Below, in pieces: positions 1 to 64,000 of a stretch of 64,000 bases of DNA. Under the pieces are notes generated by a model. It saw only the letters and a program-made list of their open reading frames with translations. It ran no database searches and was not told the DNA's origin. Within the stretch, counting starts at the first letter, position 1; every line of letters starts with the position of its first letter. Source of the DNA: Hydractinia symbiolongicarpus. Its lineage: Eukaryota; Cnidaria; Hydrozoa; Anthoathecata; Hydractiniidae. The stretch lies in the NCBI RefSeq assembly GCF_029227915.1, contig NC_079879.1, positions 3,908,001 through 3,972,000 on the forward strand, given 5' to 3'. The position numbers were made by a program, and so were the translations under genes.

Positions 1-636
1 TGTTATGTTTAGCAACAAAAAATGACTTGTGCTTTTGAAATTTAAGATGCAATTTTGTTTAGAGTTTTCAACAGTCATAACAAGACATCGTGTTTATTTT
101 GGAATATGGACACCTTCAAAAGAAGAAACTTTGTCGTGCAAAGATGCTTTTGATGTTTGCAGGAATGAAGTACTAGTTGTCATGTCCCAATGGAGCTTTG
201 TAGACTTTTTTTACTCCTTAAGGATCATAAAGATACATGATTTAAAAGCCAATTTTACAGGAAAAAGAAAGCAAGAAATAGAACTTGTTTTCCTGTGCTT
301 GTATGCATTCTAACTTCTGCTCCAGTAGGAAGTTGGGTTGCTTATTATTATTGCCCTGGTATTAGTAAGATAGAAAGCCAAGTGAAAAGGATTATGCAGA
401 ATGAAATAAAGAAACTTAAAGAGCGCTTCTCATATTTTTTATTGTACGCAAAATGCAAAATAGCTATTTCTCTTTTATATTTTTTATCTTACATTTAAAC
501 GGTCCATTTAAACTTACCGTGTATTTTAGCCTTTAATTTGAATTTTTCCACTCCTACTCTGAAGTACATAACGCTGCATATCAACGGCCTAAATTATACT
601 GTTTCTAATCTTGAAAGGTTCACAAGTTGAAAATGG
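1..636. other. Unassigned AT-rich sequence
   Basis: Two overlapping short plus-strand reading frames are present (29-313 and 295-498, in different frames). They could be pieces of one decayed coding sequence, but I recognise no domain, catalytic motif or splice structure. Nothing else is identifiable here. Confidence 0.2.
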
Positions 637-777
637 CTACACGCTTTTTTTTAAAAAAAGAATATATTCTATAAGAATATCGATGCTTGGAAAGGGTTAA
701 AATTGAGATTTGTTAAAATGTTAAGAATAGTGAGGCTGAAACGAAAACACACTGTTCCTATAAAAAAAAGCGTGTAG
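637..777. mobile_element. 141-bp MITE-like element with perfect TIRs
   Basis: A perfect 16-base terminal inverted repeat, CTACACGCTTTTTTTT, lies at 637-652 and reversed at 762-777. No coding capacity. The interior (about 660-770) resembles 55450-55560 and, reversed, about 60600-60760, both inside the Helitron-like family C copies. The small element may therefore be a fragment or rearranged piece of that family. No clear target duplication was found. Confidence 0.55.
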
Positions 778-2264
778 TATTTGAGTAAGTCTCTACAACA
801 GACATATAAGCTACAATTCGAAGTGTGTCTAGTATTTGAAGGGAAGGGTACCCCTTATGTCGTTAATTATGTATACACACCCTCCGGATAAACGGTTACG
901 CGACTTTTTTGTGACCAGTTTATTTCATGGTAACACTTTTCGATCCAGTTTTCTCGACCATAGATGAAGAAATCATGTCGGACCAGGAGTCTCATCCATA
1001 GTGTAGATACTATCAAAACTGTAGTTAATTTGCAAACGTAGTCTTCGAATGTGTAACACGTATGCAACAAGCTTGGAAATAACCATTTAGATCCTTTTGA
1101 CAAATCGAGGTTTTTCTACGCAAAGATAGACCATTTCGTCTCATAAAATTACTGCACCAACCCTTACTTGCAGAAAATTCAGTATCAGGTGAGTTTTCCA
1201 TCGATTGGAAAAAAATGAGGCTTTTTTCATGATGAGAATCCGAGAAACACGGAATCCTTTAGCTCTTCGTTCTAAGACCCATTAGGCTATGAAATGCTTT
1301 ACAAAATCGAATTCACAGGACCTTACCGTGGTTATCATATTTACAAACATAACTGGTCACCGTTTATTGGGAAGAACTCAAATGCAAGCCAGATCTGAGA
1401 GATGAAGCTTTGACGTAAGTTTAATCGAGTCTTTACAACATGTATCTCGCTTTAATAATGTCTTTAATACCACAAATAGATTCAAAAGTCACTGCTGTTG
1501 CTTTGACTGGCTTTATATGCAATAAAAATTCCGAAGAATATAGCTAGCTAGCTATTTCACAAAGTAAGAAGTCTAGTTTATTAGAAAACCTGAGGTAAAA
1601 ACAAAGATAATGCTTATGATCGAATAATTCATAGATATCCAATATATGTAGGCAACTTTTCTGTCATTTTTAGTTATCTTTGGATGCTCAAAATGATATT
1701 TACGATAATGTTAGTTTTTGCCTTTGTCCTCAGTAATCATGAAATTTCCCACCTTAGGACGAAGAGGCTTCAATATGTTATGACTTAATTAGTGACAAAA
1801 TATTTAGGTTGACATGTCATCATAGGAAGTGATGACGTTATAATGTGACAATGGTTGAGGAAAATATGTCTTTCTTGGAAATTCTTGTTTTTTTATCTTT
1901 TTTAAAACCATTTACAGTACTAGTCATTAAAAAAGTAATATAAGAATGTGAGATATTTTTAGGAACATTAACAGGTGGTATAAAAACAGAGGATTTCTTT
2001 AAGGAGAAAATGGAAATCGACCAGAATTCAAATCTTCAAGAATTTTTTGGAACAATCTTTTATGGGAACGTTAGTGTTAGTAGCTGTCATGGAATAAAAC
2101 TTGGTATATCTATTAGAACTTACGTCGGTAGCTATTCAATAAAGACAATTTGGATTGACATGGGACAAAATGACCTATGACGCTATCATATGACAATAGA
2201 AATCGAGAAATTGGAAATTACAAACATTCTGGTTTGTAAATTACCAATATATCGGTCTGCAATT
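778..2264. other. No recognisable gene
   Basis: AT-rich sequence with only short chance reading frames on both strands, for example minus 867-1103. I see no domain, RNA gene or repeat boundary that I can name. Confidence 0.3.
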
Positions 2265-2311
2265 ACACAGTATGCATGTCAATATATACAATATTGACAT
2301 GCATACTGTGT
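2265..2311. repeat. Perfect 21-bp inverted repeat (hairpin)
   Basis: Arms 2265-2285 and 2291-2311 are exact reverse complements, separated by a five-base loop. The first arm starts ACACAGTATGCATGTCAATA. It lies outside any gene I can name. It may be the centre of a palindromic element or a hairpin-forming repeat. Confidence 0.8.
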
Positions 2312-2399
2312 ACTTTTTGTCACTATCCCATACATAATCCCATATTTACACAACTGGTTAGTTTAGAAAGCATTTATTTTTAGCACTACAATAAAAAAG

Positions 2400-2586
2400 T
2401 TGATACGACCACCTGTCAAAAAGGACATTGACAGGAAAATTTTTGGAAATATTTTTTTTTCATTTTCCGTAACTTCAAGGTAGGAAAATTCACAAAATTT
2501 CAGGTAATTTGATCCAGTATTTAAAAACTTATTAGACTTTAAAAATGCCGCGGGCACTTTATGCCTCCCCCATACCAAATAGGGTT
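2400..2586 (-). repeat. Copy of the TTAACCCTAT dispersed repeat (end fragment)
   Basis: Read on the minus strand, this begins TTAACCCTATTTGGT and runs into a G-rich stretch and then an AT-rich body. Similar termini occur near 44017, 48679, 50442 and 53604. The family is unassigned. The shared TTAA at the edge would fit an element that duplicates TTAA, but no complete copy is clear here. Confidence 0.4.
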
Positions 2587-3509
2587 AAAAAACCCCATTG
2601 TTTTTTTCATTCTTTTGAGATGTGTTTAATCCTTTTCTCCTTGCGGTAATAACTTTTTGAAGACATTTTTTTTACACGCCTAGCCCTATGTTTTTTCGTT
2701 GTGTTTAATGAACTTACAGTAATGTGGTATAGCTAATTTAGGATATGTAAAGGCAGGTAAGTGTGGTTTTGTGCCATTTTTGAAAAAGGTTGCAGCTTTC
2801 TTCTAACTACTTCAGCACTTTTCTGAACTCAACAAAACCACTCTTGAATGACCCTTTGGGGATGTGAAACCACATAATTATACCCTTCCCAAATGTCATG
2901 TTTTTGGAAACTTTTCTTTTCAGGAGTCAGTATGGCTAATTTTGGCATGAGAATGAATTTTTATCTTGTTTCAGTCTCAGGAAATCCTGTTGTGGTGCAT
3001 TACTATTACTGCCTAATGCCTAATTTCTTGACATTTTGGTATTGTAGCAGGGGCTGCTTTAAAACAAAATACAGTCGACAATACAGTTGTTATCTCGCAT
3101 TTCACGGGACTAGTTAAAATAGTCAAGATAAGTAAAGTTTGTCAATATCTTGCACACATTAGCAAAATTATTTAAATTGTTAAGCCTGTTCAGGGATGGA
3201 CTATTAATCAGAAGAATCAATTATAACTATTCTCACGCTGCATGTTTTAATCATTTGAAAAAATCAAAATGCTACTTTGCTTTTTATCAGATATTCTATC
3301 CTTATTTAAAAAGGATTCTAACCGTTGTAATAAAGAGTGCATGTTGTTGCTGTTAAATGTTTCTATTGCAGCATCAATCTTCCTTTCTAATGGGTTTTTC
3401 ATACCCTTTAATTTCGTCATTGCCATTCTTCCCCTCTTTGTCGTTTACGTCTATTACAGATTGGATAATTTCTTCATCTGTGACCGGGTTATCTGCTGCT
3501 ATAACCTAA

Positions 3510-4420
3510 AAGTCAATGTCAACAAATTCCCTAGCTGTTATCCCTTCAGGTAACAAGTTAGGATCCCTTTCTTGTAACTCGGTTAGGTCTTCTTTCAAAT
3601 CTCTAAAGGAGTCATAATTATCTTCAATAGCATCCATTTGATCCTTTTGCCTTCCTAAAGCAATTAATAACCGTTTCTTTTGATACATTCTCCCATGAAG
3701 AAACAAGTAGCTGCCTTACACTAAGTATTGAAATTTTCGGCAAATCCTTTCCTTTATCCAGACGTTGAATCATATGAGCTTTACCAAACAACAGCGGTAT
3801 GGAGCTTTCAGCCACTTAATGACTCCTTGGTTCATAGGTTGGGAAACTGGTGTTGTATTTGGTGGTATGAAAATAAGGTTTACGTTGATGAGATTATCAA
3901 TGGTTGAGTAGGCGGGACAATTGTGAATTACCAAGGTAATTTTTCGATTTTCTCTTTGGAATTTCGATCGATCTCTAGAACCAATTATTCGAACAAGGAG
4001 CTTTCCATTAAATTTTCTGTTGGGACCTGTATCTGCAAGGCAGAGAACTTACGTTCTTAAAATATCGAGGGTTTTTCGATTTACCAATAACAAACATTGA
4101 AGGCTTCTCGCCAGCTGCATTGGCTGCTGCCATGCCTGTTATCCTTAATTTGCTGTGTTTCCCACCCGAGCACTTTTCAGACTTTAGATGAAATGTTTTG
4201 TTGGGTAAGCATTGGTAAAAGAGACTAAATTCCTCAGCATTTTATGTATCCTCAAGTTTATAATTAGACAAGAGTGTGGGCAATGTTATTTCAAACCAAG
4301 ATGCTGTTATTTCAGGCTGAACGGAATTGTTCTCACCAACAATCGTATTGAAGGTTACAGAATGCCTGGAAAGGGAAAAGAATGTTTTTTACTTTCCTAT
4401 CCAGATTCGAGTCCAAATTT
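3510..4420 (-). pseudogene. Tigger/pogo-like (Tc1-mariner superfamily) transposase relic
   Basis: Minus-strand fragments in several frames match the order of a DDE_1/Tigger transposase. At about 4300-4200 is an NAEE-xx-LFY segment (normally NADETGLFY). At about 4200-4030 are LPNKTF, KSEKCSGGK and a V-I-GKSKNPRYFK segment. At about 3950-3800 comes an LVIHNCPA stretch (normally DNCxAH) with FIPPNTTPVSQPMNQGVI. The C-terminal tail at about 3760-3510 contains SWENVSKETVINCF. Stops and frameshifts separate the blocks, and the catalytic aspartates before NxxA and in QPMxQG are changed. The element is dead. No terminal repeats were delimited. Confidence 0.75.
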
Positions 4421-4449
4421 GATTCGCTATTTAAATTCTGGTTAACGTA

Positions 4450-6700
4450 GAGTCTGACGAGTAGTTTTCAAATAGCAACACGTGGCATTTGGATTTAAAC
4501 ATAGAAAACGAGAATGCAGAAAATGCAGAAATGGATTCAGCAGAGCTGGGCTGAATCCATTTTCTGATGTTGGATCAACGAGAAACTCCCTTGGTAATAA
4601 TAAGCAGTTTTGAAATGGTATATTATGTCAAGGGTTATTTCTCATATGGAAATATTTGGACTCGTGTCGTAGTGACCCAGTGTGACCCCATGCTAACAAA
4701 AACTACAAGACAGATACAGCCAGCTTTTTGACAATTTTTAATTTGGTTTACAAAAAATGTAGGTAGCTCCGCCCTGGTTAGTTAAATAAAGTTTCTAGCA
4801 AACACAAAATAAGAAATTTTGGAATTGTTTTTTAATATTATAGCCAGTTAGGTATCTGTTTATTGAGCATGAAACTATTAGTTTAGAAAAAAAACCATTG
4901 TTTTCTTTACTTGTGTTTAATGAGCTACAGTATTTTGGCTGTACTAGTAGCTATATAAATCTTGAATGACATAACTAGCAATTCCTCTTTGATCAGCACT
5001 GTGATATTTTTAAGACAAAATTAAAACTTGTGATGTAACTAGCTACCAAAAATAAGGTTTCTTTCTCTTTTGACTGACAACTTTTAAAGATGAGTGTACC
5101 CCACAACTTGAAGCAATTAAATTAATGGCCAAGTTTAAGTCTTGAACTTTCATGATATACAATCTTATGTCAATACTGAGTATCCTTCCTTTAAATAATT
5201 GTAAAATCAATATATCGCACCAGTTTAAAAAGTGAAAATACAAAAGAAAAAGTGAATAATTCTCTGCGCGCTGCATGTTTTTCTTAGAAGGGGGATATAA
5301 AATTTGTCCCTAGTTCTTCGCTAGTGCCACACCTGCGCGGTATGCAACACCGTAATTAAAACATTTAGCACTTATGGTAGCCTAATATTCTGTGTTCTTT
5401 TTTTTATTTAGGTGTTTAAAGATGCAGTTGTTCATTTTCATCTGGTCTGCATAATAATTATACTCTGTCGAATATTTTGTACGCTTTAAGAGTGTTTGTC
5501 TAAGTTTTATAGTTACCAACTTGTAGTGTTTATACATTTTCTTTAATATAAAATATCGTTTCAGCTATTACGTTATTTTCTCTGCCTGGTCTGCAAATAT
5601 ATGTTCTTGTCCGAAATTTCGTACAATTCTATGAAGTCTCTCAATCTTAAGAAGATTTAAGTTAGAAGTTGCGCAACCCCCCGTTGAAACCGTATAGAAA
5701 TTTAGAAAACGTTGCATACGGCTGCTAGAAAGTCAAACGGGTATAGAAAAATTTCACCTGAACAACCTACTTATATTTTAATTCACGATCGCTTTCATCA
5801 GTACAGTGAGAATCGCTTTCCCGGATACTTAAAAAATACCCTGGGGACGAGGTTACGAAAATCTTACAATCATAAGAAAGTTTTCAGACCAGGCCGTCCA
5901 ACTGTATAAAGCCTAACAAGCCCTGGGGACGAGATTGACAACCATCGTTTCAGTTCGTCATTTAATTTCTTAGTTATATATTGCATCAAAAGAAATCTCG
6001 GAATGTTTGAAATAAAGAAAAAAGAAAAAAAAGAAAGCGTGCACCTCACAGGAGAACTAATTGTTGACTAAACTAACATCAAGAGAAATTTTTTCGCACA
6101 TAAATTTTAATTTTTGCGTAATTACCAACAAAGTGTACGCCAGAAAGACTTCCTAACATTTATCCTCTCTCGATGTGTTCCCAAGAGTTTATGTAAGGCG
6201 ACGCGACATAGAATAAGGACATAAAATAAAAATAAATTAAATTTCACAGATATGTTGTTATAAAGTGTTAAGAAGAATGAATGTCCGGCGCACATGTTCC
6301 TATTATGCCGAATTCTGGCCCAGACTCAAAAATTTGCCCTGCGTCCAGTTCCCGAGTAATACCCCACCCCCGAAGTCGTGGATCCCGGGTCCCATTTTTC
6401 CCGTATGTCGTGAACGTGCACATACGTTAGCGATCAGGTAAAGCGCTAGCGGCTTGACATCAGGTAACAAACCCTGGGTACAAGGATGAGGGTCAGGAAA
6501 CAGGCTCATGAGATTTATAGGCCCTTAGGTAGTAGTAACCACACCGTCGGTAAACAAAGGCCTCTTTAATTAGGCGGGCCGTGTGTCCGGTGTGTCCGTG
6601 AAAGGTTTTAAACTTCGAAAACCTATGTGCGTTTGACCACATACCACATTGTGCCAAACTGCACGAAAATGGAACGTCCTCGTTTTTCTGTGTGCAGAAA
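4450..6700. other. No recognisable gene; dispersed CCTGGGGACGAG motif
   Basis: AT-rich non-coding sequence. The motif CTGGGGACGAG occurs at about 5840 and about 5922, and again at about 22683. It looks like a dispersed repeat core. Short reading frames such as plus 5712-5909 show no domain. Minus 6570-6902 is mostly the complement of the stress-protein gene. Confidence 0.3.
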
Positions 6701-6703
6701 TCA

Positions 6704-6710
6704 TATAAAA
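6704..6710 (+). promoter_or_regulatory. TATA box of the universal stress protein gene
   Basis: TATAAAA lies 60 bases before the chosen start codon at 6770. This spacing fits a transcription start near 6735 and a short 5' leader of about 35 bases. It also argues against the upstream in-frame ATG at 6692, which would lie before the TATA box. Confidence 0.6.
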
Positions 6711-6769
6711 GCCAGCTTGCTCTTGTGTTATGTAGAATTTTGGTATTGGTTTTAGTTTGTGTAGAGAAA

Positions 6770-7297
6770 ATGTCAAAAGACCCAAGATTAATTTTGCTTC
6801 CAGTTGATGACTCGCCTCATAGCGAAAGAGCTTTTGATTGGTACCTTCAACATTTACATCGACAAGGTGATCAACTTGGTATTGTCCATTTTCATCAAGC
6901 ACCTCAACCGACAGCTGAAAAGTATGGTGTGTTAAGTGTTGGTTTGGTTGATGATTCAGATAAATTTAAGGAAGAAATGAAAGCAAGCTTGCAGAAATCA
7001 AAGAAATTGATTGAGAAATACGAGAAGAAGGCTAAAGATTCTGGGATAAAAAGCGAAACATTGCTTACGAGCAGTGTTCATGGCCCTGGAGCAGGAATAT
7101 GTGACCTTGCCGAAAAACGTAATGCTGCCGGAATTGTTATGGGATCTAGAGGTTTGAATTTGTTAAGAAGAACATTTTTGGGCAGTGTCAGTTCATATGT
7201 TATAAACCATGCGAACACTGCAGTCACAATCACACCGCCTGAAAAGAACCTATCAGTGTCATCAGGACATACGGACGAATCAGAAATTCTTACTTAG
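6770..7297 (+). CDS. Universal stress protein (UspA family), 175 aa
   Basis: Single-domain universal stress protein, the Rossmann-like alpha/beta fold that binds ATP in the UspA/MJ0577 type. Residues 7-13 (LILLPVD) form the first beta strand ending in the conserved Asp13, followed by SPHSERAFDW. A lysine-rich helix covers about 65-90. The nucleotide-binding signature G125-S-R-G128-x9-G138-S139 is complete, so ATP binding is predicted. The length is normal for the family. The frame is open from 6692, but the ATG at 6770 starts at the family's usual N-terminus and lies after a TATA box. The gene is intronless. Such genes are kept in cnidarians and plants but lost in most other animals; the role is probably cytosolic stress response. 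A decayed second copy lies at 18424-18775. Confidence 0.93.
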   Translation: MSKDPRLILLPVDDSPHSERAFDWYLQHLHRQGDQLGIVHFHQAPQPTAEKYGVLSVGLVDDSDKFKEEMKASLQKSKKLIEKYEKKAKDSGIKSETLLTSSVHGPGAGICDLAEKRNAAGIVMGSRGLNLLRRTFLGSVSSYVINHANTAVTITPPEKNLSVSSGHTDESEILT

Positions 7298-7330
7298 GTT
7301 TGATGTGAAAATAACTTTTATATTATCCAA

Positions 7331-7336
7331 ATTAAA
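7331..7336 (+). terminator. Probable polyadenylation signal of the stress-protein gene
   Basis: ATTAAA, the common variant of AATAAA, occurs 34 bases after the stop codon in a T-rich 3' region. It is the first such hexamer after the gene. Confidence 0.45.
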
Positions 7337-7339
7337 ACT

Positions 7340-8673
7340 GAACTTTTAGGAAATGTAACGTATATATATAAATATATATATATATAGGAAAGAGGGTGCT
7401 GACTCACGGTATAATATAATTTTCCACCTTATACATATGTTCATATGTTGTGTTTCATACTACAACTACCTTTGATAATCTTGCGATTTAAGTTCATTTT
7501 TGTTGTGTTGCAACGATGATTTTTATTTGGTTTAATTAGCGACTCTTGTTTCCACTGCATCTGCAATTTTTCTGTGAGAAGGGTGGGATAGACAGGAGAC
7601 ACAGCATAATTTTTCTTACCACTAAGAAATCGGAATAGTTAAGGTGGGACAAATTACGCTGGGTCTTAAAAGATTTTTCTACGGTCAGAATACTGACTCT
7701 GCTTGTTGATTGGTTAATTCTATTGTTCTTTGCTTGCATGGTCATTAAAGAAAAAAACCTTGTGTTGAGCACGAATAGCTTCACTCACTCACTCACTCAG
7801 GGAACCCCGAGTTATATTATCATGTTGGACATATATGATAGAGCCTATAAAGTTAGTTAACAAGTCTGATGACCTCACAACTTGGGATCTGCTTAGGATT
7901 GGTTTGTCATCAAATTCTCGAGTAAACATATAGGACCTATACAAGCTCACCCAAAATGTTTGTTGCAAACCAAGTTGCAGTTCCCAAGTTATTGGGTCAT
8001 TTAAAAAAATTTAGGAGACCTGGAAAGACCTAACGAATGTCATTTTGGCTAGAAAATTTATATTAATATATTTAACTTTAAAATATCTATGCATTGATAA
8101 AGTTTAAAAGTACATCATTTAACAGGTTTAAAACTACTGAAAACAGAAAATGTCAAAATTTGGTTACTTAAATATGACATCATAATTTATGCTGCATAAT
8201 TAAGTCTGAGATTCTTTAAATGTGAATATCTTAAACAAAAAGACTTGCTCACCACTATTTAAAGCTCTATAATATAAGTCCAATATTATTTTATATTTCG
8301 GGTTCCCTTTAATACATATGTATATATATACAGAAATTGTCCTTGACCTACAGTTGTTGTGATTATGGCTTTAGAAATATTTGGGGAAATTATGCTTTAA
8401 ACAGTCCACTAAGGCCAATCTTTCGTTTTAGTGTGCACCAGAATTAAATTATTATTATTTCAACTTATTATCGTATTATTGTAGAAAATTATTTCAATTT
8501 TCTGTTTTGATCAGAAAGGAAAATTTATCAATCAATCAAATTCCAAAAGTTATACACAGAAAAATTTAACCAGGGTTTAAATTCAACTTATATAATTAAG
8601 ATGCACAAAAAATAATTTTGCTTATACTAAAAGAGTCATCTGTATTTGAAAAAAAGGTATATGGATGTAACTA

Positions 8674-8677
<4 letters not shown>
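7340..8677. other. No recognisable gene; short simple repeats
   Basis: Contains a short TA-rich tract at about 7362-7385 and a (CACT)n tract at about 7785-7799. Otherwise it is AT-rich sequence with no domain or element edge I can name. Confidence 0.35.

Positions 8678-8751
<74 letters not shown>
8678..8751. repeat. (TA)n microsatellite, left of hAT element
   Basis: About 74 bases of nearly pure TA dinucleotide, with one ATTATA interruption, ending directly at the CAG terminus of the hAT element at 8752. Confidence 0.95.
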
Positions 8752-8754
<3 letters not shown>

Positions 8755-9607
8755 CCCTCGAAATAGCGGTCGGACATCGGACATTGTCCGACCCAGACGC
8801 AAATATGTCCGACGAAAATCAGTTCTGGCCTGTCATTTTGTCCGGCACGTTTCTCTAGCTACATCTCCCCTATTATAACTGCAAAAAATAAAAATTGAAA
8901 CATGCAAAAATAACGAGATAATTTAAATATAATCTGTCTCTTTTAATCAATCTTCGTTCCGCTTCACTTTCGTTTTGTTTTCATCTGCCATGTGCCATCA
9001 TGGAAGTTTCTTAATCATGATCACACACACCACAAATAATAAATGTGGTTAGGCACCGTTAAAAAACAAAGTAAGGCTGCGCATTTTGATAAGCCAATTA
9101 AATCGCAAAAAAATGCCGTCGCTAAAAAAAACTTTAAAACATATAAACAAAATAGTTTTTAAGTTTGTATTTTCATAATTATTTGTAAAGTCATCACAAG
9201 CAAATAAGAAAAAATATGCTTCGTTTTCAAATTAAAAAAAAAATGTTTTAAGTTTATCCACGTGGCTTAAATTTTTAACAAAATTTATACAAAACAAAAT
9301 ATTATACCGCACGTGGGTTTCGTTTTTAAAATTGTTTGAATAGAAATGGCACTTGCAGCATTAAGAAAAAATCAATTAAATGGGACCTGCTATGGTTTCG
9401 AATTGTTTTGTCAAACGAAGAAAAAAATTTTCCTTTACCTGCAACACTCCATCGTCTTAAAAAATTATTTAATTCATTTTAATATAAAACATCTCTGAGT
9501 GAGATCATTCGAACTGGTAAAAGAACGCCGGTTGCTTGCGCTTTTATAAGAAATGAAAAAGTGTTTATTTCACATTTATCGCATGTAAGTTAGTTGCTCC
9601 TTCAAGT

Positions 9608-10238
9608 ATGAGTGAAATTAATGATTTGCCTTGTTGTTTTTGCGAAAGAAGCACGAAGTATCGGTGTATATCGTGTCAAAAAACATCTTGTAACATATGT
9701 TCTACCGGTGTTAACAGTACAGTCAATGGGTACAGCGAAGAGGAAAAACGTGTTGGTAGATGTCCTGATTGCTCTGTTGTTATTAATAAGCAGCCGAAGA
9801 AAATCCAAAGAAGCATATTTTCAGCCTTTGGAAAAAACCCACCAACATTAGCGAAGCAATCAGCAACGAATATAGTAATTCTTCACTCTGTTATATTTAG
9901 TACTTTAATTTTCACAATATCTTTTGTGTCTCTTTAATTTTTTTTAATTGTTTATTTTGCAGACTACACCGCAGACCAAAGGCAAAACAAATCCGAAACA
10001 ACACAAGCAAACAACATCAACAAGAACCGTAACACCTGCTACTGTTGAGAAGTGGAAAGCTGAGCTGGCACAACACAGCGTTGCTGAATGGCTGCTTTAT
10101 GATATAAAAGATGGCAAGGTTAAGAACATGCGCTGTAAATTTTGTACGACGTATCAGTCCCAGATCAAAACATTGCCAAAGTACAGCAACATCTTCGTTG
10201 TTGGCACCCAAAACAGAAAAGGCTTTTTCAAAATATAA
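9608..10238 (+). pseudogene. hAT-associated zinc-finger N-terminus, two exons
   Basis: Exon 1 (9608-9874) encodes 89 residues with a cysteine-rich module: CCFC, then CISC, CNIC and, after a linker, C-P-D-C. A GT donor at 9875 and an AG acceptor ending at 9962 (after a T-rich tract) join in frame to exon 2 (9963-10238). Exon 2 carries TPATVEKWKAELAQHSVAEW and then C-K-F-C, which resembles the BED/TTF-like DNA-binding start of hAT transposases of the ZMYM/KIAA1586 type. The frame then ends at 10238 without the catalytic domain. The spliced length is 181 residues. It could still make a DNA-binding fragment, but it is most simply the front end of a deleted transposase gene. Confidence 0.65.
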
Positions 10239-10440
10239 AAAGAAAAGAACACAAAATTATCTACAATTAAATCCATGATATAACGTCTGTTCCGCCTGTA
10301 AGTGCAGTTTTGCAGACTTGCTTCATCCGTGCTCCGTCGGCGTTCACCTCCGCATTAGTTAAGAACCGCATGGCTGGATTTCTTGTGTAAGACCTGGTTA
10401 CCAACGACGAAGGGGCCAGGCAATAGAGATTCATGTCTAC

Positions 10441-10557
10441 GTAGTTCTTTTAACTAAGTCAGGAGTTGGTGAATTAGCTAGGATGGTCAGGTTGGCTATG
10501 AATAGGCTTGCTCGTGGATTAAAAGGACTAGAACTATTTAATAATTCCGAGATCTAA
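10441..10557 (+). pseudogene. Probable hAT transposase C-terminal remnant
   Basis: An open stretch ending in TAA at 10555-10557 reads S-G-V-G-E-L-A-R-M-V-R-L-A-M-N-R-L-A-R-G, an amphipathic helix like the tail of some cnidarian hAT transposases. It lies between the zinc-finger exons and the right terminal repeat, in the expected order, with the catalytic middle missing. The family match is from memory of the pattern only. Confidence 0.4.
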
Positions 10558-10703
10558 ACAAATGGAAGTGTCCGACCAAGACTGAAATCTATCGGACGTT
10601 TTGTCCGACGAAAGTTTAAAACGGGCTACGGACATGTCCGACCAAACTGGAAATGTGGCGGACATTTTGTCTGACGAGTCTCCAAAAATTATTTCGAGGG
10701 CTG

Positions 10704-10895
<192 letters not shown>

Positions 10896-10901
10896 GTTGA
10901 T

Positions 10902-11330
10902 TTAAAGTTTTGTACATAATAAAAGGGTTATTCCAAGATTTACAATTTCTTCACCATTTATGAGTTGGATCAAATTTTTTTGAGGCAATTTGAAATTTGG
11001 ATGACTTTTTAGGAAAGTCAAACAGCTTTTGTCATGGTGACTTATCATTGTTTTCGTATGCAAAAAAATTCGACTAAAAGTATTTTTGAAGCTTAAAGCT
11101 TTGAATTTTTTTCCTCTATAACTATTTTCGGCTGTTATGGAGTGGGAAAAATATTGATGCACGGAAATAAAATCTATCAAATTCAATTCCAGCCAAAAAA
11201 GGTTTTTCAACATTTGAGAAATTAAAGTCGCAATAAAATTGATCTTTTTCACCGTCCGCCTTTTCCCGCCAAAATCAATTATATTTTCCTTCGATTTTAA
11301 ATATGATTGATAAAAAAATAGGACTTTCAT
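10902..11330 (-). CDS. Uncharacterised 142-aa reading frame, doubtful
   Basis: An uninterrupted minus-strand frame with an ATG, rich in Lys, Phe, Leu and Ile, as expected from AT-rich DNA. No signal peptide, membrane segment, cysteine pattern or known motif is evident. It is somewhat long for chance in this base composition, but composition and position beside the hAT element suggest repeat-derived or non-coding sequence. No function is proposed. Confidence 0.15.
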
Positions 11331-12094
11331 GAAAAAGTTTTTGATTTTATTGGACGATTAAAACCCTGTGCTTGTTACTGTAAAGCTTGGTATCCATTAA
11401 ACGTTAAATCGCGTTCACGAGGTTCGTTAATTGGAGTTGGTTCTTAACGCATAATAGAAATGTAGCGCGTCAATTTAAACTCAGATTATCGCGAGGGACA
11501 AATATAAAGAAGAAACTGAAGGATTTTAACAATTTTCGCAATGAAGGCAATAAAACAGCACAAGCTAGATAAGTTCATCAGGCGAGTAACAGAATAATTT
11601 ATCAAAGCGCCGTGAACTAAATTAGGTATTTGAAGTGAAGCTTTAGTAATTTTGCTTCATTTACAACTTATCGCTTTTCCTCACGTCCGCATAATAAGAA
11701 AACCTGCGCTCTAAGCTGTGAATAATAATGAAATGGATTTTTTAGACTAATAAACCCTTCAACACGGTCCTTTATAACACCAGGAACATTTTATGACAAG
11801 AGTTGCTCGTTGTGTACCATATCTACTTTTCACCACAATGGAGCAAAAGTTTTGCTCCACAAGTTCGGCACAATATGGATCTGAATTTATTTTGTGCCCG
11901 GACTCCAGGGACAAAAATTGATGAAAGATATTGTTGCTTAGCAAGTCCTGCTCGTGTCCCCTACCATGTCACTTGGACAAAATTATTTGAGGCATAGTGT
12001 AACTGACCAATGAATATACGAGAAATTGTAAACATTGCTTCTCTTAAGAAGTTGAACATTAAGTGAAGAGAGAAGATGAGAAAAAATGTCGGAT
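11331..12094. other. No recognisable gene
   Basis: AT-rich sequence with short chance frames on both strands around 11760-12140. No domain, splice structure or element edge is recognised. Confidence 0.3.
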
Positions 12095-12776
12095 TACGGT
12101 GGCCCATATCTGCCACTATTGTTGAGCAGCAGAAATAAATCACTACTGCGCAGTAAAAGCAATTCTACTGCGCAGTAGTCATAGTTATGCTGCGCAGTAG
12201 TCCCAGATCTACTGTGCAGTAGAATTCGGTCCACTCCGCAGTAGGACATTGACTACTGCGCAGTAGAACTTGAACTATTGCGCAGTATAATATGAGGCTT
12301 TGAATTATATTTTAGACAATTCTTCTGGCATTCTATAATGGTTGACAAGATTTTTGAAACGCAAGTATATATCAAGAAGAATATAAGAATATTTAAAATC
12401 GAAAGTTTGAAATTCGATGTAGCGTTCTCAAGCTCAATTCCTTTTTATAATGTTAAAAATCAATTTCAAGATATCGTCATAAAGGAAGCCATGATAAAAA
12501 TAACAGCACGAAAAAAAATATATCTACTGCGCAGTAGACATATTTCTACTGCGAAGTAAAAATGCCACTACTGTGCAGTTGACTTACTATTGTTCTTTCA
12601 TTATTGCTGGGCAGTAGACTGAGTTTTACTGCGCAGTAGAACGTTGACTACTGCACAGTGAAAACTCGTCTACTGCGCAATAGCCACAGTTTTACTGCAA
12701 AGTAGAATTGTGATTATTGTGCAGTAGAAATCTATTTCTACTGCGCAACATTAAATGGCAGATATGGGCTTCCGTA
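12095..12776. mobile_element. Small TIR element filled with CTACTGCGCAGTAG palindromes
   Basis: Near-perfect ends of about 20 bases, sharing GCCCATATCTGCCA, lie at 12095-12115 and reversed at 12756-12776. Similarity continues inward for about 25 more bases. TA sits at both edges (12095-12096 and 12775-12776) and may be the target duplication. The interior has about 17 copies of the 14-base palindrome CTACTGCGCAGTAG or one- to three-base variants, in two clusters (12143-12288 and 12524-12748) spaced about 22-25 bases apart. A unique AT-rich core of about 230 bases separates the clusters. There is no transposase. The superfamily is not assigned. Confidence 0.75.
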
Positions 12777-15650
12777 TCAGTCGAAAAGAAGCCATTCTGA
12801 CGAGGAAAAGACAATTTTAATCGATTTTTACAAAGCAAATTCGACGTTTTGAGATAGTAATGATGTATACTACAAAAATAAAATCACAAAAGAGGCCATA
12901 AATCAAGATGTGGTGAATGCATAACAGCTCTGAATCATTACGCAGCAAATGAGAGGTGTCGTCACGAGAAGCATTAAAATACGCATGTTATGGGAGATGG
13001 GAGATAGCACGCACGAGAATGTCTCTCGTGTCCACTTAGCTTAATAACATCTCCGTTTGAGAACGCATTTTAAACTTTAAAAGTGGAGACAAACATACTT
13101 TTTGATTTGCGCCACATGAAGCGGAATCTTTAATATCGCCTGTTGACATAATAGAGACATCGCAGAGCCTGGATGCCACGAAGTTGATGATGGTATCCAG
13201 GCCACTTTAAGCTATCTGACTTGTTTTCAGTTTGTTTTTTAAAGAAAGTTCTGGGAAACTAAGGTATTATAATTTCTAGCAATAAGATACCTATTAAATG
13301 TGTCCTTGTTAGAAATTATAAACGTCTAAAAACATTATTTTATTCGTTTAATTCAAAAATCACTTTTTTCCGCACGTTTAAATTACGTTCTATTTAAACG
13401 TTTAAGTAGCGTATTAATTAAAGGGGCGATATATTTTTTTCGCTCAGGCGGAAATTTGGGCGAAGCGAAAAAATGCGTAAAGAGACAGCTCGGGGTTTAG
13501 GGGGCGCAGTAAGCTCCTCCCCTCCTCCCCCCTGATGGGTTCTGAAACACTATCGCCTATATACCTATTTCAGTACTCTAAAATGCAACACCAAGGACCT
13601 TTAGAGAACTATATTTTCGGTTTACTTAACGAAAACATCAGTGCAAAGTAAATAGAAAAAATAAAGTTAATAGCTTATTTACGAAGGCTATAACAAAAAT
13701 TGTAACGTTTTTTTAAAAAAATGAGAAAGCTTGAATTAATAAGCAAGCAATTCTTCTTTCTTCTCTGTAGCTTGCCCATCAAGTAATATAAGTAGCCATG
13801 GACAAATTGAATTTAACATGAAATGGGTCAAATTGATCAAAATGCCAAAACCAACCAATGAATAAATGAATGAAGAAACATCAAAACTTATACTAATACG
13901 CTAAATATCATTACACCAGGTCAACATGAATACAAACAAAGATTACAAAAAATGATGTACAAGCAGTTAATTTGTAGTTATGCAGTGTGTTAGTGCAGTT
14001 TGAAGACCTGCAAATAGCGTTTTTCAAACAAAGTTTTTAAAATGTTTAATTCGAGTTCGTGTAAATAACGTTACAAAAATACCGTTTTAAAAACGTCCCA
14101 CTAATAACGGTAAAAATACGTTATTTAAACAGTATTTACAAAACGTTATTCTAACACCGTTTTAAAAAACATCCAATTTATGTTTGGGCAAAAAACGTTG
14201 CAAAAGAAGCGTCATAAAAACGTTTTTAATGCTCAAACCAAAAACGTTGTACAATAACCATTTAATAACGTGATTTTTTGGTTTCGAACGTTGCGACTAA
14301 AAAAAACAACTAAAATCAAACGTTCTAATAACGTCATGTGTCCGTTGGAAACAAAAACAAAAATCAATCGCCTTCATATGGCTCTGGCTTTTAAACCACA
14401 CATACTGGGTGTGATGTCCTTGGGGAAGTTGCTGATAACTCCAGGTATGAAAGGAAACTAAGCAACTGTCGTCATTGTTCAAAAACATACAGCATATTTT
14501 CAAGGGTAACCAATGATTAAACGTGTTTTTCCAAACATATGATACGATGGTTTCCCTCTGTAAGATACGCACGCAAATTCTTTACTATTATGTGCAAAAT
14601 CTGTAATTTTAATGTTTTATTTTTTCAGTAGTATTGTTTATACACTTCTTTTTATAAGAAGTAAAAAATTTGGCTAAGTGTTTTTAACTTTTTAACTTGT
14701 TGAGCCCAGAATTTTACAGTTTATAACAAATTTTTAAAAACTATATCTGTTAATCGTTTCTGTAAAGAAACTCTACGTTAAAAGATATTTCCTAGGTTGT
14801 TTTTCAGAGAAAAGAAGAAAATTTTGTTTTTTTTGTTTAACAATTTATAGCCTTATCGTTTTTTCTGTAAAATTGTTGTTACAGAAAAAATAAGTGTGTG
14901 CACCTTAAGTTAGCTATGATTTAAAGTTACAATAATAACGGAGAATGAAATTTTAAAATTGTAGCATATTTAATGATTTTTCCCCCATATTACTCGCCTT
15001 TAAGGTCTACTTCAAAGTTCAGTACTTTTTCACATTATTGGAAATCTTTAAGCCGCAGGGGTTTTTAAGCACCAAGTGTTAAAAATAACTTGACTTAGAC
15101 AGAGAGCTAAATTTTTTTAAAATCACTTTAAAGATTTAACGCGATGAGAATCCCTTGCTGAAAAATAAAAATAAGTTAAAAAACAAAATTACTTGTTAAA
15201 AAATAAAAGTTAGAAAATTATTAAAAGTTGCAAAAAATACTAGACGAATAAGATCTGTAAATGAAACAATTTCTCCTCGCAGAGAACCCGGAAGTTAAAA
15301 AAATCTTCGATATTGCGAGTTAAGGCGAATACAGATCTGTATGAAGATTTGTGTGCAAAGGTCATTTCTACAAAGTTTCTTTCCTAATGGTGGACAAAGA
15401 AATTCTTTCTACAAGACTATATAATAACTATTAGCTCGTGGAGAACGTGGGTCGCGCCTGTTGTACATATTCCTCACATTAATATTTCGCGCATCCTTGC
15501 CGCCAGCCTCGTTCCCAGTTTTTTTGTCTCTCATAGGTGCTGCGCTTATTGATAGGTCTGACGAAAAATGCGTCCGATATGCAAAAAGAGGTAACGGGTC
15601 CCGGAAACAAGATTGTTTGCAGCCTGTTTACATGAAGTGTCGTAATTAAA
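12777..15650. other. Decayed repeats, no gene
   Basis: Around 13430-13560 there is a G/C-run segment like those just inside the hAT ends at 45640-45700 and 57590-57660, probably a hAT relic. At about 14030-14350 a block is rich in AACGTT, ACGTT and CGTTTTT words, in both orientations. The rest is AT-rich and shows no coding signal. Confidence 0.35.
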
Positions 15651-15654
15651 TTAG

Positions 15655-15985
15655 ACAGGGGTTATTACTATAATTGTAAGTGCAATGATGGGTGCAGATT
15701 CTGCCCCAACTCCCCTCCCCCCTTCCATAACTTTTGACAGGTTTTTCAAATTAAATCAAATTTGGCCCATTTATTGTACGACATAAAGGAAAGAAAATGC
15801 CAGCAATAAATTTTGCTTTTGTCAGCACAATTTTGTGACGCCATCAGAAGCTTCAAATTGGTCTCATATACCGCTATCTGCTAAAAATTTGACTACTTAC
15901 GTTCTAGATCGAATTTTTCCATTCTGTTTAAAAATTCTGACTGCCAACAGTTATTTAACGTGTTTTTCGGTTTTTACATAGTTTA
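15655..15985 (+). repeat. Decayed copy of the TTAACCCTAT dispersed repeat
   Basis: The segment from CTGCCCCAACTCCCCTCCCC through CTTTTGACAGGTTTTTCAAAT and on to the GTGACGCCATCAGAAGCTTC block is homologous to the reverse complement of about 43680-43970. Both copies share the order C-run, 'AACTTTT', 'TCAAATT' and 'GACG..ATCAGAAGC'. No coding frame. Confidence 0.5.
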
Positions 15986-16289
15986 TACGAATAAATGCCA
16001 ACAATTGCTGAGTTTTTATGATTTTTGGGTAAGTTTTTTAAAAAATCGGGTAATCGGACTAATTAAATGATCAACATTCTCATCAAGATTTTCCTCAAGG
16101 AAATAAAGTGGTCTTGACAGTTTCAAGTCCTAAGGATAATCCTAACAAAAGTTATTATAATTTCCCGGTTATAAGGAGTTTATAAAGATTTGAAAGGCTT
16201 CAGCATGATTCTGGTAAGATTTACAAATGGCTAGAAAATGTAATGATATATATTCATCTTAACATGTAAAAACATTTAGAAAATAAAAA

Positions 16290-16365
16290 GGTTTAAACAT
16301 ACAAAATACGACTATTATTAAAGGGACTCGTCGTTAGCCCGTTGAAGAATCCACGAGATTGTATA
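16290..16365 (-). repeat. Relic Helitron-like 3' end (family A)
   Basis: On the minus strand, GTGGATTCTTCAACGGGCTA followed by ACGACGAG matches the family A 3' end, which ends CTAG in other copies but CGAG here. The flank on its other side (ACAAAATACG.CTATTATTAAAG) is also shared with the copy at about 21625-21653, so the repeated unit continues past the presumed terminus. Confidence 0.45.
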
Positions 16366-17159
16366 TGTGTTATTGTATATGTGGTAGTTGGTCTCTGAAG
16401 AGGTCCACTTATAAGCACTAAAGTTTTATAAACTATATTATTTTTATTATTATATATTAGTTTTTTGTTTTTATCATAGCCTAGTTTATCAAAAAGGCTG
16501 ACATCTCGCACAAGGTAGAAAGACACTACGTTTTGTTAAGGTTTCCGGTCAAATACACAAAGCCAGGTTAGGGCACAACATATGACATGTTTGTAACAAT
16601 TTTGAAGCTTTAAGAAACATAACATAGTAAGCACAAAGTAAAACAAAGTATATTGATTAATAAATAGCAACAACAACAAGTTGTTAAAAAAAAGAAGCCG
16701 CACGAACGAAACTCACCAGCTTGCCAGAAAAAACGTTTTGAGTGCCCTGTTGTAGCTGGACGTTAAATAACTTGAATTGACGTTGAAAAAAAAAAAGCTG
16801 GACGTGAAAACCGTGATGTAGAAGTCTCACCACACTTCGGAATTTGAGCAGAAGTATTTTTTTACATATTGAATTGAAATATAAATATATACTAGAAATA
16901 GCAAGATGTATGATAGACGTAAACTAGCTCGCAAAACACAGACGTTGACAGTCATAATGAATTTTGAGCAAAATTGCCATTCAATGTTTCCAGCTCGTGC
17001 TACTGCGCCTCCGTAACTTTGAAACTCTCTTAAATGTTAAGCTGATACCTTATAGGACTGCAAATTAACTTTCTATGCATGCGGTTGGCCAGACTTTTTT
17101 TTACTCTTCAATCTTCACAATTGGACAAACAATTTCTTTGCGTATTAAAAAAAGTTAAG

Positions 17160-17350
17160 TGTAGTTCAGTTGGGTTTGATCACGGGGCTAGGCTTTGAGA
17201 TTCCTTTGACTAGCGTGTGCTCCGGTAAACCCAACTTTGTTCCCTCTTACGGCCCAAGCTATAGAAAAGCAACAACAAACTAATAGACACGCGACTGTAA
17301 GTGCCGAAACGTTGTAAATTTGTTAATATGATTTGAAAATAACCACTTTT
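17160..17350 (+). repeat. Possible retroelement 3' tail
   Basis: The segment 'CCGAAACGTTGTAAATTTGT' followed by a T/A-rich run resembles the 'CGAAACGTCGT' tail next to the Penelope-like fragment at 47490-47500. The remainder is not assigned. This rests on a short shared word and is weak. Confidence 0.25.
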
Positions 17351-17454
17351 CTTCTCTTTTTATCATTATCATTCGCTTTATGTTTCAGGGAAACACATTT
17401 TTAAGCCTCGGAATGAAAAAATATTCGCGACTTTCCGATAAAATCCTACTAAAA

Positions 17455-17575
17455 AAAAATGACCCATATGGAGTTCGAACCTACGTCAAACACGGGAGGT
17501 GCTCAAAATCAGTGAAAAATCCCATTGTGGATCTGACACCTAAGCTCCTTAGCAATATCTAGATTCTACGTGTTT
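17455..17575 (-). repeat. Candidate tRNA-derived SINE or tRNA-like relic
   Basis: The minus strand contains GGTTCGAACTCC, a good match to the RNA polymerase III B box (GGTTCGANTCC). It is preceded at about 75 bases by a GCTAAGGAGCTTAGG segment that could be a degenerate A box. No complete cloverleaf could be folded by eye, so it is not called as a tRNA gene. Confidence 0.3.
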
Positions 17576-17579
17576 GATA

Positions 17580-18423
17580 ATGATCACATTGAGACATGAC
17601 ACACAATTAACTATACAACAATAAAAAATACATTAAGGAGAGCAATTACAAATGCACACAGTGATTGGTAACAGACAAATGGAACAAGTCAGACATTGAA
17701 CAAAAATAAAAGAAATGCGGGACAAAAAAAACATGGTGGAATATTTGACTAACAAAATAAACGCAAGTTAACCAAAATTGTATGTACCAAATTCTAACAC
17801 AACACGTTTATCCTAGGTTTATCAGAACATTAAAGCTGACATTCACCTGAAAGGTACTGTTATGTTATGCTGCCTTGTCGTGAAATACGTATATATGTAC
17901 AATAATAATTAGCGATTTTAAGAAAGAGGCTGCCCTTGTCAATAGACTTTAAAACAGTTAAGAACATATAAGATGATCTCGCATCTAGCTTCAGCTGAAA
18001 TTCAGAAATTATTTTATAAAAAATAATAGTAACTAAAAATAACTCGCGATCGACGTATATCCTGGACAAAAATGTTGTATTCTTCTTTTGCTTATGGATT
18101 TTTTATATTCCTTTTTCACTTTGATTTAGAATAAGCAGTATCAGAACTCTCTTTATAAAAACCAGCCATATTTGTTGACTATGTCTTTTCCCACAGTTCT
18201 GATAAGTGGAAAACAGCCTTTTAAGTTGCTTAAAAAGCAACATTCTATATATTTTATTTAAAATGAAAAAACGCATATTGCTTGACTAAAGGTTGGCAAG
18301 CGCCCATCCTCCAGTAATTCGTAATATTTAAAAAACCCTGAAAGACGCTGACTTGTTTAAGACGTTTCAGTGTAGTTTTAGTTTACGCTTGGTCTTGTGA
18401 TGAAGGCTTGCGTGACAGATAAC
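17580..18423. other. No recognisable gene
   Basis: AT-rich sequence. The minus frame at 17860-18069 has no recognisable feature. Confidence 0.3.
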
Positions 18424-18775
18424 ATGGAAAAATCTCAGGAATTCCACTTGATAATACTTTCCGTTGACAACTCTTTTCACAGCGAATGGGCTTTTGATTG
18501 ACATTTACAGAACCTATCAATTGAACCAGGTGATAAGCTTGGAATCGTTCATGTCTACGACTCACCTTAGCCCGTCTAAAGCATGTTTTTGCCTGTGATA
18601 GAATGGTTGTTGAAAGTAAAGATAGATGGAGAGAGGGATTTCACAAAAATATAGCTGAATCTAAAGAAGTTATTAAGAAATATTAAAAACAAAACAAAAG
18701 ATTTTGGAATGGATAGCGAAACTTTTTTTAACAAATAGCAACTATAGATCTGGGCTTGCTATATGTGACATACTG
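18424..18775 (+). pseudogene. Decayed universal stress protein copy
   Basis: From the ATG at 18424 the plus strand reads an equivalent of the intact gene's N-terminus: LIILSVDNSFHSEWAFD, then TGA where the intact protein has Trp24, then a G-D-K-LGIVHVYDSP block and TAG. Further blocks follow in order in changing frames: ESKEVIKKY (intact: QKSKKLIEKY), KDFGMDSETFF (intact: KDSGIKSETLL) and GLAICDI (intact: GAGICDL). The nucleotide-binding Gly-rich end is missing. Order and spacing match the gene at 6770-7297, so this is a dead tandem or dispersed paralogue about 11.7 kb downstream in the same orientation. It was intronless, like the live copy. Confidence 0.9.
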
Positions 18776-18779
18776 TTAC

Positions 18780-19718
18780 TTTGGGACTTCTTTTTCATCA
18801 TTGTGAAATTGTGAAATAAATATTACTTCTTGTCTTATGAAAAACAATAAAAATACATATAGTGGTTTTTTAGAGGACAATAAGATCAACAGTGATCTTC
18901 TCTTGCGTCTCATGCTGCAAAATTTATCATCTGAGCGGGAGAGCGCATGTCTTATACGACCACCGATTTTGCATAAAATTGTTTACACCTCTAAAAAAAC
19001 AAGGGGATCTGGGGTGATAAATTAGGTAAAAAAAATGTATGAAGTAGGCGAAACACATTTCAATTTGTTAAATTGAGTTTGTCACATTAAAACGTACCGT
19101 TCCATATTTTCATTTTGATTACCCTTTTTTAATTTAACATGACAAATTTGAGTTTTATTTCTAAAAGCAATTGGTTGCAAATTTTTGATACAATTATATA
19201 AAATGATTGGTCGACACTGTTAAAAAGTTGAATAAGTGCAACATGTGAAATCTCGAATTCAACAGATTAGATTTGACAAGTTAAAACAAAATGATGACAT
19301 TTTTTAAATTAGATTAATTTGACTTAACAAATTGGATCACATGTGTTGTCTACTTAAAAAGTCAAAACTTATGGGGCAGTTCTTTTCCTTTTCAAGATAT
19401 TCGCATTTAAAACCTGTTAAAAAGTATACATTCCAATCACTATGTAGGGGTTACAGAAACAAAATGGAAAACATTAAAGTAATCCTCCAAATAGCGTTCG
19501 TACCCTCATTAAGTTTACTCATTGAATTTTGGCATATGAAAAATCTTAAATAGGTTTAAAACCTTACTGTGAAATCCACAAAAAAAAACAGTTACAGAGC
19601 AGTCAACTAGTGCCATTTAGAACTTTTGTTAGTATTTTCTATTTTGTTTCTGTAACTATGATATATTGACAAAGTTTGTATTCCATAGTCTTTTACAGGT
19701 ACAAAATTATGATATCAA
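18780..19718. other. No recognisable gene
   Basis: AT-rich sequence with short frames (18837-19025 and 19332-19553) and no recognisable domain. Confidence 0.3.
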
Positions 19719-20297
19719 CTAGTCGATAAAGCCCGTGGAGAAATCCACTTAGGCAGAAGGACAATGGAAAAATAGGTTGTTTTAGATTTTTTGCTGACGT
19801 CAACAGTGCAGGTACAAAAAAAATTGGCCAAGTTTAGATTATTCGTTCCCTATAACGTGTAAAGGTTAAAACGCTGATCACAATAATGTATAGGATCATA
19901 TGTATTCGACAAAAGCCTAAGGAGATATAAGGTGTTAAAAATTTTGTTGACGTCAGCAATGGCCTGTCAAACCCAAAAATTTATTTTCAAGAAATTTGTG
20001 TACCTATTGCCTTCATCGTATAGATCTTGAAACGCTGATCAAGAAAATGTATAGGATCGTGTACTTTAGACAAACGGATGCAGAGATATTAGGGTTTAAA
20101 GGTTTTTTATGACGTCATTTACCCGTCCATTCCGAAACGGATTTGGTGACCCAGGTTTGGAAAACTTACCCAACTTGGTCCCAGGTAATCCCTAGTTACC
20201 CACGCAGGAGATGACGTCAGTTATTTCCACCCGTTTCCAAGTTATTAAGCCTTAATTTTAAAAGTGCAATGCATTGGCTTCACTAATCTTAATATAC
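19719..20297 (-). mobile_element. Helitron-like non-autonomous element, family A, truncated copy 1
   Basis: The minus-strand 3' end reads GTGGATTTCTCCACGGGCTT then TATCGACTAG followed by T. This is a short hairpin about 12 bases before CTAG, as in Helitron 3' ends, with the next base T. The body shares long blocks with 21654-22217 and 52660-53335, including repeated GATGACGTCA-type segments and 'CCGTCCATTCCGAAACGGAT'. The 5' part is missing: the copy stops where family B begins at about 20298. It has no Rep/helicase coding. Confidence 0.6.
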
Positions 20298-21015
20298 TAG
20301 CCGGGAAACCCGAAAGCCACAAGTAAAGGTGTGATCCGGCATTGAACACTCTGTGGAGCGCTTAATAAGAGCTGTAAACTGTCCCACACGATCAGGTGGA
20401 GCGCTTTAGTACAGGTATACAGTATGTCGTTAATCATTTGAAGCGCATACAACATTATAGTGTGCAACTGTAACATATTTTTCAAAAAATAACTTTCCCG
20501 CAACGATAACTGATATAAAAACAGAGTTTACAAAGTGTTGTTACTCCATCATAGCAAAAACAATCGGTCAATATTATTTTATTTTGTGGAAAAGTCTTTT
20601 TAAAAGTTAAAAAATTAATCGTGACACTGGGCTGAGCGCTTAGTACAGTTAAACCGTGTTGTACAGCGTATAGTAATAATACCCTTTTGAAAAAAACTTT
20701 CTCGCAGACACAGGGCTGAGCGGTTAGTCCAGGCGTGATTCCCAAGAAAGTTTAAAAATTAATTGTCACAGTGGTGGGCTGACCTTAGTATATACAGGTA
20801 AACGGTGTTGCACATGCCCATAGGCGTAACAGCCTTTTACAAAAAACAGTCTGTTTTTAACACTGGGCTAACCGCTTAGTACAGTTAAACACAGTTGAAC
20901 AGGCGCATAAGGCGTATTACCCTTTTCCAAAAATGTTCATTGCAACTTCGGTTTAAATAAAAACACAGGGAACAGCCTGTCGTTACTCGTCCAGCCAAAA
21001 CAATCGCTCAGCCAT
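20298..21015 (-). mobile_element. Helitron-like element, family B, copy 1
   Basis: The minus-strand end GGGTTTCCCGGCTAG followed by T lies at 20298-20312. The element is homologous, in inverted orientation, to 53620-54370 over about 700 bases. The interior is a degenerate tandem array in which a block like GCTGAGCGCTTAGTACAG followed by an ACCCTTTT..AAAAA segment recurs (about 20395, 20632, 20717, 20780, 20870). There is no coding frame. The 5' boundary is approximate. Confidence 0.55.
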
Positions 21016-21054
21016 TTCATTTGCAGAAAAAGTTTGCAGAAAAATAATAAAATA

Positions 21055-21300
21055 TGTAGCTATACCTAGCTAGCTAACTGCATTTAGCATAAAAATTATA
21101 TATTGCTTAAGAATATTGTTGTAGCCAAACTGCATTTTTATACTTTCACTTTTTAAGGAGCTAGCTAAATAGCCACAGCCTCAACATAAAAATAAATGTT
21201 GGCTAGGATAAAAAGCTCTTATACCATACAGAATAGCAATAAGTGAGGCTTTAGCTAGCTAGTAGCTATAGCTAGCTAATCTTCGTTCCTAGCCAAACAT
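21055..21300. repeat. TAGCTAGC-rich region
   Basis: TAGCTAGCTA and AGCTAGCTAA words recur at about 21062-21075, 21170 and 21245-21280. Similar words occur at 57470-57485 and 1540-1552. This is simple-sequence-like; no gene is present. Confidence 0.5.
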
Positions 21301-21653
21301 CCTAAAACTGGTGCGTTTAAGATCTGTACGTGGCTAAAAAACGTGACAATATATTTATCCTAACATTGAAAACAAACAGAAAACAAATATTACAAATATA
21401 TAAGGCTTTTAGAAGATAAAAAAGTCAAACAGGCCTACAAACCTCACACACTGACCACAAACACGACCATTATCAAAATGGCCTTCGTTCCGCGAAGATC
21501 TTGGATTCTTTCTGGTCGCGAAAATCTTGGTTTTTTTTTAAAGAATCAGGCGTTGTGAATGGTGTTCCACGCGCGAGCGGTCAAAACAAAGTCGGTAAAA
21601 ATATATCGCATTTGGTATCAGACAGACAAAATACGGCTATTATTAAAGAGATT

Positions 21654-22217
21654 CTAGTCGATAAGGCCCGTGGAAAAATCCACTTAGGCAGGATAACAGA
21701 GAAAAACAACCGTCATTTAAATTTTGATGACGTCAGCAGAGACATGTCAGAACACAAAATGTTTTTTTTCAGAAATGTGTATGCCTGTTGCCTTCATCAT
21801 ATAGATCTTGAAACGCTGAGCAAGAAAATGTATAGGATCATGTACTTTTGACAAACGGTTGCAGAGATATTATGGTTTAAAGGTTTTTTAATGACGTCAT
21901 CAACCCGTCCATTCCGAAACGGATTCGGGGACCCAGGTTTGGGAGAATTACCCAAATTGGTCCTAGGTGGTCCCTAGTTACCCACGCGGTGAAAAATCAT
22001 TGACGTCACCACCTCGTTTCCAAGTTATTTGGCCTCGAAGTGGCTTCATTAATTTAATATAGGATATTGACGTTAAAGTAGTGTTACTTTCGTCGCGTTG
22101 TAACGTCAGAAAATTTAACATATTAGACATGCATTTTTCGGCAACATCAAAGGAAAATGGAGACTCCACTTTGCCTGTCACAGACACACAGACACACTTA
22201 GCGTATTATTATATAGA
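21654..22217 (-). mobile_element. Helitron-like non-autonomous element, family A, copy 2
   Basis: On the minus strand it starts TCTATATAATAATACGC at 22217 after an A (A|TC, as expected for Helitrons) and ends at CTAG (21654-21657). A hairpin of the type GTGGATTTTTCCAC lies 12 bases before the CTAG. The length is 564 bases. The base after CTAG is A rather than T, and the downstream flank is shared with the relic at 16290, so this copy may have moved as part of a larger unit. No coding frame. Confidence 0.65.
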
Positions 22218-24120
22218 TTTATAGAGAACAATGGAATGTCAAAATCTTCAAAAGTGATCAAAAATTGAATGGTTTACTCAACAACTTGTTCAGCACTACA
22301 ACAAAAGTTTTAACATCATTAATAACCTCAGATGCACTTTAGGCGTAGAATGTTCGACAGGCAACATATCATAAGTAGCACTTCAAAAAAGGTTGAAGCA
22401 ATGGCTAAGGAACAGACTGAATAGGTACAGAGAAACTTTGGGGCAAAACAGGAACTATTTTAAAACAGAAATAGTTTCCCAGGCACGTTTTGTTATAACA
22501 AACAAGTTTGACTTTGATTGACACTCTTAGCCGTAACTGGGCAAGCAAACATGTGGATTTAATCTTTATAAGTAAAATGTAAACAAGTAACGACTTAGTA
22601 ACAGTTGAGCCTCGTGACGTATGTATTATTGTCTTTAAGATATGAGAGAAAGACGGCGACATATCAAAAAGGCAAAAAATTCTGGGGACGAGGGTGGATT
22701 ATCGTTTTCTTCCAGGATACTTCAAATTCACCCTAAACAAAAGGGCTTCTTCTGTTATGCTGAAAATTATTTTGTTTATAGTTTTTCAATTTGGAACTTA
22801 CAATCTTACTTAAACCCCTCAATTTTGACGATTATTATTATTATTATAAAGAAGAAGTCTTTGCAGAGAATGTTGGCATGCTTTTGAAGCAAAATTTGTA
22901 TTAGATAGAATTTGTTTAAAAACATATCTACTTTTCTTTCATACACTGCTACATAAATTATGCAAACATTGCTTGGTGCAGCAGCAGCGTTACAAAATTG
23001 ACGAATTTGAAAAATAAACAAAAACATGCAATCAGACTTATTTTAAACTCACTCAAAGTTATGTGATCAAAACGAATAATTTTTTTTCTATCATATTTAT
23101 GTTTTTTATTCAAATGGATAACGTGTTTAGGTATGGCCTAAGGGATTTATTAGTCAGGCATTAAATTTGTTCGATATTCAGTTGTTTGTACTGGAGGCTA
23201 CCCTTTAATTGTTAACCTGTCATATGTTAAAAACAACGTTTTAGTCCACGGCATGTTACTGCAAAAAATAACGACCAGAGAGAAACCGAGAATGACTTCT
23301 TGTATTCAGCGTCGGGTAAACACACACAGCATCAACCTTTTTTATTCAATGTTGTGTTTATGTAAAATGCATGTCACACGATAGCCCTAACGAGAACTGT
23401 CAAAATAAAGTCGAAAACTATCAAAATAAAAACGAGAACTATTAAAATAGAAACGAGAACTGTTAAAATAATGACGAGAAGTGTCTAATTAAAAACAAGA
23501 ATTGTTAAAGTAAAAACGAGAATTGTAACACCTCAGGGCGAAGTAATGTCGCTTGATGTTACGTAGCAAATACAGCATACGACAAAGAAGCTAGGAGCAG
23601 AATGCTCTAAAATAAATAGGATTTGTAACTAAGAAGAATGTTACGTTTCAATGGCGACACTTTGTAAACAATGAAGACCACTGTTAAAATAAAAGCATTA
23701 ATAATCATCTGTTTGTTATATGATGATGTCGTGCTCATAAATATTGTGCGTTGATGTTACATGAAAAGAAAACATCACTCACACTACTCTCCATTTTCAA
23801 ATGTGACATTTTCCATTAGTTTACATTGAATAATGGAAATGGCTTCTTATATGATTTTTACTTTAATCAAACAACTGAATTTTATATTTTATCGACTTTA
23901 ATTAAAGGATTAATAGTAATAATAATAATAGCGCAGCGGGCAAGTATATATTCTTTACAACACAACAAATAAAAAAAATCATTAGGATCCTTAAGTGTCA
24001 AATAATGGCGATGGTTGCGAAGAAGTGTTCTTAGCTGAGGTAGTAATGTTTTGTTGTTTAACTAGATAAAAATAAATGAATCGTCATTATTAAGAATCAG
24101 GAGAAAAGTTTGGTAGAAGT
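22218..24120. other. No gene; upstream region of the DUF885 gene
   Basis: AT-rich. It holds the 21-base tandem array at 23391-23527, an ATT-rich tract at about 22830-22850 and an AAT tract at about 23910-23932. No TATA box at a convincing distance from 24121 and no coding exon upstream were seen. Confidence 0.35.
23391..23527 (+). repeat. 21-bp tandem repeat, about 6.5 copies
   Basis: Units of the form CGAGAACTGTTAAAATAAAAA repeat every 21 bases with a few substitutions per copy. It lies 0.6 kb upstream of the DUF885 gene. No coding is evident. Confidence 0.85.
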
Positions 24121-25869
24121 ATGGAAAAGTTTGAAGGCTTATTACAAGTTCAACAAATATGTGAGAAATTTTGGTCATGGAGAATGGCAAACTTTCCAGA
24201 GTTTGCCACTTTAGCCGGTGAGCATAAATTTGACCATATGCTACATGATTTCAGCTTGGACGCGTTTCAAAAACGAACGCAAGACGCCACATCATTTCTT
24301 GCTGAAGTCAACGATTTATTGAAATCATTGGAAGAGTCTGGAATTCAGGCGGCCTGCTATGATGACTTAGATATGCTTTCGTCTCATTTAAAAACATTTG
24401 TTGACGGAATGAAACATAGAGCTTACTTATGTCCAGTAAACAGATTAGAAGGCCCACAATGCAATTTCTTTCGATTGCTGCAACACATGAAAACAGACAC
24501 ACCTGATGACTTTGAGAAAATTTTATGCCGACTGTCTTTATTGCCAAAACAGATTGACCAGATGATTGAACTGATGAAGGAAGGCATTCGAACAAAAACA
24601 ACATTACACGAATGTTCCATTTTACCAGTTCCAACTCACCTTAGAAACATAGCAAATGAAAATTTTTGGAAATCTCCAATCTCAAATTTTTTTAAATACA
24701 AGCCGGTGTTAGTTAACGACTCAGAATGGAAAGTCATAGCAAAAAAAGCCGAGCAAATTACAAACGATCAGATTAATTCTGCTTTTATCAAATTGGCAGA
24801 CTTTATAAACGACAATTATTTAAAACACACACGTAACCACATTGGCTTGGACTGTCTTTTTAGAGGGAAGGAAATGTATAAATCTTGCTTGCAATACCAT
24901 ACATCAACAACGATGAGTGCACGTGAAATTCATACCGTAGGATTGAAAGAAGTAAAGCGTATTTGTCAGCGGATAAATGAAGTAATGCAGAAAATGAATT
25001 TTGGTGGAAGTTACAATGACTTCTGCATTTGCATGGACAGAGAATCACCATACTTTAGTGCTCACGAGATTTTAAAAGATTACTCTTTAATATACCAAAA
25101 AATTGTGAAGGAATTACCAAAGATTTTTGCTGTTTTACCAAAAGAAGATTGCCTTATCAAGCCGGTACCAAAGGAAGAAGAAGCAACAGCAATCACCGCC
25201 TTTTACAAAGATGGTAACGAGAACAGAGCAGGTGTTTTTTACATCAACACTCATAAGCCGAGAAATCGTGGTAGGTACAAAACAACAGCGTTAGTTTTAC
25301 ACGAGGCCATCCCTGGACACCATTTGCAAAGCGATGTGTTTCTGCGAAAAAAAGATACTCCCAAATTTCGACGATTTCTGGAGGGAGGCAATTATCAAAT
25401 GATACCAGGTAGATTTCCGTTGTATACTGCCTTCATGGAAGGGTGGGGGCTATATTCAGAATTTTTAGGCGAAGAGTTACATTTATATGACAGTTTGTCA
25501 GATTTATATGGCAGGTTGAAGAGCGAAATGTTAAGAGCGTGTCGATTGGTTGTTGATACCGGTATACACACTTTTGGTTGGTCGAGAAACCAAGCCATCG
25601 AATATTTAATGTGTAATGTAGGATTGTCTCAGGAGAGTGCTTCGGGAGAGGTAGATCGATACATTACGTGGCCTGGGCAAGCATGCGCTTATAAAATTGG
25701 AGAGCTGAAGTTTTTACAATTGAGGCAGCAGGCACACGATTTATTGGGAGAAAGGTTCGATGTTAAAGAGTTTCATGGAGTTTTATTGAATAATGGTGCA
25801 GTTTCCATGGACTTTCTTCAGAAACAAGTTAAAAGCTATATTTTTACAAAAATGTCTTTACATTGTTAA
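24121..25869 (+). CDS. DUF885-family protein (putative zinc metallopeptidase), 582 aa, intronless
   Basis: A full-length DUF885 protein. Family hallmarks are the HExxPGHH motif HEAIPGHH at residues 394-401 and the downstream EGWGLYSE at 440-447. By analogy with HExxH enzymes, His394, Glu395 and a following His/Glu could bind zinc, so a peptidase or hydrolase is predicted; a substrate cannot be read from sequence. There is no obvious signal peptide, so it is probably cytosolic. The length of 582 residues is normal for the family. The start is the first in-frame ATG and begins a typical helical N-terminal region. The whole gene is one exon amid intron-bearing surroundings. DUF885 is mostly bacterial, so bacterial origin or retroposition is possible, but several marine invertebrates carry it. 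Base use is AT-rich like the neighbourhood. Confidence 0.92.
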   Translation: MEKFEGLLQVQQICEKFWSWRMANFPEFATLAGEHKFDHMLHDFSLDAFQKRTQDATSFLAEVNDLLKSLEESGIQAACYDDLDMLSSHLKTFVDGMKHRAYLCPVNRLEGPQCNFFRLLQHMKTDTPDDFEKILCRLSLLPKQIDQMIELMKEGIRTKTTLHECSILPVPTHLRNIANENFWKSPISNFFKYKPVLVNDSEWKVIAKKAEQITNDQINSAFIKLADFINDNYLKHTRNHIGLDCLFRGKEMYKSCLQYHTSTTMSAREIHTVGLKEVKRICQRINEVMQKMNFGGSYNDFCICMDRESPYFSAHEILKDYSLIYQKIVKELPKIFAVLPKEDCLIKPVPKEEEATAITAFYKDGNENRAGVFYINTHKPRNRGRYKTTALVLHEAIPGHHLQSDVFLRKKDTPKFRRFLEGGNYQMIPGRFPLYTAFMEGWGLYSEFLGEELHLYDSLSDLYGRLKSEMLRACRLVVDTGIHTFGWSRNQAIEYLMCNVGLSQESASGEVDRYITWPGQACAYKIGELKFLQLRQQAHDLLGERFDVKEFHGVLLNNGAVSMDFLQKQVKSYIFTKMSLHC

Positions 25870-27290
25870 CACAGACAACGCTACTCGTCCGAAACGTTCT
25901 GTTAAAGTTCAACCGCCGTATTCGAGCTGTGGGAGGGGGATGACTGACTTTTTATTTGTTAGCTATAGTCGTTTATACTTGATATTTTTTACTTACTTTT
26001 CCTAATTTTTATTTAGCTTTAAATTTCCTAAAAATCTTTTTGCAAAATATGCCGAAGTGTTGCCATGGCTACCATTGTTTCGAGTTGAGTTAAATCGTGC
26101 AGAATTTTTCTTTGAAGAAATTCTTTAAAATCATTTCTGCAATTCTGAGTTTCATATACAATGAACAATAGCCCTAAAAAATACAGGGGAGGGGGGATGG
26201 GACAAAACAGCCCCTTTATTGCAGCGAAAAATACGACCCCAAATAGCCCAGCGGGAACATAATTAACTCTTTGATGGAATACGGCGTGAAAAGAATATCC
26301 AAATAAGTAGACTTCGATCAAAAAATTTGCAAAACAGCCTTAGCTAGTTCTTAAATCTCATCACCTTCATTTGCTACACAATTATAATCCAGCTTTATTT
26401 AACACTATAGAACTACCTGTTGTTTCATGAACTCATACATTTTAATTATATTCAAAGATTACAAGCAAACACTATTCTTTATTTAGTGTTTAGAAAGATT
26501 ACTTAGCACGGATTATATATTTGCATATAGATATTTAAGACTTCTCACAAGGATAAAGATAAATTCATTATATACTTTTGTAAAAATATATTTTCTCTAT
26601 GTTCCCATATGAACAATTCATGCTTATTAACGCGACGATTTGTATTCATAGAAGAAGAGTTAAATAAGAATGTGGACTCATTGGACTTCTCCGTTAGATG
26701 GTAATTTTACAACCTCGATCCCAGGGCTTCTCCGTGGATTACCCCTCTCACGTGACAAAAATGATTCAAAATGGCGTCGTGATATATGAATTGATCTGTT
26801 GATGTAAAACAAATTTAAAGCCAATTTAACTTTTGTTTATAAAATTGCAAACATTAACAGTTCTCCTTTGGTTATAAGAGCTTTTATTCGCACAAATAGG
26901 AAGCACACAGTTACAAAAATAGGAACCCTCCATTCGCAAACATAGCTTTTTAGACGGAAATAAATTTGATATAAAAAGGTAGCATAAGAAACCTTGTTAT
27001 TATCATTAAATACGCAAGTTGTTTTTGTATTAACAGAGCTCATGGAGCATATCTAAACCTTATTTAGCTTATTCAAACTCAACCGCTGTATAATTGAAAT
27101 ATAGCTGGGTTCAAAGAAAGAAAATATAATTAAAAAAAATTTACATGCAAAGATTAACATCACTGTACATTGTTTAAACATGCAACCATTATGAAATAGA
27201 ATCTTGTTTTACATACATACATACAAACATAAAATGTTATGTCGTTTAACAAGTAAAACGTACATGCTATTGTAACTATTGAGTAGCTAA
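25870..27290. other. No recognisable gene
   Basis: AT-rich 3' flank of the DUF885 gene and beyond. A short (ACAT)n run lies at about 27212-27232. No domain or clear element edge was seen. Confidence 0.35.
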
Positions 27291-27295
27291 CCTTC

Positions 27296-27602
27296 ATTGC
27301 TGACCCAAGTTTACCAAGCACACTGAAGTCACTATTGTTAAATTTTATTGTTCACCCAAGTTGACCAGACCATTTCTAGCTACTATGGGGAAACTTATTT
27401 TGCCTAACTAAGTTGACATAATTCCCACTATAAGTGAACCTTTATTGGTAATCCCAGTTCACCTTATACTCCCTAGTCCCTGTGGAGAAACTTTTATTGC
27501 TTACCCAACTTAATTCAGAACTCTCCTGTTACTATGGAGCCATTTTTATTGCTTACCGAAGTTAACCTAGTACTCTTCTGTCACTATGGGGCCATTTTTA
27601 TC
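27296..27602 (+). repeat. Degenerate ~60-65-bp tandem repeat
   Basis: About five diverged copies of a unit with the order CTATGGGGCCATTTTTATTG, then CTTACCCAAGTTAACC, then 'GTACTCTTCTGTCA'. Copies are clearest at 27480-27602 and weaker towards 27296. Confidence 0.65.
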
Positions 27603-27869
27603 TCGCTCCCGACCGCTCTGCAGCACCTTTTTGATCTATCAGCGAACTCCCTGCTTCTGATCTCCTCCGCAGTTACCCCTCTAAAAAAGGGGTAATTCCC
27701 TAAATAATCAAAACCTGCTGATGTCATTGAAAATATACGGGTGCGTTAAAAAGGTCCTGCAGAAGTTCAATAGAGAAGGGAAAGTCCATACTCAAAAAAC
27801 TGATGCTAGTTAAGGGTTTTTGTAAGTATGAATGGGTGTTTTAGATTAGTTAAAGAACAAACATGTGTG

Positions 27870-28445
27870 CAGTGAGGCTGTTGAAAAATACTACTATTTG
27901 CTCCAGTATGCTCCAAATCATCTCAAGACCCCAGAAATGTGCAGCAGGGCTTTCGACGCGAAAGTCAACGTCCTCCAGTACGTCCCAGAATATCTCAAGA
28001 TCGAAGACAAGTCTGTTGAGGTTTGAGTCCTATGCATTCTGACATGTCCCGGATAAGTTCATGACCAAAGACATATACCACAAGACTGTCGAATATTATC
28101 CTTTTATGTTCTATTATGTTCCAGAACATCAAATGACGCAGGACAAGTGCAACAGCGCAGTAGCAGCTAAGCCCTACACACTTCTTTACGTCCCGGATCA
28201 ACAAAGCTGTCGCGGAGGATCCTGACGTACTCAGGCACATCTCAGATCATCGCAAGACGCAAGACACGTACAACAAGACCGTTGAGACAAGTCCCTACAC
28301 ACACAACCGCGTCCTGGATTAGTTCTTTACACAAGACATGTGCAACAGAGATGTCGATAAGAATCCTTATCTGCTGCAGTATGTCCTAAATCATGCCAAG
28401 ACACAAGGCATGTGTAACAAGGCTGTTGCAGAGGGTTCTAATGTG
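27870..28445 (+). pseudogene. DUF4116-like repeat protein, decayed
   Basis: Plus-strand segments read a repeating pattern of about 33 residues: L-x-x-VP-(D/E)-x-x-K-T-x-x-M-C-x-x-A-V. Examples are the LLQYAPNHLKTPEMCSRA block at about 27900, LQYVPEYLKIEDK at about 27975 and FYYVPEHQMTQDKCNSAV at about 28110. Further copies to 28445 are broken by stops and frame changes. This matches the DUF4116 repeat type found in giant-virus and large mobile element proteins. No intact frame survives and no function can be assigned. Confidence 0.6.
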
Positions 28446-29328
28446 CTCGGTTATGGAAAGGCATAAGGATATTGATGAATTGCTGGGGGAAAATGAAACA
28501 AAGTAGGCAAGATATATCCTGGACTTGGCAATAGTCTATAGAATAAAGTAGTAAAACATAAATGCGATGACTGTGAACGTATACTTAATGAGTATGACAG
28601 ATGCAAGTGTGGACGAAGACTTGTGGTAGAGGGTAAGATTTTGTGCTGGTGCTGCTATCAATAACACATCATAAATAATGAAGGTAGCTGTGTATGCAAC
28701 GATCTAGGTATTTCCATAGCCCAGTTGCATTAAATAAAAGGATTTTAAATTTAGAGACAAGACTGTCAAGTCCAAAGACTTTCACAGTGGTGTAACGCTG
28801 TACAACATAAAGTGCGTAAGTGTTAAAAACCAGGTACTAAGCAACTTCATCTTTGCAAATAACAGGAGAAACAAGGCATAGGTAATTGGGTGTCTTGCTC
28901 AAGACAAGCTATTGATAAAGATCCCCAAACATATCCACTTCCATGGTGTCTTCCAATACACCGAGGTTGGATCTTGGCGACTACCCCGAGTTTTGGCTAA
29001 GTACGCCCAGATCTGTGCCAAGGTATAAGCAATCGAAAGGCATTGCTTCAGCAACATAAATGTAGAAAGATCGGTACTTTAACTCTAAATTCAAAGAGTT
29101 TAAGTGGAAAATTAGGACCAGCATCAACAAGAAAAAGGTACCCCAGGGATTTGGTAAATGCGCAGCAATTATCAAGCTATGTAGCATATATAGACACGGG
29201 GATAACTACTCTGTGCAGACTTACTTGGAAGAGTCAAGAAAAGGAGATCCCTATGCATGGCGCAAGATACTTAGCGACTCTGACGATAATGATATGAGGT
29301 TCACTAAGTTGTCTTGGGGTTTTGTGGG

Positions 29329-29532
29329 TTGTATATTTCTACAAAAACAAACATGGACATCCTGAAGAAGGAAGCGTCAATTTTCGGCATTAAAGGAAGA
29401 TCAAAGATGTCGGGAGTAGAACTGAAGAGAGCCATCCGAGAAGTAAAATGTAAGAAAACGTCAACACAGACCATGCGTCCTTACTGCAATCCTTGCGTAG
29501 AAGCAGCATTGCAGCGAGTTTCAAGATGCTGA
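29329..29532 (+). pseudogene. SAP-like helix-extended segment, broken
   Basis: The frame starting at ATG 29353 encodes KKEASIFGIKGRSKMSGVEL followed by KRAIREVK. This fits the 'G(I/V)xGxSKMxKxELxxAI' pattern of SAP/Rho-N type helical nucleic-acid-binding modules. After about 30 residues the frame becomes unrecognisable and stops at 29532. Other frames nearby also contain open blocks, so the original gene is frameshifted. Confidence 0.4.
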
Positions 29533-29739
29533 CTGAAGAGTTAAGCCAGAAATCATTTCGCATAATTTATGACGATGATCTACTGATCGATTCCGCTATC
29601 AAGGGATCGATTGGGCGATATGGAGTAGCATTTTAGCCTGAGGTTTTGCAGGAATACGTAACCCTACAAATCTTATATCGAATGCTCCGAAGGGAAATCT
29701 AGGTTGGTAAAGTTATGCTGAACAGATTGTAATTTTTTT

Positions 29740-30580
29740 AGGACCTCATCTATCCCTTGCTGATACCTCTTGCGACTAGCTCCGAAAGCTCTCGTTTATC
29801 GATGTTATTGACGATACGTTTCACTCTCTTTCCTTTAGCACCATATTCCTTCGCTGCTTTTCCTGCATGATCAAGCTGAACCCGTAGTCGCTGAAAATAC
29901 CGTTCTCTATGGTCTAAGGAGTGAGATCTATCATAGTTTAGTTTGGAATCTGCGAATCATGCTTCTGGGCCTTTACCTCTAGCCTTTATTTTTATCGCTG
30001 GCGTTATACCTACACAGTAGCACGCCAATATTTGTGGCTAGTGCACGATGGACGCAGCCGGTAGTGGTAACGCTAACACCTAATAATTCGTGAGCACAAT
30101 ACCGAACATATGTACCATGCATTTTGAAGTTTCTTGCGAGTTCATCACGCTTCTTGATTTTCTTGCGAAGGTACTGTTCGATTTCTTTGATCTTTGACAG
30201 CCCGCATACCGGACTTCCATCCTGCGTGCAATCAAGCGCGCTTGGCGGCATTGTGATATCTACAAGAGTTACATTTTTTGTTAAAACGGTACTCGTCAGT
30301 CAGCATAAAATCAAGCCTGTCTGTTGAATCAATGGAGTCAAAAGACAGGCTAGGCATTGGTGTCAAAATTTCTAAGTGGTAATCCTAGAACTTAGGACTT
30401 TTCACCACCAGGGTAAAAAAGCAATTGTCTTAACCCAGTTGTGGCCAGACAAGTCGTAGTTGTAAATATCAGTCCTGTACCATCCATCATAATCGCTCTT
30501 CGTGAAATACTTACCACCAACAGGCTCACGGTTGATCGATATAGTCATTTCATCGGGTACACGTAAACAACCCGTTGATG
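29740..30580 (-). pseudogene. Minus-strand coding blocks of the large decayed element
   Basis: Three blocks read on the minus strand. At about 30580-30385 there is REPVGGKYFTKSDYDGWYRT followed by DIYNYDLSGHNWVKTIAF. At 30251-29979 a frame contains SKIKEIEQYLRKKIKKRDEL, a charged coiled-coil-like helix. At about 29920-29745 there is an AGKAAKEYGAKGKRVKRIVN helix-rich block. They are separated by stops and frameshifts. The blocks look like genuine coding relics because of their codon structure and charge pattern, but I do not know their function. Confidence 0.45.
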
Positions 30581-30689
30581 AACTTGATCCAGGTAACGAT
30601 CCTTATACACTGACCTAAGTGATCGTTAAATAATGTAAGTTTGATGACAGCTGTGAAAAGATGTCTAAGTAAAAGTCAAAGCAGGGAGA

Positions 30690-30884
30690 ATGACCTTTGG
30701 ATATCACAAAGCTTTACCTGTACATATACACAGGCAGCAACGCGGAACAAAGTTTCAATACGCATACACCTCTGATACTCCCGCTTTTACCAAGTATCAC
30801 TTCAAGATTCTAATGACTGATTTCAAATATTCCGTGGCCGTTGCATTGGATGGTAGGCAAGTGTTGGAGAACGGAAATACCTAG
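30690..30884 (+). pseudogene. Plus-strand coding relic, unknown product
   Basis: A 64-residue frame with the block YHFKILMTDFKYSVAVALDG is followed, after a stop, by a readable continuation to about 31000. It is probably a beta-rich structural-type protein fragment of the same large element. The function is not recognised. Confidence 0.3.
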
Positions 30885-31191
30885 GTCAATTTCGCAACGT
30901 ATTGCCCAACGACAGCACTGGGTATCTTTGCTAAACTTATGACGGTTAAACTTTCTGTCTATTTCCATATGCAACGTATACTAAGAAGGATGAAAGTGAC
31001 CATGTCTCTCGACGATGGTTTAATCGGTACAATATCACCTAATCAACATCTGCATTTGCACAAGTGTGTTCCAAGTACGTAGCAGATTCCCAGGATATGT
31101 ATAAATTCAGAGCAATGAGTGCCTCGTTAATCAACGCCGAATGGTGGCAACAAGTTTAAGGTGACTACACGAAGCTCATCATGCCTACAAG

Positions 31192-31229
31192 TCACTAAGC
31201 TTTGTCAAAGGGTTGACAAAGCTTAGTGA
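31192..31229. repeat. Perfect 17-bp inverted repeat (hairpin)
   Basis: Arms 31192-31208 (TCACTAAGCTTTGTCAA) and 31213-31229 are exact reverse complements with a four-base loop, AGGG. It lies at the very start of the 31213-31629 reading frame, inside the decayed large element. Confidence 0.85.
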
Positions 31230-31629
31230 GTCCATAAGAGTGTATGTGGTTGATACTTGGTACACAAGCACAATCAAAGGCCTGTTTGATCGGTTCTGGT
31301 GCAGAAAACTATACAGGGAGGCAAGTCCTACTACAAAATTCAAAAGTATGGTCTTGAGAGGAGAAAATGTCGGGAAGGATATAGCAACCTTTCAAAAGGA
31401 GCTGCAGTACGGTCAAACTCCGGTGAATTTTGTCATGTTGCAAAGCGTGTACATGGTGCCTCCAAATATAAACCTACCCATAGGTAAAATTCAGGGATAC
31501 AGCAACAGCATCCTGATTGCACCTTCCGCGATTAATTCTAGAATCCAGCCCGATGCAAATAAGGTGAAGCCAGTCGCGAAGAAGACAATTCACACAGAGA
31601 CGTTAAAGAGGCACTTGATCCAAAGCTAA
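31213..31629 (+). CDS. Uncharacterised 138-aa frame in the large decayed element
   Basis: An open frame with good codon structure and blocks such as DRFWCRKLYREASPTTKFKS and LQSVYMVPPNINLPIGK. It starts within the hairpin at 31192-31229, so its N-terminus is probably artificial and it is likely a fragment. No family is recognised. Downstream frames to 31880 are broken. Confidence 0.35.
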   Translation: MTKLSESIRVYVVDTWYTSTIKGLFDRFWCRKLYREASPTTKFKSMVLRGENVGKDIATFQKELQYGQTPVNFVMLQSVYMVPPNINLPIGKIQGYSNSILIAPSAINSRIQPDANKVKPVAKKTIHTETLKRHLIQS

Positions 31630-32236
31630 AGCTGGAGCAGCAACACCCGCAGATACAGGAATTGGGAAAGCACGACGATACCAAATCTCGGGCGAGCCTC
31701 AATTTGGAAAGATCACTATGCGTCTTGGAGCGATCCCAAGGATCAACTGTTCGAATGGATCGATAAAGTGTCTAAGCTCCTAGCCGGTGAACAGACACTA
31801 CATCGTCGACTACATTATAGTAAACTGTAACCTTGACAAGCGGAAACAGTTTCTGCTCGAGCTCGCTATCTCCTGACTGCATCAAAGCGTAGTTTGTGGC
31901 CCTCAGGGGCGGATTTAGAATTCGGCCACTTCGGCACTCGCCTAAGGAGAAATTTTGCCAATGAGAAAATCATGTGTACCTAAATGTAAAAATTGATTTA
32001 AAGGAATGCATATTTTTTATTATAAGCGTTTAATAAGATTCCTTTGCGCTCAGGATCCGAGGTAATATTCTTATCTCCACTCAGAAGTGTTTGCCGAGGC
32101 TCGACTCTCCTTCGATGTGCTTTGCCGAAGTACTATGGTTCTCACGGTAGTCGAACTACATTTTGCTGCATTACGCTGACTTTGTTTCTCTTGATTCCTT
32201 TGCTTTCTGCCGTAAAAACAGTCGACTTCGGGGCCG

Positions 32237-32400
32237 CCGAGGTGTGGACTTTTGGACTCTCTTAAACAAAAGAAAAACAAAAGAATTATGACGTCGAGAA
32301 AAATCTCGCCGAGGTGTGGACTTTTGGACTCTGGTTAAAACAAAAGAATTTGTGACGTAAAAAGAATCTCGCCGAAGTGTGGACTTTTGGACTCTCTTTA
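32237..32400 (+). repeat. Three tandem copies of a GTGTGGACTTTTGGACTCT unit
   Basis: GTGTGGACTTTTGGACTCT occurs at about 32241, 32314 and 32375, each preceded by GCCGA(A/G). They are linked by 'AACAAAAGAA..ATGACGT..AAAAATCTC' spacers of about 60-75 bases. It lies inside the left arm of the hAT element. Confidence 0.8.
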
Positions 32401-32454
32401 GTCGAAATTTACGGTGAAAGAAATATTGATATTAGGGGATGGGTGCGTAGGAAT

Positions 32455-32516
32455 AATTTACCCTTCCTATTGTTATTGCCTTGCGGTAGCCGCAATAACA
32501 ATAGGAAGGGTAAATT
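32455..32516. repeat. Perfect 25-bp inverted repeat (hairpin)
   Basis: Arms 32455-32479 and 32492-32516 are exact reverse complements (starting AATTTACCCTTCCTATTG), with a 12-base loop. It is inside the hAT left arm. It may be a foldback relic or a hairpin that could be transcribed. Confidence 0.85.
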
Positions 32517-33027
32517 TCGGCCAACTGCAATTCTGAAGCTCTTGCTGATCCAACATGTCTTCTGATGGGAGCTTGCGGGATCGGGTTGTGCTTGCTGTAA
32601 AAAGCAATGATATTTGCGAATGTAAAAGTCTTTATAAGATATTGAAAGATAAAATAACAGAGTTTCCTGATTTCCGAACATTAGATCATTAAAGAAAGAT
32701 TGAGAAAAAGTTGTTAAGCAGAAATTTCAGTGCTGAACATTTTATTCCTGGGTATGCAAAAGAGAAAGCATTCGTCGCTTTGAGGTAACTATCTATTTTT
32801 ACTTTTGTTGATAATCCCTAAGGAATGTTTAAAAATAATTTAATTGTATTGTGGTGCCAAAGCGCTATTAAGCTTTTACACATTAAACAAAAGTGGTTCA
32901 CTACAATATACAAAAAGTTTCTATTTGGGTCATCAAGACTATTTAATGACAATAATAGAGCCAGCTGTTATTCTTGTTGTAGATTTGCAGTAGAGTGAAG
33001 GGAACAAATTTTTTATGTTCACTTTTG

Positions 33028-33036
33028 TAGATCTGA
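33028..33036 (+). repeat. Left copy of 9-bp target duplication of the MULE
   Basis: TAGATCTGA, identical to 42995-43003, directly precedes the CGCAGTGGC terminus. Confidence 0.9.
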
Positions 33037-33362
33037 CGCAGTGGCTATTCATACGTGACTGTACTTTAATATTTTTTTCTATTCGTACGTGACTCTCACG
33101 TATTATAATATTTTTTTTCTATTCGTACGTGACACTCACGTACTTTATTATTTTTTTATTTTTTTCTATATTTGCGATTTTTTATATCTATTCTTCGTAC
33201 GTAAAATCTTTTCTTTCTCTTTTCATAAAAAAAAAAAATATTTTTTATACTTGCATGAAATTTCAATTTGTTATGAGGAAAGTTTTTGTAGTAGAAACCA
33301 GCCTTTTCAACTTCATTACAATTTCAGTTGCAAAAAGGCACGAATAGGACTTCAATGCAGAA

Positions 33363-33860
33363 CCCAGTGGGCACTTCAACGTTGAATCAACGTTGAAAAG
33401 ACGTTGCTTGCGACGTTGAAAAGACGTTGATTTTACGTTGCAAATGAAAGTTTTTTTGACGTCTTTTTCCGACGTCTATTCAACGTCGGACATCGACGTC
33501 TTTTCAACGTTGAAACAACGTCTCGCAACGTCTTTTCAACGTTGAAACAACGTCTCGCAACGTCTTTTCAACGTTGAAACAACGTTGCAGGACGTTGTTT
33601 CAACGTTGAAAAGACGTTGATGTCCGACGTTGAATAGACGTCGGAAAAAGACGTCAAAAAAACTTTCATTTGCAACGTAAAATCAACGTCTTTTCAACGT
33701 CGCAAGCTACGTTGAAACAACGTCCTGCAACGTCTCTTCAACGTTGAAACAACGTCTCGCTACGTCTTTTAAACATTGAAATAACTTCTCGCAACGTCTT
33801 TTCAACGTTGAAAAAACGTCTAACAACGTCTAATCAACGTCGTTTGGAAATGCTCTCGCA
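33363..33860. repeat. Left subterminal AACGTTG repeats with large internal hairpin
   Basis: Dense AACGTTGAAA-CAACGTC and GACGTTG words. The segment about 33404-33530 is inverted at about 33590-33714 (both contain ATTTGCAACGTAAAATCAAC or its complement), giving a hairpin with arms of more than 100 bases. Confidence 0.85.
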
Positions 33861-34289
33861 ACCGTTATTCAGCGTCTTTTCAACCTTAAGAAACAGACAA
33901 ACTTGACCGAATCAAATCATAATCGCCATTGTGGCTTCAGTTTTATATGTCCATAGTTTACATGTCCATGTATCTATTCCCTAGCATGATTCCGACGCTT
34001 ATATTTGTGTTACGTTATTTGTACATGGTTATTGCGAAAAAGAAATAAAATCATTTCTACGATATGTCATTTTTTTATTATAAACATCGGCAGTATATAC
34101 AACTTCTCCGCTGAAAACTTCCTAAATGAAACTTAACGGAGTTTTATAATACAAAATATAAAAACGATATTTCAAGTATTCACAACTGGTACTATGTGAG
34201 AATCTCCAGCGTTCCAACCCAATGCAAAAAATGTAACGCAGCAATGACGAGGTTGTTAAACGTGCAGTATTTGCAAATTTATAGCTGCG

Positions 34290-34375
34290 ATTTCATGTGC
34301 CAGGCACGCCTCCTGATAAGGCAGCCTGTTAGTATGCTCAAATCACCTAAAGTGTCAAGCAAAACTGTTGCACCG
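34290..34375 (+). repeat. Isolated copy of the 162-bp repeat core
   Basis: TGCCAGGCACGCC followed by TAAGGCAGCCTGTTAG, then CACCT and GTGTCAAGC..AACTG, matches the core of the tandem array at 38468-38905. It is about 4.2 kb away in the same element. Confidence 0.8.
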
Positions 34376-34834
34376 AAGTCTTTAATCAAGCATTGGTTAG
34401 AGAAAAAGTATGTTTTCTTAATGAAGTCAGAGTTGAATACAAGGGTGTTTGTTAAGGATACCAGATGCGAATAAATACGATCATGATGCTATACTTTATA
34501 AAAAGTGTGAAAAGCCACCGTCCTCACCAGGTGCAAGAAGTCCAGGAATCGAGGTTGAAAATTACAATAAAAATATAATGAATATTATATTAGCACTGTA
34601 TTTCCTTAAAAAAAGCACCCACTCATGCATATTCCATACTTTTACTAGTCACAAGTCCGATCTCTAGTAGAAACACTAAAAATTGTTGAGCTAAAATCAC
34701 TTTAACATTTTGCCATTCTAATTTTCTGCCACCCAATCAAAATTAATATAAGCTAGAAGAATTTATTACGGCGCTTGAAAAATTTATAATCCTCTCTGAT
34801 ATAAAAGTTGTAAATTATTTAAAAATTAATCGAT

Positions 34835-37770
34835 TTAATTTTCTTCGGCATTAGTTCTTCCCGCTCCTCCACATCTATCAGGTGCATATTTAAGGATTGA
34901 TGCCGTACACGCACGAACTTCTCCTTCTGTCGCATTCTTTTGATGTTTGATAACAGTTTCTACAACGTAACAAAATTCTTATCACATATTGATGGAGGTA
35001 GTTTACAGTACAACAGCTGGACAAATAGATTTCCTCAGATTAATGTGTATTTTTCCCCCTGAACGTCGACCCCTCGAAATGGCGGGAAAAACTTAATACA
35101 AACTTGTCGGTTTGGATTAGCACTTTAATAAGAGCTATTGTATTTATTTGTACATATTTTAACCGACAATAAATAAATTAACAACAACAAACTAAAACGC
35201 TTACAAGCACATATATAAATTGAATATTAGGAATAGGATTTTTTTACTAACCGACAACAGCTTTATATAAGTTCATCCTTGCAAACCCAACCTTTTCACT
35301 TTTTCCCTTCCCTTTCATGTTGAGTGCCGACATTACTTCATTATTCATGATTCTATAATGAAAGTGGAATAAAAGTAAAACAATCGACATCGTAAGCGCA
35401 TTTAATATATAGTTGCGAGTCCATTAGGCTGCGGGGCCGCATTCCGTAAACTATTCATTCAATTAAATAATTCTTGGACCTCGTGCACGATTTTTTTATG
35501 GAGAAGATGAAACGAAGCATGTGGGCACAACAAAGTGATTTTCCACTACCACTGTAAACTACACAACAAAGGTTAGTACATTTTAAATTCTCTAAGGGGT
35601 ACTTATGCTTTGACTCACTTTAACAGAACATTTTTCACATTTTCGCGAATTTTTGAGCCACCAACTCTTGATAACTGGGATAGCTGTAAAATGAAACATA
35701 TATCAATAAATATATTTCTAGCTACAGGTGCACACAAACACAAAAGTAGAAAAGTAGTATTTAGCTAGCTATAGTTGTTTCCAGGAGGGACAACAAAGGC
35801 AGTTCTTTAAGCTGTGTTCACACTTCATTAGAAGTGTAAGAATTCTCAGATCCAGGTTAACATTATCAAATTTTGAAAAAGAAAACAAGGAACTTTTGAG
35901 AAAAATGAGTGGCATATTTGGATTTATCAGCAAAAATTATATAACATAGGAAATTTAGAATACCAAGAGATTATTAGAACAGGATTTATTGTAATTTAAA
36001 GTTTTTAAATTTTATAAGAGTTAAAAAATTTCACTGCAGTTAATTTGTGTGGTCATTTCTTCATACAACATCAAAAGTTTGGCAGTTGTACTTAGTGTAT
36101 AAACTTGAAAATTTGCATGTTTCCATAAATTTTGATGCTGAATTTAAATATGTTGGTCATTTTTGTTAAAAATGATCAGAAAATTCCAAGCATGTTAACC
36201 CGGATCCGAGAATAAGTGAACATGCTGTCAGGCTAAATAGTGTGTTTCATGTATCCTTTGGGAAAAAATGAATGTAAATGTTTAACTGACCAATCTATCA
36301 TAGTTTGACTTGTCTTTTAATGTCTCCTCAAACTCTATTAGCTCTTGAACACTCTTTAGCAGTTCAAATGGCTCCTGTGGTTGAGCTGTGTCCGGCTCTG
36401 CTGCTTTTTCATTTTGTCTTCCCAACAAATTCCTGATATCGGTTAGGAGATACAATACCCTCTTCTGAAACTCTAAATCATAATTGGATTTTTTATTTAC
36501 TAAATATATATATACCATGTATTTCAGTGGGATATTTTAAACATATCTATTTTATTGAATCCTGCTTTGTAATTACAACTTACTTCCTGTCGACATAGGA
36601 AAGGGATCGTTTCCAGAACTTCCACCTGCATTCTGTGATCCAGATGGTGTTTGTCTTACTGGACTGACATGCTTCCTCTTTAAACTATTTGGTGGTGTAT
36701 GTGTTGGTGTTGTGTTTTGATGTTGTATCAATGGTCTGACTTCTGGTGACATGATGGATGAGTCTGTAAGCACATAAAAAAGGTATTTAATATCAATGTT
36801 GTATTAAGGGTATAAAAAAGTGCGAGAATAAAAGCGTGCAAAATAAAAAAGTGTGAAACTTGTTATCCCATGAAAACACTAAAATCGCACTTCCTAAAAA
36901 TGTTGCCGATTAACACTAATTAATTCCGCCCTAATCTAAAAAAATTGAGGGACTAAAATTAATCCCACACTTTTTTTATTTTCACACTTTATACCCTTAA
37001 GGTATATAATATGCCTTATGTACTAATCTTTGTGCATATTAAATTCCACATATTTGTGCTTAAAGAATGTACATGTATATACAAATAAGAAATCTGTTTT
37101 GAACATTTTGTAAAAAAATTATGTAAGCACTTACCAGAGTCTTGAGCATCATCTTCTATATGTCGATATGTCATTGGTGGTTCACTTGGTATTGGTTTTT
37201 CTAAAAGTTTTCATTTTTGCATAAAAAAATCATAGCAACAGTGCTTTTCAAAAATAAATGTTTGAAAACTTTGAACATTTCGAAATACACAAAGTAAAAA
37301 CGTAACAAGCTTTTACGAATTGCATAAAAATTGCATAAAAATTTCTGGAATACAAAATTAATCATACTTTTTGTAAACAATACATCACAAGACGGCGAGC
37401 TTTGTTTTTTTGTGATGACTTCTTCGTCATCCGTTTCTGCCTCCGTGAAATCAAACTCCTCACATAGTTTTCTATCTGTAAAGATAATATATAATGGTTC
37501 TGATACATGATTAGTTTTTTTTAAAGTTGTATTTGACTAATTAATTGAAGTAAAGCCACTTAGCATCGTACCTCCTGTAATTTTAACTCGGACTAGTGGA
37601 AATTTGTGCCATAATGCTGTAGGTTCTTTTAATTCTGCAGCTGCCTTCTCGACATTCAAAAAACTTGGCCAGTAGACTAAATTATTTTTTATCCAAACTG
37701 TTGGTATTGTACCTTCTTCTTCTTGTTTGTTTTCCAACCATATTGCATGGCTCCAACTCATTTTATTCAA
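34835..37770 (-). CDS. DUF4806-domain protein of the EnSpm-like element, 8 exons, 350 aa
   Basis: Exons read on the minus strand are 37770-37572, 37475-37368, 37200-37135, 36763-36584, 36499-36291, 35683-35619, 35352-35252 and 34959-34835. All introns use GT..AG, every phase fits, and the frame runs open for 351 codons including TAA at 34835-34837. The N-terminus (WSHAIWLENKQ, then VPT/VWIKNN..YWPS) is the usual start of DUF4806 companions. The middle is low-complexity and Pro/Ser-rich with a KRKH patch (possible nuclear signal). The C-terminal DUF4806 domain runs from FQKRVLYLLTDIRNLL through LSRVGGSKIRENVKNVL to LNMKGKGKSEKVGFARMNLY and the tail APDRCGG. It is an accessory protein of unknown role in EnSpm-type elements. 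It looks intact although its transposase partner is not. The start could also be the in-frame ATG at 37761. Confidence 0.82.
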
Positions 37771-38467
37771 ATATAGCTAATATAAAACAATGGTTACTCA
37801 AGGGAATTAAGGATTTAAATATTGACTTAACATGACAAGATCAAATACCGGATTGTAAGACTGTCGAATGAGGCATGAAGTTGGCTGATAGAAAATCTCA
37901 ATCTTTTTCCAGCTCTTTGCAATAATTACAAGTTTAATAACTAAGTTTTAACCTAATTTGTATATATACATAATACTAGTGGTGTGTGCAGGTCTCTGGT
38001 ATAAAGCAAGTAGTGATCACCAAGTTAATTTTCTTATTTTTGTTATAATTTTAGTGTAAGAATTGTAATTTATCAAGCAAGCAAGCACTCTATTTTTTAA
38101 TAGAATTCCACAGGTGCACAAAATGTATTGAAGGAACCTTCAAGCAGACAATACAATCATAAGTTTTCAATCCTCTACGTTTATTTATCAGCATTTTCAC
38201 TTCTGCATAGTTATGAATGTCTTTCAAGTACTTAAATGTCACAATTTTTTGCGAATCGATCGAGTTCAGATATTTCGCGGGATTAAATTTTAGTCAATAT
38301 GCCTTTTTCATGAAAAGTTGGATTTTTTAAGTCAAAACAAATTAAAAGAATTTACATGGGCTTTGGAACAAAACATGCAGCTTTTTAAATATGATGATTT
38401 ATAACTAAGAATTACTAAATACTTGATATTTAGCTTCAGCTATATATTTTTTTGTCACAATGTTTTC

Positions 38468-38905
38468 GAATAGATTGCTATAAATGCTTGCATATGCCAG
38501 GCACGCCCTCTTATAAGGCAGCCTGTTAGCATGCTCCAACCACCTGTATGTGTCAAGCATAACTGGTGCACATGAAAGCAAAATAGCAAAAATTTTAAAT
38601 GGTTATTGAATCAAAAGTTATATCTTCAAATAGATTGCTATAAGTATGCTTGCATGTGCCAGGCACGCCCTCTTATAAGGCAGCCTGTCAGCATGCTCCA
38701 ACCACCTGTATGTGTCAAGCATAACTGGTGCACATGAAAGCAAAATAGCAAAAATTTTAAATGGTTATTGAATCAAAAGTTATATCTTCAAATAGATTGC
38801 TATAAGTATGCTTGCATGTGCCAGGCACGCCCTCTTATAAGGCAGCCTGTCAGCATGCTCCAACCACCTGAAAGTGTCAAGCATAACTGGTGCACACCAA
38901 AGCAA
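38468..38905 (+). repeat. 162-bp tandem repeat, 2.7 copies
   Basis: The landmark GCCAGGCACGCCCTC recurs at 38496, 38658 and 38820, exactly 162 bases apart. The second and third copies are nearly identical. Each unit contains TTATAAGGCAGCCTGT and TGTCAAGCATAACTGGTGCA. It lies between the transposase remnant and the DUF4806 gene. Confidence 0.92.
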
Positions 38906-39017
38906 AAAAGTGATGTTTGCTTCTAGTAAGTCGATGGAATTAGTTTAACTTAAATTTAAACTTAAAAATATATAAAGAGGTTTAACATTGAATATCAGTT
39001 ATTAATAAATATATATC

Positions 39018-39850
39018 CTAATTAACATCATGATGTAGTGGAAATAATGCTAAACCTTTCTCCGTTACAATATTTACCACTTTCCTTTTCAGCTCTGTCA
39101 TTGGTATTTCCATCCGTCTCAACAATCGCATTTTGTTTTGTGGAATAAGGCAAATATCTAATTTCATTGAGTCACAAGGTGAATGAAATAAGCTTTCAGT
39201 GATCTCGTTAGCTGCTACATCACATATTACACTTTCATTCATAATTTCCTTTATAAATATGTAACTACCATTTTTCAATAAAAAACAATTATCTCTATTT
39301 CGACTTGACATCACTGTTTTTAGCACTTTTTTTGAATATTTTGTTCCACAATTTTCAAGCTCAGTAATACGTTTGACTACTTGTACTGTAGGATTTTGTG
39401 AATTACGAACAAATTTTTTTAGAATTTGCAAGTAATTTTCAAATGGAAAGCACGACATGGCATCTAAGGGCAAGTTGAATTTCTCGACGTCAGATGATAG
39501 ATGAATTAAATTATGCACGTTGTATGAGCAGAAATAATTTCCATAAAATTCTTGTGAATTTGTCACAAAATATTCCAGAAGTTGATGAGCATAATTCAAG
39601 TAAGCAGACCTGATACCACCATTAGATTCCAACATGATTTTGATAGCAATTGATAATGATAGGAAATGATGAAGTAAGACCACCTCAGCCTGGGCATTAT
39701 ATCCATTAAATATTTTTTGAGAAATCTAGCTAGCATTGTTTTTTTAGAGATAAGTCTCTGGAAATAAATTTTTCTTACATTCTGAAGAATCCCCATCTCT
39801 CTTGTACTGAAATGTCGACTTGTTGACATGCAGACAAATAACATCACTTC
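39018..39850 (-). pseudogene. EnSpm/CACTA-type transposase, C-terminal part only
   Basis: The minus frame ending at 39018 is open for about 221 codons up to 39683 and readable to about 39720. It contains the signature block YNVHNLIHLSSDVEKFNLPL, then FPFENYLQILKKFVRNSQ and VVKRITELE, which matches the DUF4218-like C-terminal region of EnSpm transposases. Further upstream (to 39850) the sequence is in other frames with no clear match, and the catalytic region is absent down to the right subterminal repeats. There is no ATG at its 5' end, so it is a truncated relic or a last exon that lost its partners. Confidence 0.75.
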
Positions 39851-40815
39851 GGCAATTTTTTGCCGACATGGAAAAATTTGATTTAAAATAATTTAGGGTC
39901 AAACGATTTATTTCTAGAATGTGTCAAATAAATATGCGTGAAAATTTTAGCTAACTTTTTCTTTCTTTAGATTCTGCTACGAATGCTACCGAAGCAAAGT
40001 TTACGAATTAGCATATGCTGTACAGAAATACTTTACTCACGTCTGTGGTTCTTCGCCCTTTTCGCCTTGTGAGTTGATACGAACTTCTTAGGGGCTTAGG
40101 CGCGAATTTCCTCATCGAAAGTTTCCCGCCAATGACTAGGAGGGATATTACATGCGACAAAGTAAAGGTTTAAATATGTGAAAGCGAAGTAAATAAACAG
40201 TTATTATTGTATTATAAATTATAATTTGACAAAATGGATTGTATTTTAAATGTCTCACATCCATAATACAAGTTGAAATATTTGTTTCTCTCAAAATACG
40301 AGGACAAAAAACCCCCTGATAAATATTACAAAAAATAAATCGAACGTTTGGTACGCTCTGTTGAAAAAAAATCCATTGAATGTTTTGTGTACATTTCATG
40401 TTTGTGTTCATTCATTCTCTGATGTTATGTCACAAAAGTTTTAACATAGCATAAGAGAATGAATGCACATTCGGCTCTTATGTAAAAAAGTACATAGATG
40501 CGGCTGTAAAGTTGCAAACAAATGGTAATATTTTGAAGTAGTAAAACTGCAGTAAAATTAGCGATATATATGAAAAACAACATAACGTCGGCATTAATAT
40601 ATCCAATCGCTGACAAATTACAAAAAAATTAAGTAAAACGTGCGTTCTTTATTTCTAGTTTATGACGATCTTTAACAAACACCGAGTACGCTTCGTTATT
40701 TTGTTGGACAGTTTGGAACACTTCTATGAACGTCTGTTTGAGATATAACTTTGCAGGCCAGTGTGAGACGAACTAAAACAAATAAGATTTGAACGGAACA
40801 GATTCTCGGTAAAAA
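39851..40815. other. EnSpm-like interior without recognisable gene
   Basis: AT-rich sequence where upstream transposase exons would be expected. Short minus frames (40148-40411 and 40425-40616) show no transposase motif. Confidence 0.35.
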
Positions 40816-40824
40816 GTTAATTTG

Positions 40825-41299
40825 GTGCAACGTTGAATAAACGTCGATAAGACGTCGGTTGAATCAACGTTGCAGTGCAACGTTGAATAAACGTCGATAA
40901 GACGTCGGTTGAATCAACGTTGCGGGTGCGACGTTGAATAGACGTCGGTTGAATCAACGTTGCGGGAGTGACGTTGAATAAACGTCGATAAGACGTCGGT
41001 TGAATCAACGTTGCAGTACGACGTTGAATAAACGTCGGTTTTACGATCGTTGAAACAACGTCTTTTTTCGACGTTGTATCAACGTTGATATCACGTCGGT
41101 TGAAACAACGTTGTGGAAACGACGTTGAAAAGACGTCGATGATGCGACGTTGTATTCATGTCGGAGGGCAACGTTGAAAAGACGTTGAATTTACGTCGGT
41201 TGCATCGACGTTGCAGACCCAACGTTGATTAGACGTTGAATGTTGGTTGCGACGTCGCGACCAGAATTCAACGTCTAATCAACGTTGAAAAGACGTCGT
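40825..41299. repeat. Right subterminal AACGTTG/GACGTCGG repeats
   Basis: Units such as AACGTTGAATAAACGTCGAT followed by AAGACGTCGGTTGAATC recur about every 50-60 bases from 40828 to 41040, then diverge towards the right terminal repeat. This is the counterpart of the left subterminal array at 33363-33860. Confidence 0.9.
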
Positions 41300-41321
41300 G
41301 TGCCCACTGGGAAGGAAGAAG

Positions 41322-42788
41322 ATGGAGGTCGGACAGAGTTTTTCGAGCTTTGAGCAGTTAAATGAAGCAATTTGTAGTCATAAAAAAGCTAATTATATTC
41401 AAATTCATGTCAGGAGTTCTCGTTCTATAGAGAGTGAAGCTAAACGTGCAACGAAAAAAAAAGTATAATACCAACATAAAATTCTCTGAGATTGATTATT
41501 GGTGTATTAATGATGGCAAGAAATTTTTATCCACTTCAACTGGAAAACGTCCAAAACAATCGTGAGTATTATAGAACTGAGTCTATATGCGTCGTAATCA
41601 AGTTCTATTTTTTAAGATGAGTGTCTCGATGATAGTCGATGATTTTCGTTTCATAGTAAAACTAATAAAAAAAGGTATATTTCGTTTACATAACATTTCA
41701 TCTATGATTTACGCATACTTGAGCATAGAATATTCTTAAAAGTTGTATATAGAATTTAAGGCTAGTTTCTATAATGATCAAAATGAAAAATTTTCCTTAC
41801 ATTTCAGCAAGGATGTATGTATATGATAAAAATTAGAACAACTGAAGACGGACAACAACTATATGTGAAAGATATGCACAAAGAACATAACCACGCTGTC
41901 AATAAGGTAACAAAAAATGTTAACTGTTTTACAAATTTATTATGACCCTAACATGCATGAATTTACCTTACAGGCATGTTTTGAACATTTACCGCAACAA
42001 CGTCGTATAACCGATGTAGATACGTCAGCTGAAATAACAAAAATGCTTCAGTTGAAAGCAAACAAGAAACGTTTACAAAACCACGTATCTAAAGTAGCAG
42101 GTTTTCCCTGCTACTTTAGAAACGTGAAAGATCTTCACAATATTCAGGCGAAAATGGCAGGTAGAAGTAAAAATGACGTCGAGATCAGGGAAATGAGAAG
42201 TGTGCCTGGTAAGAATTTAAATTTTTGAATTGATGTACTACCTTAATTTTCGCAGCTACTTAATTTTGCAATTCAAGAAAGAATTTATTTCCAGGTATTA
42301 TTTTTTAATTTTTTTAAATGACGTGAAAGATTATTGCTACTTTCTATTTAAGGAGCCACTGTGGAAGTTATTGTTCACAGCGAAGATACATTGAACGCTA
42401 TATACTATCAGGACATGGAAATGAGAAAAGCTTTTTCTGCTTACCCAGACCTGCTTATGTTAGACGCAACCTACAAATTAAATGATTTGCGAATGCCAGT
42501 ATATTTGTTAATATGCGTGGATGCAGATGGAGAAAGCGAGATTGTGGTGTTTGGATAGTAATGAATGACGAGAAATCGACAATTGTCCGCATGAGTGAAT
42601 GTTTCAAGAAACACAATCCTAGCCATAATCAGATAGAAGTAGCGGTCATTGATAAAGACATGACGGAAAGGGATACCTTGAAAGAACAGTTTTCTCGTGC
42701 ATCTATACAGTTACGCTTGTTTCACACACTGAGAGCTTTCAAACGTGAGATCACGACAATAAAGATTGGCAGCCATAAAATCAGATAA
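41322..42788 (+). pseudogene. MULE transposase (FAR1/ZSWIM3-like), frameshifted and truncated
   Basis: From the ATG at 41322 the N-terminal FAR1-like region (SFSSFEQLNEAI.. and later DYWCIND) is broken by a one-base shift at a run of nine A (41453-41461). Exons then continue around 41808-41908 (after TTTCAG; KDMHKEHNHAVNK), 41974-42208 (after TTACAG) and 42356 on (after TTTAAG). The last carries the RNase H-like core: YYQDMEMRKAF, then LLMLDATYKLNDLRMPVYLL with the first catalytic Asp. A second shift near 42555 moves the frame into VIDKDMTERDTLKEQFS (second Asp) and LFHTLRAFKREI. It ends at 42788 before the last acidic residue and any SWIM zinc finger. The protein is dead. Confidence 0.8.
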
Positions 42789-42994
42789 ACATGAAAAAGT
42801 TTGTTAAGAATGCTCTTGTAAATATATTCATTCTGTGAAATTCTCTAAATTTCTTATAATTCCCCCAGACTCATTTTAAATAAATAAAGCACGTGAGTGT
42901 CCCGTACGAATGTAAGGAAAATAATAAAGTACACAAATGTCACGTACGAATAGAAAAAATATTAAAGTACGGTCACGTATGAATAGCCACTGCG

Positions 42995-43003
42995 TAGATC
43001 TGA
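42995..43003 (+). repeat. Right copy of 9-bp target duplication of the MULE
   Basis: TAGATCTGA, identical to 33028-33036, directly follows the right MULE terminus. Confidence 0.9.
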
Positions 43004-43335
43004 AGCTTCTGGAAATTGTTTATACAGTTCAGCATCCTTGTGTTTGGGAAGTAACAATATGTTGGTGGACTTGCTACGACTTCTGGTATTGTTGGAACTT
43101 TTTCTCTTCCCAAATTTTTATTCCAATCATCCTCTATTTTCTTTCATCTTTCAAGAGCAAAGAGGTTCTTTCAGTTCTCTGAAAAATATTCTATTTTTCT
43201 GTGTTTTCCATTTTGCTTGTGACAGCAATAAAGAAGGGGAAGAGCTTATAAAAGAGGAAGCTGTCTTAACTTTAAATGACAAAAACTGGTCAAGTTTCCT
43301 TTGCCTTTCAGCTTTGTCCTCAGTTACAGGGAGAA

Positions 43336-44017
43336 TATTACCCTGATATTGGAGAGGAAAATCCGCCTGGGTTCGGTCCTGGGGAGGGGGGATTCCGCCC
43401 CCCTTACGTTTTTTTAAATAACTCCTTATTGCTATGTTATTTGGCTATGAAACTTATTGAGTTTCAATATTTATCTATTAGACACCTGTATGCCAAATCC
43501 CATACCTTTCAGAGGCTTGGATATTGGCCATTACTCAAAACTACCCCTAAAAATCTCTATGAAATCCTTATAATGGGTAAAATTTAATATCTCGTGTTAA
43601 TCCGATTTCCTGATTTTGTCGGATTTTACCCGAAAGTCGGAAAAAACCGGATATTCGGGCAATTTTTGGCAATTTTTTATTCGATACACGTACAAACCGG
43701 AAAATATGTTAAATAACTTTTATTTAGCTTTCAGAAACTTCAAACAGAATACAAAAATTCGATCTGGAACAAAAGTAATTAAATTTTAAGCAGATAGTGT
43801 CATTTTTAACAAATTTCAAGCTTCTGATGACGTCACAGAAAATGTGCTGACGCAAGCAAAAATTTATTGCTGCCATTTTGTTCTTTTTTTGACGTACTAT
43901 AAGTGTGCCAAGTTTGATTCAATTTGAACAACCCTATGAAAAGTTATTGAGGGGGGGGGGGATTCCTCCCCCCCCAGTCATAGTATGTTCAAAAAACCAC
44001 GGACCGAATAGGGTTAA
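43336..44017 (-). mobile_element. Copy of the TTAACCCTAT dispersed element inside the hAT
   Basis: The right edge GAATAGGGTTAA (44006-44017) is, on the minus strand, TTAACCCTATTCGGTCCG. The left edge is near ATTACCCTGATATTGG (about 43336). C-runs sit just inside both ends (about 43380-43402 and 43955-43976). The block 43385-43598 is closely similar to 48688-48905. There is no coding of its own. It may duplicate TTAA, but the left edge is degraded. Confidence 0.5.
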
Positions 44018-44022
44018 AACGA

Positions 44023-44835
44023 AAGACTGATCAATCACGTAAATTATGTTTTCCTAAAAAAGTATTTACTGATATGTGTGTAGGTGGTAAATTACAGACA
44101 AAACTTAATTTTTTAACAAAACCTATAGTTAAAACATATGAATCACCTGCTATAACTTCCAGTATTAGCACAATTTCCAAAAATTGTCCCACTGTTGATA
44201 GTACAGAACCTGAAATGGTTTATGTTTGTGAAAATGATGTTGATGTTGAAAATGATCTTTTCGATAAAAAGTTGCTAAATTAAAGGAAAGTCATATTCAT
44301 AAACTTATTACAAATTTATTCATTCCAGATAACACTTACAATTTCCCTGTCAGTAACAGGAAATTTCAGTATAAATGGCTTTCTGATTTTTCATGGCTGG
44401 TATTCGCCTACTATGGTTGGTGCATTTTGCCTTCCTTCCTATTTGGAGACAGATTTCCCAGTAATTTTTATAAGGTCACCAAACTTTTTCCTGAAATTCA
44501 AAAACATTGGCCAGATGCAGTACCTTCTTTTAAACGTCATTGTTCGTCTAAGCAGGGTTTACATGTAAATAGCTACTTCTCTTCTCTTCAATTCTTTTAT
44601 TGATAATATGTCTGGGGCAAGGCCATCAATTGACACATTGATTGACCAAAATTTACAGAAAAGTATTAACGATAACAGGCAAAAACTGATTCCAATCATT
44701 GATACAATTATTTTGTATGGGCGAATTGGCATAGCTTTGCGTGGCCACAGAGATGGTCCTGATTCACAACCAAAAATAACCGCAGTACTATGTCTAACCT
44801 TCCTCCAAGGTCTAACGATAAACAAAATGGCTTAG
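44023..44835 (+). pseudogene. hAT transposase (ZMYM/DUF4371 type), N-terminal half, broken
   Basis: A plus frame to 44283 covers an acidic N-terminal region. After a stop, a second block (about 44340-44520) reads FPVSNRKFQYKWLSDFSWLV, a TTF-like zinc-finger context, then KLFPEIQKHWPDAVPSFKRH. A third block (44608-44790) reads SARPSIDTLIDQNLQKSI and then NRQKLIPIIDTIILYGRIGI with ALRGHRDG, the conserved start of the DUF4371 catalytic region. The remaining catalytic and dimerisation domains are missing. A related minus-strand relic exists at 58200-59340. Confidence 0.75.
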
Positions 44836-45318
44836 CTCTTCTCCACATCCATAAAGAAATAAACGTTGATATAAATGAAGTTATAAATAAATTTTCCATT
44901 GATAACAGAAGACTAAAATTTTAAGACATGACATGTTTTAAGATATATAACTAATGATAAAGAAATGTTAATAGATAGTACTTACCATGTTACCGCCCTT
45001 CTCCCCGTTATCTTTTTTACCTCTCAGCTCTTTTTCTCTCTCCCCCCCTCGCCTTTTTTCTTTTCATCTGATTGTTAAATTTTTTAGATGTTATGATAAG
45101 ATTTAGGCTATTTTCATAAATTCTGTATACATCCATGATAGTAGTATAAATAATATTCAGTAAATAAGGTTACCAAACAGCTAGCTGCAATGATAATACT
45201 TGTCTTAAGTCAGCCTGGTGGGTGCGAGTATTCCCCTAACGCAATGATAATAATAAGTAGGAAGAGAAGTAGGTATAGTAAGTAGGTAAGATAAGAGGTA
45301 AGTAGAAAGAAAGTAGAA

Positions 45319-45378
45319 AGAAGAAAGAAGATTTTGAATGAAGAAAGAAGATTTTGAATGAAGAAAGAAGATTTTGAC
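45319..45378 (+). repeat. 20-bp tandem repeat, three copies
   Basis: GAAGAAAGAAGATTTTGAAT three times in a row with one change in the last copy, preceded by an AGTA/AAGG-rich tract from about 45255. Confidence 0.9.
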
Positions 45379-45769
45379 TGGATTATTAATTTAATCCTCT
45401 AATCTTTAAAAAATGTTATATTTGGATTTCATTTATCTGGATGTGAATCTGGAAGAAAGAAGAAGTTTTGCTGGCTGGCTAATTTCAGCCTTAATTTTTC
45501 TGAAAACATTATTTGGCTTTTATTTATGAATTTTATGGTTGTTTTTTTTTCCAATAACATATAAGAAATGGACATGTGAAGGTTCTGTCGGCTGCATTTT
45601 GGAGTGCTGAAATAGATAAATAAGCTAAAGCTTCTGAGGCTTCACCCCAGACCCCACTTGGGGGGCTTACAGCGCCCCAAGTGGGGTCAGCGCGTGCAAA
45701 AATTGCGTGTTGGCTTTGCTTCGGTTCGCAAATCCGCCTAAGGAGAAAAAAATCCTGTATCCGCCCCTG

Positions 45770-46940
45770 GCCCTTAACACAGTCTTATACGAATTTGCTC
45801 CAGAAGCTCTCAAGGCAGAAAAAACAGCTGTTCCTATTGTACCCTCACGATCGATCCGATATGGACCTGATCAATGCGGAAAAACGAATATAATCGATAA
45901 ATGGGATCCCATAAAGGCACAGCTAAGGAAGTCAGAACATGCAGAACAAGTACCGCTGGAACATCTAGGATCCTAAAGTAGCACACAGAATATGCCAGAC
46001 CGCGTGTAATAAACATGTCCATGATACTTGTAATATAATTTGTGGGAGCGTAAGCAGTGGAAGCGCTTGACCACCAAGAATTGTTTAATTGGACCAACTT
46101 TCCCGGTCCCGGAGGCAGTAAGCGAGATAGCGACAAATTTAAGTTGCGTGATAGACGACTTCAAAAAAAATTAGGCGCTTGGCAGCACCTGCTTAGAGAA
46201 AGCTTTAGTACAGAAAGTACTAGTTGGACTCTAAAATACAACAAAAAAATGTGTTCTTGTAAACTTACCATTTAATGTCTTACCTGCTGAACTAGAGAAC
46301 TGCAGCTTTCGCGAAGTTCTCAAGGATTCGTAACATAAAAACAACATACGGAGATGTGAAAACAACGCCTTGTTTTGATATATAAGAAGGCGGCTTAAGC
46401 ATCTCCCTCAGTAGATTGAAAAAAATTCCACCATTGTTTGTGATATCAGATGGCGCCATAGAGATTGTGTGTAGAAGTCGGAAACTTAGAATCATAGCAT
46501 TGAAAATGTGGCTTGCAGTGAAAAATGTAGAAACACTGCAAGATGAGGTTCAAGAGCTTCGCCAGCTAAATAATATACAGCGTGAAGCTATTGCGTTCCT
46601 TGGAGATTATGTTTATACTAAGGGTCGGATGGTAGTGTGGCTGCAGACACGGTCTGCGACTCTCCGGAACCAGGTCGCGGTTCTACGACCACGCACCTAA
46701 CCTTTAAAGCCATTAGAAAGGAAACGGTATGGTGTGAATCCAAAAAAAATAATGGTGACGCCTACCCCTATCTTGCCATCTGTGGCCAGCAGAGGTATGT
46801 TGCACAAAAGATTTGGAACAAAACTTACAGGTTTTCCTAGTGGTGGTATTTTTAGAACCTGCGAATGCAATAGTCCACTATAAATGGCTTCAAGAGCGTC
46901 GCTGTATGGGGGTAAATCCTGACCGTCCAAGGCATTTTAG
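45770..46940. mobile_element. Probable continuation of the decayed Polinton-like element
   Basis: Directly after the hAT right end, a plus frame (45776-45973) reads YEFAPEALKAEKTAVPIVPS and KTNIIDKWDPIKAQLRKSEH. Its GC content and codon texture are like those of 27.7-31.9 kb and unlike the surroundings. Further open blocks are at 46416-46700 (plus; a coiled-coil-like TLQDEVQELRQLNNIQREAI) and 46697-46930 (minus). No family name is certain. That these two parts were once joined is an inference from the insertion at GGCCCT. Confidence 0.4.
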
Positions 46941-47439
46941 GCTTGGTCGGAACTCCATACACCATCGCATCTTAGAGCTCGCTGAGTAGGCTTTTGTATA
47001 GTTCGTGCACACAAAACTCTGGCTGGCCTTCATATGACTACCAACTTCAATTATATTAAGCACGCAACCCTATTCAACATATGTTGTGGGAGTGTGAGAA
47101 CGAAGTTGCTATTTTCACGTGATTTCTCTTTCTATCCATTTTCTGTAAAAAGTTTTAAGCGGAGTTTTTAATTTGAACGTGACAGTCATATATGACGAAG
47201 AAAGTGTGTGTTTTTTCTGATTATTTCCTGTAAAAGTTGGCGACTGATGAGGGACTTGATAATCTAGTTTGGTTACATATTGATTTGATTTGCTTGGATA
47301 CAAGATTACTTTAAACAGAGATTAATTGTACTCTGCAGGGACGGGTTGTTTTTAGACTTCTCATCAAAGCAAACTTTCAATTTGACTGTTAATACACTTT
47401 GCAGACTGTATCTTATTTTACCGCCGACAAGAATACTAA
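46941..47439. other. No recognisable gene
   Basis: Mixed-composition then AT-rich sequence with short chance frames only. Confidence 0.3.
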
Positions 47440-47770
47440 AAGATAATGTATTATTGGAACTAAAAACGAACACAACTCTTTAACGACGTTTCGGCCGTAC
47501 GACGGCCATTTTCAAGTATAGCTATTTACAATTGACAAATTCAACACTATATACAAAATATCGTACGATATATCATCGTACGATCAAATATTCCGTAGGG
47601 GCAAGTCAATTATCTGAAAATAGAAATAATGGCATTGATGCAATATTTCTATTAAGAATTGGCTTATCCCTACGGATTAACAAACTTTCCTTCAGTTCCA
47701 AATCAAAATTATTAGATGCGGAGGAGATAATAGAAAAATTATCTAAAGATGGTCTATTTTTACTGTAATG
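47440..47770 (-). pseudogene. Penelope-like retroelement 3' fragment (GIY-YIG C-terminus)
   Basis: The minus frame ending in TGA at 47606-47608 reads NFDLELKESLLIRRDKPILN followed by RNIASMPLFLF. It matches the C-terminal end of GIY-YIG-containing Penelope-like proteins ('LxxxESLxIxxxKPxLN..S.PLxLF'). Downstream on the same strand (about 47510-47440) is the CGAAACGTCGTTAAAGAGTT tail often found at such 3' ends. The reverse transcriptase part is absent, as expected for a 5'-truncated copy. Confidence 0.6.
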
Positions 47771-48678
47771 TATTATTATTCGAAAAATACGATAACAAAG
47801 TAGAAAATCATAAAAAAATAATTACTTGATAACAAGTTATCTATATTTTGACAACAGTGTGCGTATAATTCCTTGTACCTTGCTCTTGAGAGTGGGATCT
47901 GGTTAATACACATTGTTTTTTTATTATGTGCGAGGATAAGGATAACGTCAATAACGGAGATCTTACTTGACTCGTTTTGGAGCCCTTTAATAAAGTGTTT
48001 TCTATAATTTTGACATTACAAAGAATTCTTACCTAACTTATGTGTATCTTTCGAATTTTTTTTAAAAACAACCAAAATTATCCCCTAAAAATAGCAATCT
48101 GCAGTATTTATTTTACTACTTTCAAATTTTTTTTTTTTAAATACGTACAATCTTGCTTGAACATAGATTTGTAACCACTTTGTATATACCTTGATGTTGC
48201 CGCTCTTTTAAAGCTATCTGTTTTTCTAATAACTTTGGCGACAACTAATTATACTTAAGTATTCTATGTACACTTTTATCAATACATTATAATTGCTGCA
48301 TATAAAAATGAATTAATCTACGCATCCGAATAATCTCAAAATTAAATAAATAATTAAATTCTATACTCTGTCCGAATAGAGTTATACACTGGTATCATCG
48401 GGAACATGTAATAGCTTTAATTAAGATTAACATTTGAACTTGAAACTTACCACACAACATTGTTTCATGAAGAGGAATCATTCTGTAAATTTTGGGCACG
48501 TGATTTTCCGATTTCTTTTTTTTCTCTTTTATATTTTACCCAAAAATCATTAAAATTTGGATTTGAGCTTTTTTTATGCGAACTAATATTGTTCTGTCAA
48601 AACGTTTAAACAGAATGTGAAAACTCTATCTGAAACTAAAGTATATGAAGTAAGGCAGACATTTCGGACAAAGCGTTT
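47771..48678. other. No recognisable gene
   Basis: AT-rich non-coding sequence with poly-T runs. No element edges recognised. Confidence 0.3.
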
Positions 48679-48905
48679 AACCCTATATGCGGATTCCGCC
48701 CCCTGACGTTTTTTTTAATAGCTCCTTATTGTTATGTTATATGGCTATGAAACTTACTGAGTTTCAATACTTATCTATTAGACATCTGCATGCCAAATTC
48801 TTAGGTCCCATACCTTTCAGAGGAATTGATATTGGCCATTACTCGAAACTACCGCCAAAAATCTCTATGTAATCCTCATATTGGGGAAAATTTAATAACT
48901 CCTGT
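48679..48905 (+). repeat. TTAACCCTAT dispersed repeat, end fragment
   Basis: Begins TTAACCCTATATGCGGATTC, then a C-run. The next about 200 bases are nearly collinear with 43385-43598 (shared CTCCTTATTG, TGGCTATGAAACTTA, GATATTGGCCATTACTC). No second terminus was found. Confidence 0.6.
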
Positions 48906-50441
48906 TAGTAAATAATGGAACATGTATATAAAAAGGCTTTTAAGGAAGAAATTAATGATTATATAGTACAATTTTTAGAACTTTAAACTTCGAACTCCTT
49001 TATAATAATAGTCGTCGTCTTCTATCTGTGTGTCAGCCTGTTGCGGAAAGACGAAAAATGCGATATAGAAAGGACGGGCGACCCCATGGATATTTCCACG
49101 TGTTGACGACTAGTTTAGCCAAAAAATTCTTAAAAGTTAGTTCACGCTTTTTATAAGAGCCAGAAAAATCTGCTTTGCGGTCGGCTATTCTTATTTTCAA
49201 AGTATTTTTAACCCATAAGAACATAACTGTCAACCTTATTTCCACCGCCTTTTGTATTTTTGTCGCTTTCCCAATATGAAAAAGAACCAATAGCCGTTGG
49301 AAACGAGGTTGCATAATTTTAAAATTCAGCCTTATTTTGTACTTATTTATGGGACGTGCTTATGAATAGCGTTGTAATGCCGATATAAATATTACATAGC
49401 AGTCAATATACATGAAAAAAGAACAACCGAAAGTAAAAAATATATTATTTAGAAAAAATTGTAAGGGAATTCGTTTCCATAAATGTTCTTATCTTATGGA
49501 AAAATTTAGAAGTGTTTTAGTTGTACAAGCAACTATGTGAGCCTGTGGCTTTCTTATTTTGGTCTATTTTAAAAATCAGAGGCTTGTGTTTTTCAAAGAG
49601 ACTTATGTAAATTTCGTGTTTTTTTAAATACCCTGTCACCCGAGTATATATTATTTTGCGTTCTTTTCTCCTGGATGGCTCTTTTTCTCGCGTTCTAATT
49701 TACAAGAAGTACTGGATATGGGAGGACAAGGAAAGTTTTAACCACAATGTTGCTTCCCCTACACCTGCAGAACTGTATCAATGTATGATACACTTTCCTT
49801 TTTTTTTCATGACGAAGACAACGATTTCTTGGTAATTTCAACCCAGGACATTGTGTCCTTTATCAAGCTACGGTACTCCTCACTGAACATTAGGAAATTA
49901 TTGGGAAGTTCATCTCGATGTGTATGTATGAAAAAGACGCTTTTGATCTATAACATTTTTATTCGAGAAGGAGTAGAAAGCTGCACGCTTAAACAAACAT
50001 GTGCTGTACAAGAACGGTGGGTTGGTTATTTAATAATTCTGCGAAAGCGCTAAACGAACACGTGTGCTTTAAAATTAGGTATGCGTCATTTGGTTGCACT
50101 TTTGCAGTGATGAGACACTCTATTTAATGGATTAGATTAAATATCTCTGGTTAATTGGTAAAACAAAAACAGCAATAAGCAGGATAAGATGAGATGGTTA
50201 TCTATGGTTTCGGCTATGATTTTTAATTGTGGGTGGTTGATTCTTGTTTTTAATCAAGCTCATGTTGACGTTTAAGAAATTAAACTACTGTAAATCTTAC
50301 TATACCTATCATCAAAAAACAAAAAGTCTAAATTTGAAAATATTTATTCAATTTTTTATTTTTACAGTTTAAAGAAAGAAAACTAATATTTGTGCAATTT
50401 AATTTCACTAGATATAAACGAAGCAACAAAAAATTCTGACT
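48906..50441. other. No recognisable gene
   Basis: AT-rich. The 90-residue plus frame at 49781-50053 and the minus frame at 49033-49314 show no recognised domain. Segments near 49370 and 49620 look like old repeats. Confidence 0.3.
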
Positions 50442-50500
50442 TTAACCCTATTCGGTCCGAGGTTTTTCGAACGTACTATGACCGGATTGGAGGCAGATTT
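50442..50500 (+). repeat. TTAACCCTAT dispersed repeat, terminus
   Basis: TTAACCCTATTCGGTCCGAG followed by GTTTTTCGAAC..ACTATGA is nearly the same as the minus-strand terminus at 44017. It may be a solo end or the left end of a longer unit reaching to 53604. Confidence 0.5.
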
Positions 50501-51054
50501 AGCTATCGTCTGTACATTACTGTTATAATACTTTCCAAATGTATTTATGTGGCTATGTACATTTATTTTCAATATTTTCAACTATTTCCTTGCCTTCACT
50601 TTTTCTAACATTTAAAAATGTCTTTATCGTTTGTTTGCTTTGCTCCGCTGTTTTTAATTTTTAGTTTGTATCCTCAACGTATAACTCGAGGGGAATGTTA
50701 CGAATATTAATACCCAATTAGATTACGACAATAATCAGTCGGTGCCATGGCTAATTCTTTCCGTCGTCCAAGAATTCAGAAAAGAGAAAAAGGCCTGGTG
50801 GATGACGCTGGTGGTAACCGGCTATTAATTTCTAAAACAATTTTGTCTTTAAACAGGTCGTATTAAGTATTATCCATATAATTACGCCTTATTTCTACAT
50901 TACTAATACATTTTGCATGATAACTATGCCGAGCGGTTAATTATTTAATTAAACTGTTCAAGCGTAAACTATCTGCTCAACTGAATTGTTAGCTACTTGC
51001 ACACTAAATAAATATCCCTCAGTTGGAAGGGTAATTTCCAGAAAGAAAGTCAAA

Positions 51055-52413
51055 ATGAAATTTTTCAAAATAATACCTATTGTATTTCTGCTTGCGTGTG
51101 AGCATACATCAACTGGTAATGATGTTGATGAAGATGAATATGAACATGATGAATATGCCGTTAGCAGATATGACGTCGGTGACGACAAAATGATGGACCG
51201 ACAGAATGTGTTTAGCCGATCTTCCCCTTGGCCTATTGGAGACGCCAAACAGATGGAACGACAGAATGTGTTTAGCCGATCTTCCCCTTGGCCTATTGGA
51301 GACGCCAAACAGATGGAACGACAGAATGTGTTTAGCCGATCTTCCCCTTGGCCTATTGGTGACGCCAAACAGATGGAACGACAGAATGTGTTTAGCCGAT
51401 CTTCCCCTTGGCCTATTGGAGACGCCAAACAGATGGAACGACAGAATGTGTTTAGCCGATCTTCCCCTTGGCCTATTGGAGACGCCAAACAGATGGAACG
51501 ACAGAATGTGTTTAGCCGATCTTCCCCTTGGCCTATTGGAGACGCCAAACAGATGGAACGACAGAATGTGTTTAGCCGATCTTCCCCTTGGCCTATTGGT
51601 GACGCCAAACAGATGGAACGACAGAATGTGTTTAGCCGATCTTCCCCTTGGCCTATTGGAGACGCCAAACAGATGGAACGACAGAATGTGTTTAGCCGAT
51701 CTTCCCCTTGGCCTATTGGAGACGCCAAACAGATGGAACGACAGAATGTGTTTAGCCGATCTTCCCCTTGGCCTATTGGAGACGCCAAACTGATGGAACG
51801 ACAGAATGTGTTTAGCCGATCTTCCCCTTGGCCTATTGGAGACGCCAAACAGATGGAACGACAGAATGTGTTTAGTCGATCTTCCCCTTGGCCTATTGGA
51901 GACGCCAAACAGATGGAACGACAGAATGTGTTTAGCCGATCTTCCCCTTGGCCTATTGGAGATGCCAAACAGAAGGAACGACAGAATGTGTTTAGCCGGT
52001 CTTCCCCTTGGCCTATTGGAGACGCCAAACAGATGAAACGACAGAATGTATTTAGCCGATCTTCCCCTTGGCCTATTGGTGACGCCAAACAGATGGAACG
52101 ACAGAATGTGTTTAGCCGATCTTCCCCTTGGCCTATTGGAGACGCCAAACAGAAGGAACGACAGAATGTGTTTAGCCGATCTTCCCCTTGGCCTATTGGA
52201 GACGCCAAACAGAAGGAACGACAGAATGTGTTTAGCCGGTCTTCCCCTTGGCCTATTGGAGACGCCAAACAGATGGAACGACAGAATGTGTTTAGCCGAT
52301 CTTCCCCTTGGCCTATTGGAGACGCCAAACAGATGAAACGACAGAATATGTTTAGCCAATTTCCCCTTAGGCCTCTTGGAGACGACAAAATGATGAAGAA
52401 ACAATACGCATAG
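51055..52413 (+). CDS. Secreted precursor with twenty 20-aa tandem repeats, 452 aa
   Basis: Starts at the ATG in AAAATGAAA. Residues 1 to about 22 are a signal peptide (hydrophobic IIPIVFLLAC core). Then comes an acidic leader (DVDEDEYEHDEY), and from about residue 43 nineteen nearly identical units QNVFSRSSPWPIGDAKQMER plus one diverged unit (QFPLRPLG). The array is bracketed by DDKMMDR before and DDKMMKK after. The only cysteine lies in the signal peptide region. Single Arg residues (FSR, MER), a Gln that could become pyroglutamate and a Gly in PWPIG suggest a multi-copy peptide precursor. However, Gly is followed by Asp, not by the usual basic pair. Alternatives are a structural, mucus or venom-gland-type repeat protein. 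Units are nearly identical in DNA (mostly GGA/GGT changes), so copies are young or homogenised. No family is recognised. Confidence 0.85.
   Translation: MKFFKIIPIVFLLACEHTSTGNDVDEDEYEHDEYAVSRYDVGDDKMMDRQNVFSRSSPWPIGDAKQMERQNVFSRSSPWPIGDAKQMERQNVFSRSSPWPIGDAKQMERQNVFSRSSPWPIGDAKQMERQNVFSRSSPWPIGDAKQMERQNVFSRSSPWPIGDAKQMERQNVFSRSSPWPIGDAKQMERQNVFSRSSPWPIGDAKQMERQNVFSRSSPWPIGDAKQMERQNVFSRSSPWPIGDAKLMERQNVFSRSSPWPIGDAKQMERQNVFSRSSPWPIGDAKQMERQNVFSRSSPWPIGDAKQKERQNVFSRSSPWPIGDAKQMKRQNVFSRSSPWPIGDAKQMERQNVFSRSSPWPIGDAKQKERQNVFSRSSPWPIGDAKQKERQNVFSRSSPWPIGDAKQMERQNVFSRSSPWPIGDAKQMKRQNMFSQFPLRPLGDDKMMKKQYA
51181..52380 (+). repeat. Exact-period 60-bp coding tandem array, 20 units
   Basis: Sixty-base units begin at 51181 and every 60 bases to 52321. 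Variation is minor: GGA or GGT at the end of the Gly codon, CAG to CTG at 51791 (Q to L), ATG to AAG in the units starting 51961, 52141 and 52201 (M to K), GAA to AAA at two units near the 3' end (52021 and 52321), and a diverged last unit. No length change occurs in any unit, so the reading frame is preserved throughout. Confidence 0.97.
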
Positions 52414-52659
52414 CGAATTTTTGGTAAAGACACCAATAATTAATGTTATTGTTTTTATAATGAACACGTGTTATTAGCTAACTAACCTATATTGCATTCA
52501 CCACGTATTGAAACCTCATGAAGTAAACAAGAGGGCTTGTTATATGAAATTTTGTATTTGCGTATTTTTAAGCAGCTTCCTTCTTTTAACGTCGTCTTCG
52601 TTTTCTTGTTACTAGTCTTTTGTCTTTATGTTTTTTTGCTTTAAAGTTTTTATTTTATA

Positions 52660-53335
52660 CTAGTCGATAAAGCCCGTGGAAAAATCCACGAAAAAGAAGC
52701 CTCATTTAAATTTTGATGACGTACGCAACCCATCCATAAAAAAATAATTTAGAACCTTGTTTTCACGTTGCCTCGATTGGTAGAGCTTATAATGCTGATC
52801 AAGAAATTGGATATGATCATGCGTTTTTATGAGCGGTTAATGAGATATAAGAATTTAAAAATTTTGCTGACGTCAGCAATAGCCTGTCAAAACCTAAAAA
52901 CATTTTAGGCATTTATATGCCGGTTGCATTCATCTTATAGAACTTGAAATGTTCAAAATGATCAAGAAAATTTATAGGAACACGTATAAAAGGTTGCAGA
53001 GATACTGGGGTTTGAAGGTTTGTGATGACGTCATCAACTCGTCCATTTCGAAACAGATTCGGGGACCCAGGTTTGGGAAACTTACCCAAATTGGTCGCAG
53101 GTTGTCCCTATACTCACACGGTGAAAATCATTGACATCACCACCTTGTGTCCAAGTTATTTGGCCTCAAAGTTTTAGATGCATTGTAACGGCTTCATTAA
53201 TTTAAAATCCGATATTGGCGTTAAAATAGTGTTATTGACGTCGCCCCGTAACGTCAGAAAATTTAACATATTAGACATGCATTTTTCCACTTTGCCTGTT
53301 ACAAACAAACACAGTCTCTGTATTATTATAAGAGA
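52660..53335 (-). mobile_element. Helitron-like non-autonomous element, family A, copy 3
   Basis: On the minus strand it begins TCTCTTATAATAATACAGAG at 53335 after an A. It ends with hairpin GTGGATTTTTCCAC, 12 bases, then CTAG (52660-52663) followed by T. All four Helitron end rules (A|TC, hairpin, CTAG, T) are met. The length is 676 bases. The interior has repeated GATGACGTCA-type and GATCAAGAAA..ATAGGA..CGT blocks and no Rep/helicase gene. Confidence 0.72.
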
Positions 53336-53514
53336 TTCACGAAAGTAAAAAAAAACACCATTTAAAATTTATATAAAAGTAGTCTTTTATGGTTAATAGT
53401 TTTTTCTCTTTTTAGTTCATTTTTAATGCAGCGTTTTCGAATTTAAGATTTTTTTCATCAAATTGTTTATTAATACCTGGACAACACTTGTAGTAAGTTT
53501 CAGGTCCAACGGAC

Positions 53515-53604
53515 AACAATTTTAGAAATTACACAGGGGGGGTCGAATCAGCCCCCCCCCCAGCATTGAGGAGCCCCCAAAAAACCCAGCAGGAATAGGG
53601 TTAA
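53515..53604 (-). repeat. TTAACCCTAT dispersed repeat, terminus
   Basis: On the minus strand it starts TTAACCCTATTCCTGCTGGG at 53604, then a G-run. Orientation is opposite to the 50442 terminus. Confidence 0.5.
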
Positions 53605-53619
53605 TTCGTTGGGATAAAG

Positions 53620-54370
53620 TTTTTTACCTGCAATAAATTTTCAACCTTGTGTTAACAACAGGGTGTTTTGTGTGTTTTTTTATTTAAATTAAAGTTGCGA
53701 TAATTTTTTTAGGAAAAACCTATTACACGTGCTTGGTCCGGTGTCATGATTAATTTGTTAAGGTTTACTCAAACTTATTTCGCATAAATAAAATAATATT
53801 AACTAATTTTTTTTTGTTATGACTGGGCAACAATATGGTACAACCGAAACACTATAACATTGTGTGAGATTTACTCGATTCATGACATATTCTGCATACC
53901 TGTAATAAAGCGCTCCAATTATGGAATTTTTTTAGCTGAATGGAGTAACGACTGGATTTTTCCGTTGTTTTAACACAAACCGAAGTTGCAGTAAATTTTT
54001 TTTGAAAAGGGTATTATGTGTTCTTGGCCCGCAGTCATGATAAAGTTTTGAACTTTCATGGAAACTTATTCCCCAAAATAAAACAATATTGCCCGATTGA
54101 TTTTTCTATGACGGAGTATAAAGGAGTTGTAAACTCCGTTTTAATTTAGCTTTTGTTGCGGGAAAGTTATTTTTGAAAAATATCTTACAGTCGCAACACT
54201 ACAATTGTGTGTGCGGTCCACTTGATTTGCGACATACTGCATGCCCGTACTAAAGTGCTCCACATCACCGGGTCGCACAGTTTGCAGTTCTTATTAAGCA
54301 CTCCTCCAGGTGTTTAACAACAGTTACTTGTGGCTTAACCTAGCGTTTCGACGCTGGGTCTCCCGGCTAG
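53620..54370 (+). mobile_element. Helitron-like element, family B, copy 2
   Basis: The plus-strand 3' end is AGCGTTTCGACGCT (a perfect 5-bp stem with a 4-base loop), 11 bases, then CTAG (54367-54370) followed by T. About 700 bases are homologous in inverted orientation to 20298-21015. The 5' end is not sharply defined. No coding. Confidence 0.65.
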
Positions 54371-54793
54371 TCTATATAATAAAACGCTTGTGCTAGTAAC
54401 GATGTGAGTCCACGACACGCAATAAACGGGTCACTTTTTCATGACGTGGCGTTACGCTAAAATTTACCAAGTAAAAAACGCAAATCAAGGGGGTTACTAT
54501 TTAAATCTTTTATTCTCCTTTCTTATTACCTTAAAAAATAAAACTCTTTTTCTTTATTTTATTAAAGCTAATTTTTATTATATTCTCAAATGTTTTTATT
54601 TGTTTCTTTGTCTTAAAAGCCTCGTTGGTCGTTATAGATAGAATAATTTAATTTTACCCCCGGCTTACCATGTGCGCGCCTTATCTCACGGAGACAAAGT
54701 TTATCAACTGAAAAAAGAAAACTGAAGCAAAGAAGGTTGTCTCTTTTTCAAAGAAATCCTGAAAAAAGTTATTTCAAACAATGTTTACTCATC

Positions 54794-54952
54794 ATGAGGT
54801 TAGGTAAAAGGTTATTGGTTCCTACTATATTTTCACTTTTTGTGTTCTGGGACCAAGGTTGTATCGCATTCGAATATGAATGTAAATCGACTCTCCGATG
54901 TAAAAAACACAAATTTTGTTGTAGAGCGACTGTTGTTGTCGAGCGAAAATAA
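54794..54952 (+). CDS. Possible secreted Cys-rich small protein, 52 aa, in family C repeat
   Basis: MRLGKRLLVPTIFSLFVFWD gives a basic start and hydrophobic core typical of a signal peptide. The remainder has six cysteines in the pattern C-x6-C-x5-C-x6-CC after a preceding C (CIAFEYEC, LRCKK, FCCR) and a basic tail. It starts right after TCATC, and the longer frame from 54737 adds only an unlikely upstream stretch. The inverted copy at about 61260-61470 shares the start and YEC region but has an early stop, so the frame is not kept between copies. It could be a real small secreted peptide or chance coding in a repeat. No homology is claimed. Confidence 0.35.
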   Translation: MRLGKRLLVPTIFSLFVFWDQGCIAFEYECKSTLRCKKHKFCCRATVVVERK

Positions 54953-55762
54953 AAAAATTACGTTGTTGTCAAATATTTGTTATAAAGAAGAAAAACGTAC
55001 GATGATAAAACGCCACAAGGAGAACTGATTGGAAATGTATCAGACAATTGTAGCTAGCTATACATTTTCAATTTGTTTTCTTTGGGATGAACGAAGTTTA
55101 GTAATCGAAGTAAAAAACTGATTGGACTTTTATCCAGAGAACGCTAGCTAGCAGCCTACTGAGAAAGCGAAAGAAACCAGGTGTGTTGTTTAGATTATCT
55201 GGTAGAGAATTTAGTTGAATAACGATATTTAAGCCGTTTACACTTTCAAAGCTAAACTTTCCCTTAAATATGAAGTGAAACATGTCTTGCGCCTGAACAT
55301 ATTTTTTTTTGTAAGAATATACCCAGGGTCAGTTAAGAATATCTTAAGAATATGTCCTAGCTCGATTGTTTGTTATAAATGTAAAAATAATTTGCCAATA
55401 GCTATATCAAGCTTTATTTTATTAAGGCATTATATATTTTCAGGACATGGACATGCTAGGAATATATTCGGAATAATGAGGATAGTATTTGTCAAAATGT
55501 TAAGAACATTAAGGCTGAAACGGAAAAATTCTTATAAAATACACGGTGCATATCATGAGAAGAATTTACATAAACTGTAAATGTATTTTTTCCGTTGTTA
55601 CTGTTTTTAACACTACAAACTGTGTAATTTAGTCGTTATAAAAAAACTAAACCTAAATCCTAAATCTGTTACGTTACAATCGTTTGAAATATATTCGATT
55701 CTGAAATTAAAAAACGCTGCATTGAGATCTCCTTTGATTTTATGCGTGATTTTCCAAATTAT

Positions 55763-55800
55763 AAGTTTGGGTCTGTTCTTTGAAGAACAGACCCAAACTT
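55763..55800. repeat. Perfect 18-bp inverted repeat (hairpin)
   Basis: AAGTTTGGGTCTGTTCTT (55763-55780), two-base loop, then its exact complement to 55800. The matching site in the inverted family C copy (about 60361-60391) keeps the outer arms but has a changed centre. Confidence 0.9.
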
Positions 55801-56653
55801 TCAGTAGATATACAATATGCCAAATGATTCAAGTTTTTATATTTCTCTTTTTGTGTTTTAACTATTAATTTCTTATATTTTGAGTTCTAGAATGGCAAAG
55901 CAAGTATATAGTTTTAGCGTATTTCGCTTTTTATAAACGGTTGTTAGATTTTGTTGGACATTTTCCATTTTTATTTTACAATTTTATTTGTTTATTTATT
56001 TTTTTGTTGCACATGCGCATATTTTTAGACGTTTTGTTTCAGCGGTTATACACATAGAAAAATGCAGATTGTGAGCAACCTCGGCCCCAATGCATTTTTT
56101 TATTTTTTTGCCATCCCGTTATAAAAGAGACAAAGAGCCTTGGGTCGAGGTTGAAATGTGAGTTTTGAAAATTCAAATAACTGTGTTGTATGTTTTTGTT
56201 TGGTATCCCTTACATCGGTTTAATGAGAGATTCAATGGATTCTTCCACGGGAATTCACATTAACTTCTTATATTTTGTGTAAAACTTTGAAAGGGTTGCC
56301 GTATGCAATAGACTGATTATCTGATTTTGGTATGACGTGTTACAAACTGTACAGTGTGGAAATTTTAAAATAACTTTATTTGTGTAACTGGGCAAAATAT
56401 GTTGGATTTTTTAAATGTCTGATATTTTTTCCTGTTTTACTTCTGTCATGACAAAGCAAGTATAAATTTTAGCAGATTTCGCTTTTTAAGTAATGTTGTT
56501 GCTGTTGCCCTGCTTATATTTCAACGTTTTGATTTCAACGGGTATAAATATAAAATTACCAAATTACCATGCTGTATATATGTTTTTGTTTGGTATCACT
56601 TACATGCATTTCATAGACACATTCGGTGGATTCTTTCACGGGAATTCGGCTAG

Positions 56654-57544
56654 TATATATATAATGTCAGAGTTGAATCTCTCATTATAATATAAATACA
56701 CGAATGGCTTGCAAGGTGCAAAGTCAAATTTTACAAAAATTAGTTCTTTAGGTATATTGCATGATCCTCAAAAAAAAAAAAAACAATAGTTTGTATATAC
56801 TATATACAATATGTATATAAATGGAAAGTCACCCCGGCCTTCTTCGTGCGTTTCTTACCATAAATGTAAAAAAAAAACATGTAAATCCTTTCCCCACCTC
56901 TTCCAAAAAAATAAGAATAAATATTAAAAAACTCATGTAAACCGCAAAAAAAATGCAGAAAAAGTGAAAAAGCTACGTAAATTTTCCGCATAATGAGAAA
57001 AACCTCTGTCAAGTAAATATTAAAAAAACACAGGTTTTTTCGGTTTTACCATGTAGTACTCCTTTAAAAAAGTTTAAACTTTTTTAAATAACACGGAATG
57101 TCATAAACAAAAACATTTAAGTCATCTAAAACAATAAAAATCACCACAATTAAGCTACCAGAAGCACTACATGTTAAATAAAAATTATTTTGTCATATTG
57201 CATTCAACCGACGTAGGTTTAGTTACACAAAATGTGAAATAATACATTATATATATTTGCATAAAAAAGAATAACCTTAAATATAATATAATACTTTCTT
57301 AAAAGGTGTTATGGCTTGTTATATCTTCTAATTTAAGCTTAAAAGGTCAAATAAGTTACAGGAATATCCTAGCAACATTAACTAGCTACAGCAGCTAATA
57401 ACTGGTCACTTAAATATGAACTGGAAACCTAACTAGTATTAAAGAACAGGGCTATATATATATAAATACCTAGCTAGCTAGCTAGTTGTTGTTGGTGGTT
57501 GGCTTTTATGATGCTAGCAAACAAACATGTATCGCATCAATAAT
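56654..57544. other. No recognisable gene
   Basis: AT-rich sequence with TATATA-rich patches and a TAGCTAGC run at about 57472-57485. No domain or element edges. Confidence 0.35.
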
Positions 57545-59820
57545 CAGGGGCGGATCCAGACTTTTTTTAGACTTAGTCAATTTGGACAAAGTCTTGAATT
57601 TAGCAGCTGGGGGTCCTGGGGGCGCTGTAAGCCCCCCCTCCCCCTCCCAGGTGGGGTCAGAATCTTTCACTAATTTAAGCTTTGCGGGTACAAAAATCGC
57701 CGAAAATTGTCTACCGATTTATCTAGTTATTAATAAAATTGACGAAAAGAAGCGGTAAGCTATAAGAAAATCTCCAAGAACATTTTTTATAAGAATCAAC
57801 TCTCCGTCCTACACGTCTTATTTAAGATAGATAAAAGCACTAAAATTAACAGGGATTAACTACAATAAAGTGAGACAATTGTAAATATATTTCAATATTT
57901 ATAAACTCTTGCTGTTTCTGCCAATATCAGGCTTCATCAGCATGACTAGGTGATCACACCAGCCATGGACAGCAAAATATAACACAATCATAACAAAAAC
58001 AATAAGAATATGGAAAGATCAGGATAATGAAGATGAAATGTACATACACGTGATATGATACATACACCTCAACCCATGTATTTATATTCAGATATATTTG
58101 TTTATTCATAGGGCTGAACTCAAGTTTCGTTTGAACTTTAAGAAGAATTAAGAAGGGCAATTTTCTGCTTTTTTGCATGCTGAAATAGGAAAATGCGACT
58201 TTCGCTTAAGAAGGTTGCAACCTGGAACAAGGCTTGAAGTCTACACCAATACCTTCATAACAAAATAAAATTTTTAACTGATCTCCATCAGGTAAAATAG
58301 ATGGGCATGGCAATATACACTGTGTAAAGAGAGTTCGAAACCGTAAAAAGCCGAGCTGTGGGTAAAACGTATTAATTTTTCTCTTTATTACTGTTGACAA
58401 GGCAAGTATTGATAGAAAAGAAGACCACGTCTGGGGGTACAGATGTTGATTGCTTCGGGTTTAACTGCCTCCTCAGGAGAAAAGTCATATCACAAACAAT
58501 ATGGGAAAGGGAAACTCTGAATAAACTTTTTTCAGATATAAAAATATTTGCCTTTTGGTTTTTAAAAGCAATTGAAAACAAGGATGCTTGGAATAAAAAG
58601 AAGGATGCAAGAAAAGTTCTATGGATGTCAAGGTTCTCAAAATATCAATAAGAGAATTATCACCTACCAATACCAACGATGCTGAGCTGTATAATACATT
58701 TTACCATGACCTTTCACTCAACAAACTTTGTTTCCTAATAGCCATTCGAAGAGTTGTTTATTTTCTTCACCAACCTTACTTAACCAGATGTCAAGTTCTT
58801 GCTTCTAATACCAACACAAATATTAATTGAGAAAGAACTCCTCCACAATGCTGAAAATTCTGTTCAAAGGTCATATTACAAAAACAATTAGCCAGCTCTG
58901 GCTAGCTATAGCTAATTAGCTAAATCTTTTTGTATTTGTTCTTGATAGTCTGTTGTAAAAAGCTCTCCCACAACTAGCTTTTCGGAGCGAATATACTGAA
59001 AACCCTTAAATACATGCAAGGTGTGTTGAAGAGTAAAAAACATACTTCTCACCTTAAAGCAATAATTCCTTTATCTTCACACCTCGCCTCAGATGGAATG
59101 TATAGCTATGTACCTGAATTCCGATGAAGACTTTTACCAACCAAGGGATAAATATCCCCAGACAACAAAAATGTCCGAGAATAAACACTTTCTAAAAGTT
59201 CTTTTTGGATTTTACAAACAGATTCAACATTATCACACTTTAAATCAGTAAGCACCCGCGCCAACATGTCCGCAGTAGCTATGATAGTACGGAAAGAATC
59301 CAAGCCAAAAGGCGTGAGTCTTTGACTAATCCTGACGGACGGGAGTTAAAACTATAGCCTAACGGTTATAAGTAACCACGCAGTACGGAACCTAAATTTC
59401 CTACGCCGGCTGCGGGCCACATATTGTTGGACTACGCATATAGTGTGAAAATTACGTCACGATTTTGACGTCACATGCCCCTTAGGTGAGATGGGGAGGG
59501 TTGCGGGCCATAGCTATTTGATTTTTGACTAACTGAGTGACTGATTAGTCAAAATGAATCAGTCAAAATCTGTAAGCTATAATTTGCAACCCTCTCAGTC
59601 TATATGGTAGCGACGTCACAACTTTGACGTCAACATCGCCATAGGCGAAATGAAGAGGGCTGTGAACCATGGCTTTGCGCCGTAAATAAATTACATGTGA
59701 TTTTTTAACGCGCTCCGTCTGCAACACCTGGATTGTCGACATTATTCGCTTGCCTAACATTTTTCGTCAAATTTATACTTAGTCACGCGACTTATCTGAC
59801 AAACCCTGGATCCGCGCCTG
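57545..59820 (-). mobile_element. Decayed hAT element
   Basis: The left end CAGGGGCGGATCCAGA (57545) pairs with the right end CTGGATCCGCGCCTG (to 59820), one mismatch in 15. G/C-run blocks just inside the left end (57600-57660) resemble those at 45640-45700 of the larger hAT. Flanks share only ATAAT, so a clean 8-base duplication is not visible. Minus-strand transposase relics lie inside. Confidence 0.65.
58200..59340 (-). pseudogene. hAT transposase relics
   Basis: Minus-strand frames at 59303-59106 (SFRTIIATADMLARVLTDLK then VESVCKIQKELLESV) and 58676-58485 (LIDILRTLTSIELFLHPSFY..SKHPCFQLL) are collinear relics. The latter matches the plus-strand block at about 43060-43190 (LLRLLVLLELFLFPNFYSNH) inside the larger hAT. 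This ties both elements to the same transposase family. Stops and frame changes break the whole. Confidence 0.5.
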
Positions 59821-60014
59821 ATAATATCATTAAAACTGAAAAAAACATAAACAAACCTTACAGAAACCTTAACTTATAAAACCATGCTCTTCTTCGAATA
59901 CTTTTTATTTTGAATTACTTTGAAGGAAAGAGTAGAGAATACTAAAAAAGAACAGCCATCTTTTTCGTAAACACAATTTCCGTTTTATGCTAAGAACTTC
60001 ATTTAACAGAAAAA

Positions 60015-61661
60015 GCCCTGCAGTCGAGGTTGCTCATAATCTGCATTATTCTATAAACTAAAAATTGAAAATGTCCGAAAAAATCAAAGGTGTCTAACAA
60101 CCGTTACGTAAAAATCGAAATACGCTGAAACTATACACATGCTTTGCTATTTCAGAATTACACCAGGGAAAAAGAGAATACCATGCATAAAAAAAAATCC
60201 AACATTTTTCGTTAAGTCATACAAAATAAGCTATTCAGTCTATTGCATACGGCAAACGGCAAATTTTACTTAAAATATAAGAAATTAATAGTTGAAATAT
60301 AAAAACTTAATCATTTGGTATATTGTATATCTACTAAAACATTTCAATCCAAAATATTAAAAGAACAGTTTGCCATACAGACCCAAACTTATAATCAAGA
60401 AAATCACGCATAAAATCAAAGAAGATAACATGCATCGTTTTCGAATTTAATCATCGAATATATTTCATACGATCATAACGTAGCAGATGTAAACATTGAT
60501 TTAAATTTTTAAGTCCAGGTTTTTTATAACGACATCAACACTGTATTACACTGTGGAAAACAGTAACAGAAAAGTTACTTTTTACAGTTTATGTAAATTC
60601 TTCCCTAAAATATATACGCTGTTTTTATAAGAATAGCGTGCTTTAGTTTTAGCCTCGATGTTCTTTATTTTTTTGACAAATACTATCCTAATTATTCTAT
60701 GACTAAAGCCTGAAAATATAAAATGCCTTAATAAAATAAAGGATGCTATAATTTACTATGAGCTAGCTAATGGCAATTTCTACTACATGTAACAGCCTAT
60801 TGCTTGGACATAAAAAAGTTCGTTTGATACACAAACTTTTGTGCGTCATACAAATGTTTATATTTAAAACAAACTATCAAGCTTAGGCATATTCTTAGGG
60901 TATTCTAAACTTCTGACCCATTTTTCAGAGTATATTCTTTCAAAATAAGTGCTTAAAGAAAATATTTCCTGGCACCAGACACAACAAGAAACTTAATATT
61001 TAAGGAAAATTTAGCTTTAAAAGAAACGGCTAGAAACTCGTTACAAACCCAAGTTCATTTTCCTATCAACTAATTTAGACAACATAGCTGCTTTTCTTTC
61101 GCTTTCTCAGTAAGTCGCTAGCAAGGCTGAATAAAAGTCCAATCAGTCATTTACTTCGTTTCATCACAAAGAGAACGAATTGAAGATGCATAGCTACAAT
61201 TGTCTGATGCATTGCCAAACAATTCTTTTTGTGACGTTATATTATTGTACTTTAGAAATATCTTTTAACTACAACACCAACCTCGTTCGACAACAACACA
61301 ACAGTTTGTTTTTGACATTTCAGATTCGAATTACATTCATATTTGAATCCGATAAAGTTTCTATAAAAAGAAGCAACCTCGGTCCCAGAGCACAAAAATA
61401 GAAAATATAAAAAAAACAAATATAAGCTTTATTCTAACCTCATGATGAGTAAACTAAAATAAAATAAAGTTTTCAATAAAATAGAGTTTTATTTTTTAAG
61501 GTAATAAGAAAGAAGAATTAAATTATTATGTAATAACCCCCTGATTTGCGTTTTTTCTAACTTGGTAATTTTTAGCGTAATGCCACGTCGTGAGAAAGTG
61601 ACCCGTACTTTGCGTGTAGTGGACTCACATGGTCACTCACACAAGCGTATTATTATATAGA
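60015..61661 (-). mobile_element. Helitron-like element, family C, copy 2 (inverted)
   Basis: On the minus strand it starts TCTATATAATAATACGC at 61661 after an A and runs collinearly with 54371 to about 56090. Shared blocks include GTCACTTTCTCACGACGTGG, the ATGAGGTTAG start of the small Cys-rich frame, and GCAGATTATGAGCAACCTCG near its end. The family's CTAG end is not found, so it is 3'-truncated. With copy 1 it forms an inverted pair about 4 kb apart. Confidence 0.6.
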
Positions 61662-63090
61662 TAAGGCATAGAGTTAATAAAAACTGAAAACATTTAAAAT
61701 TAGATATACAAATAAATTTCTTTGATTTCCTTTTCTTATTCAGCAAAATATTCGAGTTTTTCGAAGAAGCTAGCCAGAGGAGGGGGGGGGGGTTCGAGGT
61801 TATCTGAGGTTTGATTTAACCGGAGTTATTTATAAGAAAGTATTAAGGAAAGTGTAAGGGATCAAAGAAAATGGTTCGAGATAATGAAAGTTCAAATTGC
61901 CGGGAGTTAACTATATCTTAAATCAACACTAGCTGCAATGTTAAAAATTATCTAACAATAATTAACAAGGACATTTAAGAAAAAAATTGACTGTAAAAAA
62001 CATAAAAATGTAACAGAGACCCAACACAAAGTACAAAAAATTAATTCAAGTGAATAAAAAAGTATTTTTTTGTTGAAAAGAATTATTCAGGCTTAAAAAA
62101 ATAGCCTTTTGGCCACAGAAGGTTAAGCGAATGCGAAATATAAAATTACATTGGTCATTCTGTGCAATTACAATCAACCCAATACAATATAATTCACTCA
62201 AGTTTGGAAAAATAAAGTGTAATGAGACATCTGCCTCCCACGAGACATCTGCAGGTAGATCAGGACTCAGCATGTTACTGAGAGATTTCATGAAATAATA
62301 TAGCAGAACAACTTCACGAAACAAAGACAATTGTTTTCACAAATAAGAAAATCATTACAACGTATAAACAATGCAATGTAGAAAACCTGAAAGCAATAAA
62401 CTGATGAAAATTTCACCGCCGCCCAGGTTATTGGAAAATGTTAAGATTGTTTGCAAAGGTGATAATAATATGCTGATAATACGAAATGACAAATTAGTTA
62501 CTTTTGGCAACGCCACCGCACGCACCTCTTATGTTGCGCAATTCGAGAATCCTGCAAGAAATAGAAGCAAGGTCATTTTGAGCCTTTTGAAATATAAGCA
62601 GAAATGTTAAAGGTAAACTAAAATTTACAAAGCATCAAAAGACTGGTAATATGGTGGATCTTGTGGAATATTTCTGCGTGGAGCTGCTGCACGATCAGTT
62701 AATATGCGCGGTATATTCTTTTTTACAAATTATGCGAAAATTAGGATGCTCAGAAAAAAACAGATTTGAAGAATTGTAATACTAGCTCTCACACAAATTA
62801 ATTATAAAATTAGAAATCATTAAATATATCGCAATATTATCAGCGTCGGTTGGAAAGATTGAAAGCAAAAGCCACAAAAAAAGAACAGTTTACCAGATAA
62901 CATAACTTTACAAGTCGATAAAGTACAATATGTTATAAGGGAAATAAAATTTAACTGAACCATTTCCCTGCAAACATTATTATAAACTAAGTAATTGGAT
63001 TTTCTGGAAAGAAAGCTGGTTAGCCTATTACGTCTAATTAAGATCAACTATATTAAAAATAGAAGTAAAAATAAATTTATTTTACATAAC
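61662..63090. other. No recognisable gene; G-run
   Basis: AT-rich with a G-run at about 61782-61792. The plus frame at 62371-62610 and the minus frame at 62046-62330 show no domain I recognise. Confidence 0.3.
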
Positions 63091-63094
63091 CTAA

Positions 63095-63960
63095 ACTAAA
63101 GATTTGCAGTGTAGACTATCCAACTGCCGAATCTTTTTGCAGAAAACATTAAAAGACTTCTCACTTTTCATTGCCACTTGAAGACCATCCCATTACTGAG
63201 CACCAGTATAAGAAACATATTGTAGACCGTGTCTCACAATCCTCTTTGCAAATTGTATGGTGAGCTTTCTATAAAAGGAAAACGCTCTGCGTATAGGATG
63301 GGCCTAAGCCATTTCTAGCCTTAATTTCCTCCTGAAGTAATATCTCACAAAAATGACGGTGCATTCTTTTGCAGGCGGATCTCTCTTGTGCAGGGTCATA
63401 ACACAACTTAAGAGCTTTGCTATGCACTGTTTTTTTTCGTAAGAGATGAATTAGTAGTGAATGAGTAAATGAGAGGACAATATCTGTTTTCTGACGCTAC
63501 AAACGAATTCGCTATAACTTTTCGTTCAATAAATGACATAAACCGATATTCGTTTTAAAGCAGATAATTTGGCGCTGGCCCTTTTAAATAATTCATTACC
63601 ATGCTTTGTGAAAGAAAGCGCGTTGTCAAAAGTTATTCAATTTCACATTATTTTAAAACATTTCTCATTAAAATTAACTAACTAATAATTAACATTTATC
63701 AACATTAAGTTGAAGACTATTTCTAGAAAACTATCACAAATACTAATACAAAGGTTTTTCTAACTTCTGCTTCACCTTTATGATATCAGTAGACGATGCA
63801 AAAAGGATATTTTCATCGGCATAGGGGGGTATACCTACGTCATTATCACTAAAATCTAACACAAGGTCGTTCAAATTAATATTAAAAAGCAAATGCCCAA
63901 TAATCGAGCCCTGAAAAACATCAATAAACAGATCAAATCAGGAGCTATATTTGCCACCTA
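63095..63960 (-). pseudogene. LINE (CR1/Jockey-like) reverse transcriptase, decayed
   Basis: On the minus strand, GSIIGHLLFNINLNDLV (the usual GSILGPLLFxIYxNDL) is followed by YADENILFAS, the YADD active-site box with the second Asp changed to Glu, then DIIKVKQKLEK. Further on are ERKVIANSFVASENRYCPLI (the NSF..S.F.YCPLIW thumb motif) and a C-terminal block with VRSL..FSAKRF to about 63100. Stops interrupt the blocks. The start lies near or beyond the window edge. It is non-functional. Confidence 0.78.
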
Positions 63961-64000
63961 CCTTTTACTCACGACTAGTGAGGTACCTATAAAGAACATG

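Follow-up and report, generated by a model that had tools for sequence, protein, structure and literature searches.

A gene of the hydrozoan Hydractinia symbiolongicarpus appears, at about even confidence, to encode a secreted, multi-copy, non-amidated hydroid peptide precursor. It lies in a 64,000-nucleotide stretch of contig NC_079879.1 (positions 3,908,001 to 3,972,000), hereafter the window; the contig is called C5 in the coordinates below. The gene has an intact open reading frame (ORF) of 452 aa on the forward strand (window 51055-52413), from an ATG at 51055 to a TAG at 52411-52413, which reads in order as a predicted signal peptide, an acidic leader, 19 units of 20 residues that are near-identical, a diverged twentieth and QYA-stop. 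The features of the locus, in window coordinates except for the paralog, are as follows.

50529..51054, + strand: 5' flank, promoter/5' UTR region, partly common with the broken paralog (blastn)
51055..51117, + strand: predicted signal peptide, residues 1-21, MKFFKIIPIVFLLACEHTSTG (hydropathy and von Heijne matrix)
51118..51201, + strand: acidic leader, residues 22-49, net charge -9 (translation; 94% DNA identity to paralog copy B)
51157-51201, + strand: degenerate half-unit AVSRYDVGDDKMMDR closing the leader (translation)
51202..52341, + strand: units 1-19, QNVFSRSSPWPIGDA-K-QMER, with residues 1-15/16 as the proposed peptide core and 17-20 as the spacer
52342..52401, + strand: unit 20, diverged, QNMFSQFPLRPLGDDKMMKK, with a dibasic KK end (76% mean DNA identity to units 1-19)
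52402..52413, + strand: C-terminal QYA and stop
C5:3902284 (window-side copy) and C5:34568455 onward (second copy), same strand as the gene: start of the paralog leader

TRF reports one array at 51181-52389, with a period of 60, 20.1 copies, 96% matches and 0% indels. The first-pass annotation holds in its description of 20 repeats with an exact 60-bp period behind a predicted signal peptide and an acidic leader. Its count of nineteen near-identical units and one diverged unit also holds: 13 of units 1-19 are exactly QNVFSRSSPWPIGDAKQMER, six (units 10, 13, 14, 16, 17 and 19) depart from it by a single residue, always inside QMER, and unit 20 differs from the others in several core residues. 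At the DNA level, units 1-19 are on average 97.7% identical in pairwise comparison. Worn copies flank the array on both sides, namely the half-unit in the leader and unit 20. The half-unit, like the second assembled copy and the broken paralog described below, goes beyond what the first-pass annotation noted. The best signal-peptide cleavage site falls between STG and ND, after residue 21 (score 5.36, from a von Heijne matrix with zero counts handled ad hoc). The repeats contain no cysteine, as first observed, the sole Cys of the protein being residue 15, within the predicted signal peptide; the 452 aa further include 22 Gly and 4 Tyr. The net charge is -9 for the acidic pro-region, +28 for the repeat domain and +1 for a single core. 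A TATA-like TAAATA at 51005, in the 5' flank, is not conserved in the alignment with the paralog.

No stretch of the protein passes the Pfam threshold alone (0 stretches). Matches to DUF2102 and DUF6475 were set aside, since the whole-protein cutoff was exceeded only over the repeats and no single stretch passed. A PDB sequence search with the protein gave 0 matches up to E 1, and Rfam at gathering thresholds and ARAGORN gave nothing on the 64-kb window. An open-access full-text search for PWPIG, SSPWPI, QNVFSR, RSSPWP and WPIGDA returned no related paper, as judged by title and start of abstract. The gene may well sit in public annotation as an uncharacterized protein.

As 60 is a multiple of 3, a unit frame free of stops remains open across the whole array. 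Other frames over the array are indeed open (492 and 452 aa in antisense, 195 aa in a second forward frame) and the published H. symbiolongicarpus assembly is rich in tandem arrays (PMC11067881; this and the other articles given by PMC number are cited from partial text), so the length of the frame is no evidence for a gene. That evidence is provided by the leader, the terminal unit and a paralog.

The paralog, which is diverged, lies upstream on the same strand in both assembled copies of the locus, ~57 kb away here and 43 kb away in the second copy. Stops in its leader, unit 1 and last unit are common to both copies, making it a pseudogene in each; copy A has one extra stop, at codon 2, and relative to the gene the alignment shows one base deleted where unit 1 begins. 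It consists of about six diverged 60-bp units, reading QNAFSRFSSPSIEDARMKER and similar, and ends near KKQY or MKQY; a pattern built on these units has 4 matches genome-wide, all within its two copies. Of the 5 in-phase units of copy A, 4 have K/R at position 16, and the spacers are MDER, INKR, MKER, MSEL and IRKK. The 147-bp leader of the gene is 89.1% identical to copy A and 91.2% to copy B with no indel, whereas the 5' flank is 49-78% identical to copy B per 60-bp bin, with many gaps, and the units share about 70% DNA identity with those of the paralog. By blastn, 50529-51549 matches copy B at 70.8%, and the match to copy A begins only at 50935. On these identities the leader is steadier than either the flank or the units, and the units appear to have turned over. 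The dN/dS of the leader against the broken paralog is >1 on few sites, and we therefore claim no protein-level constraint. Conservation of the leader between the gene and the pseudogene is nevertheless stronger evidence than the open frame.

A pattern for the PWPIGDA core has 38 matches genome-wide, half of them (19) at the window locus and the other 19 close to the opposite end of the contig, at C5:34.61 Mb. The second array copy differs from that of the window by one silent base in the ORF, and the protein is identical. The 31.7-kb piece bearing the gene matches at 99.8% between the two assembled copies and belongs to a co-linear block of ~146 kb (C5:3.87-4.02 Mb versus 34.52-34.67 Mb), a size measured within the stretches compared. 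Pieces of the block match at 92-99.97% and are separated by long unaligned stretches; they are listed only if >1500 bp, or >700 bp and >92%, and one piece off the diagonal (85.8%) was set aside along with repeat-register matches within the array. The published heterozygosity of H. symbiolongicarpus is 1.33% (PMC11067881), and duplicated BUSCOs amount to 6.5% in the published assembly (PMC10411563). We read the second copy as a probable haplotype left unpurged in the assembly, a genuine recent segmental duplication being less likely. The second array was also considered as an independent paralogous gene, and this was rejected because a haplotype was judged likelier given the extent and identity of the co-linear block.

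Units 1-19 carry eight distinct changes, five synonymous and three nonsynonymous. The silent ones fall in codons 3, 5, 6, 13 and 14, all within codons 1-16, and those that replace a residue fall in codons 17, 18 and 19. With an expected silent fraction of 0.23-0.27, five silent changes out of five in codons 1-16 give P values of 0.0006-0.0015, and the split of silent and replacing changes between codons 1-16 and 17-19 gives 0.018 by Fisher's test, all of these being post hoc values on n=8 distinct changes, with the 16/17 codon boundary picked after the changes had been viewed. Antisense frame 1 yields the same silent count, 5/8, and the silent-change test alone thus cannot choose the strand. 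The core/spacer pattern of variation is supporting evidence, not proof.

Position 1 is Gln, the residue directly before it is Arg and residue 16 is Lys, each in 20/20 units, so that Lys16 and the Arg before Gln bound a core of 15-16 residues and a QMER-type spacer. Dibasic ends occur in only 3 of the 20 units, as KR in units 14 and 19 and as KK in unit 20; most units finish with a single Arg preceded by Glu (ER), with neither Lys nor Arg at P4, P6 or P8. Cleavage at a single Arg follows a rule of Lys/Arg at P4, P6 or P8, and cleavage at most unit ends is therefore uncertain. The single-Arg GR sites in the RFamide precursor of the same genome lessen this weakness without abolishing it. The dipeptides GR and GK each occur 0 times in the 452-aa protein and Gly always precedes Asp in units 1-19; the amidated PWPI end once proposed to arise from PWPIG is rejected on this ground. 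Processing at acidic residues before the N-terminus, also proposed, finds no counterpart here either, since Arg, never Glu/Asp, precedes the Gln of each unit, unlike in the RFamide precursor. The idea of a multi-copy peptide prohormone is thus supported in part, by the N-terminal Gln, the Arg before it and the confinement of replacements to codons 17-19 in units 1-19, and loses its amidated end.

The RFamide precursor of the same genome offers a direct comparison, being likewise built of many tandem copies with an N-terminal Gln. The genome contains a single cluster that matches a QWLKGRFG pattern 18 times, and 20 pQWLKGRFamide copies have been published for the species (PMC8638164). The precursor (~L035:1320-2530) has 36-bp units with a variable acidic spacer, and its array is interrupted at ~L035:2040-2300, possibly by an intron. 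Among 15 contiguous units (of the 18 pattern matches), residues 1-10 are invariant despite much silent variation, and the amino acids vary only at spacer positions 11-12. The RFamide array and the repeat gene (units 1-19) are thus alike in that the core is invariant and amino-acid changes stay within the spacer. They differ at the junctions: RFamide copies end in GR (amide) with an acidic residue before them, whereas the repeat gene has no G-R/K and has Arg before Gln. They differ also in DNA likeness among units, 77% for RFamide and 98% for the repeat gene, which makes the latter array young or homogenised.

The published description of amidated preprohormones (PMC8638164) asks for a signal sequence, at least three GR/GKR/GKK sites, similarity among copies and N-terminal protection (pGlu, XP or XPP). 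In the repeat precursor a signal sequence is predicted, with its best site after residue 21, and there are 0 GR/GKR/GKK sites; the copies are similar (13/19 identical, 6 with one change, unit 20 diverged), and Gln stands at position 1 in 20/20 units, its conversion to pGlu being predicted only. According to the same excerpts, the usual cnidarian layout has basic sites only at the C-termini and acidic or non-basic residues before the N-terminal Q, a place held by Arg in 20/20 units here. Judging from the translated sequence, the repeat gene does not belong to the cnidarian class of amidated neuropeptides, though it may work like one. The excerpted text of Koch et al. lists no such gene for H. 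symbiolongicarpus; their hydrozoan neuropeptide screen required a C-terminal GR/GKR/GKK in its script (PMC8638164). Earlier screens are likewise described as guided for the most part by cleavage sites already known, by amidation residues and by N-terminal motifs (PMC12440616), and a multi-copy precursor without the amidation Gly is easily missed by screens based on GR/GKR/GKK or on motifs.

The nearest working precedent is the LW-peptide precursor A of Hydra, which is multi-copy without an amidation Gly, as is the repeat gene, and is neuronally expressed, one of its peptides causing contraction; in the partial text its authors report no homologues in other organisms (PMC12440616). The LW motif is absent from the repeat-gene translation, and expression in neurons and activity are demonstrated for the Hydra precursor, whereas both are hypothetical for the repeat gene. 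In Hydractinia, a 'putative neuropeptide' gene, HyS0049.55, marks Neuron type B (PMC12464821) and may or may not be the repeat gene.

If the gene does encode such a precursor, the signal peptide would be removed after residue 21, as predicted, and the acidic pro-region would accompany the net-basic repeat domain through secretion. A convertase would cut after R20 of each unit (KR/KK in three units) and also after K16, the QMER-type spacers being discarded. By analogy with known cnidarian processing, a carboxypeptidase would then trim the basic residue and glutaminyl cyclase would close the N-terminal Gln. The product would be ~19 copies of pGlu-NVFSRSSPWPIGDA(K), i.e. about pQNVFSRSSPWPIGDA(K), which may serve as an extracellular signal. 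The computed monoisotopic masses are 1642.774 for pQNVFSRSSPWPIGDA, 1770.869 for pQNVFSRSSPWPIGDAK, 2159.011 for pQNVFSRSSPWPIGDAKQME and 1056.524 for SSPWPIGDAK. The sperm-activating peptide precursors of echinoderms and Hydra thypedin likewise hold numerous peptides of nearly the same sequence, part of them set free by cleavage at single basic residues; these precursors have other sequences, occur in other animals and serve as an analogy only. Unequal exchange may keep the array near-identical, in which case a new unit type could replace an old one with the leader unchanged. We give a slim chance to the fuller proposal of a lineage-restricted, non-amidated hydrozoan hormone, with basic residues flanking each copy, in which homogenisation replaces the peptide sequence and the leader stays near constant. 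Such a hormone, if real, could act in fast-evolving gamete, colony or species recognition. If the gene is expressed and its product cleaved, a tractable model for which CRISPR and single-cell atlases exist would gain a non-amidated peptide, and the gene and its broken paralog would document a repeat peptide changing its sequence with the leader kept.

Three other explanations were weighed against a peptide precursor. A secreted structural or gland repeat protein that stays whole (in mucus, periderm, adhesive or capsule matrix), with repeats serving bulk assembly, had been put forward as an equal alternative; giving it equal weight was fair, but we now lean towards the peptide precursor and consider a structural protein less likely, though the main rival. 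Homogenised, near-perfect repeats and mostly single-Arg junctions would suit a protein that stays whole, and secreted Shematrin/Prisilkin-like repeat proteins occur in stolon-enriched cells of H. symbiolongicarpus (PMC11876637), sharing with the repeat gene repeats, relatives nearby in the genome and a signal peptide, which in the repeat gene is predicted. Those proteins are, however, built on XGnX glycine repeats (X being I, L, V or Y; PMC11876637), whereas the repeat gene has one Gly per 20-residue unit and no XGnX repeats, its Gly residues (22 in 452 aa) lying within I-G-D in units 1-19. The paucity of Cys (1) and Tyr (4), Lys16 and the Arg before Gln in every unit, and the restriction of replacements to codons 17-19 in units 1-19 also argue against a structural role. 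AlphaFold2 yields a model with one strand per repeat (best mean pLDDT 67.2, pTM 0.64), but three of its five models reach only 46-50 pLDDT and the antisense-frame control gives a similar model (65.5 / 0.61); across five models each, the mean pLDDT spans 46.1 to 67.2 in sense and 43.7 to 65.5 in the antisense control. AF2 is reported to give such models for perfect repeats (PMC11795689). Given the similar control and this published artefact, the beta-stack was rejected as evidence of a structural role; the model cannot decide the question and weighs nothing.

That the locus holds no functional gene, only a tandem array open by chance behind a decaying leader like that of its broken neighbour, is improbable in our view. 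A 60-bp array gives open frames for free, several other frames are open here, the sister paralog is broken in both assembled copies, and the abundance of tandem arrays in the published assembly (PMC11067881) points the same way. Against this, the ORF is intact and its protein identical in 2/2 assembled copies, though these are hardly independent, the leader is kept without indels where the flanks are not, and the sense frame shows an excess of silent changes, though one antisense frame shows an equal one. Least probable of all the readings is a multi-copy precursor of defensive or gamete-acting peptides (antimicrobial, egg- or sperm-acting) rather than neural ones. In its favour are the quicker turnover of the units (DNA identity to the paralog about 70%, against 89-91% for the leader), a tempo expected of recognition or defence peptides that evolve fast, and the acidic pro-region (-9) ahead of a net-basic repeat domain (+28), but a single core at +1 is low for a membrane-active peptide, and a slow leader with fast units can also come from array homogenisation alone.

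Elsewhere in the window, a single long ORF of 591 aa at 24094-25866 (+) has a full-length DUF885 match (PF05960, E 5e-127), a family called bacterial by Pfam. An ORF at 6602-7294 (+) carries a domain of the universal stress protein family (PF00582, E 1.6e-24), and another at 39021-39725 (-) has a borderline match to DUF4218 (PF13960), scoring 27.4 bits where the cutoff is 27. The window has 119 stop-to-stop frames of at least 75 aa, and the Pfam search behind these matches covered 10 of them. Arrays with the palindromic motif CAACGTTG occupy 33496-33841 and 40825-41152, with TRF periods of 11 to 100 bp, and are probably a local satellite.
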